Shown here: positions 1-64,000 of the stretch, piece after piece
How the letters are laid out: every line of letters starts with the position of its first letter
How positions within the stretch are numbered: the stretch's first letter is position 1
From: Bifidobacterium breve
GTDB lineage: Bacteria; Actinomycetota; Actinomycetes; Nanopelagicales; Nanopelagicaceae
Assembly: GCA_945885625.1 (NCBI GenBank)
Contig: CAMCYS010000001.1
Location: forward strand, 248,001 to 312,000
Direction: 5' to 3'
Length of the DNA stretch: 64,000 nt
Program-made: the position numbers and the translations under genes
Notes under the pieces: generated by a model
The model's input: the letters and a program-made list of their open reading frames with translations, nothing else
The model's database searches: none
Told to the model about the DNA's origin: nothing

Positions 1-45
1 CTTTTTAGCCGCGCGCTTACGCGGGTTTTTTGGCGCAATTGCCAT
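1..45 (-). CDS. N-terminal fragment of an unidentified basic protein (cut by window edge)
   Basis: The minus strand has an ATG at 43-45 preceded by an AGGAT-type ribosome binding site about 8 nt upstream. It reads MAIAPKNPRKRAAKK before running off the window. Only 15 residues are visible, all polar or basic, so no family can be assigned. It follows rodA on the same strand after a gap of about 200 nt. Genes for RNase E/G often lie near here in actinobacteria, but nothing in these residues proves that. Confidence 0.5.
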   Translation of the reverse strand, partial: MAIAPKNPRKRAAKK

Positions 46-251
46 GTGTTCAAATCCTAAATGCACTCATTGAGTGCGGGCCTGGCTTAAAAATCAATCT
101 CAGTACGCGGTTGCGTAGTCGTAGAAAACCTTTAAGCAAATCTCTGGTAGTTCGCACTTGACACTCTTTTTCGCGATACCTGATCGCGGGTGCGCGCTGA
201 ACTGTTGCCTAAGTATGGCAGATGGGGGCCGAAATCCAAATTAAGCGTGAA

Positions 252-1406
252 TTAGCCGCGCTGGCGAGCGTGAACGTTCTGCAGCAACCCAAATCCGATC
301 AAGGTCGCGAACATACTCGAACCGCCATATGACATAAATGGCAGCGGCACACCGGTCATCGGCATAAGCCCCAGAGTCATGCCAATATTTTCAAATGTCT
401 GGAAGGCAAACCAGGCTGTTACCCCGGTGCAGACGAGTCGCCCGTAAGGGTCGATTGCTCGTCGTGCGATTCCGAATGCGCGCATTAATAAAGTTAAGTA
501 GAGCAAAATAATAACGCTGCTGCCAAGGAAGCCTAGCTGTTCACCAGCTACCGTGAAAATAAAGTCGGTCTGTTGTTCGGGCACAAATCGACCATTTGTT
601 TGTGGGCCATTAAATAAACCGGTACCTATTAATCCGCCTGAACCAACGGTAATTCGAGCTTGTCGCAATTGGTATCCACTACCTTGAGTATCAGCATTTG
701 GATTTACAAAGGACTGCAGACGCTTAACTTGATACTCATTAATTACGCCAGACTGCACCGCACCGAAAACTCCGATGATGGCAACTAGTATCAAGGCAAC
801 CACCCAGCGGCCAGAAGCGCCAGAGGCCGCAATTATTGTGACAACTGAGCAGCTAATAATAAAAACAGTTCCCATATCCGGCTGCAGTAAAATTAATGAG
901 ACTGGAATAGCAGCAACAATCAGAGATTGAATTACATTTTTATTAGTAGGAATATCACTATCGTGACCGCGCTCGGAAAGAATCATGGACATACCGACGA
1001 TGATTGAAATTTTGGCTAATTCGGCGGGCTGAATTTGAAACCCACCAGGAAGTGCGATCCAGGCCTGTGCGCCATTTACTTCTGAACCCAGGCCCGGAAT
1101 CAAGACAAAGCCCAGGCCTAAAACACCTAGCACCCAAAATATTGGCGTATAGGCACGCAGCAATCGATAGTCAATTAGGGTCGTACCCCAAGCCAGTGCG
1201 CAACCAATTGCAATATTAATTACGTGGCGTTTTAAGTAATACTCTGGATCTAGCCCATTTGAGGCATACCAATCACGCGTTGCGGCATATACCAAGAGCG
1301 TTCCGATAAATAAAAGGGCAGCCACAGCGGCCGTAAGAATTGGGTCAAAACCAGCAAAAAATGAGCGATTCTTATAATAATTAAAACGTGGAGTAACCAG
1401 ACTCAT
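252..1406 (-). CDS. rodA: RodA, SEDS-family peptidoglycan glycosyltransferase
   Basis: Integral membrane SEDS polymerase that extends glycan strands from lipid II during lateral wall growth, working with its partner class B PBP. The 384-residue length and about ten hydrophobic segments fit the family, and the C-terminal signature PFMSYGGSSM is visible. Its ATG overlaps the stop codon of the PBP2 gene by one base (TAATG), so the pair is translationally coupled, which is the usual RodA-PBP2 arrangement. It is the last gene of the mre cluster. Placement beside mreBCD argues for RodA rather than FtsW. Confidence 0.95.
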   Translation of the reverse strand: MSLVTPRFNYYKNRSFFAGFDPILTAAVAALLFIGTLLVYAATRDWYASNGLDPEYYLKRHVINIAIGCALAWGTTLIDYRLLRAYTPIFWVLGVLGLGFVLIPGLGSEVNGAQAWIALPGGFQIQPAELAKISIIVGMSMILSERGHDSDIPTNKNVIQSLIVAAIPVSLILLQPDMGTVFIISCSVVTIIAASGASGRWVVALILVAIIGVFGAVQSGVINEYQVKRLQSFVNPNADTQGSGYQLRQARITVGSGGLIGTGLFNGPQTNGRFVPEQQTDFIFTVAGEQLGFLGSSVIILLYLTLLMRAFGIARRAIDPYGRLVCTGVTAWFAFQTFENIGMTLGLMPMTGVPLPFMSYGGSSMFATLIGFGLLQNVHARQRG

Positions 1407-3499
1407 TACTTGCCTCCATTCGTTTTAACTTTGGTAGCAGGTGAAATCTTAGGCAAAGTTGTTGGTAAACCATCTGGAAAGAGCACATTTTCTGGGACAA
1501 TTTTATTATTTACTACTCCGAAAATAGTTTCATAGATCTTACGAACACCCACTCCAGAGTTAGGTGAACCAAAACCACCTTGACTCAACATCATCACTAC
1601 TGCGTATTGTGGATTGTTACTTGGTGCATAGGAAGCAAACCAAGAGGTGTTGTCCTTCAGGGAGCCATCTGGATTTCGTCCGAATACTTCACCGGTGCCA
1701 GTCTTCCCACTAACCGGTACTGGGAATCCGGCAAAAGTACGAGCGCCAGTACCGGTAAGTATTACTTCACGAAGTGATTCTTTTAGGAACTTGATAGTCT
1801 TTCTATCTGCCGCAATGGTTCCAGTCTTAACCGGATCGATTGTCTTTATTACGGTACCATCAGTTTTTACAATTGCGCGTCCAACAGTTGGTTTCCATAG
1901 TGTTCCACCGTTAGCAATTGCGGCATACATCTGCGTCAATTTAAGTGGAGTAACTAAAGTGTCGCCTTGGCCGATGGAAAAGTTAACGGCATCGCCCGCA
2001 CGTACTTTGTCGCCATCAAGGCAATTCTCTTTGGCTAGTAATAATAAGAATTGAGTCTGTTGTGACTTGGCGGCTTTCTCGCGATAGTTACAGTAAAAAT
2101 CTTTATTGGCCTCATGCCAATTTTTCTTCCACTCTCTATCCGGTAACCGGCCAGCTGCTTCAGAAGGCAGATCTATGCCAGTTTTAGTATTGATTTGAAA
2201 ACCCGCGGCGGCCTTAAAGAAGTAATCTTTCGGGTTTTTGATCGGAGATAAGCCACCATCGCGTAGCCATTCATCAAATGAGATTTGGTACCAAACGGTG
2301 TCACAAGAGACTGCCATCAATTGCTTAATTGACGCAGTGCCTTGGGCTTTACTCTCGAAGTTATTAAATGTGCGAGTTCCTACTTTTACATTAGCTGGGC
2401 AAGCATAAGATTTTTTTAAGTCATAGCCAGCATTGGCTGCTGCGATTATAGAAACTACCTTAAACGTGGAAGCTGGCGCAAAACGACCTTGAGTTGGTCT
2501 AGACAGAGCTGGCACACCATTTTCTTCACTAAAGAGCGCTTCTGCTTGCTTAACTGTTAATCCTTTTTCCCACATATTTGGGTTATAAGTTGGATATGAA
2601 GCCATAGCGATAACGCGACCCGTTTTAACATCCATGACAACAGCTGCGCCAGAATCGGCGCGATATCCGCTGGCTCGAGAGCGAGCAACTGCATCAGCTA
2701 GTGCACTCTCTGCCGCCGCCTGCACTCGAACATCAAGGCTAGTTACTAAATGATCACCAGGAATGGAATTTGTATTCTGCCCTTCACTGGTAATTGCTTC
2801 TTTACGGTCAACAATGACTGTTCTAATTCCAGGAATGCCACGTAAATAGGAGTCGTATTGAATCTCTAAGCCGCTCTTGCCAATCGATTCACTTCGATAA
2901 TAGGTCTTACCATTTACGCCAGCCAAATCTGCATCAGTTAACGGCCCCAAATAACCTAAAATATGTGCAGCATTTACACCAACAGTGCCTGGGTAATTTC
3001 GGATGGCAATTGGCGTCGCACCAACTCCTGGAAATTCATCAGGTCGCTCGACAACTTGAAGCGCAACATTGGTGCTCGCCTCTTTAGTAATTGGAATCGG
3101 TTGATAACGAGTGCCTGTCCAGCAACCAGAACGACTACCAACTTCTAGTTCACCACATAATCTAGTTTTGCGATAAACATCTTCGTACTGCAACTTTAAA
3201 AGCTTTGCCAATTTTTTGAGAACTGCCTGACCTTTGTCCGGCTGCTTATCGAGAGCCAAACGATCAATAGTTACCGCCAAACCAGTGCGGTTAAGGGCTA
3301 ATGGCACACCAGATGAATCAACGATCAATCCACGAGTTGCCGGATATACCGTGTCACGACTCTGAATACTAAGTGCTGCATCGCGGTATTTTGGCCCAGC
3401 TGCAACCTGTAGATAGAAAAGACGACCGAATAACGCCATCAATAAAGAGACTATCAAAATTTGTATTACGAGCATGCTAAGGCGAGTGCGTTGATTCAT
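1406..3499 (-). CDS. mrdA: Penicillin-binding protein 2 (class B PBP, peptidoglycan transpeptidase)
   Basis: Membrane-anchored DD-transpeptidase of the elongation complex. An N-terminal anchor helix (about residues 8-28) is followed by a PBP dimerisation domain and a transpeptidase domain. The SxxK active-site motif appears in PASTFKVV, SxN-type in AVSCDTVW and KTG in SGKTGTGEV. The 697-residue length is typical. The start overlaps the end of mreD by 4 nt and the stop overlaps rodA by 1 nt, so mreD-mrdA-rodA are coupled. The C-terminus ends in a short Lys/Thr-rich tail. No key motif is missing. Confidence 0.95.
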   Translation of the reverse strand: MNQRTRLSMLVIQILIVSLLMALFGRLFYLQVAAGPKYRDAALSIQSRDTVYPATRGLIVDSSGVPLALNRTGLAVTIDRLALDKQPDKGQAVLKKLAKLLKLQYEDVYRKTRLCGELEVGSRSGCWTGTRYQPIPITKEASTNVALQVVERPDEFPGVGATPIAIRNYPGTVGVNAAHILGYLGPLTDADLAGVNGKTYYRSESIGKSGLEIQYDSYLRGIPGIRTVIVDRKEAITSEGQNTNSIPGDHLVTSLDVRVQAAAESALADAVARSRASGYRADSGAAVVMDVKTGRVIAMASYPTYNPNMWEKGLTVKQAEALFSEENGVPALSRPTQGRFAPASTFKVVSIIAAANAGYDLKKSYACPANVKVGTRTFNNFESKAQGTASIKQLMAVSCDTVWYQISFDEWLRDGGLSPIKNPKDYFFKAAAGFQINTKTGIDLPSEAAGRLPDREWKKNWHEANKDFYCNYREKAAKSQQTQFLLLLAKENCLDGDKVRAGDAVNFSIGQGDTLVTPLKLTQMYAAIANGGTLWKPTVGRAIVKTDGTVIKTIDPVKTGTIAADRKTIKFLKESLREVILTGTGARTFAGFPVPVSGKTGTGEVFGRNPDGSLKDNTSWFASYAPSNNPQYAVVMMLSQGGFGSPNSGVGVRKIYETIFGVVNNKIVPENVLFPDGLPTTLPKISPATKVKTNGGK

Positions 3500-4017
3500 A
3501 TCCGCATCCGACTATCAAAAGCTAGATCGTGTAACCAAGCCACCGATGGCAACATTAATGGCGTAACCACTAGCGTCCAGAAACCGCTGCCAACTATCGT
3601 GATTGCTGATTGTGCAAAACTAGTAGCACTATTGCCTAGCAAAAACCCGGTAATTAAATATGAAACTAAAACAATTACTTGAGCCAGGGTTACTATCAGA
3701 ATTACACTTAATGGATTGCCTCGCAAATTCTCATCACCATAAGAGAAGAAAGCAATTGCATAACTCATCAACACTAAAATCAATGTCCAGTGTCCTAGTG
3801 GCCCACTAGTACTTGGAGATAAATCAAGCAAGATGCCTGCGCCGAATCCAACAGCTGCAGCGACTTCAGGCGTACTCAGAGCGGCCCAAAGTAAGGTGAG
3901 AATCAAAAAGATTGAGAACCCACCAGCCGGAAAATTCAACTGACTAACTACAGCTTCTTGGATGATAAAGAAAAATGTAAAGATCGTTCCCGTTAATCCA
4001 AATCGTCTTAACAACAT
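3496..4017 (-). CDS. mreD: Rod shape-determining protein MreD
   Basis: Small multi-spanning membrane protein (173 residues, about five hydrophobic helices) of the Mre elongation complex. Sequence conservation in this family is low, so the call rests on size, hydrophobicity pattern and position: it lies between mreC (6 nt gap) and mrdA (4 nt overlap) on the same strand. Its role is to link MreC and the cytoplasmic MreB filament to the RodA-PBP2 synthase. Confidence 0.88.
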   Translation of the reverse strand: MLLRRFGLTGTIFTFFFIIQEAVVSQLNFPAGGFSIFLILTLLWAALSTPEVAAAVGFGAGILLDLSPSTSGPLGHWTLILVLMSYAIAFFSYGDENLRGNPLSVILIVTLAQVIVLVSYLITGFLLGNSATSFAQSAITIVGSGFWTLVVTPLMLPSVAWLHDLAFDSRMRI

Positions 4018-4023
4018 TTTAAA

Positions 4024-4956
4024 TCAATTACCTGAAGGAGAGGCAGAAGGTGATGGTGTTACAAATACAGTTACCGTAGGAATCGGCGTCGGAACTGGCT
4101 TGATAGGTGTTAATGCATCACGCGGATCAGTTTTTGGCGCTCTAACAACAACTGAAACCACGCCAAGTGAACCGAAGTTCGCAAAGTATTTAACAGTTGC
4201 GCTTTGCGTTACTGCACCCGCTGCATTTGAAACTGAGGTAACTCGGCCAACTGGAACGCCAGGCACGAATGGTTGGGCATTAACGCTGCCGCGGGCGAGC
4301 AAAATATCGCCAACTTTGATTGTCGTTTGATTGTCCAATAGCTGCAAATTCGCGGTGATTGAGCCTAATCCAGCCAAAATTCCGATCTGTTGCGAACCGG
4401 CTATACGGACACCGACTTTAAAAGCTGGGTCGGTGGCAAGCATCACGATCGCGGAATTCGCCAATACTTCTTTGACAACACCGACTAAACCATCGCCAGA
4501 AATAACGGTCATATTCTTCTTGATTCCGTTACGACTTCCAGCATCTATTGTGATGGTGCGGGTAAAAGCCAAACTCGAACCTTGCGCAATAACTTTTGCG
4601 CTGACAATTTTGAATCCCGCAGTACCGGCTAGATCAAGAATTGATTTGAGTTGCTCAATCTCGCCATCTTGGTTCTTGCGTAAAATTAATTGCTCGCGCA
4701 ATTTTTGATTCTGTTTGCGCAAATCTTCAATTTGGTTTCGAGTTCGCCCAAGATTCGTGATGTCATTTACAAAATTCTTCACTGGTGTAAGTACTACGTT
4801 TCCGGCGCGCTGAAATGGTGACAGCACCGTTTGTGTCCCACTGCGTAGCCCATCAAGTACATTCACGCCACGCAGATCTAGGGTGATAAGAAATAGCGAA
4901 GAGACAATCAGAATTACTAAGAGCAGACGACCGCGGTTCTCGCCGCCGTTACGCAT
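4024..4956 (-). CDS. mreC: Rod shape-determining protein MreC
   Basis: Bitopic scaffold protein of the elongasome. One N-terminal transmembrane segment (about residues 9-26) is followed by a coiled-coil stretch (about residues 68-105, rich in K/E/Q/L) and the beta-rich MreC domain with the motif VISGDGLVGVV. The C-terminal about 35 residues form a Pro/Ser/Thr-rich extracytoplasmic tail, common in actinobacterial MreC. At 310 residues it is full length. It sits 10 nt downstream of mreB and 6 nt upstream of mreD in one operon. Confidence 0.95.
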   Translation of the reverse strand: MRNGGENRGRLLLVILIVSSLFLITLDLRGVNVLDGLRSGTQTVLSPFQRAGNVVLTPVKNFVNDITNLGRTRNQIEDLRKQNQKLREQLILRKNQDGEIEQLKSILDLAGTAGFKIVSAKVIAQGSSLAFTRTITIDAGSRNGIKKNMTVISGDGLVGVVKEVLANSAIVMLATDPAFKVGVRIAGSQQIGILAGLGSITANLQLLDNQTTIKVGDILLARGSVNAQPFVPGVPVGRVTSVSNAAGAVTQSATVKYFANFGSLGVVSVVVRAPKTDPRDALTPIKPVPTPIPTVTVFVTPSPSASPSGN

Positions 4957-4966
4957 CTAAAGATTC

Positions 4967-5998
4967 CTATCGACGTGGCTCGGAGATCAAGACCTTTTCT
5001 AGGGCCTCAAACTCTTCGATGCACTTTCCAGAACCTTCAGCAACTGCATCAAGTGGACGCTCGGCAATATGAATTGGCATGCCAGTCTCTTTGCGCAAAC
5101 GCTCATCGAGCCCCTTCAGTAACGCGCCGCCACCAGTAAGCACAATGCCACGATCCATCAAGTCACTTGAAAGTTCAGGCGGACACTTATCAAGTGTGCT
5201 CTTAACTGCGTTAACGATTGCATTTACTGGCTCTTCAAGTGCTTTACGTATTTCAGCAGCTGAAACCACAATTGTCTTTGGTAGACCAGTTGCTAAATCG
5301 CGACCACGAATTTCAGCATCTGGCTCACCTGGAAGTGGGTAAGCAGAACCAATTGCCATTTTGATTTCTTCAGCTGTGCGCTCGCCTAGCAAGAGTGAAA
5401 ATTCCTTCTTAACCCAAGTAATAATGGCTTGATCTAGCTCGTCGCCACCTACGCGGATAGATAGGGCAACCACGATGCCACCGAGAGAAATAACGGCCAC
5501 CTCAGTAGTTCCGCCACCAATATCGACAACCATGTTTCCGGTTGGTTCGTGAATTGGCAGACCTGCACCGATTGCTGCAGCCATTGGTTCTTCAATGATG
5601 TAAACCTTGCGCGCACCGGCTGCGTAACCAGCATCTTTAACTGCGCGTTGTTCAACACCAGTAATGCCTGATGGCACGCAAACCACGATACGCGGCTTAG
5701 CTAAGAAACGACGACGGTGAACTTTTTGAATGAAGTAACGCAACATGCGTTCGGTTGTGTCAAAGTCAGCGATGACACCATCTTTTAGTGGACGGATTGC
5801 CACGATATTGCTAGGGGTACGACCAATCATCTTCTTGGCTTCAAGACCAACCGCTAAAATTCCACCAGTATCTTGGTTAACTGCAACCACACTTGGCTCA
5901 TTAAGCACAATACCGCGCCCACGCACATACACCAAGGTATTTGCAGTACCTAGGTCAACTGCCATATCGCGACCGATAAACGACATTCGATTAGCCAT
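4967..5998 (-). CDS. mreB: Rod shape-determining protein MreB (actin-like ATPase)
   Basis: Bacterial actin homologue that forms membrane-associated filaments and orients lateral wall synthesis. The phosphate-binding motif [15 protein letters not shown] is near residue 16, the second phosphate loop [17 protein letters not shown] near residue 160, and the adenosine motif [10 protein letters not shown] near residue 288. Length (343) is standard. Only 2 nt separate it from the upstream ndk gene. An intact mreBCD-mrdA-rodA set implies a rod or short-rod cell with lateral wall growth, which not all actinobacteria have. Confidence 0.97.
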
Positions 5999-6000
5999 CT

Positions 6001-6429
6001 TTACTTCCCCCCGTTACCAAAGAAAATATTAATTTCGCGCGCAGCTGATTCAGGTGAATCAGATCCGTGCACAATATTTTGGACAACTTTTGTTCCGGCA
6101 TCGCGCGCTAAGTCACCGCGAATTGTTCCGGGTGCAGCAACTGTTGGATCAGTTACACCAGCAAGTGAACGGAAACCTTCGATGACGCGATTACCTTCGG
6201 CAACCATTGCAACGATTGGACCAGATAACATAAATTCAAGAAGTGGTTCAAAAAATGGTTTCCCTTGATGTTCGGCATAGTGCGCTTCAAGAAGTGCGCG
6301 ATCTGCTTGCAACATTTTTAGCGCAGTAATTTGATAGCCCTTAGCTTCGATGCGCGAAATTACCTCGCCAACTAAGGCGCGACGTACACCGTCGGGCTTG
6401 ACCAGGATCAGAGTTTTTTCGATGCTCAC
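6001..6429 (-). CDS. ndk: Nucleoside diphosphate kinase
   Basis: Transfers the gamma-phosphate of ATP to NDPs through a phosphohistidine to balance the NTP and dNTP pools. The 142-residue protein starts [17 protein letters not shown], a classic Ndk N-terminus, and carries the active-site histidine in [12 protein letters not shown] near residue 117. It lies directly upstream of mreB (2 nt) and 12 nt after the DUF4233 gene, in the long valS-to-rodA run. The folC-DUF4233-ndk neighbourhood is widespread in actinobacteria. Confidence 0.97.
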
Positions 6430-6441
6430 GGGGTGAGTCTA

Positions 6442-6777
6442 TTAGGCATCTGGAGCTCGCGAAGCCAGCAAAGCAGCCCGGGCCGCTTCGCCCTTACGGC
6501 CGACCAAAATCGCCGCAATCCATAACCCCGCAAAAATCAGGCCAATTATCAGGAAGGAATTGACCACTAAGCCAAATCCGAGCATGGCTGCCTGCAGAAC
6601 CCAGCCGAGTACCCAGCCAACTCTGCGCTTGAGTAATCCTGGGGCCAAAAGTAGGCAAATCGCAACTACAGCTCCGTAAATGATCGGAGCCCCACTTACT
6701 TCTTTCATGGCGATTAAAAGCGCAAACCCGATTGAAAAAGATTCCATAACCAAAACTGCCGAAGCCAATACGCGCAT
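6442..6777 (-). CDS. DUF4233-family small membrane protein
   Basis: A 111-residue protein with about four hydrophobic helices, starting MRVLASAVLVMESFSIGF. This matches the DUF4233 family, which actinobacteria encode between folC and ndk. Its start overlaps the folC stop by one base. Molecular function is unknown for the whole family; the conserved position suggests co-expression with folate/nucleotide genes but proves nothing about activity. The competing overlapping ORF at 6494-6820 is a frame shadow. Confidence 0.85.
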   Translation of the reverse strand: MRVLASAVLVMESFSIGFALLIAMKEVSGAPIIYGAVVAICLLLAPGLLKRRVGWVLGWVLQAAMLGFGLVVNSFLIIGLIFAGLWIAAILVGRKGEAARAALLASRAPDA

Positions 6778-8123
6778 TATTTTTTATACTTTCCGTTAAT
6801 GATGGCGCGTGATTCGCCAACAGTTATTACTGAACCAGTTATCAAGACACCAACTGACTCATCACTAAGTGGCCGCTTAGCATCTTTAATTGCTTGATCA
6901 ATTGCGGCGCTTAAAGATTCGATCGCAGTGACTCGATCCTTGCCGAATATCTCATTGGCTAATTTTTCTAAGGCAGAGAGCTTCATCGCACGTGGTGATG
7001 AATTAGTAGTAACAATAATTTCATTCATAATTGGTTCTAGTTCAAGCAAAATTCCACGAACATCTTTATCGCCAAATGAAGCCACCACACCAATTACTTC
7101 ATCGAAAGTAAACTCATTTGAAATTGTCTCTGCCAAAGCTTTTGCGCCATGCGGATTATGCGCTGCATCAAGCAGAATCGTGGGGTCGCGATGTACTACT
7201 TCGCAACGTCCAGGTGAAGTAACGGCGGCAAACCCAGCGCGAACTGCATCATGATCTAGCGCTGTATCGCCAAAGAATGCCTCAACTGCTACTAGCGCCG
7301 TTGCGGCATTAGCTGCCTGATGTTTCCCGTGGAGTGGCAAGAAAATGTCATCGAATGGCTCATTTAGACCGCTTACTGAGATTAATTGACCACCAACAGC
7401 GACTGCTCGGCTAGTTAATGAGTATTCGACGCCTTCGCGAGCCACCTCGATGCCAACTTCAGCAGCCCTGCGCAGGAGTTCAATTGCCGCTTCAGGCTCT
7501 TGCTGAGCAAGCACGCCAAACCCACCTGGTTTTAAGATTCCGCCCTTAGTTTTTGCAATCTCGGTGAGGGTATTTCCAAGATATTCCATGTGATCGAGCC
7601 CAATTGGCGTAATTACTGAAACGCCAGCTTGAACCACATTGGTGGCATCCCATTCGCCACCCATACCCACTTCGATTACACCAACATCAATTGGATGTTC
7701 GGCAAATGCCGTGAAGGCAAGCGCAGTAATTGCTTCAAAGAATGAAATCGGATTCTCAAACTTGCTATCCATCAATTCCAGATATGGTGAAATGTCGTTG
7801 TAGGAGAAAATTAGTTCGGCTGCATTAATTGGCTCACCGTTAATGCTGATTCGCTCTAAATAGCTCTCTAGATGGGGGCTAGTAAAGCGACCGGTACGTA
7901 GACCCATCTCGAATAACAATGAATCAATCATTCGCGAAGTACTGGTCTTGCCGTTTGTGCCACCAACATGAACTGTTGGATACGTTAATTGTGGCGAACC
8001 GAGAATATCGGTCAGCGCTGAAATTCTTTCTAACGTTGGCGCAATTCGAGTTTCTGGCCAGCGCGCAAGCAACGCTGCTTCGATCGCATCAATGCGAGCC
8101 TTCTCTTCAGGTGTCATGCTCAT
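6777..8123 (-). CDS. folC: Bifunctional folylpolyglutamate synthase / dihydrofolate synthase
   Basis: Mur-ligase-like ATP-dependent enzyme that adds glutamate to dihydropteroate and to folates, giving and retaining polyglutamylated folate in the cytoplasm. The ATP-binding P-loop VGGTNGKTSTSRMI is near residue 50, the second conserved segment GVIEVGMGGEWDATN near residue 150 and the C-terminal domain motif LLDAAHNPHGA near residue 315. The 448-residue length is typical. It overlaps valS upstream (ATGA-type) and DUF4233 downstream, so these are translationally coupled. Confidence 0.95.
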   Translation of the reverse strand: MSMTPEEKARIDAIEAALLARWPETRIAPTLERISALTDILGSPQLTYPTVHVGGTNGKTSTSRMIDSLLFEMGLRTGRFTSPHLESYLERISINGEPINAAELIFSYNDISPYLELMDSKFENPISFFEAITALAFTAFAEHPIDVGVIEVGMGGEWDATNVVQAGVSVITPIGLDHMEYLGNTLTEIAKTKGGILKPGGFGVLAQQEPEAAIELLRRAAEVGIEVAREGVEYSLTSRAVAVGGQLISVSGLNEPFDDIFLPLHGKHQAANAATALVAVEAFFGDTALDHDAVRAGFAAVTSPGRCEVVHRDPTILLDAAHNPHGAKALAETISNEFTFDEVIGVVASFGDKDVRGILLELEPIMNEIIVTTNSSPRAMKLSALEKLANEIFGKDRVTAIESLSAAIDQAIKDAKRPLSDESVGVLITGSVITVGESRAIINGKYKK

Positions 8124-10705
8124 GCAGATGGCAGGGCAGCAAGAGCGGCGGTAATTCGTTCGATTTCAGATTGCGTCTTAACTAGACGTTCTTTAATTTC
8201 AGTTACAACTTCAAGTGGCGCTTTCGCCATGAATCCTTCGTTACCTAATTTAACTTGGGCAGTCTGTTGATCTTTCTGAACTGTCGCTAAATCTTTAGTT
8301 AGGCGAGCACGTTCGGCCACGACATCAACAGTTCCGGACAAATCTAGTTCGCACTTAACTGAACCAATTTCAAAGCTGGCTGTCGGGGTGAATTCTTTAG
8401 CTTCAAGTTTTAACACAAAGCCCATCGCACTGGCGTAATTTGCTAACTCGCCCTTAGTCGTTAGTCGACCCGGAATCTTGGCAGTTGCTTTAACACCTTG
8501 ATCATTACGGAAACGACGTATCTCAGTAATTACGGCCTGCATCTGGGTTACCAAGTTCTCAGCCGTTTGATCAAGGTAACTCAAATCAGCCTCTGGCCAC
8601 TTAGCGATTACTAGGGACTCTCCCCCAGTTAGTGAAACCCAAAGCTCTTCCGTAATAAATGGCATTAGCGGATGAAGCAGGCGCATGAGCTGATCGAGCA
8701 CGTGACCCAGCACGCGCTGACTATTGGCAGCGTTACCAGTTGCGAAAGATTCCTTAGCTAGTTCGAGATACCAATCGCAAAGATCGTCCCAAGCAAAGTG
8801 ATAGATCAGCTCACTTGCTTTAGCAAATTCGAATTTTTCAAAGAGCGAATCGGCATCACGAATAGTTTCGGTTAAACGGCTCAGAATCCACTTATCAATT
8901 GCATTTAGTGAGGAAGTCTCGGGCATTGATCCTTCAACTGTTGCACCATTCATCATGGCAAAACGAGTTGCGTTCCAGAGTTTGGTAGCAAAGTTACGTG
9001 ACCCGCCTACCCATTCTTCGGCAAGAGCCTGATCGGTACCAGGGTTTGCACCGCGCGCTAAAGTAAAGCGCAAAGCATCGGCGCCGTATTTATCCATAAA
9101 TTCGAGTGGGTCTACTACATTGCCACGACTCTTCGACATTTTCTTGCCAAATTGATCGCGCACTAAACCGTGCAGCATGATTGTTTTAAATGGTGGCATG
9201 CCATCCATGGCAAACGTGCTCATCATCATCATGCGCACAACCCAGAAGAACAAAATGTCATAGCCAGTTACCAACACTGAAGTTGGATAGAACTTTGCTA
9301 AATCATTACTTTTCTCAGGCCAACCAAAGGTTGAAAATGCCCACTGCCCTGAAGAGAACCAAGTATCCAAAACATCAGCATCCTGAACATAACCTTCAGG
9401 CGCGCTTTCGCCCGGACCGACAACAACCATTTCACCATTCGGGCCATACCAAACTGGAATTCGATGACCCCACCAAAGTTGGCGAGAGATGCACCAGTCG
9501 TGCATGTTGTCGACCCAATCAAAGTAGCGTGGGGCAAGCTCTTCGGGCTCAATCTTTACCGCACCACTGCGAACCGCATCTGCTGAAGCTTTGGCCAGAG
9601 GTGCCACCTTAACAAACCACTGCTTTGATAATCGTGGCTCAACAGTTGTATCGCAACGTGAGCAATGACCAACTGCGTGAATATATGGACGCTTCTCAGC
9701 AACAATGCGACCGAGTTCTTTTAGCTTGGCAACTACAGCAACTCGAGCATCGAAGCGATCCATACCATCAAACTCTGTGCCAGAGCCTTCCATGATGCCG
9801 TGCTCGTTCATGATTACTACAAACGGCACATTGTGGCGCATCGCCATTTCAAAGTCGTTTGGATCATGTGCTGCAGTAACTTTCACTGCGCCAGTTCCGA
9901 ATTCAGGGTCAACAAGTTCATCAGCAATGATCGGAATCATGCGATTTACTAGAGGCAACAAAACTTCTGTGCCAATCATGTGCTGGTAGCGAGGATCATC
10001 GGGGTGTACCGCAACTGCGCCATCGCCCATCATGGTTTCGGCGCGCGTTGTGGCAACAACAATGCTTTGCTCGCCATCGCCGTAACGCACTTGAACAAAC
10101 TCGCCAGCATCATCTTGGTGGTCAACTTCGATATCTGAAAGTGCGGTTAAACAACGAGTACACCAGTTAATGATTCGTTCCGCACGATAAATTAACTCAG
10201 CGTCGTACATTTTCTTAAAAATAGTTACCACGGCACTAGACATGCCTTCATCCATTGTGAAACGCTCACGCGACCAATCAACTGAATCACCTAAACGGCG
10301 CATCTGATCAAGAATCGCACCGCCCGATTCAGCTTTCCATTGCCAAACCTTTTTCACAAATTCTTCGCGGCCTAAATCATGGCGTGACATACCCTGAGCT
10401 GCTAATTGTTTTTCAACTACGTTTTGGGTAGCGATACCCGCATGATCCATGCCGGGTAGCCACAAAACTTCATAGCCCTTCATTCGCTTAATGCGTGCTA
10501 AACAATCTTGCAGGGTTTGATCTAACGCGTGGCCAATATGTAGAACACCGGTCACATTTGGAGGTGGCAGAACAATCGAGAAAGGTTCTTTAGTTGAGTT
10601 GGCATCAGCTGTGAAATAGCCGGCCGAGATCCATTTTTCGTAAAGTGGCGCCTCAATTTCGGCAGGCGAAAAGGTTGAAGCTAATTCTTTTCCGCGCTGG
10701 CTCAT
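8120..10705 (-). CDS. valS: Valyl-tRNA synthetase
   Basis: Class I aminoacyl-tRNA synthetase charging tRNA-Val, with an editing (CP1) domain. The HIGH-type motif is in VLHIGHALDQT near residue 55 and the KMSKS motif in KKMSKSRGNVVDP near residue 520. The C-terminal about 60 residues form the usual coiled-coil tRNA-binding arm. At 861 residues it is full length. It is the first gene of the run ending in rodA. No Shine-Dalgarno is visible; a TAGACT -10-like box lies 7 nt before the ATG, so the mRNA may be leaderless. Confidence 0.97.
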   Translation of the reverse strand: MSQRGKELASTFSPAEIEAPLYEKWISAGYFTADANSTKEPFSIVLPPPNVTGVLHIGHALDQTLQDCLARIKRMKGYEVLWLPGMDHAGIATQNVVEKQLAAQGMSRHDLGREEFVKKVWQWKAESGGAILDQMRRLGDSVDWSRERFTMDEGMSSAVVTIFKKMYDAELIYRAERIINWCTRCLTALSDIEVDHQDDAGEFVQVRYGDGEQSIVVATTRAETMMGDGAVAVHPDDPRYQHMIGTEVLLPLVNRMIPIIADELVDPEFGTGAVKVTAAHDPNDFEMAMRHNVPFVVIMNEHGIMEGSGTEFDGMDRFDARVAVVAKLKELGRIVAEKRPYIHAVGHCSRCDTTVEPRLSKQWFVKVAPLAKASADAVRSGAVKIEPEELAPRYFDWVDNMHDWCISRQLWWGHRIPVWYGPNGEMVVVGPGESAPEGYVQDADVLDTWFSSGQWAFSTFGWPEKSNDLAKFYPTSVLVTGYDILFFWVVRMMMMSTFAMDGMPPFKTIMLHGLVRDQFGKKMSKSRGNVVDPLEFMDKYGADALRFTLARGANPGTDQALAEEWVGGSRNFATKLWNATRFAMMNGATVEGSMPETSSLNAIDKWILSRLTETIRDADSLFEKFEFAKASELIYHFAWDDLCDWYLELAKESFATGNAANSQRVLGHVLDQLMRLLHPLMPFITEELWVSLTGGESLVIAKWPEADLSYLDQTAENLVTQMQAVITEIRRFRNDQGVKATAKIPGRLTTKGELANYASAMGFVLKLEAKEFTPTASFEIGSVKCELDLSGTVDVVAERARLTKDLATVQKDQQTAQVKLGNEGFMAKAPLEVVTEIKERLVKTQSEIERITAALAALPSA

Positions 10706-10712
10706 GGGGATC

Positions 10713-10718
10713 AGTCTA
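10713..10718 (-). promoter_or_regulatory. Putative -10 box of a leaderless valS promoter
   Basis: On the minus strand TAGACT lies 7 nt upstream of the valS ATG, with no Shine-Dalgarno between. In actinobacteria a TANNNT box 5-8 nt before the start codon is the hallmark of leaderless transcripts. It overlaps the gap after clpX (stop at 10721). It could instead be chance; only TSS mapping would settle it. Confidence 0.4.
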
Positions 10719-10720
10719 GA

Positions 10721-12016
10721 TTATGCGCTCTTCTCTTCTGAACGCTTTTCGCCTCTAGCGGCCCGCTTTGGAATATCTCCAGTGCGCTGCACAAATGTCG
10801 GGGTAGCGCCATCAGTGATTGATTCAGCAGTAACAATTACTTTGGCGATATCGCTACGGCTAGGAACTTCATACATGACAGCTAGAAGCACGCTTTCCAT
10901 GATTGCACGAAGACCACGGGCACCTGTGCCACGAAGCAGAGCGAGATCAGCGATCGCATCTAGTGATTCTGAGGTGAATTCAAGCTCAACTGAATCTAGT
11001 TCGAAAAGCTTTGCGTATTGCTTAACCAAAGCGTTTTTTGGCTCGGTCAGAATCTGCATTAGCGCTTCTTTGTCAAGATTCTCAACGCTTGTTAGTACAG
11101 GTAAGCGACCGATGAACTCAGGAATCATGCCAAACTTCAAAAGATCTTCGGGCATAACATCGGCAAAAATATCTTTACGATTCTTATCTTCAGCAGTTTG
11201 AAGTGTTGCGTTAAAACCTACGCCAGCTTTACCTGCACGAGCTTCAATAATTTTATCAAGGCCAGCAAATGCGCCACCAACAATGAAAAGCACATTAGTC
11301 GTATCAATTTGAATAAATTCTTGATGTGGGTGCTTGCGACCACCTTGCGGCGGCACGGAAGCAACAGTTCCTTCGAGAATCTTTAGAAGTGCTTGCTGCA
11401 CACCTTCGCCTGATACATCGCGAGTAATCGATGGGTTTTCAGATTTGCGAGCGACTTTATCGATTTCATCGATGTAGATAATTCCGGTTTCAGCTTTCTT
11501 AACATCGTAATCAGCTGCTTGTAGAAGTTTAAGCAGAATGTTCTCAACATCTTCGCCCACGTAACCAGCTTCAGTTAACGCAGTGGCATCGGCTATGGCA
11601 AACGGCACATTGAGCATGCGAGCTAAAGTTTGCGCCATAAGCGTCTTGCCGCATCCGGTTGGGCCAAGCAATAAAATATTGCTCTTGGCTAATTCGATGC
11701 CATCTTCGCGCTTTGAATCCCCTGACTGAACGCGCTTATAGTGGTTGTAAACGGCTACTGATAAAGATTTCTTGGCACGATCTTGGCCAATTACGTATTG
11801 ATCTAGAAAATCAAATATCTCTTGAGGTTTTGGAAGTTCAGTTAATCCAAGAGCCGCACTTTCAGAAAGCTCTTCAACAATGATCTCATTACAAAGATCA
11901 ATACACTCGTCGCAGATATAAACACCTGGGCCGGCGATCAATTTCTTCACTTGCTTCTGAGTCTTTCCGCAGAAAGAACACTTCAGTAAATCGCTGGTTT
12001 CGCCAATGCGAGTCAT
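10721..12016 (-). CDS. clpX: ATP-dependent Clp protease ATP-binding subunit ClpX
   Basis: AAA+ unfoldase that feeds substrates into ClpP1P2. The N-terminal zinc-binding domain has four cysteines (about residues 13, 16, 35 and 38), followed by Walker A GPTGCGKT, Walker [10 protein letters not shown] and the sensor-2 motif RGTGARGLR. At 431 residues it is complete. The start is set by GAGGAG 4 nt upstream of the ATG. An MFS transporter gene separates it from clpP2, with a gap of about 90 nt before clpX, so it probably has its own promoter. Confidence 0.97.
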
Positions 12017-12103
12017 GATTCTCCTCTAGCAGGGGCGGGGAATTCCCCTTGCTTACGAGTGAATACTAATTTCTGACGGTACTTTGCGCCCGACTTTTCG
12101 CGC

Positions 12104-13375
12104 TTAATCTTGTTCGCTCTCAGAGATAATTGTCTTGGGCGGCATCTTCATGTCGCGTACCCCAGGAATCCGCATAATCGATAGCCCCATCAAAACATGA
12201 AAGATTGAAGCGCCGATTAACAAATTTCGCTCGCCAAAGTAATTAGCGGCTGGGCCAACCAAGGCCATGCCAAGTGGCATTAGCGCAGTTGATCCCATGT
12301 GATCAATTGAGAAAACTCGCCCCTGTAAATGTGGTGGAACTTCGCGTTGTATAGCCGTGGACCACCAAGCTTCCCATGGCCCGACTGAAAGCCCTGCAAT
12401 TAGGTAGGCAATAACAATGAAGGTGCCAGAGATCGGAAATGCCAAGGCTAGAGGCGCCACAATTACCAGCATCCAGACCAGAATCGAAACATGGCCTTCG
12501 TGTTTGACCTTTACCTTCACGCAGATAATCGCCGAAATAATACTTCCCAGCGAAAATGCTGCAGCCGATAAAGCAAAAGGAGTATTCGAAGCAAATTCGC
12601 GCTTAGTGATGATTGGCAATAAAACAACTTCGGCAGCAAGTACCACCATCAACTGAAATGAAACCATAAAGATCATGGCCCCGATCCAGGGAATTTGAAT
12701 AACGGTACGAAGCCCTTCGCGCATTTCAGTTAGGAATGTTTCACGCTCTTTTGGCTCACTCTTAATCTCTTCTTTAATTTTATTCAGAAAGTAAGTACCG
12801 AGCGCAAAAGCGAACGCTGTAAATAAGAAAGTTAAGCGCCCACCAATGAGATAAACCGATACGCCTCCAATGCCAGGGCCAATAATTGTTGATGTACGAA
12901 CTACGATATTGCGAGCAACATTTGCGGCTGGCAATTTTTCATCTGGCACCAAACTAGGCATAATCGCACCAGCTGCTGCCGCACCAAAGGCATCGCCAAC
13001 GCCTACTAGAAATACTGCAAGGCCTAGGAAAACATGTGGTGTAGCTGGGCCAGATAAGAAGACCATCGAGAAAACAATTACTGCTCGTGCTAAATCGCTA
13101 GCAATCATTACTTGTTTGCGAGGTAATCGATCTGTCCAGACACCAGCAAATGGGGCACCGATTACCGATGCCAAGATGCGTGACCCTAAAATCAAACCAA
13201 GAGTTGTTGCGCTACCACCTTGATCAATAACGGTAACTGCGAGCGCAATTGGAAAAGCTGAGGCGCCCAAAACAAAGATCGTCGTAGAAACCCAAAAGAG
13301 ACGGTATCCCGGATATGACCAAAGGGATCCCGCCTCAGTTAGATTTTCAAGCTTGCTTTTTATACCTGTAAACAC
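12104..13375 (-). CDS. Major facilitator superfamily transporter
   Basis: 423-residue membrane protein with about 12 hydrophobic helices and an MFS loop 2-3 signature near residue 80 (AGVWTDRLPRKQVM). Residue patterns resemble the enterobactin-exporter/MFS_3 type of drug or metabolite efflux proteins, but the substrate cannot be read from sequence. The start codon is GTG. It sits between clpP2 and clpX on the same strand, where most actinobacteria have the clp genes adjacent, so it looks like an inserted gene. No regulator is next to it. Confidence 0.85.
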   Translation of the reverse strand: MFTGIKSKLENLTEAGSLWSYPGYRLFWVSTTIFVLGASAFPIALAVTVIDQGGSATTLGLILGSRILASVIGAPFAGVWTDRLPRKQVMIASDLARAVIVFSMVFLSGPATPHVFLGLAVFLVGVGDAFGAAAAGAIMPSLVPDEKLPAANVARNIVVRTSTIIGPGIGGVSVYLIGGRLTFLFTAFAFALGTYFLNKIKEEIKSEPKERETFLTEMREGLRTVIQIPWIGAMIFMVSFQLMVVLAAEVVLLPIITKREFASNTPFALSAAAFSLGSIISAIICVKVKVKHEGHVSILVWMLVIVAPLALAFPISGTFIVIAYLIAGLSVGPWEAWWSTAIQREVPPHLQGRVFSIDHMGSTALMPLGMALVGPAANYFGERNLLIGASIFHVLMGLSIMRIPGVRDMKMPPKTIISESEQD

Positions 13376-13417
13376 AGCGCCTAACTTATTACATAGTCTT
13401 GCAATAAACCTATTTGC

Positions 13418-14065
13418 TTACGCTTGAGGCTTGGCCTTACGGCTTTCAAGAACTTGATCAATTAGACCGTATTCAACAGCTTCAGCTGCAGTCAGAATCT
13501 TGTCACGTTCAACATCGGCTGTCACTTCAGCAACAGTCTTATTTGAGTGACGTGAAATTAACTCTTCTTGCATCAAACGAATTCGCATAATTTCAGCAGC
13601 TTGAATTTCGATATCAGATGCTTGTGCGTAATCGCCTTGTGCAAATGGCTGATGAATCAAGATACGTGAGTGCTCAAGTGCATAACGCTTGCCTTTAGCG
13701 CCAGCAGCCAAAATCACGGCAGCTGCTGAAGATGCTTGACCTAAACAAATTGTCATTACATCTGGGCGAACGAATTGCATGGTGTCATAAATTGCTGTTA
13801 GCGCAGTGAATGAACCACCAGGTGAGTTGATGTAAATCATGATGTCGCGGTCTGGATCCATTGACTCAAGCGTTAGCAACTGAGCCATTACATCGTTTGC
13901 CACAGTGTCATCAATTGGCTGACCTAAGAAAATGATGCGCTCTTCGAATAGCTTCGTATAAGGATCTAAGCGCTTGTAACCGTAAGCAGTCTTTTCTTCG
14001 ATTGTTGGAAGAACGTAGCGGCTAGTGATCTCGTTTACCTTGTTGGTATTGAAGTTGTTGTTCAT
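13418..14065 (-). CDS. clpP2: ATP-dependent Clp protease proteolytic subunit 2
   Basis: Serine peptidase subunit of the heteromeric ClpP1P2 barrel. The catalytic Ser is in [14 protein letters not shown] and the catalytic His in [12 protein letters not shown], with Asp further on. Length is 215 residues. The ATG overlaps the clpP1 stop (ATGA) and is preceded by GGAGG, so the two subunits are coupled for balanced synthesis. Actinobacterial ClpP1 and ClpP2 work together in one tetradecamer. Confidence 0.95.
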
Positions 14066-14694
14066 GCTGTTCCTCCGCTACCTGAAACTTGACCGGCTGA
14101 TCGAACAACCTGATCAACGAAGCCGTATTCCTTAGCTTCTTCTGCGGTAAACCAATTGTCACGATCAGAGTCAAGAGTGATTTTCTCGACAGTCTGACCA
14201 GTGTGCTGAGCAATAATCTCAGCCATGATCTTTTTGGTTGCAGCCATTTGTTCAGCTTGAATACGAATATCTGTGGCAGTACCGCCGATGCCACCGAGTG
14301 GTTGGTGCATCAAGATGCGTGAGTGTGGCAACGCGTAACGCTTGCCCGGTGCACCTGCTGTTAACAAGAACTGACCCATAGATGCAGCCATTCCCATACC
14401 AACTGTTGCAATGTCATTCTTTACATACTGCATAGTGTCGTAGATCGCCATACCGGCAGTTACTGAACCACCAGGTGAGTTGATGTAAAGGTAAATATCT
14501 TTTTCAGCATCTTCGGCAGCAAGTAATAAAATCTGCGCACAAATTGCATTGGCCATCTCGTCGCGAACTTCGCCGGTTAAGAAAATAATTCGTTCGCGTA
14601 GTAAGCGGGCGTAAACCTGATCGTCTAGCGCACCTGGACTTGCGTGCGAAGAGCGAGCGGTTATCTCGCTAGTTTGCGGGTTTTGTAAATCCAC
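14062..14694 (-). CDS. clpP1: ATP-dependent Clp protease proteolytic subunit 1
   Basis: First ClpP paralogue, with catalytic Ser in [14 protein letters not shown] and His in [13 protein letters not shown]. The ORF track begins at 14733, but the sequence supports a GTG start at 14694: AGGAGG lies 6 nt upstream, giving a 210-residue protein beginning [10 protein letters not shown]. The upstream extension would place the Shine-Dalgarno inside the coding region. It lies about 110 nt after tig, the common tig-clpP1-clpP2 order. Confidence 0.93.
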
Positions 14695-14807
14695 TGACAG
14701 CCTCCTGTTTATTGCGTGTATTGACCTTAACAATGTCAGACGCGAAATGCTTCCCTAATTCGGGTAAATCACGCGTAGATTGCCCGTGTTCGCTCACAGC
14801 AGATCGT

Positions 14808-16106
14808 TTATTCAGCAGCCTCTTCAGAAATCGCTTCGCCAGCCTGCGGACGAAGAGCTTCGAGATCGATGGTGTTGCCAGATGCATCCTTGATTATGAT
14901 GCGACCAAGAACGCCAGCAAGTGCCTTCGAGCGAGCAACTTCGGCAACCAAAGTGGCGATCTGACCCTGCTTCTGTAGTTCTTGGGCAAATTGCTCTGGA
15001 GCCATTCCGTAACGCTGTGATTGGCGAACCAAATATTCGGTTAGTTCCATCTCATTAACTTCAACTGCCTCAGCCTTAACGATTGAATCAAGCAAGAAAT
15101 CAGACTTAATTGAGGTGCGAACTTCTAGATCTACCTCGGCGCGGTGGGCTGCATCTTCAAGGCGACCCTCTGGCTCAAGATGAGCATTTACTTCATCTTC
15201 AACTAATTTGTCTGGAACTGGAATATCAAGATCGGTAATTAACTTCTCAAGAAGTAAGTCGCGGGCTTGTGCGCCTTGTTCCATCTTCTTTAAGCGATCA
15301 AGGCGAGTCGCGGTGTCGGCCTTTAGCTCAGCCAAAGTATCGAACTCACTTGCAAGCTTTGCGAAAGCATCATCAATAGTAGGCAAGATGCGCTCTTTAA
15401 CAACCTTAACCGCAACATCAACGTCGCCAGTTTCGCCTTCAGCTTGACCAACTAGTTGAGTATTAAATGTCTTGGTATCGCCGGCTGATAAACCAACAAG
15501 TGTGGCATCAAGGCCATCGATCATGCGATTTGAACCTACTTCATAAGAAATGTCAGATGCTTTTCCGCCATCAATTTCTTCGCCATTAATCTTTGCCATT
15601 AAATCAATTGTTACAAAGTCGCCATCTTTAGCTGCGCGCTCAACTGTAGTTAGAGTTCCGAAACGCTTTGCTAGTTCATCGATCTGCTCTTGAATATCTG
15701 AATCAGTCACAATTGCATCAGGGACTTCAATTGTAATCTTTGAGAAATCAGGAAGAGTTACTTCTGGACGCACATCTACTTCAACAGTGAAATGTAATTT
15801 CTCGTGATCAACAAATTCTTTAATATCAACTTCTGGGCGACCGACAACTAAAACTTTGTGTTCGCGCGCTGCTTTGCCATAGAACTCTGGCAGAGCAGTG
15901 TTGATTGCTTCATCAAGAACAGTGCCACGACCAACACGTTGATCGATCATTGCTGCTGGAACTTTTCCTTTACGGAAGCCAGGAATGTTTACTTGTGTTG
16001 CAACCTTCTTATAAGCAGCATCAACATGCTCTTTTAACTCTGCGAACTCGACTTCAACATCTAGTCGTACTCGGGTAGGTGAAAGTGTCTCGACCGAGCT
16101 CTTCAC
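14808..16106 (-). CDS. tig: Trigger factor (ribosome-associated chaperone, peptidyl-prolyl isomerase)
   Basis: Binds the ribosomal exit tunnel and shields nascent chains. The three expected regions are present: an N-terminal ribosome-binding domain with the signature near GFRKGKVP (about residues 43-50), a central FKBP-type PPIase domain (about 155-240) and a C-terminal helical chaperone domain. At 432 residues it is standard. The start is GTG at 16106 with AAGGAG 8 nt upstream. An acidic C-terminal tail ends in EEAAE. Confidence 0.95.
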   Translation of the reverse strand: MKSSVETLSPTRVRLDVEVEFAELKEHVDAAYKKVATQVNIPGFRKGKVPAAMIDQRVGRGTVLDEAINTALPEFYGKAAREHKVLVVGRPEVDIKEFVDHEKLHFTVEVDVRPEVTLPDFSKITIEVPDAIVTDSDIQEQIDELAKRFGTLTTVERAAKDGDFVTIDLMAKINGEEIDGGKASDISYEVGSNRMIDGLDATLVGLSAGDTKTFNTQLVGQAEGETGDVDVAVKVVKERILPTIDDAFAKLASEFDTLAELKADTATRLDRLKKMEQGAQARDLLLEKLITDLDIPVPDKLVEDEVNAHLEPEGRLEDAAHRAEVDLEVRTSIKSDFLLDSIVKAEAVEVNEMELTEYLVRQSQRYGMAPEQFAQELQKQGQIATLVAEVARSKALAGVLGRIIIKDASGNTIDLEALRPQAGEAISEEAAE

Positions 16107-16151
16107 AGATTGCTCCTTATAGATATTGATGACCAGTAACTTAAGTACTTC

Positions 16152-16227
16152 TGGTCGGGGCGGGGAGATTCGAACTCCCGATCTCCTGCTCCCAAAGCAG
16201 GCGCGCTAGCCACTACGCTACGCCCCG
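16152..16227 (-). tRNA. tRNA-Pro(TGG)
   Basis: Reading the minus strand gives a full cloverleaf: acceptor CGGGGCG paired with CGCCCCG, T-arm GTTCGAATC, and anticodon stem CCTGC/GCAGG around loop TTTGGGA with anticodon TGG. The CCA end is encoded (ACCA at 16155-16152). It lies between tig and tRNA-Gly, which is on the opposite strand. Confidence 0.95.
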
Positions 16228-16314
16228 AGGCGTAAGTCGGAAGTCTAGAGGAATTTTTGTGCTCTGATTACCGAGCCGATACCCTTAACCCTTACGCTAG
16301 CGGTCTCACCGCAT

Positions 16315-16388
16315 GCGGGTGTAGCTCAATGGTAGAGCCCCAGCCTTCCAAGCTGGCCATGCCGGTTCGATCCCGGTCACCCGCTCCA
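16315..16388 (+). tRNA. tRNA-Gly(TCC)
   Basis: Acceptor GCGGGTG pairs with CACCCGC. The anticodon loop CTTCCAA between CCAGC and GCTGG gives anticodon TCC, and the T-loop is GTTCGATC. The CCA end is encoded. It starts just 3' of a short AT/GC-mixed promoter region and reads toward the convergent collagen-like gene. Confidence 0.95.
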
Positions 16389-16438
16389 AGCATTTCTGCT
16401 CAAAATATTAAGGCTCCCCTCGCTTATTTATTCCACTT

Positions 16439-17644
16439 TTATGCGATAGCGCCAACCATAACTCCGACGAATGAGCCGCTTGGCGTGAGCGATACCGATA
16501 CAGAATCTGGCGTGAACACGTTCACCACAAGGTCTGAATTTGCCAACGTAGATGCGCCATTAATGACAACGTCTGCATAAAGTGTCACTTCAAAAACTCT
16601 TGCCGAATCCTTGTAGAAAGTACCTGATGCATAAAAATACTTAGCGGTTATAACTGGTGTGGCTCCCGTGGCGGTAAACGAAATACCTAGAGTTTGATCA
16701 ATTGTATCCAATGGATTTGATGTTGAGCGAAAGTGAACTTGCACTCTCAACACATAGCTCTTCCCTGCTTCGAGAACCAAGAAGGTTGCTGAACTAGTAC
16801 TTGAACTAGGTCCACCAACAAGAGGATTTGCGAAAATAATATTTCCAACTAACCCAATGGACAACCCTGTCGCACCTGCTACTCCAGAAGTTCCTTGTGA
16901 TCCGGTTAAACCGGTTGGACCTGCTGGGCCTTCGGGTCCAGTTGAACCTGTTGCTCCAGCGCTTCCATTTGCACCAGTGCTACCTGATGGTCCCGCAGGT
17001 CCTTGTGCACCAGTTGCTCCACTTCCGGCAGGACCTTGTGAACCTGTTGCGCCACTTGGACCTTGCGATCCAGTCGCACCTGTTGCACCGGGTGCTCCTT
17101 GCGAACCAGAACCTGCTGGTCCTTGCGAACCTGCTGCACCAGTTAAACCGATTGGACCTTGTACGCCAATTGGGCCAACGATTCCTTGCGCACCAGTTGC
17201 CCCAACTTCACCACGTAATCCTTGATCGCCTTTTAAACCAGTATCGCCAGCTATTCCCTGAGTTCCTTGATTACCAATTGGTCCAGCGACAGTTGATGCA
17301 TTTGTAATTGTCTTTCCGTCAGTACCGCTTTTTCCATCGCTACCACTTTTTCCATCTGTACCGTTTGATCCATTAGTTCCTTTTAAGCTAACCGCTTTAG
17401 GCCACTTCTTCTTCATCTTTGGCCCATAAATATTTAAGTTTTTAATATCTATATAGAAATCACCATCTATACCGATTGAATTAGAGGGTGCTTTAAGTCC
17501 ACTTAATACGGTGTTTGGTATCGACGCAGCAGTTCTTCCGGCAGCTTTTGGTTTAGTTACCGCATTAGTGCTCGACATAGGGATACATAAGATGATTGCA
17601 ATTGAAATTATCTTTATTAGTATTTCTCTTGCTTTAATATCCAT
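16439..17644 (-). CDS. Secreted collagen-like repeat protein
   Basis: An N-terminal signal peptide (about residues 1-29, MDIKAREILIKIISIA then a hydrophobic stretch ending near STNA) is followed by a linker, then roughly 50 Gly-X-Y triplets (about residues 95-260) such as GPIGVQGPIGLTG and GATGSQGPAGSG. A C-terminal beta-rich domain of about 130 residues without cysteines follows. The ATG at 17644 is chosen because AGGAG lies about 10 nt upstream; the track start (17692) precedes this Shine-Dalgarno. No LPxTG sorting signal or terminal anchor is visible, so it may be released or held non-covalently. Function is not known; bacterial collagen-like proteins often serve surface adhesion. It is divergent from the exported Gly/Lys/His-rich protein. 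Confidence 0.85.
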   Translation of the reverse strand: MDIKAREILIKIISIAIILCIPMSSTNAVTKPKAAGRTAASIPNTVLSGLKAPSNSIGIDGDFYIDIKNLNIYGPKMKKKWPKAVSLKGTNGSNGTDGKSGSDGKSGTDGKTITNASTVAGPIGNQGTQGIAGDTGLKGDQGLRGEVGATGAQGIVGPIGVQGPIGLTGAAGSQGPAGSGSQGAPGATGATGSQGPSGATGSQGPAGSGATGAQGPAGPSGSTGANGSAGATGSTGPEGPAGPTGLTGSQGTSGVAGATGLSIGLVGNIIFANPLVGGPSSSTSSATFLVLEAGKSYVLRVQVHFRSTSNPLDTIDQTLGISFTATGATPVITAKYFYASGTFYKDSARVFEVTLYADVVINGASTLANSDLVVNVFTPDSVSVSLTPSGSFVGVMVGAIA

Positions 17645-17810
17645 TGACGAGAACTCCTGTCGGGTTGGGGAATCCCAGTTTGAAACGGACAAATCGCCTC
17701 AGATATACGGGATGCCCTGCTGGCTGGCTGGCATTTCATGACTATTGCCCTAGGTGCACGCTTAAAAACTCTAACCGCGTTCACAGGAAAATGGGCTAAT
17801 TTTCTAAACC

Positions 17811-17833
17811 TCGGGTAGTTTATTTCGGGTAGT
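17811..17833. repeat. Two TCGGGTAGT direct repeats upstream of the exported-protein gene
   Basis: TCGGGTAGT occurs at 17811-17819 and again at 17825-17833 (14-nt period), in the divergent intergenic region between the collagen-like and the Gly/Lys/His-rich exported genes. It could be a regulator site; no protein is known to bind it and chance is possible. Confidence 0.4.
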
Positions 17834-17886
17834 CGATAACGTGGGGTTATTGGCAAGAGAAAGTAAGTAATCGAGAGGACCATAAA

Positions 17887-18585
17887 ATGGTTTCAAAGAA
17901 GAAAGTAGTTGCGATAGCAATTACATCTATGGCTCTCACTGTTGGCAGCATTGGTGTTACTAATGCCTCCACAAAAAGTTCAGTGAAAGTATCGATAAAT
18001 AAGGGAATGAAAGTTCCTGATGCACAAAAGGATAAACTTGCTGGCATTTTGAGTGACCTAGTGAAGAAGGGAACTCTTACCCAATCGCAAGTCGATGCAT
18101 TGAATGCAGCTATTGCGGCTGCACGAACTACCGTCGATGCGAAACGTCAAGAGCTTAAGGCAGCACTTGAAGCTGAACGCGCAGCACATGATGCGCTAGT
18201 AGCTAGCACGATTGGTCTTGATGCATCTGTAATCAAAACTCGTTTAGCTGCTGGTGAATCATTGGGTGCAATTGCGGGAACAAAACGAGATGCGTTGATC
18301 GCAGTTCTAGTTGCTGATCACACAAAGCGCATTGATGCTGCTGTAACAGCTGGGAAGTTAACTGCTGCCCAAGCATCAGTTATGAAAGCTGGCCTAGTTG
18401 CTCATGTAACAGCGCGAGTTGATTCAGTACGCGGACCGAATGATGGAAAAAAGGGCGGCCCAGGAATGGGTGGTCATAAAGGTCATAAAGGCTTTAAGGG
18501 TTTTAAAGGTGGACATGGACCAAAAGGTGGAATGACTCCGCCAGCCGGAACTACACCAGTTGCACCAACTTCCTATAAGGCTTAA
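17887..18585 (+). CDS. Exported helical protein with Gly/Lys/His-rich tail
   Basis: The signal peptide (about residues 1-28) ends near TNAS. Residues 40-185 are alpha-helical and Ala-rich, with the recurring pattern I-A-x-x-V-x-x-G-K-L-T-x-x-Q-A (for example DAAVTAGKLTAAQASV), which resembles DUF2680-like exported proteins. Residues about 186-215 are a low-complexity tail such as GGHKGHKGFKGFKGG that could bind metal, nucleic acid or acidic polymer. No enzyme motif is visible. It lies divergent to the collagen-like gene across a 240-bp gap and is followed by a clear terminator. Function unknown. Confidence 0.8.
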   Translation: MVSKKKVVAIAITSMALTVGSIGVTNASTKSSVKVSINKGMKVPDAQKDKLAGILSDLVKKGTLTQSQVDALNAAIAAARTTVDAKRQELKAALEAERAAHDALVASTIGLDASVIKTRLAAGESLGAIAGTKRDALIAVLVADHTKRIDAAVTAGKLTAAQASVMKAGLVAHVTARVDSVRGPNDGKKGGPGMGGHKGHKGFKGFKGGHGPKGGMTPPAGTTPVAPTSYKA

Positions 18586-18637
18586 TTAGTTAAGTAGGGC
18601 TGATATAAAGCATTAACCTCCTTCCGAAGGGCAGGAA

Positions 18638-18669
18638 ACCCGTCACCAGAAACATCGGTGGCGGGTTTT
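18638..18669 (+). terminator. Rho-independent terminator after the exported-protein gene
   Basis: A 10-bp stem ACCCGTCACC/GGTGGCGGGT (one G-T pair) with a 9-nt loop, followed by TTTT, lies about 50 nt after the stop codon and just before rpiB. Confidence 0.8.
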
Positions 18670-18677
18670 CTCATGAT

Positions 18678-18683
18678 TAGATT
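18678..18683 (+). promoter_or_regulatory. Putative -10 box of a leaderless rpiB promoter
   Basis: TAGATT lies 5 nt before the rpiB ATG and no Shine-Dalgarno is present. Together with the terminator just upstream this suggests rpiB starts its own leaderless transcript. Inference from spacing only. Confidence 0.45.
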
Positions 18684-18688
18684 CACTC

Positions 18689-19147
18689 ATGCGCATTCAT
18701 ATTGGTAGTGACCATGCTGGCCTTGAGTTAAAGAACGCTTTATCTACTTACTTAACTAAGAAGGGGCACGAAGTTAAAGACCACGGCCCATTTGAATACG
18801 ACGCATTAGATGATTACCCAGTCTTTTGTATTCCAGCAGCCCAAGCAACAGCTGCTGAGCCAGGCTCCTTTGGCATTGTTATCGGCGGTTCTGGAAATGG
18901 CGAGCAAATGGCGGCCAATAAAGTCAAAGGTGTTCGCGCTGCTCTAGTTTGGAGTTTAGAAACAGCCAAGCTTGCTCGCGAACATAACAACGCAAATGTG
19001 ATCTCTGTTGGTGGTCGCCTGCATTCGATTGAAGATTGCCAATCATTTCTCGATGCGTTCTTGGCGACACCATTTAGTGGCGATGAACGACATATCCGTC
19101 GCATCAATCAGATGAGCAACTTCGAAACAACTGGCGAGATTAAGTAA
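18689..19147 (+). CDS. rpiB: Ribose-5-phosphate isomerase B
   Basis: Interconverts ribulose-5-phosphate and ribose-5-phosphate in the non-oxidative pentose phosphate pathway. The N-terminus MRIHIGSDHAGLELK and the motif GGSGNGEQMAANKVKGVRAA are characteristic of the RpiB/LacAB family; the GNG-type segment here suggests an actinobacterial RpiB. At 152 residues it is typical. It abuts trmB tail to tail (no gap). The alternative, an allose-6-phosphate isomerase, is less likely without allose genes nearby. Confidence 0.93.
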   Translation: MRIHIGSDHAGLELKNALSTYLTKKGHEVKDHGPFEYDALDDYPVFCIPAAQATAAEPGSFGIVIGGSGNGEQMAANKVKGVRAALVWSLETAKLAREHNNANVISVGGRLHSIEDCQSFLDAFLATPFSGDERHIRRINQMSNFETTGEIK

Positions 19148-19807
19148 TTACTTCTTTATAAATCTAAAATCGGCAACCGGGTGTTCTTTGTTAATCCCTT
19201 GATCTTCAAAGCGAGTTAGCGGTCGCCACTCTGGGCGCTTAACTTCTCCGCCAGTAAAGAAACTTTGTTTGGTAAATTCCTCAGCAATCCATTGTGCATA
19301 TGGTGGCCAATCAGTTGCGATGTGTAAGAACGCCGTAGGCTTTAATTTTGAAGCAACGCTTGCGATAAATTCTTGATTAACAATGCGGCGTTTGAAGTGT
19401 CGCGCTTTTGGCCAAGGGTCTGGGAAAAATAAGTGCACGCCATCGAGTGAATTATTAACGATCATCTCTTCGAAAACTTGAAAAACATCACCTTCAATTG
19501 TGCGCACATTTTTTAGTTCGAACTCTTCAATGCGCGAAAGTAATTTGCCGATTCCAGGGCGGTGAACTTCGACTGCTAAATAACCAGTAGTTGGATCGCT
19601 AAGTGCAATCTGTGCGGTGGCCTCGCCCATGCCGAAGCCAATCTCCATAACAATTCGTTTGGAATCTGGAAATAACTCTGCCAGGTTGATTTTTTGAGCG
19701 GAAAATTCAATACCGAAAACCGGCCACAGGCGATCCCAAGCCTCTTGCTGGCCCTCGGTAATGCGGCGTCCGCGTAACTTGTATGACCTGACTGCTCGGC
19801 TTTCCAC
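19148..19807 (-). CDS. trmB: tRNA (guanine-N7)-methyltransferase
   Basis: SAM-dependent enzyme making m7G46 in tRNA variable loops. The SAM-binding motif IVMEIGFGMGEATAQ is near residue 50 and the family signature FPDPWPKARHFKRR near residue 130. At 219 residues it is complete. Its 3' end abuts rpiB; its 5' end faces pepN across about 80 nt of divergent promoter region. Confidence 0.95.
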   Translation of the reverse strand: MESRAVRSYKLRGRRITEGQQEAWDRLWPVFGIEFSAQKINLAELFPDSKRIVMEIGFGMGEATAQIALSDPTTGYLAVEVHRPGIGKLLSRIEEFELKNVRTIEGDVFQVFEEMIVNNSLDGVHLFFPDPWPKARHFKRRIVNQEFIASVASKLKPTAFLHIATDWPPYAQWIAEEFTKQSFFTGGEVKRPEWRPLTRFEDQGINKEHPVADFRFIKK

Positions 19808-19890
19808 TAGAGCACTCTTTCATGCTTAGATTACGAACCCCAATCGGGCGCCAAAGTTTTGCAGCTTTGGCAATTTAACAAGGAGTCCTC

Positions 19891-22428
19891 GTGCCAGGTA
19901 CGAATATCACCCAAATTGAAGCCGCTGAACGTTCTGCCATCTTGAAGGTCGCAAGTTACGTGATCGACCTAGACCTAACTACTGGAGCCGAGAATTTTCG
20001 GGTAAAAACCACAGTTAAGTTCGCGGGCCTAAAGCCGGGCGCCACAACTTTCATCGACTGTGTTGGTGCCAAGGTTTACTCCGCCAAACTAAATGGCGTT
20101 GAGTTTGATCCGAAGTTCGATGGCGAAACTGTTTATCTGCCCGCAATCGCTGCCGAGAATCTGCTTGAGATCGAACACGACGGCGTTTATTCAAATTCTG
20201 GCGAAGGCTTACACCGCTTCGTTGACCCAGCTGACGACGAGGTTTACCTATATACCCAGTTCGAAACTGGCGATGCTCGTCGTATGTATGCCTGCTTTGA
20301 TCAACCAGATCAAAAAGCTACTTTTAAAATCAGCACCATTACCCCTAAGCATTGGGAAGTTATATCTAACTACGGTATCGAATCAACCAAAGGTCTCGAT
20401 GGCGATAAGAAGTTTATTCAATTTGCTGAATCTCAAGTTATTGCGACTTATGTAACTGCCATTGTCGCCGGTGCTTACCAGAGCATTCATGATGAATATA
20501 AAGGTGAGAAAACTATTCCGCTTGGTATCTATGCTCGTAAATCTTTCTTTAAGCACGTTGATGCGGAAAACATCTTCGAAGTTACCAAGCAAGGTTTTGC
20601 CTACTTCGAAGAGACTTTCGGTCTGGCTTACCCATTCGGTAAGTATGACCAGATCGCAGTTGCCGAATACAACTGGGGCGCTATGGAAAACGTTGGTTGC
20701 GTAACTTTCCACGAAGATGTGCTTATTTTCCGCAGCAAGGTAACTGAACGCAACTACGTAAGCCGTGCTTCAACCATCCATCACGAAATGGCGCACATGT
20801 GGTTTGGCGATCTAGTCACAATGGCTTGGTGGGAAGATCTATGGCTTAACGAATCATTTGCTGAATGGGCTTCATATATGGCCGTAAGCGAATCAACTAA
20901 GTGGACTCATGCTTGGACTGAATTTAATTCAAGCCGCAAAAACTGGGCTTACCTTCAAGATCAGCTTTCATCTACCCACCCAATTGCAGTTGAGATGGAA
21001 GATCTCGATGCAGTGCGCACCAATTTCGACGGTATCTCCTATGCTAAAGGTGCATCTGTTCTACAACAGTTAGTTGCTCACATTGGTCGCGATAATTTCA
21101 TCGCAGCTCTTCGTAAGTACTTTGCTAAGCATGCCTATCAAAACACCACTCTTAGCGATCTAATTGTTCAGCTTGAAGCTGCCAGTGGTCGCGACTTAAC
21201 TGAGTGGGTTCGCACTTGGTTGCGCACAGCAGGCGTTAACACATTAAGCCCGGTGCTTGAAATCGAAGGCGATGTTTACAAGTCGGTCAAAGTTAAGCAA
21301 CTCGTACCAACCATGCCAGTTGGGTCTACTGAACTTCGCCCGCACCGCCTAAAGGTTGGTCTTTATGACATCAAGGGCGACAAGCTTTCACGCCGCAAAA
21401 ACGTTGAGTTAGATGTTGCTGGCGCACTTACCGAAGTTGCTGAATTAGTCGGCGAGAAAACGGCCGACCTAGTTCTAATCAACGATGGCGATCAGACATA
21501 TGCCAAGTTGCGCTTCGATGAACGCAGCATAGCAACTATGAAATCTCACCTGGGAAAGCTAGATGATTCACTTTCACGCGGATTAATTTGGGCATCGCTT
21601 TGGGATTCAACTCGCGATGGCGAGCTAGCAACTAGTGATTATGTAACTATCGCTCTTAATGCGCTGGAAGGCGAAACTGACATTGCAACAGTGACCATGA
21701 CTGTTATGCAGATCGATGGTGCTATTTGGTCATATGCCTCAGATGCTAATCGTGAGAAATTGCGCGAACAAGCAGCTAACGCATTTGAAAAGTTCCTAGA
21801 AAGCGCCGCACCTGGTAGCGATCATCAACTGCAATATGCCAAATCATTTGCTGACTTTGCTTACACCCCAGCACAACATGAAAAAATCAAAGCGATTCTG
21901 AATGGGTCAATCAATGGACTAACTGTTGATGCTGATCTGCGCTGGTTCATATTTACCTGTGGCGTAAAACGCGGCATTTTTAACGCGGCCGATATCGATG
22001 CAGAGGCTGCGAAGGATAAGACAGCACACGGAATGCAATATGCAGCCCAGGCTCATGCTGCTCTTCCGAGCGCAGACGCTAAAGCTGCAGCCTTTAAATC
22101 AGTTACTACCGAAAACTTGTCGAACACAATCCACGCCTACACCTGCCGTGGCTTTAACTTAGCAATTCATCGCGAACTATTGGTGCCATTCGTTGATAAG
22201 TACTTCGAATCAATTCTGGAAGTTTGGGAGACCAAGGGTTATGAAATTGCTGAAACTACTGCGACATTGTTGTTCCCACGTTGGGTAATTAGCGAAGAAA
22301 CTGTAAAGAAGGCTGAACATTGGCTACAGGTAACCGGTAAGGATGCATCTCACGCAATGCGCCGCACGGTTGCTGAAGGACGAGATGCAATGACTCGGGC
22401 ACTGAAAGCACGCGCTGCCGATAAGTAA
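19891..22428 (+). CDS. pepN: Aminopeptidase N (M1 family zinc metallopeptidase)
   Basis: Cytoplasmic zinc aminopeptidase that recycles peptides. The substrate-binding GAMEN motif (NWGAMENVGC) is followed by the zinc site HHEMAHMWFGDLVT and the downstream glutamate in NESFAEWAS. A C-terminal ERAP1-like helical domain fills about residues 520-845. Length (845) matches actinobacterial PepN. The start is GTG at 19891 with AAGGAG 7 nt upstream. A hairpin terminator follows immediately, inside the 3' end of the convergent small gene. Confidence 0.97.
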   Translation: MPGTNITQIEAAERSAILKVASYVIDLDLTTGAENFRVKTTVKFAGLKPGATTFIDCVGAKVYSAKLNGVEFDPKFDGETVYLPAIAAENLLEIEHDGVYSNSGEGLHRFVDPADDEVYLYTQFETGDARRMYACFDQPDQKATFKISTITPKHWEVISNYGIESTKGLDGDKKFIQFAESQVIATYVTAIVAGAYQSIHDEYKGEKTIPLGIYARKSFFKHVDAENIFEVTKQGFAYFEETFGLAYPFGKYDQIAVAEYNWGAMENVGCVTFHEDVLIFRSKVTERNYVSRASTIHHEMAHMWFGDLVTMAWWEDLWLNESFAEWASYMAVSESTKWTHAWTEFNSSRKNWAYLQDQLSSTHPIAVEMEDLDAVRTNFDGISYAKGASVLQQLVAHIGRDNFIAALRKYFAKHAYQNTTLSDLIVQLEAASGRDLTEWVRTWLRTAGVNTLSPVLEIEGDVYKSVKVKQLVPTMPVGSTELRPHRLKVGLYDIKGDKLSRRKNVELDVAGALTEVAELVGEKTADLVLINDGDQTYAKLRFDERSIATMKSHLGKLDDSLSRGLIWASLWDSTRDGELATSDYVTIALNALEGETDIATVTMTVMQIDGAIWSYASDANREKLREQAANAFEKFLESAAPGSDHQLQYAKSFADFAYTPAQHEKIKAILNGSINGLTVDADLRWFIFTCGVKRGIFNAADIDAEAAKDKTAHGMQYAAQAHAALPSADAKAAAFKSVTTENLSNTIHAYTCRGFNLAIHRELLVPFVDKYFESILEVWETKGYEIAETTATLLFPRWVISEETVKKAEHWLQVTGKDASHAMRRTVAEGRDAMTRALKARAADK

Positions 22429-22431
22429 TAT

Positions 22432-22611
22432 CTATTCGATATGAGTTAAGACCGAGTCTTTTGGCTCGGTCTTTGCTTTGCGCTCACCAGTTAGCGCATA
22501 AACAATTACTGAAATTAAGAGAAAAATTCCTAGTGGAGCTCCGACAAAATAAAGGGCGGTCTGTGCTGCGCTCAGAGATTCACCTGGCATAGCACCATCT
22601 TCTTGGTTCAT
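22432..22611 (-). CDS. Small single-span membrane protein, unknown function
   Basis: The reading frame encodes a short hydrophilic N-terminus, one strong transmembrane helix (ALYFVGAPLGIFLLISVIVYAL) and a charged cytoplasmic tail. The track start at 22695 overlaps the HNH gene, so the ATG at 22611 (59 residues) or the one at 22590 (52 residues) is more likely; neither has a good Shine-Dalgarno. The last codons contain the pepN terminator hairpin. No family recognised. Confidence 0.55.
   Translation of the reverse strand: MNQEDGAMPGESLSAAQTALYFVGAPLGIFLLISVIVYALTGERKAKTEPKDSVLTHIE
22448..22473 (+). terminator. pepN terminator, inside the convergent coding sequence
   Basis: AAGACCGAG and CTCGGTCTT form a perfect 9-bp stem with an 8-nt loop, followed by TTGCTTTG. 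It lies 20 nt after the pepN stop codon and within the final codons of the small membrane-protein gene on the other strand. Confidence 0.7.
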
Positions 22612-22669
22612 CTTGATGTGGGTCGCAGTTTGAATAAGGTGATGCATCATGGGAATAAGTGTAATTGAC

Positions 22670-23185
22670 TTAAGCAGTCGCTGCAGACGCCCCAAATGGT
22701 TCTAGATATGGCAGCCAACGATTTTCAGTTCTACCAGTTCCCAGAATTCGCCAAGCAGCACCAACTGGTTCGCGCGGAAGTGATCTAAGTCGCCAACCTA
22801 ATTCTTTCAGCCCTTTATCAGCCTTGGCGTGATTGCAGCGATGGCAGGCAGCAACCACATTTTCCCAATTATGTCCGCCACCGCGAGAGCGCGGAATTAC
22901 GTGATCAATGGAAGTTGCGGCATTGCCACAATAAACGCACCGGCCACCATCGCGAGCAAAAATCGCACGCCGAGAAAGTGGAACTGCGTGACGATATGGG
23001 ATTCGGACAAATTTATTTAATCTAATTACTGAAGGCAATGAAACTTGCCCAGTCGCGTAATGAAGTACCACGCCGGAATCTTCGACCATAGTTGCTCGAT
23101 GATTGAGCACTAAAATAAGGGCACGTCGGTCTGACACAACACCTAGCGGTTCGTAGGTGGCGTTTAGTATTAGTGTTCGCGACAT
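22670..23185 (-). CDS. HNH endonuclease domain protein
   Basis: 171 residues starting MSRTLILNATYEPLGVV, with an HNH fold: CVYCGNAATSIDHVIPRSRG gives the first CxxC pair and the catalytic His-containing strand, and CHRCNHAKADK gives the second CxxC pair. This compact, stand-alone HNH protein is a near-universal actinobacterial housekeeping-type gene of unclear role; it is not linked here to an intron, restriction system or phage. The start is supported by GGGGAG 5 nt upstream of the ATG. Confidence 0.88.
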   Translation of the reverse strand: MSRTLILNATYEPLGVVSDRRALILVLNHRATMVEDSGVVLHYATGQVSLPSVIRLNKFVRIPYRHAVPLSRRAIFARDGGRCVYCGNAATSIDHVIPRSRGGGHNWENVVAACHRCNHAKADKGLKELGWRLRSLPREPVGAAWRILGTGRTENRWLPYLEPFGASAATA

Positions 23186-23306
23186 AATCGCTCCCCGATC
23201 GAAGCGCGTGGCTCGCGCCGATTGCCATATCCTGCCGTAAAAGTTCTGTGAAAGAGCGGATTTCTAGCGCCTTTTGGGTTAAGAATTCGTTAGAGTCGGC
23301 ATCGCT

Positions 23307-23855
23307 ATGAACTTCAATGTGAGAGAAGCGATCGATTGGTTCAGCGGTGCGCCACTGCGCATCCTGTTGGTTCTGCTCATTGCTAGCGCGACCCAGTACT
23401 TTGGTAAGCGAGCCATTACTCGCGCCATGAACCGGCTGGCTACCGCCGATTTACGCCCTGGCTTAAGAGGCGTTGGCGCCCGGCAAAAAGAGCGAGCTAA
23501 GACAACTGGCACGGTTCTGAGCAGCACCTTGAATTCAGCAATCTGGCTAATCGCCTTTGCCACAGTGTTGGGTGAGTTTGGATTTAACTTAGGTCCTTTT
23601 ATCGCCTCGGCCGGTGTTATTGGTGTGGCCCTTGGTCTTGGTGCTCAAACAATTGTGCGTGACGTTCTCTCTGGAATCTTTATGTTGGTCGAAGATCAAT
23701 ATGGTGTTGGCGATACCGTTGAAGTTTTGGAGATCAAAGGTGTGGTCGAAAAAGTTGGCCTGCGAATTACCACTGTGCGCGATAGCAACGGCACGCTTTG
23801 GTACCTACGTAATGGTGAAATTCTTAAAGTTGGAAACTCAAGTCAATCTGCTTGA
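23307..23855 (+). CDS. MscS-type mechanosensitive channel (short form)
   Basis: A 182-residue protein with two or three hydrophobic segments (about residues 10-28, 70-90 and 95-115) and the MscS pore/beta-domain motif GLGAQTIVRDVLSGIFMLVEDQY near residue 110-135, followed by the start of the beta domain (VGDTVEVLEIKGVVEKVGLR). It ends after the beta domain and lacks the C-terminal alpha/beta cage of E. coli MscS, a short form common in actinobacteria. It probably releases solutes during hypo-osmotic shock. Its end overlaps the globin gene tail to tail by 13 nt. Confidence 0.87.
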   Translation: MNFNVREAIDWFSGAPLRILLVLLIASATQYFGKRAITRAMNRLATADLRPGLRGVGARQKERAKTTGTVLSSTLNSAIWLIAFATVLGEFGFNLGPFIASAGVIGVALGLGAQTIVRDVLSGIFMLVEDQYGVGDTVEVLEIKGVVEKVGLRITTVRDSNGTLWYLRNGEILKVGNSSQSA

Positions 23856-24214
23856 TTAACTAAACCGGCAGCTGCCATTTGTAGATATCCCCATAAAGTT
23901 TCTTTGTGGGCAGCATCAATTTCAACACCATCTACTGCTTTGCGCATCGCGTTGATCCAGGCGTCGTGGGCGGCGCGATCAATCTGAAATCCAGCATGAC
24001 GCATTCGCAACCGTGGGTGCCCACGTTCTTCCGAGTAAGTACTCGGCCCGCCCCAATACTGTTCTAAGAACATTTGTAATCTCTCGGCGGCGCCTTTCAT
24101 ATCCGAATCTGGATACATAGGTCGCAAAATTGGATCTGTCGCAACGTGGGCATAGAACTGCGAAACTAAATCGGCAAAAAATACTTCGCCGCCAACTTCT
24201 TCGTAGAAAGTCAC
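23843..24214 (-). CDS. glbO: Group II truncated hemoglobin (GlbO-type)
   Basis: A 2-on-2 globin that binds heme and O2 and may handle O2, NO or peroxide. The N-terminus TFYEEVGGEVFFADLVSQFY is GlbO-like; the proximal histidine lies in HPRLRMRHAGFQI and the group II tryptophan in AHDAWINAM. The GTG at 24214 overlaps the glucosidase stop (GTGA) and gives a 123-residue protein of standard GlbO length, so the track start (TTG at 24229) is not preferred. It is coupled to a GH13 gene, which is an unusual partner. Confidence 0.9.
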   Translation of the reverse strand: MTFYEEVGGEVFFADLVSQFYAHVATDPILRPMYPDSDMKGAAERLQMFLEQYWGGPSTYSEERGHPRLRMRHAGFQIDRAAHDAWINAMRKAVDGVEIDAAHKETLWGYLQMAAAGLVNQAD

Positions 24215-25884
24215 TTCACTCGCAACCAAACTGCGGTATCGGTGGGCAACTTATTTCCAACCAGTGGGCCACTTGAAAGTAAAACTTCTGAATCTGCTGG
24301 CAACTCAAGCTCAGCCCCAAAGTTCACATAGCAAGCAAAATTTCCTGGTCGCGTAAATGCCAGCACCTCGTCATTTACATCAAGCCAAGTCATTGGGCCA
24401 TCACCTAAACCAGCTTCGCCCTTACGAATGGCTAGTGCTTTGCGATACATCGTTAGCGTTGAACTTTCGAGACCATCTTGAACGGTGGCAGCGAATTTGC
24501 CCCACCAAGGACTCTGCGGCAACCAAGCTTCAACTGGCTTTAAACTTATATTTGCCGAAAAACCAAAGGCCCCGGCTGGTTCGTGGTGCCATGGCAACGG
24601 AACTCGACAACCATCGCGGCCACGATCGACTTTGCCGCTCATTACCCAACGTGGGTCTGTTAAACGATCTTCGGGGATATCGCGAACTTCAGGCAGCGCT
24701 AGCTCTTCACCTTGATAAACGTATGCACCCCCTGGTAGCGCTAACATCAAAAGTGCCCCGGCTCGTGCGCGACGAGTTCCGCGTTCTAAATTAAATTTCG
24801 TTGGGTCGCCTTGGCGGTGAAGCGTTGATTTATCAACGTTTAGTAAACCTAAATCAAAACGATCAACTGAGCGAACTAAATCGTGGTTGTTAAAGACCCA
24901 AGATGATGGTGCCCCAACTTCAGCCATTGCTGCCATCGAAGTGACGATGCGCTCTTTAAGGAAAGCAGCTTCCCAAAGTGAAATTAGGAAATCAAAGTTA
25001 AACGAGTTAGCAAGTTCATCAGGGCGTAAATAACGCGCAATGCGCGTTGCCGGACTTACCCAGGCTTCAGCAACTGCCATGCGGTCACCTGGATAGGAAT
25101 CCAGAATCTTGCGCCATGAACGATGAATCTCGTGAACACCTTCTTGATCCCAGAATGGATGTTGAGTTGCCGAGAGCATCTCGTTGCCTTTTTCCGGTTC
25201 AACAATGTCGGGCAGGCCTTCGGCTTTAATCATGGCGTGCGCAACATCAATACGGAATCCATCGACACCAAGGTCTAGCCAGAATTTTAGAATCTTTTCG
25301 AAGTGCTCACGTACATCGCGGTTCTCCCAATTGAAATCTGGTTGTTCGGTAGCAAATAAATGTAAGTACCACTGCCCTGGCTTGCCGTCAGCTTCAATAA
25401 CACGCTGCCAAGCGTCGCCGCCAAAAACTGATGGCCAATTATTTGGTGGCAGTTCACCGTTCTTGCCTTTGCCATCTCGGAAATGAAAACGCTCGCGCTC
25501 AATACTGCCAGGTGCTGCCTTTAACGCGGCCTGAAACCATTCATGTTGATCGCTGCAGTGATTTGGAACAATGTCGAGCAAGATACGGATTCCGATTTCG
25601 TGAGCCTCGGCGATGAGCGCTTTAGCATCACTTAAGTTGCCGTAATCAGGCTCGATATCGAAATAGTTGGCAACATCGTAACCATGGTCTTTTTGCGGAG
25701 AAGGAAACCAAGGTGTAACCCAGATTGCATCTATGCCCAGTTCTTTTAGGTAAGGCAACCGCGAGCGAATTCCATTGATATCACCAATGCCATCGCCATT
25801 GCTATCGGCGAAGGAACGAATATAAATTTGATAAGTAACCGCATCGCGCCACCAAAGGCGAGTTGATCTTGGCGCAAGTTGCAT
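24211..25884 (-). CDS. GH13 alpha-glucosidase (oligo-1,6-/alpha-glucosidase type)
   Basis: Cytoplasmic glycoside hydrolase releasing glucose from the non-reducing end of short alpha-glucosides. It has the four GH13 regions: DIVPNH (about residue 106), GFRIDVAH with the Asp nucleophile (about 213), AEAW with the general acid (about 272) and NNHD (about 337). The start QIYIRSFADSNGDGIGD is typical of the GH13 alpha-glucosidase subfamilies. No signal peptide. It ends 4 nt into the globin gene. A paralogue lies at 60951. Substrate (maltose, sucrose or isomaltose) cannot be fixed from sequence. Confidence 0.92.
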   Translation of the reverse strand: MQLAPRSTRLWWRDAVTYQIYIRSFADSNGDGIGDINGIRSRLPYLKELGIDAIWVTPWFPSPQKDHGYDVANYFDIEPDYGNLSDAKALIAEAHEIGIRILLDIVPNHCSDQHEWFQAALKAAPGSIERERFHFRDGKGKNGELPPNNWPSVFGGDAWQRVIEADGKPGQWYLHLFATEQPDFNWENRDVREHFEKILKFWLDLGVDGFRIDVAHAMIKAEGLPDIVEPEKGNEMLSATQHPFWDQEGVHEIHRSWRKILDSYPGDRMAVAEAWVSPATRIARYLRPDELANSFNFDFLISLWEAAFLKERIVTSMAAMAEVGAPSSWVFNNHDLVRSVDRFDLGLLNVDKSTLHRQGDPTKFNLERGTRRARAGALLMLALPGGAYVYQGEELALPEVRDIPEDRLTDPRWVMSGKVDRGRDGCRVPLPWHHEPAGAFGFSANISLKPVEAWLPQSPWWGKFAATVQDGLESSTLTMYRKALAIRKGEAGLGDGPMTWLDVNDEVLAFTRPGNFACYVNFGAELELPADSEVLLSSGPLVGNKLPTDTAVWLRVK

Positions 25885-25887
25885 GAG

Positions 25888-26292
25888 TTAAGCCTCTAAA
25901 TATCCGGTCAGAAATTTACGTTCATCATCTGTAAGTGGGCGCGATTTTTTAGTCTCCATAGAGACAGCTACCTGAACCGTGCGACCGCGAGCATGCAAAC
26001 CATGTGGGCTGCTTAATTCATAAACTAAATCAAATGATGAGTTGCCAATCTTGGCTACCCAAATTGCTACATCTAAATCAAAACCACCTTCGTAAATTGG
26101 CACAATGAAATCAACTTCAGCGCGACCAACGACCATGTCAGAAAAAACTGGTTCTAGCCCAGCTTCTTTACGCGAATACCAAGTGAAGTTAGCGCGAGCC
26201 TCTTGGATATAAGTTAAATAAGATGCATTGTTAACATGACCAAAACCATCAAGATCATCCCAGCGCACATGCGCTTTAGTTAGGTGGCGCAT
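25888..26292 (-). CDS. Acyl-CoA thioesterase (4HBT hotdog family)
   Basis: 134 residues with the 4-hydroxybenzoyl-CoA thioesterase-like hotdog signature RWDDLDGFGHVNNASYLTY, where the first Asp (WDD) is the catalytic position in this family. It should hydrolyse an acyl-CoA thioester in the cytoplasm; chain preference is unknown. Its ATG overlaps the ettA stop by one base (TAATG), and it is followed by the GH13 gene after 3 nt, so thioesterase, glucosidase and globin form one run behind ettA. Confidence 0.88.
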   Translation of the reverse strand: MRHLTKAHVRWDDLDGFGHVNNASYLTYIQEARANFTWYSRKEAGLEPVFSDMVVGRAEVDFIVPIYEGGFDLDVAIWVAKIGNSSFDLVYELSSPHGLHARGRTVQVAVSMETKKSRPLTDDERKFLTGYLEA

Positions 26293-27959
26293 TATCGAGT
26301 TAACTTTCTATAAGTCGCACGGTGTGGGCGTGAAGCATCAGCACCTAGGCGAGAGATTTTGTTTTCTTCATACGACTCGAAGTTTCCTTCAAACCAGAAC
26401 CACTTTGATTCTCCTTCGTAAGCCAAGATGTGCGTTGCTACGCGGTCAAGGAACCAGCGATCATGCGAAATAACCACAGCGCAACCTGGAAATTCAAGAA
26501 GCGCGTTTTCCAGTGAACCAAGTGTTTCAACATCTAAATCATTCGTTGGCTCATCAAGTAACAGTAAGTTTCCGCCAGCCTTAAGTGTTAGCGCTAAGTT
26601 CAAACGGTTGCGTTCGCCACCTGATAAAACGCCAGCTGGCTTCTGTTGATCTGGGCCTTTAAAACCAAAGGCAGAGACATAGGCGCGAGAAGGCATTTCA
26701 ACATTGCCGACCTTGATGTAATCAAGACCGTCAGAGACAACTTCCCAAAGTGATTTCTTAGGGTCAATGCCGCCACGAGACTGATCAACGTAAGAAATCT
26801 TTACAGTTTCACCCACTTTTACTGAACCAGAATCTGGTTGTTCCATGCCGATTAAAGTCTTAAATAACGTGGTCTTACCAGCACCGTTAGGGCCGATGAT
26901 TCCGACGATGCCGTTACGCGGCAACGTAAATGACAAGTCATCAATCAACAGACGATCACCAAAGCCTTTAGATAAATTATTAACTTCAATAACCACATTA
27001 CCTAAACGCGGCCCAGGTGGAATCTGAATTTCTTCAAAGTCCAACTTACGCATCTTGTCAGCTTCAGCTGCCATCTCTTCATAGCGCGCTAAACGAGCCT
27101 TTGACTTGGTCTGGCGGCCCTTGGCATTCATGCGAACCCATTCGAGTTCTTCCGTCAAACGCTTTGCGCGCTTGGCATCTTTCTGGCCTTCAATCTTTAA
27201 ACGGGTTGATTTAGTTTCTAAGTAAGTTGAGTAGTTGCCTTCGTATGGATATGCGCGACCACGGTCAAGTTCAAGAATCCACTGCGCCACATTGTCGAGG
27301 AAATATCTATCGTGCGTAATGGCAACAACTGCGCCGGGATACTTATTTAAATGTTGTTCTAACCAAAGCACTGATTCAGCATCTAAATGGTTCGTAGGTT
27401 CATCAAGGAGCAATAAATCAGGTGCTTGCAATAACAACTTACAAAGTGCCACGCGACGCTTTTCACCACCAGATAACACAGAGACATCAGCATCTGCAGG
27501 TGGGCAACGAAGGGCATCCATTGCTTGCTCTAATTGTGAATCAAGTTCCCAGGCATTGCGGTGATCTAACTTTTCCTGTAGATCGCCCATCTCGGCCAAC
27601 AACTTGTCATAGTCAGCATCAGGGCTGGCCATCTCTTCAGATATTTCATCAAATCGCTTCAGCATCGCAACAGTCTCGGCTACGCCTTCTTTAACATTAT
27701 CAATAACATTTTTGGTTTCATCAAGAATTGGCTCTTGTAGCAAGATGCCCACTGTAAAACCTGGAGTTAGGTATGCCTCGCCGTTAGAAGGCTGCTGTAG
27801 GCCGGCCATGATTTGAAGGACGGTTGACTTACCAGCACCGTTAGGACCTACCACGCCAATCTTGGCACCTGGATAAAACATCAAGGTAACGTCGTCGAGA
27901 ATTACCTTCTCGCCATGCGCTTTACGCGCCTTTTTCATCGTGTAAATGAACTCAGCCAT
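26292..27959 (-). CDS. ettA: EttA, energy-dependent translational throttle (ABC-F protein)
   Basis: Soluble twin-ABC protein that binds the ribosomal E site and gates elongation according to ATP level. Two ABC domains without membrane segments: Walker A GPNGAGKST (about residue 39) and GPNGAGKTT (about 353), signature motifs LSGGEKRR and LSGGERNR, and Walker B LLLLDEPTNHLD and LLLLDEPTNDLD. A linker with the ABC-F P-site/arm segment lies between them. Length 555 matches EttA closely, and the C-terminal TYRKLTR ending fits. The start MAEFIYTMKKARKAHGEK is typical. Confidence 0.96.
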   Translation of the reverse strand: MAEFIYTMKKARKAHGEKVILDDVTLMFYPGAKIGVVGPNGAGKSTVLQIMAGLQQPSNGEAYLTPGFTVGILLQEPILDETKNVIDNVKEGVAETVAMLKRFDEISEEMASPDADYDKLLAEMGDLQEKLDHRNAWELDSQLEQAMDALRCPPADADVSVLSGGEKRRVALCKLLLQAPDLLLLDEPTNHLDAESVLWLEQHLNKYPGAVVAITHDRYFLDNVAQWILELDRGRAYPYEGNYSTYLETKSTRLKIEGQKDAKRAKRLTEELEWVRMNAKGRQTKSKARLARYEEMAAEADKMRKLDFEEIQIPPGPRLGNVVIEVNNLSKGFGDRLLIDDLSFTLPRNGIVGIIGPNGAGKTTLFKTLIGMEQPDSGSVKVGETVKISYVDQSRGGIDPKKSLWEVVSDGLDYIKVGNVEMPSRAYVSAFGFKGPDQQKPAGVLSGGERNRLNLALTLKAGGNLLLLDEPTNDLDVETLGSLENALLEFPGCAVVISHDRWFLDRVATHILAYEGESKWFWFEGNFESYEENKISRLGADASRPHRATYRKLTR

Positions 27960-28019
27960 AAGACGAAACCCTACCGTTTAACTTCGGTAGACTCTGACAG
28001 GTAATAAGTGAGATTAAAT

Positions 28020-28093
28020 GCGCCTGTAGCTCAGTCGGATAGAGCACCCGCCTTCTAAGCGGGTTGTCGCAGGTTCGATTCCTGCCAGGCGCG
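28020..28093 (+). tRNA. tRNA-Arg(TCT)
   Basis: Acceptor GCGCCTG pairs with CAGGCGC. The anticodon stem CCCGC/GCGGG surrounds loop CTTCTAA with anticodon TCT, and the T-loop is GTTCGATT. CCA is not encoded. It lies between ettA and the pstS terminator. Confidence 0.95.
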
Positions 28094-28128
28094 CAACTGT
28101 TTTCTTTATTTGAGATTTTGTGGCAGAA

Positions 28129-28164
28129 AAGAACCCAGGGCTACCTACGTGGCCCTGGGTTCTT
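28129..28164 (-). terminator. pstS terminator (may act in both directions)
   Basis: A perfect 13-bp stem AAGAACCCAGGGC/GCCCTGGGTTCTT with a 10-nt loop lies just after the pstS stop. On the minus strand it is followed by a T run (TTTTCTG). On the plus strand it could also end tRNA-Arg transcription. Confidence 0.85.
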
Positions 28165-28187
28165 TGCTTAACTATTTAGTAACTAGA

Positions 28188-29336
28188 TTACTTGTTCATA
28201 CGAGCAATTAACTCGTTAGCCTTCTTAAGGAACTGGCCGTCAACAACGATGAATCCAAGTTTCGGATCCAATCCAGAACACTCTGATGACAAAATGTACT
28301 CAGCGAGTTCTTTCACAGCAGCTCCCTTTGACTTATCAGCGTAGGAGGTTTCAATTAGCATGTAGCTAACAATTCCTAGAGTGTACGCACCTGCGACCTT
28401 TGTGCTGTAATCGTAAGTCACAATTCCATCTGCAGCCTGACTTGCTTCACCCAAGAATGCTGAGGTTGCAGCTGAGTCTGGATAAGTGAAATTCCCTGAA
28501 GCATTGCTGACGTATGCAGCGCGCAGACCATAAGCATCGCCCCAATTTTTCTCCGCATATGTGATTGAGTAAGGTGTCTTCGCAGCTAGAGTCGCAATTC
28601 CTTGGGACTGACCCGCACCAACGATACGTCCGATGTTCTTTGGATCATTGATGTTGCCTGGGAAGGCTGTTGTAAAGGCGTCATTACCCTTCTTTGTCCA
28701 AATTGAAGGAGCTACACCGTTCAACCAACTTGTGAAGTTGTTTGAAGTGCCTGAACCATCGGCACGGAAGATAACCTTGATTGGCTTCTTTGGCAGTGTG
28801 TAAATAATTTTCTTTGAGCCTGTGCGAAGGATTCTTGGCTCTCCCTTTGCATCCAACTGCACGTTTCCATTGGCATCCTTGCGATAAACAACTGTTTTTA
28901 CGGTGCGGTTGTTATCGGCAGCGATAAGTGGATCATTCCACTGTGTGATTTCACCAGCAAAGATTTTCGCAACAGTTGTTGCAGAAAGATAGATGTCTTT
29001 CTTCGCAGGAAGGTTTACTAGAACAGCAATTGGTGCCGCAACAATTGGCGCGTGAAATACTGTTGATCGCTTTGTCGTGGCAGTGTGCGCGGAGTCTGAG
29101 AACCAGAAATTACCAATGTTGGCATCGGAGTTCTTTTTTCCAGTACCGGAACCTGTTGATGTGTAAACGTAAGAGTGCCCTGTCTTCTTAGCAAAACCTG
29201 CTTTGCAAGCCTGTAGAAGAGGATCAACAAATGACGCACCTGATCCTGCAAGATCAACGGCGTGAGCTGGCGTAGCGCCAGAAAGTGCGACTACTGCGGC
29301 AAGAACTAACGCCTTTGCCTTCTTTGAAAACTTCAT
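28188..29336 (-). CDS. pstS: PstS, periplasmic-type phosphate-binding protein
   Basis: High-affinity phosphate-binding subunit of the Pst ABC importer. A signal peptide of about 27 residues ends near AHA, followed by DLAGSGASFVDPLLQ, the PstS N-terminal binding loop; the second phosphate loop DGSGTSNNF is near residue 200. The ATG at 29336 is preferred over the track TTG at 29342 because GAAAGG lies 7 nt before it. The predicted cleavage site has no lipobox cysteine, which is odd for a single-membrane actinobacterium. It is last in the pst order and has its own PHO-box array upstream. Confidence 0.94.
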   Translation of the reverse strand: MKFSKKAKALVLAAVVALSGATPAHAVDLAGSGASFVDPLLQACKAGFAKKTGHSYVYTSTGSGTGKKNSDANIGNFWFSDSAHTATTKRSTVFHAPIVAAPIAVLVNLPAKKDIYLSATTVAKIFAGEITQWNDPLIAADNNRTVKTVVYRKDANGNVQLDAKGEPRILRTGSKKIIYTLPKKPIKVIFRADGSGTSNNFTSWLNGVAPSIWTKKGNDAFTTAFPGNINDPKNIGRIVGAGQSQGIATLAAKTPYSITYAEKNWGDAYGLRAAYVSNASGNFTYPDSAATSAFLGEASQAADGIVTYDYSTKVAGAYTLGIVSYMLIETSYADKSKGAAVKELAEYILSSECSGLDPKLGFIVVDGQFLKKANELIARMNK

Positions 29337-29413
29337 GAACAACCTTTCGTAGGAGGGTAAAACCTTTTCAGGGCAAAAAATAGTAAGGAGTGATTACATC
29401 GAAGCAAGGGATA

Positions 29414-29453
29414 GGTGAACAAAACCCAAGCCTTAGGTGAACTCTTGGTGTTA
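29414..29453 (-). promoter_or_regulatory. PHO-box array upstream of pstS
   Basis: Reading the minus strand, four heptamers TAACACC, GTTCACC, GCTTGGG and GTTCACC are separated by exactly 4 nt each (11-bp period), two of them the exact GTTCACC seen in actinobacterial PhoP boxes. It covers the last codons and stop of pstB and lies about 80 nt upstream of the pstS start. This suggests a separate phosphate-controlled promoter for pstS. The regulator gene is not in this window. Confidence 0.75.
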
Positions 29454-30350
29454 ACCAAACCGCCCTGTTACATAATCTTCGGTGCGCTTATCAACCGGGG
29501 CAGAGAAAATTCTGCTGGTAGGTGCTGTCTCAACCATTACGCCAGGGCCCCCGTCAGACAAGAAGAAGGCGGTGTAATCCGAAACACGTGCTGCCTGTTG
29601 CATGTTGTGGGTCACGATGACGATTGTCATAGACTTTGCCAATTCAGAAATCGTCTCTTCAATTCTAAAGGTTGAACCTGGATCTAGGGCTGAACATGGT
29701 TCGTCCATCAAAAGCACCTGCGGCTGCACAGCTAGAGCACGCGCTATACAGAGACGCTGTTGCTGTCCACCAGATAGAGAACCACCATGTTCGCCAAGAC
29801 GGTCTTTAACCTCACTCCACAAGCCGGCACGCATCAAGCATGACTCAAGGAGATCATCCGTATTGCTCTTCTTTAGCTGTGCCAGCTTCAATCCAGATAA
29901 AACATTCTCACCTATTGTCATTGATGGGAATGGATTTGGCTTTTGGAAGACCATTCCAACTTTAAGACGAATCTTTGTTACATCTGTGCCTGGCGCATAA
30001 ATATCTTGACCATCAAGCAACACTTCGCCAGCCAGGGCAGCTGTAGGAATGAACTCGTGCATTCGATTGAGAGTGCGCAAATACGTTGATTTTCCGCAAC
30101 CTGATGGACCGATTAGAGCGGTTACCGTGCCTGCGGCAAAGTCAAGCGAAACATCAGAGAGCACGTGCTTCTTACCAAACCATGCATGCACACCACGCGT
30201 TTCAAGCCCTGTACCTAGCAAATTTGTACCAGGCACACGTTGATCACGATTGTTTGCAACAGAGGCAAGAGATGACGGTGTTGTTGTTTGCATTTTTCTC
30301 TCCATGTTGTTTTTGTTGGATGAATTCTCCGTAGTGGCCATCTTACGCAA
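29451..30350 (-). CDS. pstB: PstB, phosphate ABC transporter ATP-binding protein
   Basis: ATPase subunit of the Pst importer. Walker [10 protein letters not shown], PstB-specific LRTLNRMHE after it, signature [16 protein letters not shown], Walker [14 protein letters not shown] and switch His in VTHNMQQA are all visible. The first about 40 residues (Ser/Asn/Thr-rich) are unusual; the family normally starts near the [10 protein letters not shown] segment, so the true start may be one of the internal ATGs. Start overlaps pstA by 8 nt. Confidence 0.95.
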
Positions 30351-31392
30351 CCTTTCTTCCGCCTAGATAGCGGGCAAGTCCAAACAAGATAAAGATAAAG
30401 GCGAGCAGTATTAGCATGCCACCCCATGCTCGTGCGAGAGCTTCTTCAGTTCCACCTGTTAAGAACGCCTTCCAGATATAGTAGGGAAGAGAGCCCATTG
30501 CACCAGAAGTTGGATTTAAGTTAAGTGCGTCTCCACCACCTGAAACCAGAAGAAGAGGTGCGGTCTCACCAATAATTCGAGCAATTCCCAAAATAATCGC
30601 CGTAACCAAACCACTCTTTGCTGCAGGAACAACTACTCCGGAAACTGTTCGCCACTGAGTAGCTCCCAGGGCTACCCCCGCTTCGCGAAGATCATTTGGG
30701 ATGAGCAAGAGCATTTCCTCGGCTGTACGAGCAATTGTTGGGATCATCAGAATCGTTAGTGCAAGTGAACCCATAATTCCGGAAAGTTCCTTAGTAACTG
30801 GATAAACCAAACTTGATAAAATAAACAATCCAGCAACGATAGAAGGAACACCACTCATTGCTTGCACTAGAAACTTAATTGGGCGGGCGAACTTTCCACG
30901 AATCTCTGTTAGATAAAGCGCCGTCAACACACCTATTGGAAAAGAAATAACCAAAGCACCTGCAACCATTAGGGACGTCCCGACCAAAGCGTGGAGTAAG
31001 CCACCTTGCTCGATGGGATCATTTACCGAATTAAGCGCCATATCTTTAAATAGTAAATTCGGATGAATTCCCTTATAGCCCTTTATTACGACTGTAGAAA
31101 CGATACTCACAATTGGAATTAAAGTTAATACGATCCCCAACATTGCAAAACTGCCCAAGACCGCATCTTTCGCAGCTTGACTGTCGCGAAGCTTTAATTG
31201 TTGGACAAATATTAAAAACGTTGCTAGGAAGAAAAAAGAAACCGCAAAACCAAGTTTCCCACTGAGTCCAGAAAACTTTACCGTGGCTGCTGCCAATATA
31301 AATGCTAAAGCTATCAAGGACCCAGTCGCAGTTCGCTGCTTGACAGTGACCTCCCAAGGCTTACCTGGTTGCGGAATAGTCTGAACTGTCAT
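30343..31392 (-). CDS. pstA: PstA, phosphate ABC transporter permease
   Basis: Inner permease subunit with about seven hydrophobic segments. The ABC permease EAA-like loop reads [27 protein letters not shown], the motif that contacts PstB. The N-terminal about 60 residues contain two extra hydrophobic segments before the canonical domain, giving 349 residues, longer than the usual about 300. It overlaps pstC by 4 nt and pstB by 8 nt. Confidence 0.94.
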
Positions 31393-32381
31393 CGGCCTTT
31401 TTTCCCAAATCTGTTAATTAGTACATCTGCGAGCGCATTTACAAGTAGTGTCAAAATGAAGAGAATTAAGCCAGCGGCCATCAGAGCATCAACCTCATAT
31501 GGACCTGCCTCACCAAACTTCAAGAGAATCAGAGACGCAACGTTTCCACCCGCACCAAACAAAACTTGCCAGTTGATTTGATAGACGATATTCAAAACTG
31601 TGTAAACCGCTACTGTTTCTCCCATTGCGCGGCCAAGCCCCAACATCGCACCACCGATAACTCCTCCGCGGCCGTAGGGGATTACGACAGCGCGAATCAT
31701 TGAAAGTTTCGAAGCACCCAACGCGTACGCAGCTTGAACCCTATCGAGAGGAGTTTGATCAAATATCTCTCTAGAAATAGAAGTTGTAATCGGAATAATC
31801 ATGATGGCTAACACCAAACCAGCAATAAATGGTGATCTCTCAAAAATTGGAGCTGGGACATCAAAGAATGGTACGAAACCCAAATACTTATTTAGAAGTT
31901 TTGCCCAGTATTCGGCACTTGCCATGAATACAAAGAATCCCCAAAAACCGTAAAGTAACGATGGAAACGCAGCCATCAAGTCAATTAGAGATATCAGGAT
32001 TTTCTTGGCGGACCCGCGGGCGTAAAAAGTTAGATAGAGAGCACTCAACACAGCGATTGGTACCCCTACAGATATTGCGATCAATGCAGATAAAAAAGTT
32101 CCGACAAGCATCGCTCCAATTCCAAGATTGCTTTCTTCAATGTTTCCAGTATCACCTGTGATTACCTCCCAGCGAGATTCTGTAATGAAACTAAATTTCT
32201 CTTCCGTCAGGATATGGAAACCTTTTAGGGAGAGAAACAAGGCAATTAATCCAAGTATTACCAGGGATGCCATTCCGCCCAGAGTTACAATGGCTCGGAA
32301 AATCTGGTCGGACAATCGAGGTTTTGTGGTGATCTCCCTAGGAGCAGGAATCGCAGCAGACTGATTTTCCAGCAATGTCAT
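31389..32381 (-). CDS. pstC: PstC, phosphate ABC transporter permease
   Basis: Permease partner of PstA with about six hydrophobic segments and the EAA-like loop VQAAYALGASKLSMIRAVVIPYGRGG. The track starts at 32510, but the first 43 residues overlap the divergent orn gene and have no hydrophobic or family pattern; the ATG at 32381 (MTLLENQSAAIP, 330 residues) fits PstC length better. No clear Shine-Dalgarno is seen. A PHO-box-like array lies just upstream, so pstCAB is probably induced by phosphate limitation. Confidence 0.92.
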   Translation of the reverse strand: MTLLENQSAAIPAPREITTKPRLSDQIFRAIVTLGGMASLVILGLIALFLSLKGFHILTEEKFSFITESRWEVITGDTGNIEESNLGIGAMLVGTFLSALIAISVGVPIAVLSALYLTFYARGSAKKILISLIDLMAAFPSLLYGFWGFFVFMASAEYWAKLLNKYLGFVPFFDVPAPIFERSPFIAGLVLAIMIIPITTSISREIFDQTPLDRVQAAYALGASKLSMIRAVVIPYGRGGVIGGAMLGLGRAMGETVAVYTVLNIVYQINWQVLFGAGGNVASLILLKFGEAGPYEVDALMAAGLILFILTLLVNALADVLINRFGKKGR

Positions 32382-32404
32382 GTGGCGAATCTTGCTATCA
32401 ATGA

Positions 32405-32432
32405 GGTGAATTGAGGCAGATCGAAGGTAAAC
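32405..32432 (-). promoter_or_regulatory. PHO-box-like repeats upstream of pstC
   Basis: On the minus strand GTTTACC, ATCTGCC and ATTCACC are spaced with 4- and 3-nt gaps (11- and 10-bp period), similar to actinobacterial PHO boxes but weaker than the array before pstS. They lie about 25 nt upstream of the adjusted pstC start, in the divergent region shared with orn. Confidence 0.6.
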
Positions 32433-32491
32433 ACAATATGAACGAGAGATGAAATTACCGCTTGCCCACTGCTCTGCTTTAAGGTTGCCCA

Positions 32492-33094
32492 ATGGCCAAC
32501 GAGCAACCAAATCTGATCTGGATCGACTGCGAAATGACCGGTCTGGACCTCGAAAGAGATGTCCTGGTCGAGATCGCGGTCTTAGTCACCGACTCCGAAC
32601 TCAATCTAATCGGAGAAGGCATCGATCTGGTCATTGCGGCGACGCCCGAGCAACTAGCAGGCATGAACGAATTCGTAACTCAGATGCACACCAACTCTGG
32701 CCTAATAACCGAGATCCCAACAGGCATCTCAGTTTCGGCCGCCGAAGACTTGATTATCAAATATCTCGAGTCAGCCAACACTGTCCCAGGTAAGTCTCCC
32801 CTGGCGGGCAATTCAGTCAGCGTTGATCGATCCTTTTTTGCTCGCGATATGCCGCGCCTTAATGCCTACCTGCACTATCGCACCATAGATGTTTCATCAG
32901 TTAAAGAACTTGCTCGCCGTTGGAATCCAAAGGTCTATTTCAACTCGCCTGCTAAAACTGGCAACCATCGCGCCCTTGGCGATATTCAAGATTCGATCGC
33001 CGAACTTGTCCACTATCGCGCAAATTTCCTCATTGCCGGCGCACCGTTTCCTACAAATCAGGCTCAAGATAGCGAAGCAAGTACAAGTAATTAA
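32492..33094 (+). CDS. orn: Oligoribonuclease (3'-5' exoribonuclease)
   Basis: DEDDh-family exonuclease that degrades 2-5 nt RNA fragments, and pGpG, to mononucleotides. The first acidic motif is LIWIDCEMTGLD near residue 10; later acidic and histidine positions lie in GNSVSVDRSFFARDMP and NHRALGDIQDS. At 200 residues it is typical of actinobacterial Orn. It is divergent from pstC and followed by tRNA-His 22 nt after the stop. Confidence 0.95.
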   Translation: MANEQPNLIWIDCEMTGLDLERDVLVEIAVLVTDSELNLIGEGIDLVIAATPEQLAGMNEFVTQMHTNSGLITEIPTGISVSAAEDLIIKYLESANTVPGKSPLAGNSVSVDRSFFARDMPRLNAYLHYRTIDVSSVKELARRWNPKVYFNSPAKTGNHRALGDIQDSIAELVHYRANFLIAGAPFPTNQAQDSEASTSN

Positions 33095-33116
33095 CAGGTA
33101 GAATTTCCTCCACATG

Positions 33117-33192
33117 GTGGGCGTAGCTCAGCTGGTAGAGCACTCGGTTGTGGTCCGAGATGTCGCGGGTTCGAGCCCCGTCGCTCACCCCA
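33117..33192 (+). tRNA. tRNA-His(GTG)
   Basis: Acceptor GTGGGCG pairs with CGCTCAC (one G-T pair). The anticodon loop TTGTGGT gives anticodon GTG and the T-loop is GTTCGAGC. Discriminator C73 and the encoded CCA are present; the G at 33116 would be the G-1 that pairs with C73, a tRNA-His identity element. Confidence 0.95.
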
Positions 33193-33260
33193 CTATTTCC
33201 TTGGCGGTTGAGAACCCTCAACTGTTGGGCTCAATCGACTAGAGAAAGCTGGGTTACAAA

Positions 33261-33749
33261 ATGATCTTCGACGTCATTATTGAAATTCCGGCAGGTAGTC
33301 GCAACAAGTACGAAGTCGATCATGTAACTGGTGAAATTCGCTTAGATCGCATGCTCTTCACATCAACTCGTTATCCATATGACTACGGTTTCGTTAAGAA
33401 CACTTTGTCACTTGATGGCGATCCACTAGATGCACTTGTAATGCTTGATGAACCAACATTTCCAGGCTGCGTTGTTTCGGTTCGCGCAATCGGAATGTTT
33501 AATATGACTGATGAAGCAGGTGGCGACGATAAGTTGTTATGTGTAGCAGCTGGCGATATTCGCAAATCTTCATTACAAGATATTTCCGATGTGCCTGAAT
33601 ACGAACTTTCCGAAATTCAACATTTCTTTGAAGTTTATAAAGCGCTAGAACCTGGCAAAAGTGTCTCTGGCGGAAACTGGGTTAATAACGCTGAAGCCCA
33701 TGCTGAAATAGAACGTTCGCGGAAAAGATATTTAGAACTCGAAGACTAA
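33261..33749 (+). CDS. ppa: Inorganic pyrophosphatase (soluble family I)
   Basis: Hydrolyses pyrophosphate to orthophosphate, pulling biosynthetic reactions forward. The acidic active-site signature is [13 protein letters not shown] near residue 53, preceded by [12 protein letters not shown]. Length 162 matches bacterial family I enzymes. It is followed after 37 nt by the PII gene. No regulatory CBS domain is present. Confidence 0.96.
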
Positions 33750-33783
33750 TTTTTTCCATCTCAACGACGAGAAGAGAAAGTAA

Positions 33784-34125
<342 letters not shown>

Positions 34126-34168
34126 AGTTCAATTAAGCGGTAATTCGCCACTCTTGGTGGATTTCCAA

Positions 34169-34220
34169 GGCAGACCATTTCGCTGATAGGGTCTGCCAAT
34201 CGTTAAAGGGTTTGCCCTTT
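34169..34220 (+). terminator. Two hairpins after glnB, before tRNA-Lys
   Basis: GGCAGACC (34169-34176) pairs with GGTCTGCC (34190-34197), and AAAGGG (34205-34210) pairs with CCCTTT (34215-34220) around TTTG. Neither has a long T run, so function as a terminator is uncertain; they lie in the about 100-nt gap between glnB and tRNA-Lys. Confidence 0.4.
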
Positions 34221-34223
34221 CTC

Positions 34224-34296
34224 GGGTTGTTAGCTCAGTTGGTAGAGCAGGTGACTCTTAATCACCGGGTCGGGGGTTCGAGTCCCTCACAACCCA
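34224..34296 (+). tRNA. tRNA-Lys(CTT)
   Basis: Acceptor GGGTTGT pairs with ACAACCC. The anticodon stem GGTGA/TCACC surrounds loop CTCTTAA with anticodon CTT, and the T-loop is GTTCGAGT. CCA is not encoded. It marks the left edge of the accessory-looking segment up to mmsA; no duplicated tRNA 3' end was noticed downstream by eye. Confidence 0.95.
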
Positions 34297-34355
34297 CTTG
34301 GATTTGAAAGCGCTTATTTCTAATCTCGATTGCATTAAGGGCTAGTTTCAAAAAA

Positions 34356-34388
34356 CTCTTAACCCGCAGTTTTGTAGCTAGTTAAGAG
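34356..34388 (-). terminator. Terminator of the ArsC-like gene
   Basis: CTCTTAAC and GTTAAGAG form a perfect 8-bp stem with a 17-nt loop. In the minus-strand transcript it is followed by TTTTTTG, immediately after the stop of the ArsC-like gene. Confidence 0.65.
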
Positions 34389-35042
34389 CTAATTATTTGG
34401 CAAGAGTTCTGCGATAAGGTTTTCGACTCGAACCTTGATCTCATCACGGATGGCTCGAACAGGGTCAATTCCTTGTCCGGCTGGATCATCGAGAACCCAG
34501 TCTTCGTAACGCTTGCCTGGATAAACGGGGCAAGAGTCTCCACAACCCATTGTTATCACGGCATCGGATGCTCGAACAACTTCATCCGTGAGCGGCTTAG
34601 GGAACTCCTGAGTAATGTCGATACCTACTTCTGCCATAGCTTCGATGACAACGAGGGAGATCGACTCTTTTGGTGCAGATCCCGCCGATCTAACGACGAC
34701 TCGATCTCCACCCAGTTTTGACATGAATCCAGCAGCCATCTGTGAGCGACCAGAGTTGTGGACACAGACAAAGAGAACATCAACCATGCCTGACGAAGAT
34801 GGGTTCTCTGATTTCATAAGAGCATTCAAGCGATCACGTGAAAAGCGTTCTGCCAGGGGCAGTAGGTAGACCTTCACTTCGCTCTTGGCATCTAAAAGTT
34901 CGTATGACTCGAATACGTAGCGCTCAACAGTTTCAAGTGAGAGCTTCCCTTTATAAAGATACTGAAGTTTCTCTGAGACTTTTAGCAGCTGCCCTCGGAT
35001 ATCGTCCATTACCGAGAAGCCTTGAAGGTGTTCTTGAGTCAC
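34389..35042 (-). CDS. ArsC-like low-molecular-weight phosphatase / arsenate reductase with N-terminal helical domain
   Basis: Residues about 12-75 form a three-helix-bundle domain (LLKVSEKLQYLYKGKLSLET), and residues about 87-215 form an LMW tyrosine-phosphatase fold. The P-loop CVHNSGRS has the nucleophile Cys93 and Arg99 of the CX5R motif. The gene could encode a mycothiol-linked arsenate reductase or a protein phosphatase; no arsR or acr3 is adjacent to support arsenic resistance. The start is GTG at 35042; an ATG 11 codons later is also possible. Confidence 0.82.
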   Translation of the reverse strand: MTQEHLQGFSVMDDIRGQLLKVSEKLQYLYKGKLSLETVERYVFESYELLDAKSEVKVYLLPLAERFSRDRLNALMKSENPSSSGMVDVLFVCVHNSGRSQMAAGFMSKLGGDRVVVRSAGSAPKESISLVVIEAMAEVGIDITQEFPKPLTDEVVRASDAVITMGCGDSCPVYPGKRYEDWVLDDPAGQGIDPVRAIRDEIKVRVENLIAELLPNN

Positions 35043-35201
35043 GTGAGCTCTCTATCCACTAGATGAGGAGAAGGGTATTCCACTGTTTTTGAAAAGCGGT
35101 GAACAAGAAATGAACAGAGATGAAAGAATTGGGTCGAATCCAGCAGGACAACATCTAATCTGAATGAAGACTTTGTGGGGCAAATTCATTAGCATCGCTT
35201 T

Positions 35202-35483
35202 GTGGCGCTATGTTTAAATCCGAAATGTCAAAAAAAGGTCTCCGATAGCAGCTCCAGCTGTCCATTTTGTGGTGGTTCGCAGATAGCAGAGTTTAATTCC
35301 TACACAAAATCTGAGTCACTAGTTGATGATCTAAATATTGAAAACTTCCATAAAGTTGTGAAGAATTCTCGACCCTTTATTGAGAGAACGATTCTTAGCG
35401 GTGATGCCAAGGCTTCATTCAAATCAAAAATAGTCGTACGCCTGCACTATCTTCGTCGAAGGTTATTTCGCAGAAAAAGGTAA
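35202..35483 (+). CDS. Small zinc-ribbon protein, unknown function
   Basis: 93 residues with cysteines spaced CX4C (CLNPKC) then CPFC after about 11 residues, a likely single zinc ribbon at the N-terminus, followed by a hydrophilic middle and a very basic tail (RLHYLRRRLFRRKR). The start is GTG and no strong Shine-Dalgarno is seen. No family recognised. It lies alone between the ArsC-like gene (divergent) and the HMA gene (convergent). The basic tail might bind nucleic acid or membrane. Confidence 0.55.
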   Translation: MALCLNPKCQKKVSDSSSSCPFCGGSQIAEFNSYTKSESLVDDLNIENFHKVVKNSRPFIERTILSGDAKASFKSKIVVRLHYLRRRLFRRKR

Positions 35484-35524
35484 CGAACTAAAAGAGCCCG
35501 CAGCTAGGAATTTCAAGCCTCCGG

Positions 35525-35731
35525 TTAACGAATTACAGAATAGCCTGCTGCGCGAACGGCCAGGTCAATTTGATCCGCAGTAATTTCACTGTTGAAGGTT
35601 ATTTGAGCACTCCCTTTTTCAGCACTCGCTGTGACTGCGCTGACGCCAGAAATTGCGAGGAGCTCTTTGGTCACACGGCCTTCACAATGGCCACATGTCA
35701 TGCCTTTGATATTTATAATCTGCTCGTTCAA
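35525..35731 (-). CDS. Heavy-metal-associated (HMA) metallochaperone, CopZ-like
   Basis: A single ferredoxin-like HMA domain of 68 residues, with the metal-binding motif GMTCGHC near residues 10-16. Such proteins bind Cu(I) and pass it to a P-type ATPase. The TTG at 35731 is chosen as start because AAGGGA lies about 7 nt upstream; the track TTG is five codons earlier. No copper ATPase or CsoR-type repressor is next to it, so partner and metal remain inferred. Confidence 0.8.
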   Translation of the reverse strand: MNEQIINIKGMTCGHCEGRVTKELLAISGVSAVTASAEKGSAQITFNSEITADQIDLAVRAAGYSVIR

Positions 35732-36036
35732 AGTAATTCCCTTCAAGCCTGAAGTTAGAAATAGATCAATACGCCTCGTAAGACCCTGCTAACTTTCTGC
35801 CCAATAATAGCGACCGTGGCCTAATCGCCAGCGCCTATTGCTACCTGGTGAGTGTGAAACTAGGTTATCCAAATCGAAGGTTCGAGACTTTCAAGCCCAC
35901 TCGTGAGCCTAAATGGCTGCCAGCAATAGTTTTCAGTAGTAAATCTCTCTGGATCGGGCTTTGTGAATTCACGGTGAATTTGACGAGAAAATTGAAAATT
36001 CAACCCTGAGATTAAAACTATCAATATTCTTTGCTA
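35732..36036. other. About 300-bp gap without a convincing gene
   Basis: Between the HMA gene and the sulfotransferase I see no gene I can support. A 50-codon GTG-started frame at about 35850-36009 has no ribosome binding site and no recognisable motif. The sequence is AT-leaning and contains no clear terminator or tRNA. It probably holds the promoters of both flanking genes, which diverge. Confidence 0.5.
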
Positions 36037-36972
36037 ATGAACGATGACTTTATCCCGGTATTCACTGGTGGGACGGGTCGAAGCGGAACCACAATTATTG
36101 CGAATTTGCTGCATCGACATCCAAATATTCACACTAGCTCGCCTCGTGAGATTCGATATTTAACTGATCGTCGTGGGTTGCTGGATCTAAACTTTGGAAG
36201 ACCGCTAAGTTACGAGACTAAACGGCGTGAATTTGTCACAAGATTTAATCTTGCTTTTCGCGTTTTCACAGGCAAAGACACCCGTGAAAACATGTTTAGG
36301 AAACAGATTTATCGGCGATGGTGGCACGAATTAGGAAAGAGTGGAAAACCAAGAGGGCTAATTCAAGGTATCACGAGAGATCAATTTGATGAAGCGCTAA
36401 ATCGCTTTGAATTAGATCATGAGAGCAATTCGATTGCGGCATCGCGTAATCTTTTCTTTGAGTTATGCAGCGCACAAATAAAGAAGGATTCAGTTAAGTA
36501 TTTTGTCGACTCGACTCCTTTGAATATGCAAAATGCCAATCGCATTTCAAGATTATTGCCAGAATCGCTATTTATTAATATGGTGCGAGACGGCCGAGAT
36601 GTGGCGTTATCAGTCTCGAAGGAGAGATGGGGGCCAAATTCTCCAGAAGAAGCGCTGGATTGGTGGAAAGCACGAATTGAAAAGTCATTCCGCGGCCTTA
36701 GGGATATTCCTGAGAATAATTCGCTAACTTTACGTCTAGAGAACTTAGTTGAAAGAGAGCGCGAAGAGAACTACCAGAAGATTCTTAATTTTTTGAATCT
36801 TAGGGAAAGCAACGAACTAAGAACCTATTTCGACGAGAAATTGGCGCCAGCAAAAATGTCTAAGGGCTCTTGGGTAAAACAAGTTAATGATCCGAAAAAG
36901 TTCGACGCGAGATATAGCGAGATTTTAAAGAGCTTATCTTCTAAAGGAATTGAAATTGAGCGCTATTACTAA
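36037..36972 (+). CDS. Sulfotransferase-family protein
   Basis: 311 residues with the 5'-phosphosulfate-binding loop TGGTGRSGTTIIANLL near residue 15 and the 3'-phosphate-binding segment FINMVRDGRDVALSVSKERWG near residue 180, both typical of PAPS-dependent sulfotransferases. Acceptor could be a polysaccharide, lipid or peptide. The ATG at 36037 is preferred to the TTG at 36031; neither has a good Shine-Dalgarno. No surface-polysaccharide cluster is adjacent, so it looks like a single accessory gene. It is AT-richer than its neighbours by eye, which may mean transfer. Confidence 0.8.
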   Translation: MNDDFIPVFTGGTGRSGTTIIANLLHRHPNIHTSSPREIRYLTDRRGLLDLNFGRPLSYETKRREFVTRFNLAFRVFTGKDTRENMFRKQIYRRWWHELGKSGKPRGLIQGITRDQFDEALNRFELDHESNSIAASRNLFFELCSAQIKKDSVKYFVDSTPLNMQNANRISRLLPESLFINMVRDGRDVALSVSKERWGPNSPEEALDWWKARIEKSFRGLRDIPENNSLTLRLENLVEREREENYQKILNFLNLRESNELRTYFDEKLAPAKMSKGSWVKQVNDPKKFDARYSEILKSLSSKGIEIERYY

Positions 36973-36999
36973 TTCTCTAAATGACCGACGGGCTACCGG

Positions 37000-37500
37000 T
37001 CAACGTAGGACCTCACCTTTTACCTCCCTCTCGCCTACCGCAAGAGTTATGGAAGATTTTGCCCGAGCAGTGATTACAAAGTTATAGATACCAGCTTGCG
37101 CCACATCACTAAAGCGGGCTAAATAAAAGTAGTTTGTACCGCCATAAGGCTCGTAGAAATCAGTTCGCTCATTAATCTTCATCGTCGTCCTAAATCCGCC
37201 AGGGCCAGTAATAACTACCTTAGGCAGTCGTGTGCTATTTAAAGAATTTTCCGGCTTCTTATCAACAATTAAATATTGAACCTCGAGAGCATCGCCCTCT
37301 TTAAACTGCGCACGAAATGCCTTCTTCTCACCTGCCTTGTTAAACGCGGCTCGAATCGCAAATGACACCGTGCCATCAACTAGTAATGGGCCTTTTGCAG
37401 CTGTGGTATCTGAGTTAAGAAGTACAACTGGTTGATGAGCAACAGCAACACCTGAACCCAGAAAAACAATCGCGGTAACCAGCGCCAGTAGCTTCTTCAT
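37000..37500 (-). CDS. Exported protein, unknown function
   Basis: From the internal ATG at 37500 (MKKLLALVTAIVFLGSG) it has a clear signal peptide ending near VAHQ and a mature domain of about 143 residues that looks beta-rich. The mature part has no cysteine and no lipobox. The longer track start adds 12 residues before the signal peptide and is less likely. Its upstream region carries a 76-bp copy of the mmsA 3' end. I recognise no family. Confidence 0.65.
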   Translation of the reverse strand: MKKLLALVTAIVFLGSGVAVAHQPVVLLNSDTTAAKGPLLVDGTVSFAIRAAFNKAGEKKAFRAQFKEGDALEVQYLIVDKKPENSLNSTRLPKVVITGPGGFRTTMKINERTDFYEPYGGTNYFYLARFSDVAQAGIYNFVITARAKSSITLAVGEREVKGEVLR

Positions 37501-37540
37501 GGCAAAACGGTACAGGCGGTTAGTTATATCTGCCATCTGA

Positions 37541-37616
37541 CTTAGTCGTTTTGCAGGAACCCTAAGTTGATTCCGCCATGGCTGGGGTCTAGCCAGCGAC
37601 TAGTAATGACTTTGCC
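37541..37616. repeat. Detached copy of the mmsA 3' end
   Basis: This 76-bp stretch matches 38895-38970 with only two mismatches (37545 and 37555), in the same orientation, 1354 bp apart. On the minus strand it still encodes the last 24 residues of MmsA with one change (GFLQND for GFPQND) and the stop codon. It is not attached to any gene body. With the second copy it brackets the IDO gene. Confidence 0.9.
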
Positions 37617-37681
37617 GCTATTCCATATCTTTAGCTCAAATGCTTTAATACTTTAATGCCTAGTTATACCCAAGGAGCAAT

Positions 37682-38839
37682 ATGAAGCCAGCAAAAATAG
37701 CGGATTTTGGGATCACTGAAGAGTTTGGCTACTTGCCAACTTATGATCCAGCCCAATCATTATCGGCTGGCAATGAAGAGTGGGACCAATTCGGAAAAGA
37801 TCTTCCTAAATTACTTATGGGAACAAACTTTCGATCCAGAGTCAAGGCACTACCTAAATTTAATATTGAGAAGTTATCTGGTGAGGCTGAAGTGCAGCGG
37901 GCCATGTTGATTTTGAGCTATATCGGACAGGCTTACCAATGGAGTGAGAACACTGCCGCTCATATAATGCCTGCGAACTTAGCTTTGCCTTGGTATGAAG
38001 TTGGAAAATTAGTTGGCCGCCCACCAATCCTGTCTTATCAAAGTTACGCCTCTGATAACTGGCGACGCTTTGATAAGGATGGCGATATTGCGTGTGGCAA
38101 TATCGGTTTACTGCAATGTTTCCTTGGTGGCCAAGATGAAGAGTGGTTTATTTTAATTCATATCGAAATTGAGAAGAAGGCTGGCAAAGCGTTAAAGGCA
38201 ATTGAAGATGCCCAGCATGCGGTCCTTGAAAATGATGCCGAGAGAGTCGAAGCGGCACTTATAAAATTGCGTAATGCCTTAGCTGCTATGTATGAAGTTC
38301 TAGGCCGTATGCCAGAAAGATGTGACCCGTATATCTACTTCCATCGTGTCCGCCCATATATTTTCGGCTGGCGTAATAACCCATCTCTGCCAGATGGCGT
38401 TATTTACGAAGGTGTCGATGAATACAAAGGTGTCGGACAAAATTTCCGCGGTGAAACAGGTGCTCAAAGTGCAATCATTCCAGCGATGGATGGCATTTTA
38501 GGAATTGAACATGAGCGCGATGAACTTCGTGAATATTTGATGGAGATGCGGACATATATGCCACCAAAGCATGTGGCATTTATCGAAGCTGTCGAGGCTG
38601 GCCCATCTGTTCGTAATTTCGCCGTTTCAGCTAAGCGCTCTAGCCTGACAAATGTATTTAACGAATCTGTCGAGTTAGTTGCAAAATTCAGAGCCATGCA
38701 CCTTGAGTATGCCGGTACATATATTCATGCTCAGGCACAAGCAACCCCCGGCAATCCATCTGCAGTCGGTACCGGTGGCACCCCATTTATGACTTATCTA
38801 CGCAAGCACCGTGATGAGACGAAGGTTCAAACAATTTAA
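37682..38839 (+). CDS. Indoleamine 2,3-dioxygenase family heme protein
   Basis: 385 residues matching the IDO family throughout. The heme proximal histidine lies in FRAMHLEYAGTYI (His340), the substrate-side loop in NFRGETGAQS, and the C-terminal GTGGTPFMTYLRKHRDET is the conserved end block. IDO opens the indole ring of tryptophan with O2 to N-formylkynurenine; bacterial members can be weak or act on other indoles. A strong AAGGAG lies 6 nt before the ATG. No kynurenine formamidase or kynureninase is nearby, and the gene is flanked by duplicated mmsA ends, so it looks like an inserted cassette. Confidence 0.9.
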   Translation: MKPAKIADFGITEEFGYLPTYDPAQSLSAGNEEWDQFGKDLPKLLMGTNFRSRVKALPKFNIEKLSGEAEVQRAMLILSYIGQAYQWSENTAAHIMPANLALPWYEVGKLVGRPPILSYQSYASDNWRRFDKDGDIACGNIGLLQCFLGGQDEEWFILIHIEIEKKAGKALKAIEDAQHAVLENDAERVEAALIKLRNALAAMYEVLGRMPERCDPYIYFHRVRPYIFGWRNNPSLPDGVIYEGVDEYKGVGQNFRGETGAQSAIIPAMDGILGIEHERDELREYLMEMRTYMPPKHVAFIEAVEAGPSVRNFAVSAKRSSLTNVFNESVELVAKFRAMHLEYAGTYIHAQAQATPGNPSAVGTGGTPFMTYLRKHRDETKVQTI

Positions 38840-38894
38840 AGAAGATAGCTGAGGAAGCTGACCCCAGCTATTTGATTTAAGGAATTGTTAAGCG

Positions 38895-38970
38895 CTTAAT
38901 CGTTTTGCGGGAACCCTAAGTTGATTCCGCCATGGCTGGGGTCTAGCCAGCGACTAGTAATGACTTTGCC
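38895..38970. repeat. mmsA 3'-end repeat copy (in gene)
   Basis: Partner of the repeat at 37541-37616; here it is the genuine 3' end of mmsA, including its stop codon. The match begins at the base just after the stop codon and ends 24 codons into the gene. Confidence 0.9.
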
Positions 38971-40386
38971 ACGAGTAAAGAAATGAACACCTTCGGTGCC
39001 ATGAGCATGTGAGTCACCAAATAGAGAGTTCTTCCAACCACCAAATGAGTAGTAAGCCATTGGAACTGGGATCGGCACATTGATGCCAACCATGCCAACT
39101 TCAACTTCGTTCTGGAATCGGCGAGCTGCGCCGCCATCGTTAGTGAAAATTGCAGTGCCATTGCCATACTCGTGGCTATTCACAAGCGCTAGTGCTTCAT
39201 CATAAGTATTTACGCGCATAATGCTTAACACTGGGCCAAAGATTTCATCGGTATAGACCGACATCTCGGGCTTTACATTATCAAGCAGAGTTGGCCCAAG
39301 GAAGAAACCATCACCGTCGACCTTTAGATCACGGCCATCTACAACAACTGTTGCACCAGCCTTTGCGCCCGCTTCAATGTATGAAGCAACTTTGTCGCGG
39401 TGGACTGCGCTAACAAGTGGGCCCATGTCAGAGCCTTGGGTGCCATCACCAGTTTTGATGTTTGCCATCCGAGATTTAATTAAGGCCACGAGTGCACTCG
39501 CAATTGGTTCAACGGCAACTATTGCTGAGATTGCCATGCAGCGTTCACCAGCGGAACCAAAGCCCGCATTAATTGCAGCATCGGCTGCTAACTCTAAATC
39601 GGCATCCGGCAAAACAACCATATGATTTTTTGCGCCACCCAAAGCTTGAACACGCTTGCCCGATTTTGTGCCGGTTTCATACACATAGCGTGCGATTGGC
39701 GTTGAGCCCACAAATGAAATTGATTTAATCCCTTTGTGAACTAGAAGCGCGTCAACCACTTCTTTATCGCCATGTACAACGTTAAAGACACCATCAGGTA
39801 GCCCTGCTTCTTTCCAAAGCTGGGCCATAAACATTGCAGCACTGGGGTCTTTTTCAGAAGGTTTTACAATTACGGTATTGCCACAAGCAATTGCTAATGG
39901 GAAGAACCACATTGGCACCATCGCCGGAAAATTAAAAGGTGAAATAATTGCAACTGGGCCAACTGCCTGACGAATTGAGTAGACATCGACGCCAGTTGAA
40001 ACCTCTTCCGAAAAACCACCTTTTAATAGGTGCGGAATTCCGCAGGCAAATTCCACAACTTCCAGGCCACGGGTTACTTCACCTGCAGCATCACTTAAGA
40101 CTTTGCCATGTTCGTCAGTAATCAGGGCGGCAATTTTTTCTTTATTTTGTAGAACTAACTCGCGGAAAGCGAATAAAACTTGGGTGCGCTTGGTCAATGA
40201 ACTGTGGCGCCATTCGGCGAAGGCGCTAGTTGCAGCAGCTACGGCAGAATCAACAGTTGCGGCGTTACCAAATGCAACGGTCTTTGAGATTTTGCCAATG
40301 GCCGGGTTATAGACATCGCCACTTCGCTCTGGCTTAGAAGTGTCTAGAGCGCCATTAATCCAATGCGTAATCTGATTCATAGTCAC
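38896..40386 (-). CDS. mmsA: CoA-acylating (methyl)malonate-semialdehyde dehydrogenase
   Basis: NAD- and CoA-dependent aldehyde dehydrogenase that oxidatively decarboxylates methylmalonate or malonate semialdehyde to propionyl-CoA or acetyl-CoA. The family features are ISPFNFPAMVPMWFFP near residue 153, the NAD loop ISFVGSTPIARYVYE near 230, the cysteine nucleophile in GSAGERCMAIS near 285 and the MmsA-type C-terminus. Length 496 is standard. It is divergent from a class III aminotransferase across 54 nt, which can supply the semialdehyde. Its 3' end is duplicated 1.35 kb away. Confidence 0.93.
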   Translation of the reverse strand: MTMNQITHWINGALDTSKPERSGDVYNPAIGKISKTVAFGNAATVDSAVAAATSAFAEWRHSSLTKRTQVLFAFRELVLQNKEKIAALITDEHGKVLSDAAGEVTRGLEVVEFACGIPHLLKGGFSEEVSTGVDVYSIRQAVGPVAIISPFNFPAMVPMWFFPLAIACGNTVIVKPSEKDPSAAMFMAQLWKEAGLPDGVFNVVHGDKEVVDALLVHKGIKSISFVGSTPIARYVYETGTKSGKRVQALGGAKNHMVVLPDADLELAADAAINAGFGSAGERCMAISAIVAVEPIASALVALIKSRMANIKTGDGTQGSDMGPLVSAVHRDKVASYIEAGAKAGATVVVDGRDLKVDGDGFFLGPTLLDNVKPEMSVYTDEIFGPVLSIMRVNTYDEALALVNSHEYGNGTAIFTNDGGAARRFQNEVEVGMVGINVPIPVPMAYYSFGGWKNSLFGDSHAHGTEGVHFFTRGKVITSRWLDPSHGGINLGFPQND

Positions 40387-40440
40387 AATCTACTTCAGAG
40401 CATTAAGATGGCGCTACCTACTAACTAAAAGGCCACTTTA

Positions 40441-41793
40441 ATGACGACTCCGATTAATGATCCAGATAAGCAAGCTTCGGTAAGTGCGGCAGATCGCAAA
40501 TATGTCTTTCATTCGTGGTCGGCCCAAGGCGCAATTGCTCCGATGCCAATTGCTAGTGGTTCAGGTTCTCGGTTTTGGGATCATGCCGGCAAGGTTTATT
40601 TAGATTTTTCATCTCAATTGGTCTTTACGAATATTGGTCATCAACACCCAAAAGTCATTAAGGCAATCCAAGAACAGGCTGAAGTCTTAACAACTATTGC
40701 GCCACAACATGCCAATGATGCTCGTAACGAAGCGGCACAGCGCATAGTCGAGCTAGCTGGCTCTAACTTCGCCAAAGTTTTCTTTACTAATGCGGGTGCT
40801 GATGCCATTGAAAATGCGATTCGCATGGCACGTATGCACACCCATAAGCACAAAGTACTTTCGACTTATCGTTCTTATCATGGAAATACCGGAGCTGCGA
40901 TAAATGCAACAGGCGATCCACGTAGATTTCCAAATGAGTTTGCTTTTGGTCACGTGCATTTCTGGGGTCCATATCTTTATCGCACAGCATTTTGGGCTAA
41001 AGACGAAGCCGAGGAGTGTAGGCGCGCACTAGAGCATCTAGAGCAAACTATTATCTTTGAAGGTCCAAATACCATCGCGGCAGTTTTGCTCGAATCAGTA
41101 CCAGGTACCGCAGGTGTCTTAATGCCACCAAAGGGATATCTCGAAGGTGTTCGTGCGCTCTGCGACAAATACAATATTTTATGGATTGCCGATGAAGTTA
41201 TGTCCGGCTTTGGTCGAACTGGAAAATGGTTTGCCTACCAGCACAGTCAAGCTGTGCCAGATCTAATTACTTTTGCTAAAGGTGTTACCTCGGGCTATAT
41301 CCAACTCGGTGGTGTGGTAATTAGTGAGCCCGTTTCAAAAACATTTGATGAGCGAGTATTTGCTGGTGGCCTCACATATATGGGCCACCCATTAGCGTGC
41401 GCTACTGCGGTAGCAACGATCGATGTTATGAAGGAAGAAAAAATGTTAGAAAACGCCACCATGATTGGCGAGAAAGTCTTGGGGCCAGGGTTACTCGAAT
41501 TAGCTAAGAAACATAAGGTTATTGGTGATATTCGTGGCGCTGGAGTTTTCTGGGGCGTCGACCTAGTTAGTGATCGCGCAACCCACGAACCACTTGCACC
41601 ATATGGCGCTTCGAGCCCGGCGATGAATGAGTTAGTCGCGGCATGTAAGAAAAATGGTCTAATGCCATTTAATAACTTCAACCGAATACATCTATGCCCA
41701 CCATGCAATATCTCAGTTGAGGATGCCCAACTAGGTCTTGAGATTTTGGATAACTCTTTGACTGAGATCGCTAAGTACTACACCGGCGCTTAA
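40441..41793 (+). CDS. Class III omega-aminotransferase (beta-alanine/taurine:pyruvate type)
   Basis: 450-residue PLP enzyme of fold type I. The PLP-lysine is in DLITFAKGVTSGYIQLGG, the conserved acidic residue before it in LWIADEVMSGFGRTG, and the phosphate-cup region in FTNAGADAIENAIRMAR. Sequence style is that of omega-amino acid:pyruvate or taurine:pyruvate aminotransferases. Next to mmsA, beta-alanine or beta-aminoisobutyrate is the most sensible substrate; taurine is an alternative but no sulfoacetaldehyde gene is adjacent. AAAGG lies about 8 nt before the ATG. Confidence 0.87.
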   Translation: MTTPINDPDKQASVSAADRKYVFHSWSAQGAIAPMPIASGSGSRFWDHAGKVYLDFSSQLVFTNIGHQHPKVIKAIQEQAEVLTTIAPQHANDARNEAAQRIVELAGSNFAKVFFTNAGADAIENAIRMARMHTHKHKVLSTYRSYHGNTGAAINATGDPRRFPNEFAFGHVHFWGPYLYRTAFWAKDEAEECRRALEHLEQTIIFEGPNTIAAVLLESVPGTAGVLMPPKGYLEGVRALCDKYNILWIADEVMSGFGRTGKWFAYQHSQAVPDLITFAKGVTSGYIQLGGVVISEPVSKTFDERVFAGGLTYMGHPLACATAVATIDVMKEEKMLENATMIGEKVLGPGLLELAKKHKVIGDIRGAGVFWGVDLVSDRATHEPLAPYGASSPAMNELVAACKKNGLMPFNNFNRIHLCPPCNISVEDAQLGLEILDNSLTEIAKYYTGA

Positions 41794-41812
41794 AACCTTG
41801 TTTGATCAACTT

Positions 41813-43420
41813 TTAAGCTGTTGGGGTTACTAAGTATTGCGAGTATGCAGAAAGCGTTAAGAAGGTTGGGAAGTGATCTTCGTCCAAACAAATTTGGCGG
41901 AAGATAGTCACAGCGTCATCAAAACGATCATCTGCATGGCGCTCAAGCCCATTCAAGATGTCAAAGATAAGTTGCTCGACGAGCCCATGAGTGATGTGCG
42001 TTCCTTCGCGAGTAATAACTTCATAGCGAATCCATTGCCAAATCTGTGATCGGCTAATTTCAGCTGTCGCCACATCTTCCATTAGGTTGTCAATCGCAAC
42101 TGCGCCAGTACCGCGTAGCCAAGATTCAATGTAGCGAAGCCCCACTGCCACATTTGTGCGCAGTCCTGCATCGGTGACATCTCCACCAAATGATTTAATA
42201 TCTAGCAGTTGATCAGGCGTAACTTGAACATCATCACGCAGACGATCTACTTGATTTGGTTTGGCCCCTAGAACTGCGTCGAATTCGGCTTGCGCAACTG
42301 GAATCAGATCAGGGTGAGCAACCCAAGTTCCATCGAAGCCATCTGCAGCTTCGCGAGCTTTATCGGCTTTAACCGCTTCAAGGGCTCGCTCGGTAACTTC
42401 TTGATCTCGGCGATTAGGGATAAATGCACTCATGCCGCCAATGGCATGTGCCTTTCGCTTATGACAAGTGGATACCAACAGCTCGGTATATGCCCGCATA
42501 AATGGCACCGTCATTGTTATCTGAGCCCGATCAGGCGTAATGAACTGGCGGCCAGAGCCAGCAAAGTTTTTAATGATTGAGAAGATGTAATCCCAGCGAC
42601 CGGCATTTAGACCAGCACAGTGATCACGAAGTTCCCAAAGAATTTCTTCCATCTCAAAGGCAGCTGGAATTGTTTCAATTAGGACAGTTGCGCGAATAGT
42701 GCCAAATGGAATTTCTAGCCGCTCTTCGGCATAAGTGAAAATGTTGTTCCACAATTGCGCCTCGGCATGTGATTCAATTTTGGCCAGATAGAAATATGGC
42801 CCCGCTCCACGAGCGATTAGCTCTTTTGCGTTGTGGAAGAAGTAGAGACCGAAGTCAACTAGTCCACCAACTGTTGGACGCGGGCGATCTTCTTGATCTA
42901 CAAATAGCAAGTGCTTTTCAACTAAGTGCCAACCGCGTGGGCGCATAACAATTGTGGGCGGATTTTCGGCTGTGATTGAATAAACCTTGTCGCCTGAATC
43001 AAAAGTGAGTTGTCTGCGAATTGCATCGTAGAGCGAAATCTGTCCCCCGATAATGTTTTCCCAAGTTGGGCTAGTGGCATCTTCTAAATCTGCTAGCCAA
43101 ACTTTGGCACCAGAGTTCATGGCATTACATGTCATCTTCGGATCAGTTGGGCCAGTGATTTCAACCCGACGATCCTCGAGTCCTGGGCCAGGTCCTGCCA
43201 CATGCCAGCCTTCATCCTCGCGGATGTGAGCGGTTGATTTAAGAAATGTTGGGCGGCGACCGTTTGTAAAGTGGTTGCGGTTGACCAATCTATGTGCCAA
43301 TAAATCACTTCGAGTACCGGCAAATAGTTCATGAAGTTCGGTTACAAATGCCAATGCATCGGTTGTCAGAATTTCGTTAAAGCGTGGGTGCATCTTGCCC
43401 GCAATTGCTATATGTGACAT
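41813..43420 (-). CDS. aceB: Malate synthase A
   Basis: Second enzyme of the glyoxylate shunt: glyoxylate plus acetyl-CoA to malate. Motifs of malate synthase A appear in order: VWLADLEDATSPTWENI near residue 110, RATVLIETIPAAFEMEEIL near 244, and the catalytic loop and C-terminal plug ending YSQYLVTPTA. At 535 residues it is the short A form, without the G-form insertion. It lies 29 nt after aceA on the same strand, so the two are co-transcribed. Confidence 0.95.
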   Translation of the reverse strand: MSHIAIAGKMHPRFNEILTTDALAFVTELHELFAGTRSDLLAHRLVNRNHFTNGRRPTFLKSTAHIREDEGWHVAGPGPGLEDRRVEITGPTDPKMTCNAMNSGAKVWLADLEDATSPTWENIIGGQISLYDAIRRQLTFDSGDKVYSITAENPPTIVMRPRGWHLVEKHLLFVDQEDRPRPTVGGLVDFGLYFFHNAKELIARGAGPYFYLAKIESHAEAQLWNNIFTYAEERLEIPFGTIRATVLIETIPAAFEMEEILWELRDHCAGLNAGRWDYIFSIIKNFAGSGRQFITPDRAQITMTVPFMRAYTELLVSTCHKRKAHAIGGMSAFIPNRRDQEVTERALEAVKADKAREAADGFDGTWVAHPDLIPVAQAEFDAVLGAKPNQVDRLRDDVQVTPDQLLDIKSFGGDVTDAGLRTNVAVGLRYIESWLRGTGAVAIDNLMEDVATAEISRSQIWQWIRYEVITREGTHITHGLVEQLIFDILNGLERHADDRFDDAVTIFRQICLDEDHFPTFLTLSAYSQYLVTPTA

Positions 43421-43449
43421 TTAATTCTCCTTTGAATTAGTTTTAAAAT

Positions 43450-44739
43450 TTAGTGAAACTGTTCGTTCTCAGTTGATCCGGCTAAGGCCAAGGTGGCACT
43501 GAGTGGATTTAGCGCGGTAGAAATGGCATCAAAGTAACCGGTGCCTACTTCACGCTGATGTTTAGTTGCGGTGTAACCATCTGCTTCGCTCGCAAATTCA
43601 GCTTCTTGTAACTCAACGTATGCGCTCATGCCGCGAGACTTATATCCCTTTGCCAAATTAAACATGGAGTGATTAAGGGCATGGAAGCCAGCAAGTGTTA
43701 TGAATTGGAACTTGTAACCAAGAGCAGCTAAATCAGCTTGGAAAGTTGCAATCTGGGCATCGTTTAGGTGACGCTTCCAATTAAATGATGGTGAGCAATT
43801 GTAGGCCAGCATTTTGCCAGGAAACTTTGCATGTAGTGCAGCTGCGAATTCTCGCGCTAACGCTAAGTCTGGTTCGCCAGTTTCAACCCAAATCAAGTCG
43901 GCATACTCGGCAAAAGCTAGACCTCGAGTTATTACGGCATGCAAGCCTGGCTTTACGCGATAGAAACCTTCACTAGTGCGCTCTCCTGTTGCATATTGTG
44001 CATCGCGTGAGTCGATATCAGAGGTAATTAAGTCAGCAGCCAACGCATCGGTGCGCGCAATAATTATCGTGTCAACTCCAGCAACATCGGCTGCCAGTCG
44101 CGCAGCATTTAGCGTTCTAACATGTTGTTGAGTTGGAATCAAAACTTTCCCACCTAGGTGACCACACTTCTTTTCCGAAGCAAGTTGATCTTCCCAGTGC
44201 ACGCCGGCAGCTCCAGCTTGAATCATTGATTTCATAAGTTCGTAGGCATTTAGTGGGCCACCAAAACCAGCTTCAGCATCAGCAACGATTGGGGCTAGCC
44301 AATCAATGCTGGCCGCACCTTCAACACGTTCTACTTGATCGGCGCGCATAAGTGCGTTGTTAATGCGACGCACAACTGCAGGTACCGAGTTAACGGGATA
44401 CAAGCTTTGGTCTGGGTAAGTCTGACCAGAAAGGTTGGCATCGCCAGCTACTTGCCAACCGGAAAGATAGATCGCCTTTAGGCCGGCTTTAACTTGCTGA
44501 ACTGCCTGATTGCCGGTTAGCGCGCCAAGGGCGGGAACCCACTTTTCGGTATGAAGGAGATCCCAGAGGTTTTCAGCCCCACGCTTGGCCAGGGTCGAAT
44601 CTTCAGTAATTGAGCCCCTTAAGCGCACCACATCTTCGGCGGTGTAATCACGCTTAATGCCTGCCCAGCGAGGGTTGGTATCCCACTCTTTTTGCAGTTC
44701 TTCTGCGGTCTGGGTATTACTTCCGATACGGCTTTTCAT
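43450..44739 (-). CDS. aceA: Isocitrate lyase
   Basis: Cleaves isocitrate to glyoxylate and succinate, opening the shunt that allows growth on two-carbon units. The signature [16 protein letters not shown] carries the catalytic cysteine. The track begins at 45012, but the ATG at 44739 ([16 protein letters not shown]) has GGGAG 8 nt upstream and gives 429 residues, the normal length; the 91 extra residues overlap the divergent regulator and lack family similarity. Confidence 0.95.
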
Positions 44740-44823
44740 AAACAACTCCCTAGTAGGTCTGAAAAAGCAAGGGTTTTTGTGCCTTTTGCTCTGTAGGACT
44801 GAGTATTGGGTACTGAATCTAGG

Positions 44824-44829
44824 TTTGCA
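44824..44829. promoter_or_regulatory. TTTGCA element in the aceA-regulator intergenic region
   Basis: A TTTGCA core, part of the known corynebacterial RamB site, lies in the 169-bp divergent region between aceA and the RamB-like gene. A six-base match is weak evidence; it is listed because the regulator and target families are both next to it. Confidence 0.3.
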
Positions 44830-44837
44830 CGGGTTCT

Positions 44838-44867
44838 TTGACAGAATAAATTCAATATTTCTATTTA
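44838..44867 (+). promoter_or_regulatory. Promoter of the RamB-like regulator gene
   Basis: TTGACA at 44838-44843 and TATTTA at 44862-44867, separated by 18 nt, form a good sigma-70-like promoter about 40 nt upstream of the chosen start codon. Confidence 0.65.
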
Positions 44868-44908
44868 TTAGAACTTCCGTAATTCTGCTGCCCGTGAGAG
44901 CATTATTT

Positions 44909-46354
44909 ATGAGCACTCTAGAAGAGGAATTCGACCCGCTAGTTGTTGGACGCAGGATTCGAGAACTTCGTACAAAAAAAGGAATGAACCTTGAGGTACT
45001 TGCCCGCGCCATAGAGCGTGCTCCTTCACAAGTGTCGGCAATTGAGAATGGAAAACGTGCCCCACAAATTCAGCAGTTGCAGAAAATCGCAAATGCACTT
45101 GGCGTTACTTTGAATCATTTGTTAAGTGCCGAGAAATTGAGCGAGCGTTCTGCAAATGAACTAGAGATTGAACGTGCGCAACGTAGCGGTCTTTACGCTT
45201 CACTTGGTTTACCAGATGCCTACATTGGTAAAACTGTTAGTAACAATATTTTAGACATCATTCTTGGCTTACAGCGCGAAGTTGAAAGATTGCATCTACA
45301 AAGATCTGCAACACCTGAAGAAGCGCGTCGCGCAAACTTAGAACTGCGCAAAGAGATGCGCAGAATCAATAATTACTTCCCAGACCTAGAAGAAGAAGCG
45401 CGCAATCTCTTGGCAAAGATTGATCACACTTCGGGGCCGCTTTCTGAGCGCCTCACAGCAGAGCTAGCTAATGAATTAGGTTTTACTCTGCACTACACGC
45501 AAGATTTACCGGCATCTACCAGAGTAATTACTGATGAAAAGCATGGTCGCATATATTTACCAATGCGCCGCGAAGGCCGAGATGCACGAACTATTCTGTT
45601 ACAAGCTTTGGCTGGCCATGTGCTTAAACATGAAGCACCACAGGATTACGGTGACTACTTGTCACAACGCGTTCTAACCAACTATTTGGCAGGTGCCTTG
45701 TTGATGCCAGAATCAAGTGCTGTTGCTTTTCTCCAAGCCGCTAAAACTAAATGTGAGCTATCTGTTGAAGACTTACGTGATCACTTTGGTGTCAGTTATG
45801 AAACTGCAGCTCACAGATTTACAAATTTAGCTACGGTCCATCTCGATCTGCCCGTTCACTTCTTAAAAGTCCACGAAAGTGGCGCAATTTCTAAGGCATA
45901 CGAGAACGACAATGTAACCTTTCCTTCCGATGTATTTGGCTCTGTTGAAGGCCAAATAGTCTGTCGCAACTGGAGTGCGCGCCGGGTGTTTACGATTGAA
46001 GATCGATTTACGCCTTACTACCAGTACACCGATAAGCCCGTTGGTACCTACTGGTGCACCTCGAGAATTGAAAATAGCGATCAAGGTCAATTCTCGGTTA
46101 GCGTTGGCACAAAATTTGAAACCGTTAAATACTTTAGAGGCAGAGCTTCAACTACTCGCTACAAATCAAGCTGTCCTGATCCTTCATGCTGCAGGCACGC
46201 ACCGGCCGAACTTGAAGATAAGTGGGGCGGAATGATTAGGCCAACACCTAAATTGAACTCGAGCCTGCTAGCTGCGATTCCCCAAAATGGATTTCTCGGT
46301 ATCGAGCATCGTGAAGTTCTGGAGTTCCTGGAAGGGCAGCGTGACTCCTCCTAG
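44909..46354 (+). CDS. ramB: RamB-like XRE-family transcriptional regulator
   Basis: An N-terminal XRE helix-turn-helix (about residues 15-70, [20 protein letters not shown]) is followed by an IrrE/ImmA-like domain and a C-terminal short-chain fatty acyl regulator domain with a cysteine cluster (SCPDPSCC). This is the architecture of actinobacterial RamB, which controls the glyoxylate and acetate genes. The track start at 44657 lies inside aceA; the ATG at 44909 (481 residues) follows the promoter and a GAGAG. Its divergent position to aceA-aceB supports control of that pair. Symbol assigned by architecture and context. Confidence 0.85.
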
Positions 46355-46383
46355 GCGGACTGAGTAAATGGCCGGTTGCCAGA

Positions 46384-47208
46384 CTACTTAACCGCACCGG
46401 CTGAGATGCCAGAAATAAATTGCTTCTGCAAAATCAAGTAGAAAATCACAATTGGAATTACGGCAAGAACTAGCCCAGCCATCGCCTGTCCATATTCAAT
46501 CGAGTACTGACCATAGAAGAGATAGGTTGAAAGCGGCAGAGTCTGACTCTCATTAGTAAGTACTAGGCGTGGCAATAAGAAGTCATTCCAAATCCAGAGC
46601 GCATTGATAATCGCGACTGTTGCCGTAACTGGACGCATCATCGGAAAAATAATTCGCCAAAATGCGACCATATCGGAGGCTCCATCGATTGAAGCCGCCT
46701 CATCAATCTCGGTCGGGATATTGGAAATAAAGCCGTGATAAAGGAATGTGGACAGGGCAACACCGAAGCCAATATAGAAAAAGATCAGCGCACCACGATT
46801 GTTCCAAGAGACAAATTGAGCAAATCGGGCCATAAATGGAATCATCAAAGCCTGGAATGGCACAATCATCGAAGCAACAAGTATCAAGAAAATATATTTA
46901 GAAAGTTTTGTTTTTGTGCGCGCCAAGTAATATGCCAACATTGAAGAAAAGATGATCAGTAGTGAAACGCTAAAGAATGTAATAATGATTGAATTTGTCA
47001 AAGATCTAAAGAAATTCATCTTGGTATACGCTTGTTGAAAATTTTCCCAAGTTATCTGAACAGGTATAGCGAGTGGGTTTTCCAGAATGTCATATTTAAG
47101 CTTGAGCGAATTTACAAAGACTAAGAAAAACGGGAAGACATAGGCAAAAGCCAAGGTAAAGCCAACAATAAAGGTGGCGCGCTTGCCCCACCGTGCACGT
47201 GTTTTCAT
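46384..47208 (-). CDS. Sugar ABC transporter permease (MalG type)
   Basis: 274 residues with about six hydrophobic segments and the EAA loop EIDEAASIDGASDMVAFWRIIFP that contacts the ATPase. It is the second permease of a carbohydrate-uptake (CUT1) importer. It overlaps the MalF-type gene by 4 nt. No ATPase gene follows, so a shared MsiK/UgpC-type ATPase elsewhere is probable. Its end faces the RamB-like gene. Neighbouring GH32 suggests a fructose-containing sugar. Confidence 0.92.
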   Translation of the reverse strand: MKTRARWGKRATFIVGFTLAFAYVFPFFLVFVNSLKLKYDILENPLAIPVQITWENFQQAYTKMNFFRSLTNSIIITFFSVSLLIIFSSMLAYYLARTKTKLSKYIFLILVASMIVPFQALMIPFMARFAQFVSWNNRGALIFFYIGFGVALSTFLYHGFISNIPTEIDEAASIDGASDMVAFWRIIFPMMRPVTATVAIINALWIWNDFLLPRLVLTNESQTLPLSTYLFYGQYSIEYGQAMAGLVLAVIPIVIFYLILQKQFISGISAGAVK

Positions 47209-48074
47209 CGCTGCACTTCGTATCTCTTTGATACGGAAACTTGAACAAGAGCGGCAAGTGCCACAATTAAGAACATTACGACCGCCTTAGATTGACCAGT
47301 GCCGAAGTTTCCATTAGCGAAAGCATCTTGGAAGATGTGCAGGGAAATCAGCTCGGTAGTACGGAAAGGTCCCCCACCGGTTAGCGCCACGTTGACGTCA
47401 TAAGCCATAAAGCCACCTCGCAGCGTTAAAAAGAGCGCAATAGTAAAGGCCTGGGCCATCAATGGAATTTTGATTGTAAATAGGGTTCGAAGTGGTGAGG
47501 CGCCATCAATTTGCGAAGCCTCAAGGACATCAGTTTCGATCGAAACTAGCCCCGTTATGTAAACAATCATCATGTAGCCAGATGATTGCCAAACCGTGAC
47601 GATGATGAGTGCCCAGAAAGCCTTATTCGTGTCCTGTAACCAAGACTGCTTGAAGAGTTCCCAATCATATTTATTTGCAAGTGCAACCAGTGCGCTATTA
47701 AAAATAAACTGCCAAATCACACCGAGGACGACGCCGCCGACTAAATTCGGCACAAAGAAAAAGGTTCGAAGAAAGTTTTTGCTTCGTAATTGAGATGTGA
47801 CTATTAATGCGAGACCAAATGCAACCGCATTGACTAAAATCAAAGAGACAACCACAAAGAGGGCGGTAAATCTAAGGGTTGACCAAAAAGTTGGGTCTTG
47901 AAATGACTTTGTATAGTTACTGAATCCAACTAATTTTGTAGTTTCAAATCCATCCCAATCCGTAAAGGTATAATAGGCACCATTTACAAAAGGAACTACT
48001 AGAACAACGGAAAAAATAGCGAGTGGGATGCCAGCAAATTTAATGAATTTCTTCATAGCTCGCGCTGATTTCAC
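47205..48074 (-). CDS. Sugar ABC transporter permease (MalF type)
   Basis: 289 residues, about six hydrophobic segments and the EAA loop DVLEASQIDGASPLRTLFTIKIP. First permease of the CUT1 importer. It lies about 100 nt behind the substrate-binding protein gene, with a strong hairpin in between, so it is probably made at lower level than that protein. Confidence 0.92.
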   Translation of the reverse strand: MKSARAMKKFIKFAGIPLAIFSVVLVVPFVNGAYYTFTDWDGFETTKLVGFSNYTKSFQDPTFWSTLRFTALFVVVSLILVNAVAFGLALIVTSQLRSKNFLRTFFFVPNLVGGVVLGVIWQFIFNSALVALANKYDWELFKQSWLQDTNKAFWALIIVTVWQSSGYMMIVYITGLVSIETDVLEASQIDGASPLRTLFTIKIPLMAQAFTIALFLTLRGGFMAYDVNVALTGGGPFRTTELISLHIFQDAFANGNFGTGQSKAVVMFLIVALAALVQVSVSKRYEVQR

Positions 48075-48095
48075 TCAGTTCCCCTAATTCTTAAG

Positions 48096-48138
48096 AAAAA
48101 TCATCCTGAGGCGAGGAGACCCGCCTCAGGATGATTTT
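48096..48138 (-). terminator. Strong hairpin between SBP and permease genes
   Basis: A perfect 13-bp stem (CGCCTCAGGATGA type) with an 8-nt loop, extended by A/T pairs and followed by TTTTTC in the minus-strand transcript. It lies between the SBP gene and the permeases of the same operon. It may partly terminate transcription or protect the SBP mRNA end. Confidence 0.8.
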
Positions 48139-48175
48139 ATCTATTTTTTATTAACCTGAAAATGGTTGTGCGAAA

Positions 48176-49510
48176 TTACTTCGCTGCTCCACGCCAAGTC
48201 TTTACTGAATCTTTCCATGCATCTTGAATCGCCTTTGCAAGGTCAGCGGAACTGATCTTGTCGGTGAAGTACTGCTGCATAGATACCTTTCCAACTGTCT
48301 CTTGGAGGCCTGCTGGGTAGTAGGTGTTGATCCAATCAAGTGTCTTGCCACCATCAACATACTTCGCGATATCACGAGACATGCTTGTAGCTGGCTGAAC
48401 CTTGAAGCCCTTGTACACAGGTATGAAGCCCATTCCGCCTTCTGTTACAGGGTCAGCAACGAAGCGCTGTCCTGTAGAAGATGTGTAGAGCCATGTTAAG
48501 AAGTCAACTGCACCATTGCGCTCAGCCTTTGTTGACTGCTTCGCATCGATCATGAAATAGCCAGGTACGCCGACAGGAATTGAATCATTTCCATAAGTCT
48601 TCGCATTTGTGCTAATTGGAAGAGGCATGATTCCGAAATCAGTTCCCTTTGCGGCTGTCATCAAGTTTGGCTCTGTCCAGTTACCTTGGAACATGAATCC
48701 GTAATCTCCGCTTGCAAGGTTTGCGATTGAAGCATCGTATTCTGTATCGGTTAGGTTAACTGTTGATCCGTTGTACTTCTTAAGAAGATCGTAAGTTGCT
48801 AGCCAGTTCTTGAAGACAGGATCTTTTGAAAGATCTTTCTTACCATCTGAAAGGGCATCAAGTACAGCTAGACGTGCTTCACGAGTTTTACCGGCATTTG
48901 CGTGGAAAATATTTGTGAAGTGTGCGCCTAATGACCACCAAATAGCTGAGAAGTGAATTGCTTTCTTGCCATTTGACTGAACTTTCTTGAATGCAGCTTC
49001 TAGGTCTGTACGTGTCTTGATCTTTGTAACATCAATACCCGCAGCTTTGATGACCTTCTTGTTATAGAGCAGACCGAATGCTTCTGCAGTTGATGGGACA
49101 CCAACTTGCTTTCCGCCAACATTTGCTGCTGCAAGAAGACCTGGAGATACCAGCTTTACAAGCTTTGTACCTTTCCAGTTCATGACCTTGTCAGCCATGT
49201 CAGGAATTTCTTGAAGTGTGTACATGATCGTTGGCGCATTATTTGCCGCATACATAGGTGTTACGTTCTGAAGGAATGTGATATTGCGATCACCTGGGAT
49301 TGACTTGAGTGTGTAGCAGTTTTGGCTCTTGTTGTAAGTAGCTACTGCTGCCAAGAACTGATCTTGGATTTCAGGCTTGATTGTTCCAAGCATTGTGACT
49401 GTAGTCTTCTTGGTACAAGTTGCTGCTGTTGCTGAAGGCAACGCAACTGTTACCGAAAGAGCAACAGATGAAGCAAGGAGCCATGCTCCAAGTTTCATTT
49501 TCTTCGACAT
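48176..49510 (-). CDS. Sugar ABC transporter substrate-binding protein (family 1)
   Basis: 444 residues with a signal peptide (about 1-29, MKLGAWLLASSVALS then ATAAT) and a type-I/MalE-like two-lobe fold; GDYGFMFQGNWTEPNLM is a characteristic SBP_bac_1 segment. The ATG at 49510 is chosen because AAAGGA lies 6 nt upstream; the track start is 19 codons earlier. A cysteine follows the predicted cleavage point but the lipobox (L-x-G/A-C) is not met, so lipidation is doubtful. Ligand unknown; GH32 next door suggests sucrose or fructo-oligosaccharide. Confidence 0.9.
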   Translation of the reverse strand: MSKKMKLGAWLLASSVALSVTVALPSATAATCTKKTTVTMLGTIKPEIQDQFLAAVATYNKSQNCYTLKSIPGDRNITFLQNVTPMYAANNAPTIMYTLQEIPDMADKVMNWKGTKLVKLVSPGLLAAANVGGKQVGVPSTAEAFGLLYNKKVIKAAGIDVTKIKTRTDLEAAFKKVQSNGKKAIHFSAIWWSLGAHFTNIFHANAGKTREARLAVLDALSDGKKDLSKDPVFKNWLATYDLLKKYNGSTVNLTDTEYDASIANLASGDYGFMFQGNWTEPNLMTAAKGTDFGIMPLPISTNAKTYGNDSIPVGVPGYFMIDAKQSTKAERNGAVDFLTWLYTSSTGQRFVADPVTEGGMGFIPVYKGFKVQPATSMSRDIAKYVDGGKTLDWINTYYPAGLQETVGKVSMQQYFTDKISSADLAKAIQDAWKDSVKTWRGAAK

Positions 49511-49616
49511 GAAGTTTCCTTTCGAAAGGGGTACGCACGACACGTGGGGTGCCTTGCAGGTAGGCAAAAAAGTACTAGGCGGGCACTGTCATTTAAAGCA
49601 AAAAGTGATTAAATCA

Positions 49617-49674
49617 GGTAACGCTTTGCGTAAGATTTAGAGGACTTTTTACAGTTTTTTACAGGTTTTTACAG
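49617..49674 (-). promoter_or_regulatory. Composite element upstream of the sugar SBP gene
   Basis: On the minus strand three CTGTAAAAA units with an exact 10-bp period (49674-49646) are followed by TTACGCAAAGCGTTACC (49633-49617), a near-palindrome of LacI-operator type. The same order, CTGTAA repeats then CAAAGCGTTA, occurs before the GH32 gene. It suggests a common regulator of the two units; no regulator gene is in the neighbourhood. Confidence 0.6.
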
Positions 49675-49694
49675 ATGCGCTCATGCGTAAATAG

Positions 49695-50918
49695 TCATGA
49701 AACGGTACTTATGCAGCCCCCCGGTATGAGTTCACGCGAGGTACCTAGGGGAGGAAAAACCGACAAACTGATGCTTCGCACGCCATCGGCCGTAAACAGC
49801 TCAATTGAAGAGTTATCTACCACCACTTTTAGGTGAATTTTCTGATCGATTGGCTCGTACGGTGCTTCGTAAGCGTTTATGAAAATAACTTTCCGATCAG
49901 CGTTGTAACCCACTGTGGCAAAGCCAGTTAACTCAATAGATCCTGATTCTGGAATTGCCTCGAATATCTCATAGGTTGCTTCACGGATAGGGTGTTGAGT
50001 TACAACTAATTCTCCCTGATAGTGAGTTAATCCTAGTATTCGCGGCACCGTCATCTGACAAGTCCATGGAGTTTCTGGGTGATCCTTTACGTCAAGCCAA
50101 TTAGCCATCCAGCCTATGAAGATTCGGCGGCCATTTGGTTCACTATTAAATGTCACGCCAGCGTAATTATCTTTTCCGAAATCAAGCCAACGAGGTTCGC
50201 TTGTCGAATAGAGAGGCGAAAAGTTCTCGCCATCAAAGTCGCCAACAAAATACTGAGTGCCGGATCCATAAAGGCCACCTGGGTTTAACGAGACTATAAG
50301 CACCCAGACTTCTCTCCCATTTATCTCCAGCGGGAATAAATCAGGGCATTCCCAGATGCCATTTACGGCAGCAGATGGTCCAAAATTACTCAAATGTTGC
50401 CAATTGGCTAGATCAAAGGATTTGTAGAATGAAATTTGTCTATCAAATGGCTGAGCCACACACATAATCCAATGATCCCTATATCGAAATACTTTAGGGT
50501 CACGAAAGTCTTTCTTGCCTTCATCTAGGACAGGGTTATTTTCATATTTTATGAAAGTGCGACCATTATCTGAACTTCGCGCAATACATTGTGTCTGTTG
50601 AGTGTCCGTATGGCGAGTATAAATAGCCACAATTTCATCACCGTCACTGACTGCACTGCCAGAGAAAATCGCACCATCTTCATCTTCCGCAATGGCTACA
50701 GGCAGTTCTGACCAATTCAACAAGTCTGTAGATACGGCATGCCCCCAAGACATATGCCCCCACTTAGTTCCGTAGGGATTATGCTGAAAAAATAGGTGGT
50801 ACTCACCCTTATGCCAGAGCAATCCGTTTGGATCATTAATCCAATTTTTCAGGGGAGTGAAATGAAATCTAGGACGATACTCGTTATCTAAAGACACCGG
50901 CGAAGCATAAGTGATCAC
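49695..50918 (-). CDS. GH32 beta-fructosidase (sucrose / fructan hydrolase)
   Basis: 407-residue enzyme with the GH32 catalytic triad in context: nucleophile Asp29 in WINDPNG, transition-state Asp140 in FRDPKVF and acid/base Glu190 in WECPDLF. A five-blade propeller is followed by a short beta-sandwich. There is no signal peptide, so it acts on imported sugar, consistent with the ABC importer gene downstream. The start is GTG at 50918. It could hydrolyse sucrose, sucrose-6-phosphate or short inulin-type oligosaccharides; sequence does not decide. Confidence 0.93.
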   Translation of the reverse strand: MITYASPVSLDNEYRPRFHFTPLKNWINDPNGLLWHKGEYHLFFQHNPYGTKWGHMSWGHAVSTDLLNWSELPVAIAEDEDGAIFSGSAVSDGDEIVAIYTRHTDTQQTQCIARSSDNGRTFIKYENNPVLDEGKKDFRDPKVFRYRDHWIMCVAQPFDRQISFYKSFDLANWQHLSNFGPSAAVNGIWECPDLFPLEINGREVWVLIVSLNPGGLYGSGTQYFVGDFDGENFSPLYSTSEPRWLDFGKDNYAGVTFNSEPNGRRIFIGWMANWLDVKDHPETPWTCQMTVPRILGLTHYQGELVVTQHPIREATYEIFEAIPESGSIELTGFATVGYNADRKVIFINAYEAPYEPIDQKIHLKVVVDNSSIELFTADGVRSISLSVFPPLGTSRELIPGGCISTVS

Positions 50919-50950
50919 GATCGAGAAATTTATTAACGAAAGTTTTTTTT

Positions 50951-50978
50951 GATAACGCTTTGATTACAGAATTTACAG
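50951..50978 (-). promoter_or_regulatory. Composite element upstream of GH32
   Basis: On the minus strand two CTGTAA units (50978-50973 and 50969-50964, 9-bp period) lead into CAAAGCGTTATC (50962-50951), closely matching the element before the SBP gene. It lies about 30 nt before the GTG start, close enough to block transcription. Confidence 0.55.
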
Positions 50979-51020
50979 AAAGGAGCAAACTGCCAAATTA
51001 TTAAGTCGAACTTGATTGAC

Positions 51021-51575
51021 TTAAAGCTTGACCGAATCCCCAAGTTTTCCTAGGAAGAAGGCTGATAACTGATTAGCCGCCCCGCCATCACCGACATGTT
51101 GTCTTTCGAAAGAAGTCGTTCCATCTTTACCGCAAATCGCACGGATTTTTTCAGCACCGCCCGGGTGCCTGGAGATCCACTTTGTTAAGTCAAAAACATT
51201 GTCGTAGATGATGCTCCAGCAACTTGTAGCTGAATCGCGCTTCTTTACCTCTTCAAGAGTTAATTTAGTAAGAGCGCTAACGGCAGTCGGTGAAGCTGAC
51301 TTAGTTGGGGTCGGGCTCGGAGAGGCAATTGGAGATTTGCTAGGCGTGACACTAGAACTTTTCTTGGGTTTTGGAGTTGCTTTTACAACACTTCCTTTAT
51401 TCCAAACAAGTTTTCCACTTTTCTTAACGCAGAAGTGTTTTAACCCGCCACTTGTTTTGGTAGTTCCAACTTTGCTGCATTTGGTGCCCGCAATTGATGC
51501 TGCTTGTGAAGGCAAGGCGATACCGGAGAGAAATACAGCTGCCAGAAGAACGCTGGAATAAGCCTTAAATCTCAT
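51021..51575 (-). CDS. Exported cytochrome b5-like heme-binding protein
   Basis: 184 residues: a signal peptide (about 1-26, ending SQAAS), a small Cys/Gly domain (KCSKVGTTK through HFCVKKSGKLVWNKG), a Pro/Ser/Thr linker (about 62-98) and a cytochrome b5-type domain (about 103-182). The heme ligands are His137 in HPGG and probably His160 in RQHVG. The Cys/Gly module recurs in exported proteins of this type of actinobacterium. An electron-transfer role outside the membrane is inferred; no partner reductase is adjacent. Confidence 0.83.
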   Translation of the reverse strand: MRFKAYSSVLLAAVFLSGIALPSQAASIAGTKCSKVGTTKTSGGLKHFCVKKSGKLVWNKGSVVKATPKPKKSSSVTPSKSPIASPSPTPTKSASPTAVSALTKLTLEEVKKRDSATSCWSIIYDNVFDLTKWISRHPGGAEKIRAICGKDGTTSFERQHVGDGGAANQLSAFFLGKLGDSVKL

Positions 51576-51736
51576 GGCCTAAAAATAGCGCAAGAATCTT
51601 TACTCCGCATATTCTTCTTCCTGTGAAAACTCTGTTAAAAAATTGTTCTACCTGGGTGGGATTCGACCAGATAAGTAGCGCTATTTTGATCGAGGATGGC
51701 CGAGTTTTGGCAACTCATCGAGCCGGAATTCAGGTA

Positions 51737-52204
51737 CTACTTAGCTAAATTCCAAAGTGCAAGAACAGCTAGTGCTGCTTCTTCGCCTTTATTGCCAATG
51801 CCCAAACCAACATTTGAACGCTCAATTGCTTGAGTTAAGTTGTCGCACATTAGAACGCCAAAACCAACAGGTTTAGACATTGCTAATGAAACCTGCCCAA
51901 CTCCTGAGGTAACGCCTTGGCAAATGTAATCGAAGTGCGCGGTTTCGCCACGCATTACTAATCCAAGTACCACTGCACCATCAAAACCTTGTTCGAGCTT
52001 TATCTGGGCAGCAAGTGGAAGTTCAAAGGAACCAGAAACGGTAAAGATTTCATATTCAACTTGGGCTGCCTTGAAAATTAGCTCAGCACCAGCGGTTAAA
52101 TTATCGCAAATCTCTGGATGCCATTGCGCTGAAATAATCGCTACTTTCTTGCCCTTTAGAGCCTTTAGATTAAGTGATTCTAAAGTTGGTGATGTTCCGG
52201 CCAT
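51737..52204 (-). CDS. ribH: 6,7-dimethyl-8-ribityllumazine synthase
   Basis: Condenses 5-amino-6-ribitylaminouracil with dihydroxybutanone phosphate to lumazine, the penultimate riboflavin step. The phosphate/substrate motifs are SGSFELPLAAQ near residue 58 and LGLVMRGETAHFDYICQGV near 80-98. Length 155 is typical. It overlaps ribBA by 1 nt and is last in the rib operon. Confidence 0.96.
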   Translation of the reverse strand: MAGTSPTLESLNLKALKGKKVAIISAQWHPEICDNLTAGAELIFKAAQVEYEIFTVSGSFELPLAAQIKLEQGFDGAVVLGLVMRGETAHFDYICQGVTSGVGQVSLAMSKPVGFGVLMCDNLTQAIERSNVGLGIGNKGEEAALAVLALWNLAK

Positions 52205-53424
52205 TAGATCTCTCCTAACATGTGCTTCATTTTATCTTTCTTGGTAAGTAAATATGAGCGATTGAATTGATTGACGGTAGGTGCGACGGAGATTACCTGC
52301 GCGGCTCTGCCACTCTTGCCAATGGCATCGACTTTTGCTTGATTATTCGTAATCAATTCAACGTCTTTAATTTCTAATTGATCCAGGATATAAATCAAGT
52401 CCTGCCAGTTGCGAGAATCGTTTTCGTGACCTAATTCAAGATTAGCCGCGATGGTATCTAGGCCAGCATCTTGTAAAAGATAAGCTTTGATTTTTTCACT
52501 CAAGCCAATGCCACGCCCTTCCTGACCACGCAGATAGATGATGTAGCCCGCACCTTTTTCGGCAATTAAATTAAAGGAGCTCTTTAACTGTTCACCACAA
52601 TCACAACGTAGCGATCCGAAGGCATCACCTGTTAAACATTCAGAGTGTGCTCTGATTAGAGTCTGATCTGAACTTCTTGCTTCAGTGCCAAATTTCAACA
52701 CTGCGTGGTCAACACCAGATTCACCCTTGATTGTGGCAATCTGCCACTCGCCACTTTCATGTGGCAGCTGAGCCCACATGAGTTGTTCAGCCGCAGTCTT
52801 GTCCTTGGGTAATTTTGCAATTGCGTACTTTGTCAGTTCTTCAATTGTTATAACTGGAATCTGGAATTCTGCCGCAAAATCAAATACCTGTTGGCCTTTC
52901 ATCACGGTTCCGTCATCATTTACTAATTCAGAGAGGACGCCTGACTCACCGTGGTTAGCAAGTTGGCAAAGAACTAGTCCAGCTTCGGTGTGACCGCTTC
53001 GGCCGGCCAAACCTTGCGGGTGAGCAATCAAGGGAAAGACATGGCCAGGGCGGATGAAATCTGCAGCTTTGCTACTTTTTGCTGCCAACTTACGCACTGT
53101 ATTAGCACGTTCTGTAGCGCTAATGCCAGTTGTTAGGCCAGCTTTAGCGTCGATTGATACTGTGAATGCAGTACGACGTAGATCCTCATTATCTCTAACC
53201 ATGATCGGCAAATTCAAATCTCTTGCTCGCTTGGCACTAATGGCTGAACAGATGATGCCGGATGTGTGGCGAATTAGAAATGCCATATCTTGATCGGTTA
53301 TTTTCTCGCCCGAGATAATTAAATCGCCTTCATTCTCGCGATTTTCATCATCTATCACAATCAAGAATTTACCTTGAGCAAAGATCTCAACCGCTTCGGC
53401 AATGTTTTTTAGAGTTCTATCCAT
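52204..53424 (-). CDS. ribBA: RibBA: dihydroxybutanone phosphate synthase / GTP cyclohydrolase II
   Basis: Fused bifunctional enzyme supplying both riboflavin precursors. Residues about 1-205 are the DHBP synthase half with the acidic motif DDENRENEGDLI; residues about 210-406 are GTP cyclohydrolase II with the zinc cysteines in CLTGDAFGSLRCDCGEQ and the catalytic loop RGQEGRGIGL. It overlaps ribE by 8 nt and ribH by 1 nt. Both active sites look intact. Confidence 0.96.
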   Translation of the reverse strand: MDRTLKNIAEAVEIFAQGKFLIVIDDENRENEGDLIISGEKITDQDMAFLIRHTSGIICSAISAKRARDLNLPIMVRDNEDLRRTAFTVSIDAKAGLTTGISATERANTVRKLAAKSSKAADFIRPGHVFPLIAHPQGLAGRSGHTEAGLVLCQLANHGESGVLSELVNDDGTVMKGQQVFDFAAEFQIPVITIEELTKYAIAKLPKDKTAAEQLMWAQLPHESGEWQIATIKGESGVDHAVLKFGTEARSSDQTLIRAHSECLTGDAFGSLRCDCGEQLKSSFNLIAEKGAGYIIYLRGQEGRGIGLSEKIKAYLLQDAGLDTIAANLELGHENDSRNWQDLIYILDQLEIKDVELITNNQAKVDAIGKSGRAAQVISVAPTVNQFNRSYLLTKKDKMKHMLGEI

Positions 53425-54025
53425 TTTGGTTATCTCTTTTAGTTAGTCGCTCAACATATTTGGCTAGAACATCAACTTCAATATTTACTAAATCGCCAAA
53501 TTTCTTGGCAGACAAATTTGTTTTGGCCAAGGTTTCTGGGATCAGCCAGACGGTTATTTGATTTGCGTCATCAGCAACCGAACCAACGGTGAGTGAAACG
53601 CCATCGATACAGATTGAACCTTGCGAAACCACATATTTCATAAGTTCGCTTGGGAACTGGATATCCATCTGCAGCCATTTTTCGCCTGGCGCCAATTTAG
53701 TAATTGATCCAGTGCCATCAATGTGGCCCTGCACGATGTGGCCGCCGAGGCGCGAACTAACAAGGGCCGCGCGTTCAAGATTTACGGCATCACCTTTTTG
53801 CAAATTTTGCAATGAAGTCAGTTTAAGAGTCTGCGTCATAACATCGACTGAAAAAGATTTGCTATCAGACTTAGTTACAGTCAGGCAGGTGCCGTTGACT
53901 GATACGGAATCTCCTACCTGCAATTGATCAGCAAAAGGCACTGATTCAAAGGTAATTACCGCAGAGTCGGTGGCCATCTCGATGCTTGCTACTTTGCCTA
54001 AGCTTTCAACTAAACCAGTAAACAT
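53417..54025 (-). CDS. ribE: Riboflavin synthase alpha chain
   Basis: Dismutates two lumazines into riboflavin and the pyrimidine intermediate. The N-terminus MFTGLVESLGKVASIE and the duplicated lumazine-binding domains (about 1-96 and 97-190, with ISVNGTCLTV-like and CIDGVSLTVGSV segments) are typical. 202 residues. It follows ribD without a gap and overlaps ribBA by 8 nt. Confidence 0.96.
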   Translation of the reverse strand: MFTGLVESLGKVASIEMATDSAVITFESVPFADQLQVGDSVSVNGTCLTVTKSDSKSFSVDVMTQTLKLTSLQNLQKGDAVNLERAALVSSRLGGHIVQGHIDGTGSITKLAPGEKWLQMDIQFPSELMKYVVSQGSICIDGVSLTVGSVADDANQITVWLIPETLAKTNLSAKKFGDLVNIEVDVLAKYVERLTKRDNQNG

Positions 54026-55036
54026 TTAGATCCCCGTTTCCTTGGTTAGCGTGATTTTTAAATCATTTCCGAATTGCGCTACATCTCTGATTACAAAGTC
54101 CATTTTTTCCTTGATATTGGTTGCCCCTAGGTCGCCAATAAAAGACTGGCCAGAGCCCAACAAACTGGCAGCTTGGAAAATTACTAACTCATCAATTAGG
54201 CCAGCTTTAAGAAGTTCGGTGCCTAATTCACTGCCGGATTCAACAAAGACTTGGTTGAAGTCGCGATCAGCACATAGCTTTAGCAGCTCAGAAAAATCAT
54301 GGCTTTTAAGAAAGACGGTCTCGGCTGCATCATCATGCAAATTGAACTCACTAGGAATCTCACGTAGACCCATCACGACTCTGACTGGATTGGTTTTTCT
54401 AGTTGTTTCAATATCGCGAGGAATCAAATTGGGATTATCAGCCAGAGCCGTTGCAGTACCAACCAAGATTGCGCTGCTCTCATAACGTAACTTGCTAACT
54501 TCGGCGCGTGAATCTGGGCCAGTAATCCATTTTGAACTGCCATCGATTGCAGCAGTTCGGCCATCTAGCGTTGTAGCGATTTTCCAGATGAAATATGGGC
54601 GGCTATTTTTAATTTTATGTAGCCAGGCTCGATTACTGTAAGCAATCTCATCAACTTCAGAGTTGAGTACAACTTCTATTCCGGCAGCTTCGAGCGCTCT
54701 GGCTCCCCCACTTGCTAACGAGTTAGGGTCGCGAACTGCATAAACAACTCTTGCCATGCCAGCTTTGATAATTGCTTCGGTGCACGGCCCAGTTTTTCCC
54801 TGATGATTACAAGGTTCTAGCGTTACAAATAGCGTTGCGCCTTTTGCTGATTGACCAGCTTGTTCAAGTGCGACAACCTCGGCATGTGGGCCACTCTTGT
54901 GGAAACCTTCGCCAATAATTGCACCGTCTGGGCTAACAACAACTGCGCCAACAATCGGATTAGATCCAGTTAAACCCAGGCCAAGGCAGGCTAATTCATT
55001 AGCTCGCTTGAGCGTTGAAATATCTAACTCGCTAAT
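54026..55036 (-). CDS. ribD: RibD, bifunctional riboflavin deaminase/reductase, with an apparent AUU start
   Basis: Catalyses the deaminase and reductase steps of riboflavin synthesis. The track shows only residues 94-336; the frame continues upstream with the full deaminase zinc site HAE (51-53) and PCNHQGKTGPC (Cys76, Cys85). A TGA stop precedes an ATT at 55036, and no ATG, GTG or TTG lies between the stop and the domain. ATT sits 6 nt after GGGAGG, and from there the protein reads SELDISTLKRANELA, a normal RibD N-terminus. So AUU is the most likely start; a single-base error in an ATG is the alternative. Confidence 0.88.
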   Translation of the reverse strand: MSELDISTLKRANELACLGLGLTGSNPIVGAVVVSPDGAIIGEGFHKSGPHAEVVALEQAGQSAKGATLFVTLEPCNHQGKTGPCTEAIIKAGMARVVYAVRDPNSLASGGARALEAAGIEVVLNSEVDEIAYSNRAWLHKIKNSRPYFIWKIATTLDGRTAAIDGSSKWITGPDSRAEVSKLRYESSAILVGTATALADNPNLIPRDIETTRKTNPVRVVMGLREIPSEFNLHDDAAETVFLKSHDFSELLKLCADRDFNQVFVESGSELGTELLKAGLIDELVIFQAASLLGSGQSFIGDLGATNIKEKMDFVIRDVAQFGNDLKITLTKETGI

Positions 55037-55150
55037 GTCGCACCTCCCTCAAGAAATCTTTAGTAGCGATTTCCGGGGTGCCTAATCTGCAATCAGAGTT
55101 TCAGCTCTGAACGCCAAACCTAGGCAGGCACGGTTAGCCCACCTAAATCA
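55037..55150 (-). promoter_or_regulatory. ribD leader expression platform
   Basis: Between the riboswitch aptamer and ribD the leader can form TGCCTA...TAGGCA with an inner CAGAG/CTCTG hairpin, and alternatively CACC(CC) can pair with the GGTG of the ribosome binding site GGGAGGTG. This suggests translation control by Shine-Dalgarno sequestration. No T-run terminator is seen. Confidence 0.5.
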
Positions 55151-55271
55151 TGTTTCCTCTCATCCGGACTTTAACCGTCGGTCTTGGAATTACACCAAGT
55201 CCACCGAGCGCTGGATGCGTTCGGGTCGCAGACTTTCACTGCCGGTTCGGAATTACACCGACCCCGGAAAC
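55151..55271 (-). promoter_or_regulatory. FMN riboswitch (RFN element) of the rib operon
   Basis: Minus-strand sequence carries the conserved RFN blocks in order: GGGGTCGGTGTAATTCCGAACC, then CCGGCAGTGAAAGTC, GGTGTAATTCC and GACGGTTAAAGTCCGGATGAGAG. P1 forms between GTTTCC (55271-55266) and GGAAAC (55157-55152). It senses FMN and should lower ribD-ribE-ribBA-ribH expression when flavin is plentiful. Its 5' edge overlaps the last codons of fbiC. Confidence 0.93.
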
Positions 55272-57850
55272 AATTGCTTAACGTTAGCACGGCGAGAGAT
55301 GGCCTCGCGATCGGCCGAAACTGGGCCATAAGTAGTGGTTCGTTGGCGTGCGGGGCGACTGGCTAAATGTGCGATTTCTTCTAACTCGGCGACTGAGCGA
55401 AGTGAGCCGTTGGTGCTGCCCGCCATGCGACTAATGGTTTCTTCCATCAAAGTACCGCCGATGTCATTTACGCCGCCGGCTAATAATGAGAGAACGCCAT
55501 CTGGGCCGTTTAAACCTAACTTCACCCACGAACATTGAATGTTGTTGATTGATCCAGCTAATAACAATCTGGCCATGGCATGGACAACTCGATTTTCGCG
55601 AATTGTTGGGCCAGGTCTAGCAACACCAGCTAAATAAATTGGTGATGAGTAGTGCACAAATGGCAGTGGTACAAATTCAGTAAAGCCACCAGTCTCGTCT
55701 TGTAGATTTCTAATAGTGAGAATGTGGTCATACCAATGTGATTCATTATCAACGTGGCCATACATCATGGTCGCTGAAGATTTAATGCCGAGTAGATGTG
55801 CCTCACGCACAATTTCCAGCCATGCTTTTGCGGGCAACTTTCCTTTTGTCAGGATCCAGCGAATCTCATCATCTAAAATTTCAGCAGCTGTGCCAGGAAT
55901 TGTGCCCAGGCCAGCAGCTTTGGCTCGCTTTAGCCACTCTTTATAACTAATGCCAAGTTTTATCGCGCCGCTGAAAATTTCCATCGGCGAGAAAGCATGG
56001 ATATGCATATCTGGGGCAACTTCTTTAACTGCTTTGGCAACCTCAAAATAGATATCACCAGATAGATCGGGGTGAATTCCGGCCTGCATGCAAACTTCAT
56101 TTGCACCTAGCAGCCAGGCTTCATTCACTCGTGACTTAATCTCATCAATAGATAACAAATAAGAATCAGCATCTGTTTTGCGTTGCGCAAAAGCGCAGAA
56201 TCGGCAGCCGGTATAACAAACATTTGTGAAGTTGATATTTCGATTAACGACATAGGTAACATCATCGCCAACTAGTTCAGCACGCTTTTCATCGGCTGCC
56301 TTAACCAATAGCTCAAGCTCGGGGCCTTCTGCGGCAAAGAGAGTAAGCGCCTCTGCCCTAGTGATTGACCTAGGATTTTGAACAACTTTAGTTAGGGCAG
56401 CTACAAAAGATGATTTAATAAAAACCGAACTAGAAGTATCTAAGGACTTGAGTTTTTCAGAGATGCTCTGCCAGTCACCATAAATTGAATCAAAGTCAGA
56501 GCGGGAATCAGCTTCGCGGCCGGTGGTATCAATTGTGTTCCCTAAATCTGTGCGGCCCAAGCTCTGCAAGCTCTCACCACTTTCCTGCCAAGGCATGCCA
56601 ACCGGAATTACTTTTAAAATAGCTAAACCTGCAGCATCAGATAGCGCAGCTATGTGGTTCTTCAGCTTTGGATCAATCCAGCGCTCAGGAGATTTAACAT
56701 AATTAGAATAAATCGTTAAACGTGCATTTAATTCAAAACCAGCTGACTTGCTTTGTTTAGTTAGGAGTTCAATTTCAGGCCATGGTCGCTCAGGATTGAC
56801 ATGATCGGCGGTAACTGGTGACACCCCACCCCAATCATCAATGCCGGCTGAAATAAGTTCGGCAAATTCCGAAGGTTCAGATAAATTCGGTGGTGCTTGA
56901 ATTCGCATGCGGGGCCCAAAGATCAATCGGGCAACTGCGATACAGGCGAGGTATTCCTGCCGATCGGCATCTGGCGAATTTCGCATCGCAGTATCTTCTT
57001 TTGCGCGGAAATTCTGAATTATGATTTCTTGAATATGTCCATAAGTTTTGGCGATTTCGGCCAACTTTAAAAGTGAATCAGCACGCTCTGATATTGATTC
57101 GCCAATGCCAACCAGAATTCCGGTAGTAAATGGAATGTTTAGTTTTCCGGCATCTTCGATTGTGCGCAGTCTTACGGCAGGATCTTTATCGGGGCTACCA
57201 AAGTGAACTTCACCTTTTTCAGTAAATAGTCTGGTGGCCGATGTTTCCAGCATCATTCCCATGCTTGCTGCTACTGGCCGCAACCTAGACATTTCTTCAA
57301 AGCTCATCACGCCAGGATTTAAATGTGGCAACAACCCGGTTTCTTCTAGAACCGCAATTGCACAAGCACGTAAATAATCCAAAGTTGAAGAATATCCGCG
57401 TTCAGATAACCATTCAGCGGCAACATCCCAGCGCTCTTCAGGACGATCGCCCAACGTAAATAGCGCTTCAAGACAACCTGCCTTTGCACCAGCTTTAGCG
57501 ATTGCTACAACTTCGGAGATTTCTAAATAGGCAGCTGGCAAATGATTTGGGGTGGTGGCAAATGTGCAGTAATGGCAACGATCACGACATAGCCGAGTGA
57601 GTGGAATAAAAACTTTAGGCGAGAAAGTGATGACACCTGGCCGACCAAGTTCAAGTAAACCCGCATCACGAACTCGAGCTGCTGCCTCACATAATTGGCT
57701 TAGTTCTTCATCACGCGCAGATAGCAATACCGAAATTTCATCAAGATTTAGGGTTGCCGCATCGCTAGCCCGACGAAGGGCACGGCGCATTGAACTTTCG
57801 ATGACTGGCCTCCCGCCTCTCTTTAGACTTGGAGAATACTTGATTTCCAA
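55253..57850 (-). CDS. fbiC: FbiC, FO synthase (CofG-CofH fusion) for coenzyme F420
   Basis: Twin radical-SAM protein that joins tyrosine and 5-amino-6-ribitylaminouracil into the deazaflavin FO. The N-terminal CofG half has CRDRCHYC (Cys88, 92, 95) and the C-terminal CofH half has CYTGCRFC near residue 545, each the CX3CX2C iron-sulfur site. At 865 residues it is the actinobacterial fused form. The second substrate is a riboflavin-pathway intermediate, and the gene lies immediately upstream of the rib operon; its stop codon is inside the FMN aptamer. Confidence 0.95.
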
Positions 57851-57919
57851 GTTTTAGCGAGTGTGTTCCATTAATCAGTTATTCTCCCGTTTGAGAAATA
57901 TGGCGATTTGAATTGGGTC

Positions 57920-57925
57920 TAAACT
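57920..57925 (+). promoter_or_regulatory. Putative -10 box of the OYE gene (leaderless)
   Basis: TAAACT lies 7 nt before the ATG of the old-yellow-enzyme gene and no Shine-Dalgarno is present, consistent with a leaderless transcript. Confidence 0.4.
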
Positions 57926-57932
57926 TGGATTT

Positions 57933-58999
57933 ATGAGCAACTTATTCGATCCCATCACACTTCGCGGATTAACCATCAAGAACCGAGTCTGGGTAAGCCC
58001 AATGTGTCAGTACTCGGCAATAGATGGAGTGGTAGGCGACTGGCATATGGCGCACTTAGGCGCTTTTGCAACAGGTGAAGCAGGTTTGATCATGGCTGAA
58101 GCAACTGGTGTTGTTCCTGAAGGTCGCATTTCAATTGGTTGCCCAGGCATCTATAACGAAGCGCAAATTGCTGCCTTTAAAAAGATAAATGATTTCGCGC
58201 ATACTCAAGGCGCAGCTATGGGAATTCAACTAGCTCACGCCGGACGCAAAGGTTCAACTATGCGACCAACTGATGATCACTTAATGGCAACCGCGGCCGA
58301 AGGTGGCTGGACCACACATTCAGCATCAGCACAGGCTTACCACGGAATGCCCGAGCCGCTTGCCCTTACCGTCCCGCAGATCCACCAGTTGACAAAAGAT
58401 TTTGCACAGGCGGCAAAAAATGCGATTAAAGCAGGTTTCGATGTAATTGAAATTCACGCAGCACATGGATATTTACTGCATCAGTTTTACTCACCACTTT
58501 CAAACTTACGAACTGATGAATATGGTGGCTCACTTGAAAACAGAGTTCGATTCTTACTTGAAGTTGCGGCAGCAGTTCGCGGCGCGATTCCAGATTCAAC
58601 TCCTCTGTTAATTCGCATTTCAGCATCAGACTGGAGCGATGAAGGTTGGCAGATCGTTGATTCAGTTGAACTCTGTAAGCAGCTTAAAGAAATTGGCGTT
58701 GATCTAATTGACGTTTCATCTGGTGGCAACTTACATAATGCACCGATTAAGCCAGTACCTGGCTACCAAGTGCCATTTGCGCATGCGATTAAAGTGGAAT
58801 CAGATATTGCAGTTGCTGCAGTTGGCGCAATTACTGACCCACATCAAGCACAAGAAATCATCAACTCAAATAAAGCTGATGCCGTATTCCTTGCGCGCGC
58901 CATGATTAGAAACCCACGTTGGGCCATGGCTGCTGCTGAAGAACTTAAGGAAATGATTAGTTGGCCAGCGCCGTTAGAGCGCGGCCGTACCTTTAAAGG

Positions 59000-59003
<4 letters not shown>
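57933..59003 (+). CDS. Old-yellow-enzyme family NADPH:flavin oxidoreductase (YqjM type)
   Basis: 356-residue FMN TIM barrel. The N-terminus LFDPITLRGLTIKNRVWVSPMCQYSA has the YqjM-type cysteine that tunes the flavin. The substrate-binding HAAHGYLLHQF pair of histidine/asparagine-type residues is near 175 and the FMN-phosphate segment VFLARAMIRNPRW near 315. It should reduce activated alkenes or nitro compounds; the natural substrate is unknown. Its 3' end overlaps the FKBP gene by 4 nt, tail to tail. Confidence 0.9.
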
Positions 59004-60831
<1,828 letters not shown>

Positions 60832-60915
60832 CTAACTTACGAGAAATGATTGAATCGTCCGTAATAATCGTTATAAAGCTGAGATTAAGCACCTGCGTTA
60901 CATTTCTGCCTTGCT

Positions 60916-60944
60916 TTGATGGTCAAGTAGGCAAAAGTTAGGTT
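60916..60944 (+). promoter_or_regulatory. Promoter of the second GH13 gene (leaderless)
   Basis: TTGATG (60916-60921) and TAGGTT (60939-60944) are separated by 17 nt and the -10 lies 6 nt before the ATG, so the mRNA probably starts at or next to the start codon. Confidence 0.55.
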
Positions 60945-60950
60945 TACTTC

Positions 60951-62555
60951 ATGACTTCGCCGAAAGCAACCGATGACAAATGGTGGCAAGAAGCCGTGAT
61001 TTATCAGATTTACCCTCGTTCATTCTTTGACAGTAATGGTGATGGTGAAGGTGATCTGCCTGGCATCATGCAAAAACTTCAATATGTTGCCGATCTTGGC
61101 GTCGATGCAATTTGGTTGAGTCCTTTTTTCACCTCACCAAATAAAGATGGCGGTTATGACGTTGCTAATCCACGTGATGTTGACCCACGCTTTGGAAATT
61201 TAGCCGATGCCAAATTAATGATCAATAAAGCACATGATCTCGGGTTAAAGGTTCTGGTAGATATTGTGCCAAATCACTTTTCAGCTGAACACGAATGGTT
61301 CAAAGCTGCGCTAGTCGCAGCTCCTGGTTCAAAAGAGCGAGCACGTTTTCATTTTCATGAAGGCAAAGATGACCGTACTCCCCCAAACAATTGGATCTCA
61401 CTATTTGGTGGCCCGGCATGGACACAAGTAGCCGATGGCCAGTATTACCTACACCTCTTTGACTCTTCACAACCCGATTTGAATTGGGAAAACCCTGAAG
61501 TTGATGAAGATTTCAAGGAAACAATTTCGTTTTGGGTAAAAATGGGTGTCGATGGTTTTCGCATCGATGTTGCACACGGGTTAGTCAAAGAAAATATTCG
61601 TAGCGATCATCATGACCCACAGGGCTTATCTGATGCACTTCGGATCGATGTAGATATGGAGATTGAAAAGCGTGAAAGTTTGTTAGCTTCGGTGCCATTC
61701 TTTGATCGAGCTGGAGTTCATGAAATTTATCGCAGTTGGCGCAAGCATTTTGATTCTTTCGATAAACCAATAATGGCAGTTGCCGAAGCATGGGTTCATC
61801 CCCCAGTAAATGGCGTCGCCTATGTCCGCCCTGATGAACTTCATCAAATTTTTAATTTCGATCTATTAATTGCGCCTTTTGAAGCAAAGACTTTATATAG
61901 ATTAATAAATAGCACGCTCGAGATGTTTAAAGATATTGATGCTTACCCGACTTGGGCTATTAGCAATCATGACTCACCACGTGTTTCTTCTCGACTCGGT
62001 GCCGAAGAGGCGCGGGCATTGGCACTTTTCTTATTTGGGTTACCTGGTTCTTCTTATATTTATAACGGTCAAGAACTTGGCTTACCTGATGCCGAGTTAG
62101 CCGATAGTGATCGTCAAGATCCTTCATTCATTCGGACTAATGGTGAGACTAAAGGTCGTGATGGTGCTCGAGTACCAATGCCCTGGTCTGGGCAAGAAAC
62201 TCCGTTTGGTTTCACATCTGGAAAACCTTGGCTACCACTTCCAGCTACGTGGCTGGATTTAACCGTTGAATCACAAATCAACGATGAGCAAGGGTCACTA
62301 TTTCTTTACCGGAGCGCGCTAGCTCAGCGAGCCAAACTTTTCAGAGGTGCTCGTGATTTCACTTGGGATACCAGCAGAATTGAGGAAGGGATCCTGGGAT
62401 TTTCTCGCGGCGGTATTCAGGTTTACCTAAACTCTGGTAACAAATCTGTAGCGCTGCCAGCCAGTGAATTAATTCTTGCGTCAAGTGGATCTCATCGCAT
62501 TTTAAATAGTGAATTCGAACTCAAGCAAGGACGCGCCATCTGGTTCATGCAGTAA
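60951..62555 (+). CDS. GH13 alpha-glucosidase (second copy)
   Basis: 534-residue cytoplasmic enzyme with the GH13 regions DIVPNH (about residue 104), GFRIDVAH (about 204, Asp nucleophile), AEAW (about 280) and SNHD (about 345). It is a clear paralogue of the enzyme at 24211 but with different loops, so substrate preference may differ. No signal peptide. It is followed 29 nt later by the TerC gene. Confidence 0.91.
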   Translation: MTSPKATDDKWWQEAVIYQIYPRSFFDSNGDGEGDLPGIMQKLQYVADLGVDAIWLSPFFTSPNKDGGYDVANPRDVDPRFGNLADAKLMINKAHDLGLKVLVDIVPNHFSAEHEWFKAALVAAPGSKERARFHFHEGKDDRTPPNNWISLFGGPAWTQVADGQYYLHLFDSSQPDLNWENPEVDEDFKETISFWVKMGVDGFRIDVAHGLVKENIRSDHHDPQGLSDALRIDVDMEIEKRESLLASVPFFDRAGVHEIYRSWRKHFDSFDKPIMAVAEAWVHPPVNGVAYVRPDELHQIFNFDLLIAPFEAKTLYRLINSTLEMFKDIDAYPTWAISNHDSPRVSSRLGAEEARALALFLFGLPGSSYIYNGQELGLPDAELADSDRQDPSFIRTNGETKGRDGARVPMPWSGQETPFGFTSGKPWLPLPATWLDLTVESQINDEQGSLFLYRSALAQRAKLFRGARDFTWDTSRIEEGILGFSRGGIQVYLNSGNKSVALPASELILASSGSHRILNSEFELKQGRAIWFMQ

Positions 62556-62572
62556 AACTTCCCAGCAATCTG

Positions 62573-62578
62573 TAAGGT
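62573..62578 (+). promoter_or_regulatory. Putative -10 box of the terC gene (leaderless)
   Basis: TAAGGT lies 6 nt before the ATG with no Shine-Dalgarno. No good -35 is seen at the expected place, so this is weak. Confidence 0.35.
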
Positions 62579-62584
62579 TGCGCC

Positions 62585-63499
62585 ATGGAATCGACTACGA
62601 CTTGGTTTGTAACAATTGGCATCCTTTCAGCAGTAATTGCCTTCGACTTAGTCATCGCAATTCTGCGCAGAAATAAGGAAACCAGCACTGCCGAGGCGGC
62701 AATTTGGACAGTTATCTATGTATCTGCTGCGATTGCCTTTGGTTACTTCATGCCCAACTGGACCCCAAGTGAAACTGCGCAAAAGGAGTTTTTCGCAGGT
62801 TGGCTGACTGAATATGCCCTTTCGGTTGATAATATCTTTGTATTTGTAATTATTTTAAGTCGCCTGCAGATCGATAAGACCAAGCAACAGTTGGTACTTC
62901 TCTTAGGAATTATCATCGCGTTGGTTTTGCGTGGCATATTTATTGCGGCAGGAACTGCGATCATTACTCGATTCTCAAGTGCTTTTTTCCTATTCGGTGC
63001 CTTCTTGATCTACACTGCTTATCGATTATTAATCGAAAAAGAAGATGATGAAGTAACCCCGGATGACAGTAAAATTGTGAAAATGTTGCGGGCAAGAGGT
63101 GCCTCAACTTTTACGATTGCGTTGCTAACACTTGGAGTCACCGACTTGGTGTTCGCGCTTGACTCAATTCCGGCAATTTTCGGAATCACCAAAGACCCTT
63201 ACATCGTGGCGACTGCCAATATTTTTGCGCTAATGGGGCTACGTCAGCTTTATTTCCTATTACAAGGGCTGCTCAAGAGATTGGTATTTCTCTCAAAAGG
63301 ACTTTCTATTATCTTGGCATTTATTGGCGTCAAAATGTTCTTTGAGGCATTCCACGGCATTGGAATTCACGAGATTGCCGGAATTGAAGTGCCTCACGTA
63401 TCGATTGAATTTAGCCTTAGCGTCATCGTCGCAACGCTTTTGATTACCGCTGTAGCCAGCCTAACTGCTACTCGTAAAGATGGCTCAGAGATTATTTAA
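62585..63499 (+). CDS. TerC-family integral membrane protein
   Basis: 304 residues with about eight hydrophobic helices. The family acidic motifs are in EYALSVDNIFVFVIIL near residue 80 and TDLVFALDSIPAIFGIT near 185. TerC proteins are linked to manganese or calcium export and to metallation of exported enzymes, or tellurium resistance in some plasmids. No ter stress genes are adjacent, so a metal-homeostasis role is more likely. It overlaps the HPF gene tail to tail by 15 nt. Confidence 0.9.
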   Translation: MESTTTWFVTIGILSAVIAFDLVIAILRRNKETSTAEAAIWTVIYVSAAIAFGYFMPNWTPSETAQKEFFAGWLTEYALSVDNIFVFVIILSRLQIDKTKQQLVLLLGIIIALVLRGIFIAAGTAIITRFSSAFFLFGAFLIYTAYRLLIEKEDDEVTPDDSKIVKMLRARGASTFTIALLTLGVTDLVFALDSIPAIFGITKDPYIVATANIFALMGLRQLYFLLQGLLKRLVFLSKGLSIILAFIGVKMFFEAFHGIGIHEIAGIEVPHVSIEFSLSVIVATLLITAVASLTATRKDGSEII

Positions 63500-63835
63500 A
63501 TCTATTGCTCGATCTCGCAAAGTGTCGCGGCCGTGCTCTTTCGCCCGTTCATGAACTTTGCGGATCTGAAGTTCAAAGCTGGCAATAGCCTTATCAAAGG
63601 CTGCTACGCCATTAAATTCCGCAGCTTCGGCACGTAATAGCGGGCCAGCGCCACGAGAAGTTATAACTACTTTGTGATCGTGTTTGCCTTGGCGCGGGTT
63701 CTTCTCTTCAATGACTTCGACTTCTACCCGATCCATTTTCACGTTAAATCTGGTCAAGGCTTTAAGTTTCTCGTTAACGATTCCTTTGAAATCTTCGGCA
63801 ACCTGGGCATTTCTCAACTGAATGATAATTTCCAT
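63485..63835 (-). CDS. hpf: Short ribosome hibernation promoting factor (RaiA/HPF S30AE domain)
   Basis: 116 residues forming a single S30AE domain (MEIIIQLRNAQVAEDFKGIV ... VEVEVIEEKNPRQGKHDHKVVITSRG). It binds the 30S decoding centre and inactivates ribosomes in stationary or starved cells. Most actinobacteria carry the long form with a C-terminal dimerisation domain; that domain is missing here and the next stop is clean, so this looks like a true short form, not a truncation by the window. Confidence 0.9.
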   Translation of the reverse strand: MEIIIQLRNAQVAEDFKGIVNEKLKALTRFNVKMDRVEVEVIEEKNPRQGKHDHKVVITSRGAGPLLRAEAAEFNGVAAFDKAIASFELQIRKVHERAKEHGRDTLRDRAIDLNNL

Positions 63836-63873
63836 GTCTCTACTGTGGCACTAAGTCGTGCGCAATGGAAGTG

Positions 63874-63999
63874 CTAAAGCGGCAAGAGATATGTGGTGAG
63901 AGTTAATCCTAGGGCTAGAAAAACTGACTGCGCCAGAATTGTTAGCGCAGTTTTACGATCTGCTTTCTTAGCCGCTGGATCTGAGACTCGAGAGATCTG
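63874..63999 (-). CDS. C-terminal fragment of a membrane protein (cut by window edge)
   Basis: The minus-strand frame reads through 41 residues to a TAG at 63874-63876: a basic segment (DPAAKKADRK) then one hydrophobic helix (LTILAQSVFLALGLTLTTYLL). It enters from beyond the right edge, upstream of hpf on the same strand. Too short to assign a family. Confidence 0.55.
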   Translation of the reverse strand, partial: QISRVSDPAAKKADRKTALTILAQSVFLALGLTLTTYLLPL

Positions 64000-64000
64000 C

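Follow-up and report, generated by a model that had tools for sequence, protein, structure and literature searches.

An apparent AUU start codon of ribD beneath an FMN riboswitch in a lineage of freshwater actinobacteria

Where does translation of ribD begin when its reading frame offers no usual start codon ahead of the catalytic residues? The question arises at a riboflavin operon within the window, i.e., the whole 64-kb stretch of DNA analyzed here (Table 1). The minus-strand frame runs TGA GGG AGG TGC GAC ATT AGC GAG TTA GAT ATT TCA ACG CTC AAG, and from the first ATT of this line it remains open through 336 codons to a TAA at 54028-54026. The first in-frame ATG, GTG or TTG is the ATG at 54757, codon 94 (93 codons past the ATT), which yields the only ribD open reading frame with a canonical start (243 aa); from the upstream stop to the conserved RibD N-terminus, the frame contains no canonical start. 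A preliminary description of this DNA had pointed to the ATT and stated that the zinc motif lies 5' of every in-frame ATG, GTG or TTG. It does: H51, C76 and C85, numbered from the ATT, all precede codon 94. The GGGAGG that it placed at a 6-nt spacing from the ATT was confirmed, and the complete anti-Shine-Dalgarno match is GGAGGTG. Its statement that the ATT comes directly after a stop stands for the upstream TGA but not for the immediacy, as four codons (12 nt) lie between the two.

Table 1. Features of the ribD locus and its leader (positions in the window).
Feature	Position	Strand	Remarks
FMN riboswitch aptamer (RF00050)	55148..55275	-	105.6 bits; gathering score 66.2
SD-sequestering hairpin, predicted, GCACCCCGGAAATC...GATTTC...GGGAGGTGC	55040..55081	-	MFE fold and conservation
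In-frame stop TGA	55049..55051	-	closes the frame upstream
Shine-Dalgarno (SD) GGGAGGTG	55041..55048	-	predicted duplex with standard anti-SD, -15.8 kcal/mol
AUU start codon	55034..55036	-	5/5 lineage species; the two nearest outgroups have GTG at this site
Fold-back of SD and start codon onto codons 12-18, predicted	54983..55050	-	inferred; without covariation
Codons 1-19, nearly invariant DNA in five species, including synonymous sites	54980..55036	-	
ribD coding region, AUU to TAA	54026..55036	-	336 codons and stop; deaminase, then reductase
ribE, riboflavin synthase	53417..54025	-	ATG abuts the ribD stop (TAAATG)
ribBA	52204..53424	-	8-nt overlap with ribE
ribH, lumazine synthase	51737..52204	-	1-nt overlap with ribBA

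The protein read from the ATT has the N-terminus of an ordinary RibD, as the preliminary description held. It scores 307 bits against TIGR00326 (cut-off 156.35) and covers profile positions 2-342 of 343, contains both expected domains (PF00383 and PF01872), and, beginning at residue 8 or 9, aligns with solved structures of RibD. The product from the ATG at 54757 would keep RibD_C and lose the whole zinc deaminase domain. Because the full profile match requires a start at or near the ATT, the protein itself supports a start there. The situation is rare both locally and among relatives. When the 64-kb window was scanned for coding-like frames that are preceded, ahead of their first canonical start, by a long coding-like stretch, ribD alone (97 codons) was returned; no further AUU-start genes were detected in the window. 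Of 99 ribD loci in which the motif could be read, all but this lineage's L004/L082 and one contig-edge fragment have a canonical codon at a sufficient distance upstream; in L002, L003 and L005, the only such codon is the ATG at codon 8. Gene-finding software limited to ATG, GTG and TTG would call a 243-aa reductase fragment without the deaminase in the window; it would likewise truncate ribD in L004, and in L002, L003 and L005 it would start at codon 8 and return a protein seven codons short.

To place the start codon in its evolutionary setting, 84,980 species genomes were scanned, and four close relatives (L002-L005) matched from RibD residue 1. All four carry ATT at the homologous place behind GGGAGGTG; none has the ATG at this site that the preliminary description had named as grounds for abandoning its proposal. 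Pairwise ribD DNA identity of 79-85% indicates that these relatives and the window organism are distinct species, and each is a separate metagenome assembly. The same four were again the only other lineage members among 135 genomes of the genus, and none was found outside the genus among 296 genomes of the family. The lineage comprises five related freshwater actinobacteria; judging from a 52% match to L008, Planktophila lacus by name, they probably belong to Candidatus Planktophila or to a genus close to it.

Conservation of the ATT alone is less informative than it may seem, since codons 1-19 are nearly invariant and the whole block is frozen. At the column of the ATT, the two nearest outgroups (G042 at locus L084 and G089 at locus L118) have GTG, in GTG AGC GTT CTA GAG AGC and GTG AGT GTT TTA GAA AGC, respectively. 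They share with the ATT lineage the serine after the start codon and an N-terminus of the form MS-x-L-(D/E), encoded in the window by ATT AGC GAG TTA GAT. The differences between the two are mostly synonymous, which shows that translation there covers these codons, beginning with the GTG, and the GTG in the same column together with the matching N-terminus indicates that the ribD ATT occupies an inherited start position. More distant ribD copies of the genus have ATG, or in a few cases TTG, at the corresponding place.

The Shine-Dalgarno sequence is strong throughout the lineage. Its predicted duplex with the anti-SD, assumed to be standard because the 16S gene is absent from the assembly of the window organism, ranges from -14.0 to -15.8 kcal/mol in the ATT lineage, from -7.3 to -14.0 kcal/mol for ATG-started ribD in the genus, and stands at -16.8 kcal/mol in the GTG outgroups. 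As the latter are equally strong, the strong SD predates the change to AUU and may have permitted it. Non-AUG initiation is also at home elsewhere in this genome. infC is the textbook non-AUG gene, and the window genome's own copy starts with ATC (AAAGGAGCAAAA ATC ACA ACT GAC CCA CGT ATC AAC GAT), with no canonical start codon in its frame; of the 30 infC copies of the genus that could be read, 26 start with ATC and 4 with GTC. Outside infC, very few natural AUU starts are known to us. With five species in agreement, a homologous outgroup start, a fitting SD and an infC that uses AUC, the ribD AUU start is, as read from sequence, real and conserved, and the preliminary description spotted it correctly. 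Separately, the apparent GTC-start infC copies (L134, L136, L140 and L155) share the pattern AAGGAGC[AT]CAAA GTC A[CG]C ACT GAA CCG/CCA; a GTC start is otherwise known from Streptomyces sigR (PMC5472188).

The start codon sits, as had been claimed, beneath an FMN riboswitch, whose aptamer lies 5' of the SD. In minimum free energy (MFE) folds, the 5' arm of the sequestering hairpin can pair instead with the 5' strand of aptamer P1, which frees the SD: GCACCCCGGAAAUC is predicted to pair either with GAUUUC...GGGAGGUGC, hiding the SD, or with the P1 strand UUUCCGGGGU, releasing it. The element CACCCCGGAAATC is common to the ATT lineage and both GTG outgroups. These predicted structures suggest that the ribD leader is a conventional translational FMN switch; partition-function calculations of accessibility on growing transcripts did not tell the FMN-bound state clearly from the free one, and we give them no weight. 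A variable hairpin (55084-55132) stands between aptamer and SD sequester, formed by GCGTTCAGA...TCTGATTGC in the window and by GCGCTCAGA...TCTGAGCGC in L002; the ATT lineage has this hairpin, and both GTG outgroups lack it as a block of about 25 nt. At the other end of the leader, the stop and last codons of the upstream cofGH/fbiC gene (FO synthase) lie within the aptamer (55253-55275), so that gene end and riboswitch share sequence.

Downstream, the operon runs ribD-ribE-ribBA-ribH and is tightly packed, with ribD at its head. This packing is one of three features absent from the preliminary description, the others being the codon-8 ATG of three relatives and a conserved, predicted fold-back in the first codons.

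The fold-back bears on why the AUU has been kept, as it could be retained for RNA structure rather than for weakness. Under this reading, the third-base U is needed in a predicted 7-bp inner stem that pairs CAUUAGC (55037-55031) with GCUAAUG (55003-54997; codons 12-14), extended by a predicted outer stem of GAGGGAGGU (55050-55042) with GCCUGCCUU (54991-54983; codons 16-18), and the coding region would act as a second sequester of SD and start codon beyond the riboswitch. Within codons 2-23, 15 of the 19 amino-acid-invariant codons are also codon-invariant, relative to 64 of 221 in the rest of ribD (Fisher p=2e-5); in ribE, taken as a control, the count is 7 of 11, a sample too small to tell whether gene starts are generally conserved. 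The predicted unpaired probability of the AUU is 0.00-0.01 in 5/5 species, AUG, GUG, AUC or AUA in its place would cost about 1-4 kcal/mol in predicted folds, and an equally tight pairing of the start is reached in only 5-10 of 1000 synonymous recodings (0.5-1%). No change touches the inner stem, and predicted loops hold most of those that do occur, but the comparison of variable with paired sites gives p=0.09, the total folding energy is just 0.8-2.0 sd below that of synonymous recodings, GCTAATG turns up in 16-20% of such recodings, and the GTG outgroup starts are likewise predicted to be mostly paired. Covariation is absent, with 12 of 12 inner pairs unvarying across the five species; because these pairs never vary, it is silent, neither for nor against the stem. 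In L005, three outer-helix pairs are broken and a shifted pairing is adopted. All of these comparisons were made post hoc on five related species that are not independent. We treat a functional fold-back hairpin as tentative and somewhat doubtful, and an AUU retained for its structure as possible, short of probable.

Other explanations concern whether the AUU is the start at all, or whether it matters. The true start could be another near-cognate or canonical codon, notably codon 8, with the ATT block as untranslated RNA. That codon is ATG in three of the five species (L002, L003 and L005), and a start there would retain the deaminase domain; the window, however, has ACG at this codon and L004 has GCG, the GGGAGG lies about 27 nt away and no SD stands at the right distance, and the outgroups start at the position of the ATT with matching MS-x-L-(D/E) residues, all of which makes this reading very unlikely. 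The codon-8 ATG could nonetheless act as an additional or alternative start in the three species that have it. Errors of assembly or sequencing, or a frameshift that links the frame to a start further upstream, might be suspected because the window and its relatives are metagenome assemblies, yet we give them practically no weight. The same ATT recurs in four other species, and this five-species agreement rules out a sequencing error at the ribD start. The upstream frames are closed by stops (TAA, TAG, TGA) at varying sites in the relatives, which disposes of the frameshifted start that the preliminary description had named as a possible refutation; one such candidate, a mini-ORF of the window in a neighboring frame (TTG...TAG), was rejected, as it is broken by TAA in relatives. 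Finally, drift may have fixed the AUU as a slightly harmful change, tolerated if little RibD is needed and without a regulatory role. Demand for flavin enzymes is low, and the genome is small and streamlined; against this, a single T-to-G change would suffice to regain ATG, yet it occurred in 0/5 lineages, and the surrounding block is constrained, so that we consider drift improbable. Translation of ribD from the AUU is, as a whole, the best explanation and in our judgment a highly probable one, directly supported by the sequence and its conservation, the homology of the start position, the SD, the aptamer and the operon layout.

We propose the following model for this AUU start. In the ancestor of the five species, AUU would have taken the place of a canonical start, either the GTG still seen in the nearest outgroups or an ATG, and the strong SD would draw the initiator tRNA to this mismatched codon. 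Initiation would then be weak, probably lower than from AUG by an order of magnitude, as the precedents of infC, pcnB and cvfC1, and of sigR with its GTC, lead us to expect. Like other AUU/AUC starts, that of ribD may well be IF3-sensitive. FMN would add a second layer: with the aptamer bound, GCACCCC...GGGAGGTGC could hide the SD, and with the aptamer free, the P1 strand would pair with CACCCCGGAAA and expose it, leaving the AUU to limit initiation on the released mRNAs. Since ribE, ribBA and ribH follow either without a gap or with overlaps, a weak ribD start may cap the whole operon through translational coupling. A deliberately weak ribD initiation is plausible, in keeping with both the conservation and the literature. 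A more elaborate version, in which the AUU was fixed for weak, IF3-gated initiation and also because its U completes a stem that hides start and SD, would extend the expression platform into the coding region; we think it unlikely, but if a platform does span the start codon, FMN, the level of IF3 and local RNA folding would jointly set vitamin B2 synthesis.

Several known systems resemble this one in part. Escherichia coli infC and pcnB use AUU (PMC9410913). infC (AUU/AUC/AUA) and ribD share a conserved near-cognate start at which the initiator tRNA is helped by the SD; infC, however, is autoregulated through IF3, whereas ribD has no known IF3 feedback link and lies under an FMN riboswitch. 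pcnB is, like ribD, an enzyme gene, and is translationally limited by its AUU (PMC9410913, PMC13009471); unlike ribD, it belongs to another phylum, does not head a biosynthetic operon, and has no reported riboswitch. Closer in architecture are Staphylococcus cvfC1 (AUU) and ccpN (AUA), in which a strong extended SD likewise accompanies a conserved non-canonical start; cvfC1 also heads its operon (PMC13009471). In S. aureus, non-canonical starts with such SDs, including the AUU of cvfC1, reach about 10% of AUG (PMC13009471). The cvfC1 and ccpN starts were verified by ribosome profiling and have no reported riboswitch, whereas the ribD start is read from sequence. Within the actinobacteria, Streptomyces sigR likewise has an extended ribosome binding site (AGGAGGTG) and was overlooked by annotation (PMC5472188); it differs in starting with GTC rather than ATT, and its repression by IF3 is experimental (PMC5472188).

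The leader, in turn, resembles the translational FMN riboswitch (RFN element) of other ribD operons, in which an aptamer, an antisequester and an SD sequester precede ribD. In the genus, ordinary RFN-ribD arrangements lead into an ATG, GTG or TTG; this one leads into AUU, with early codons that may provide an extra sequester. A search of the open-access literature, outside which most subscription journals fall, returned nothing relevant on an AUU start under a riboswitch. A conserved AUU in a riboswitch-controlled biosynthetic gene would combine metabolite control with start-codon discrimination. Overall, ribD joins the short list of natural AUU starts, and its riboswitch setting is the unusual part.
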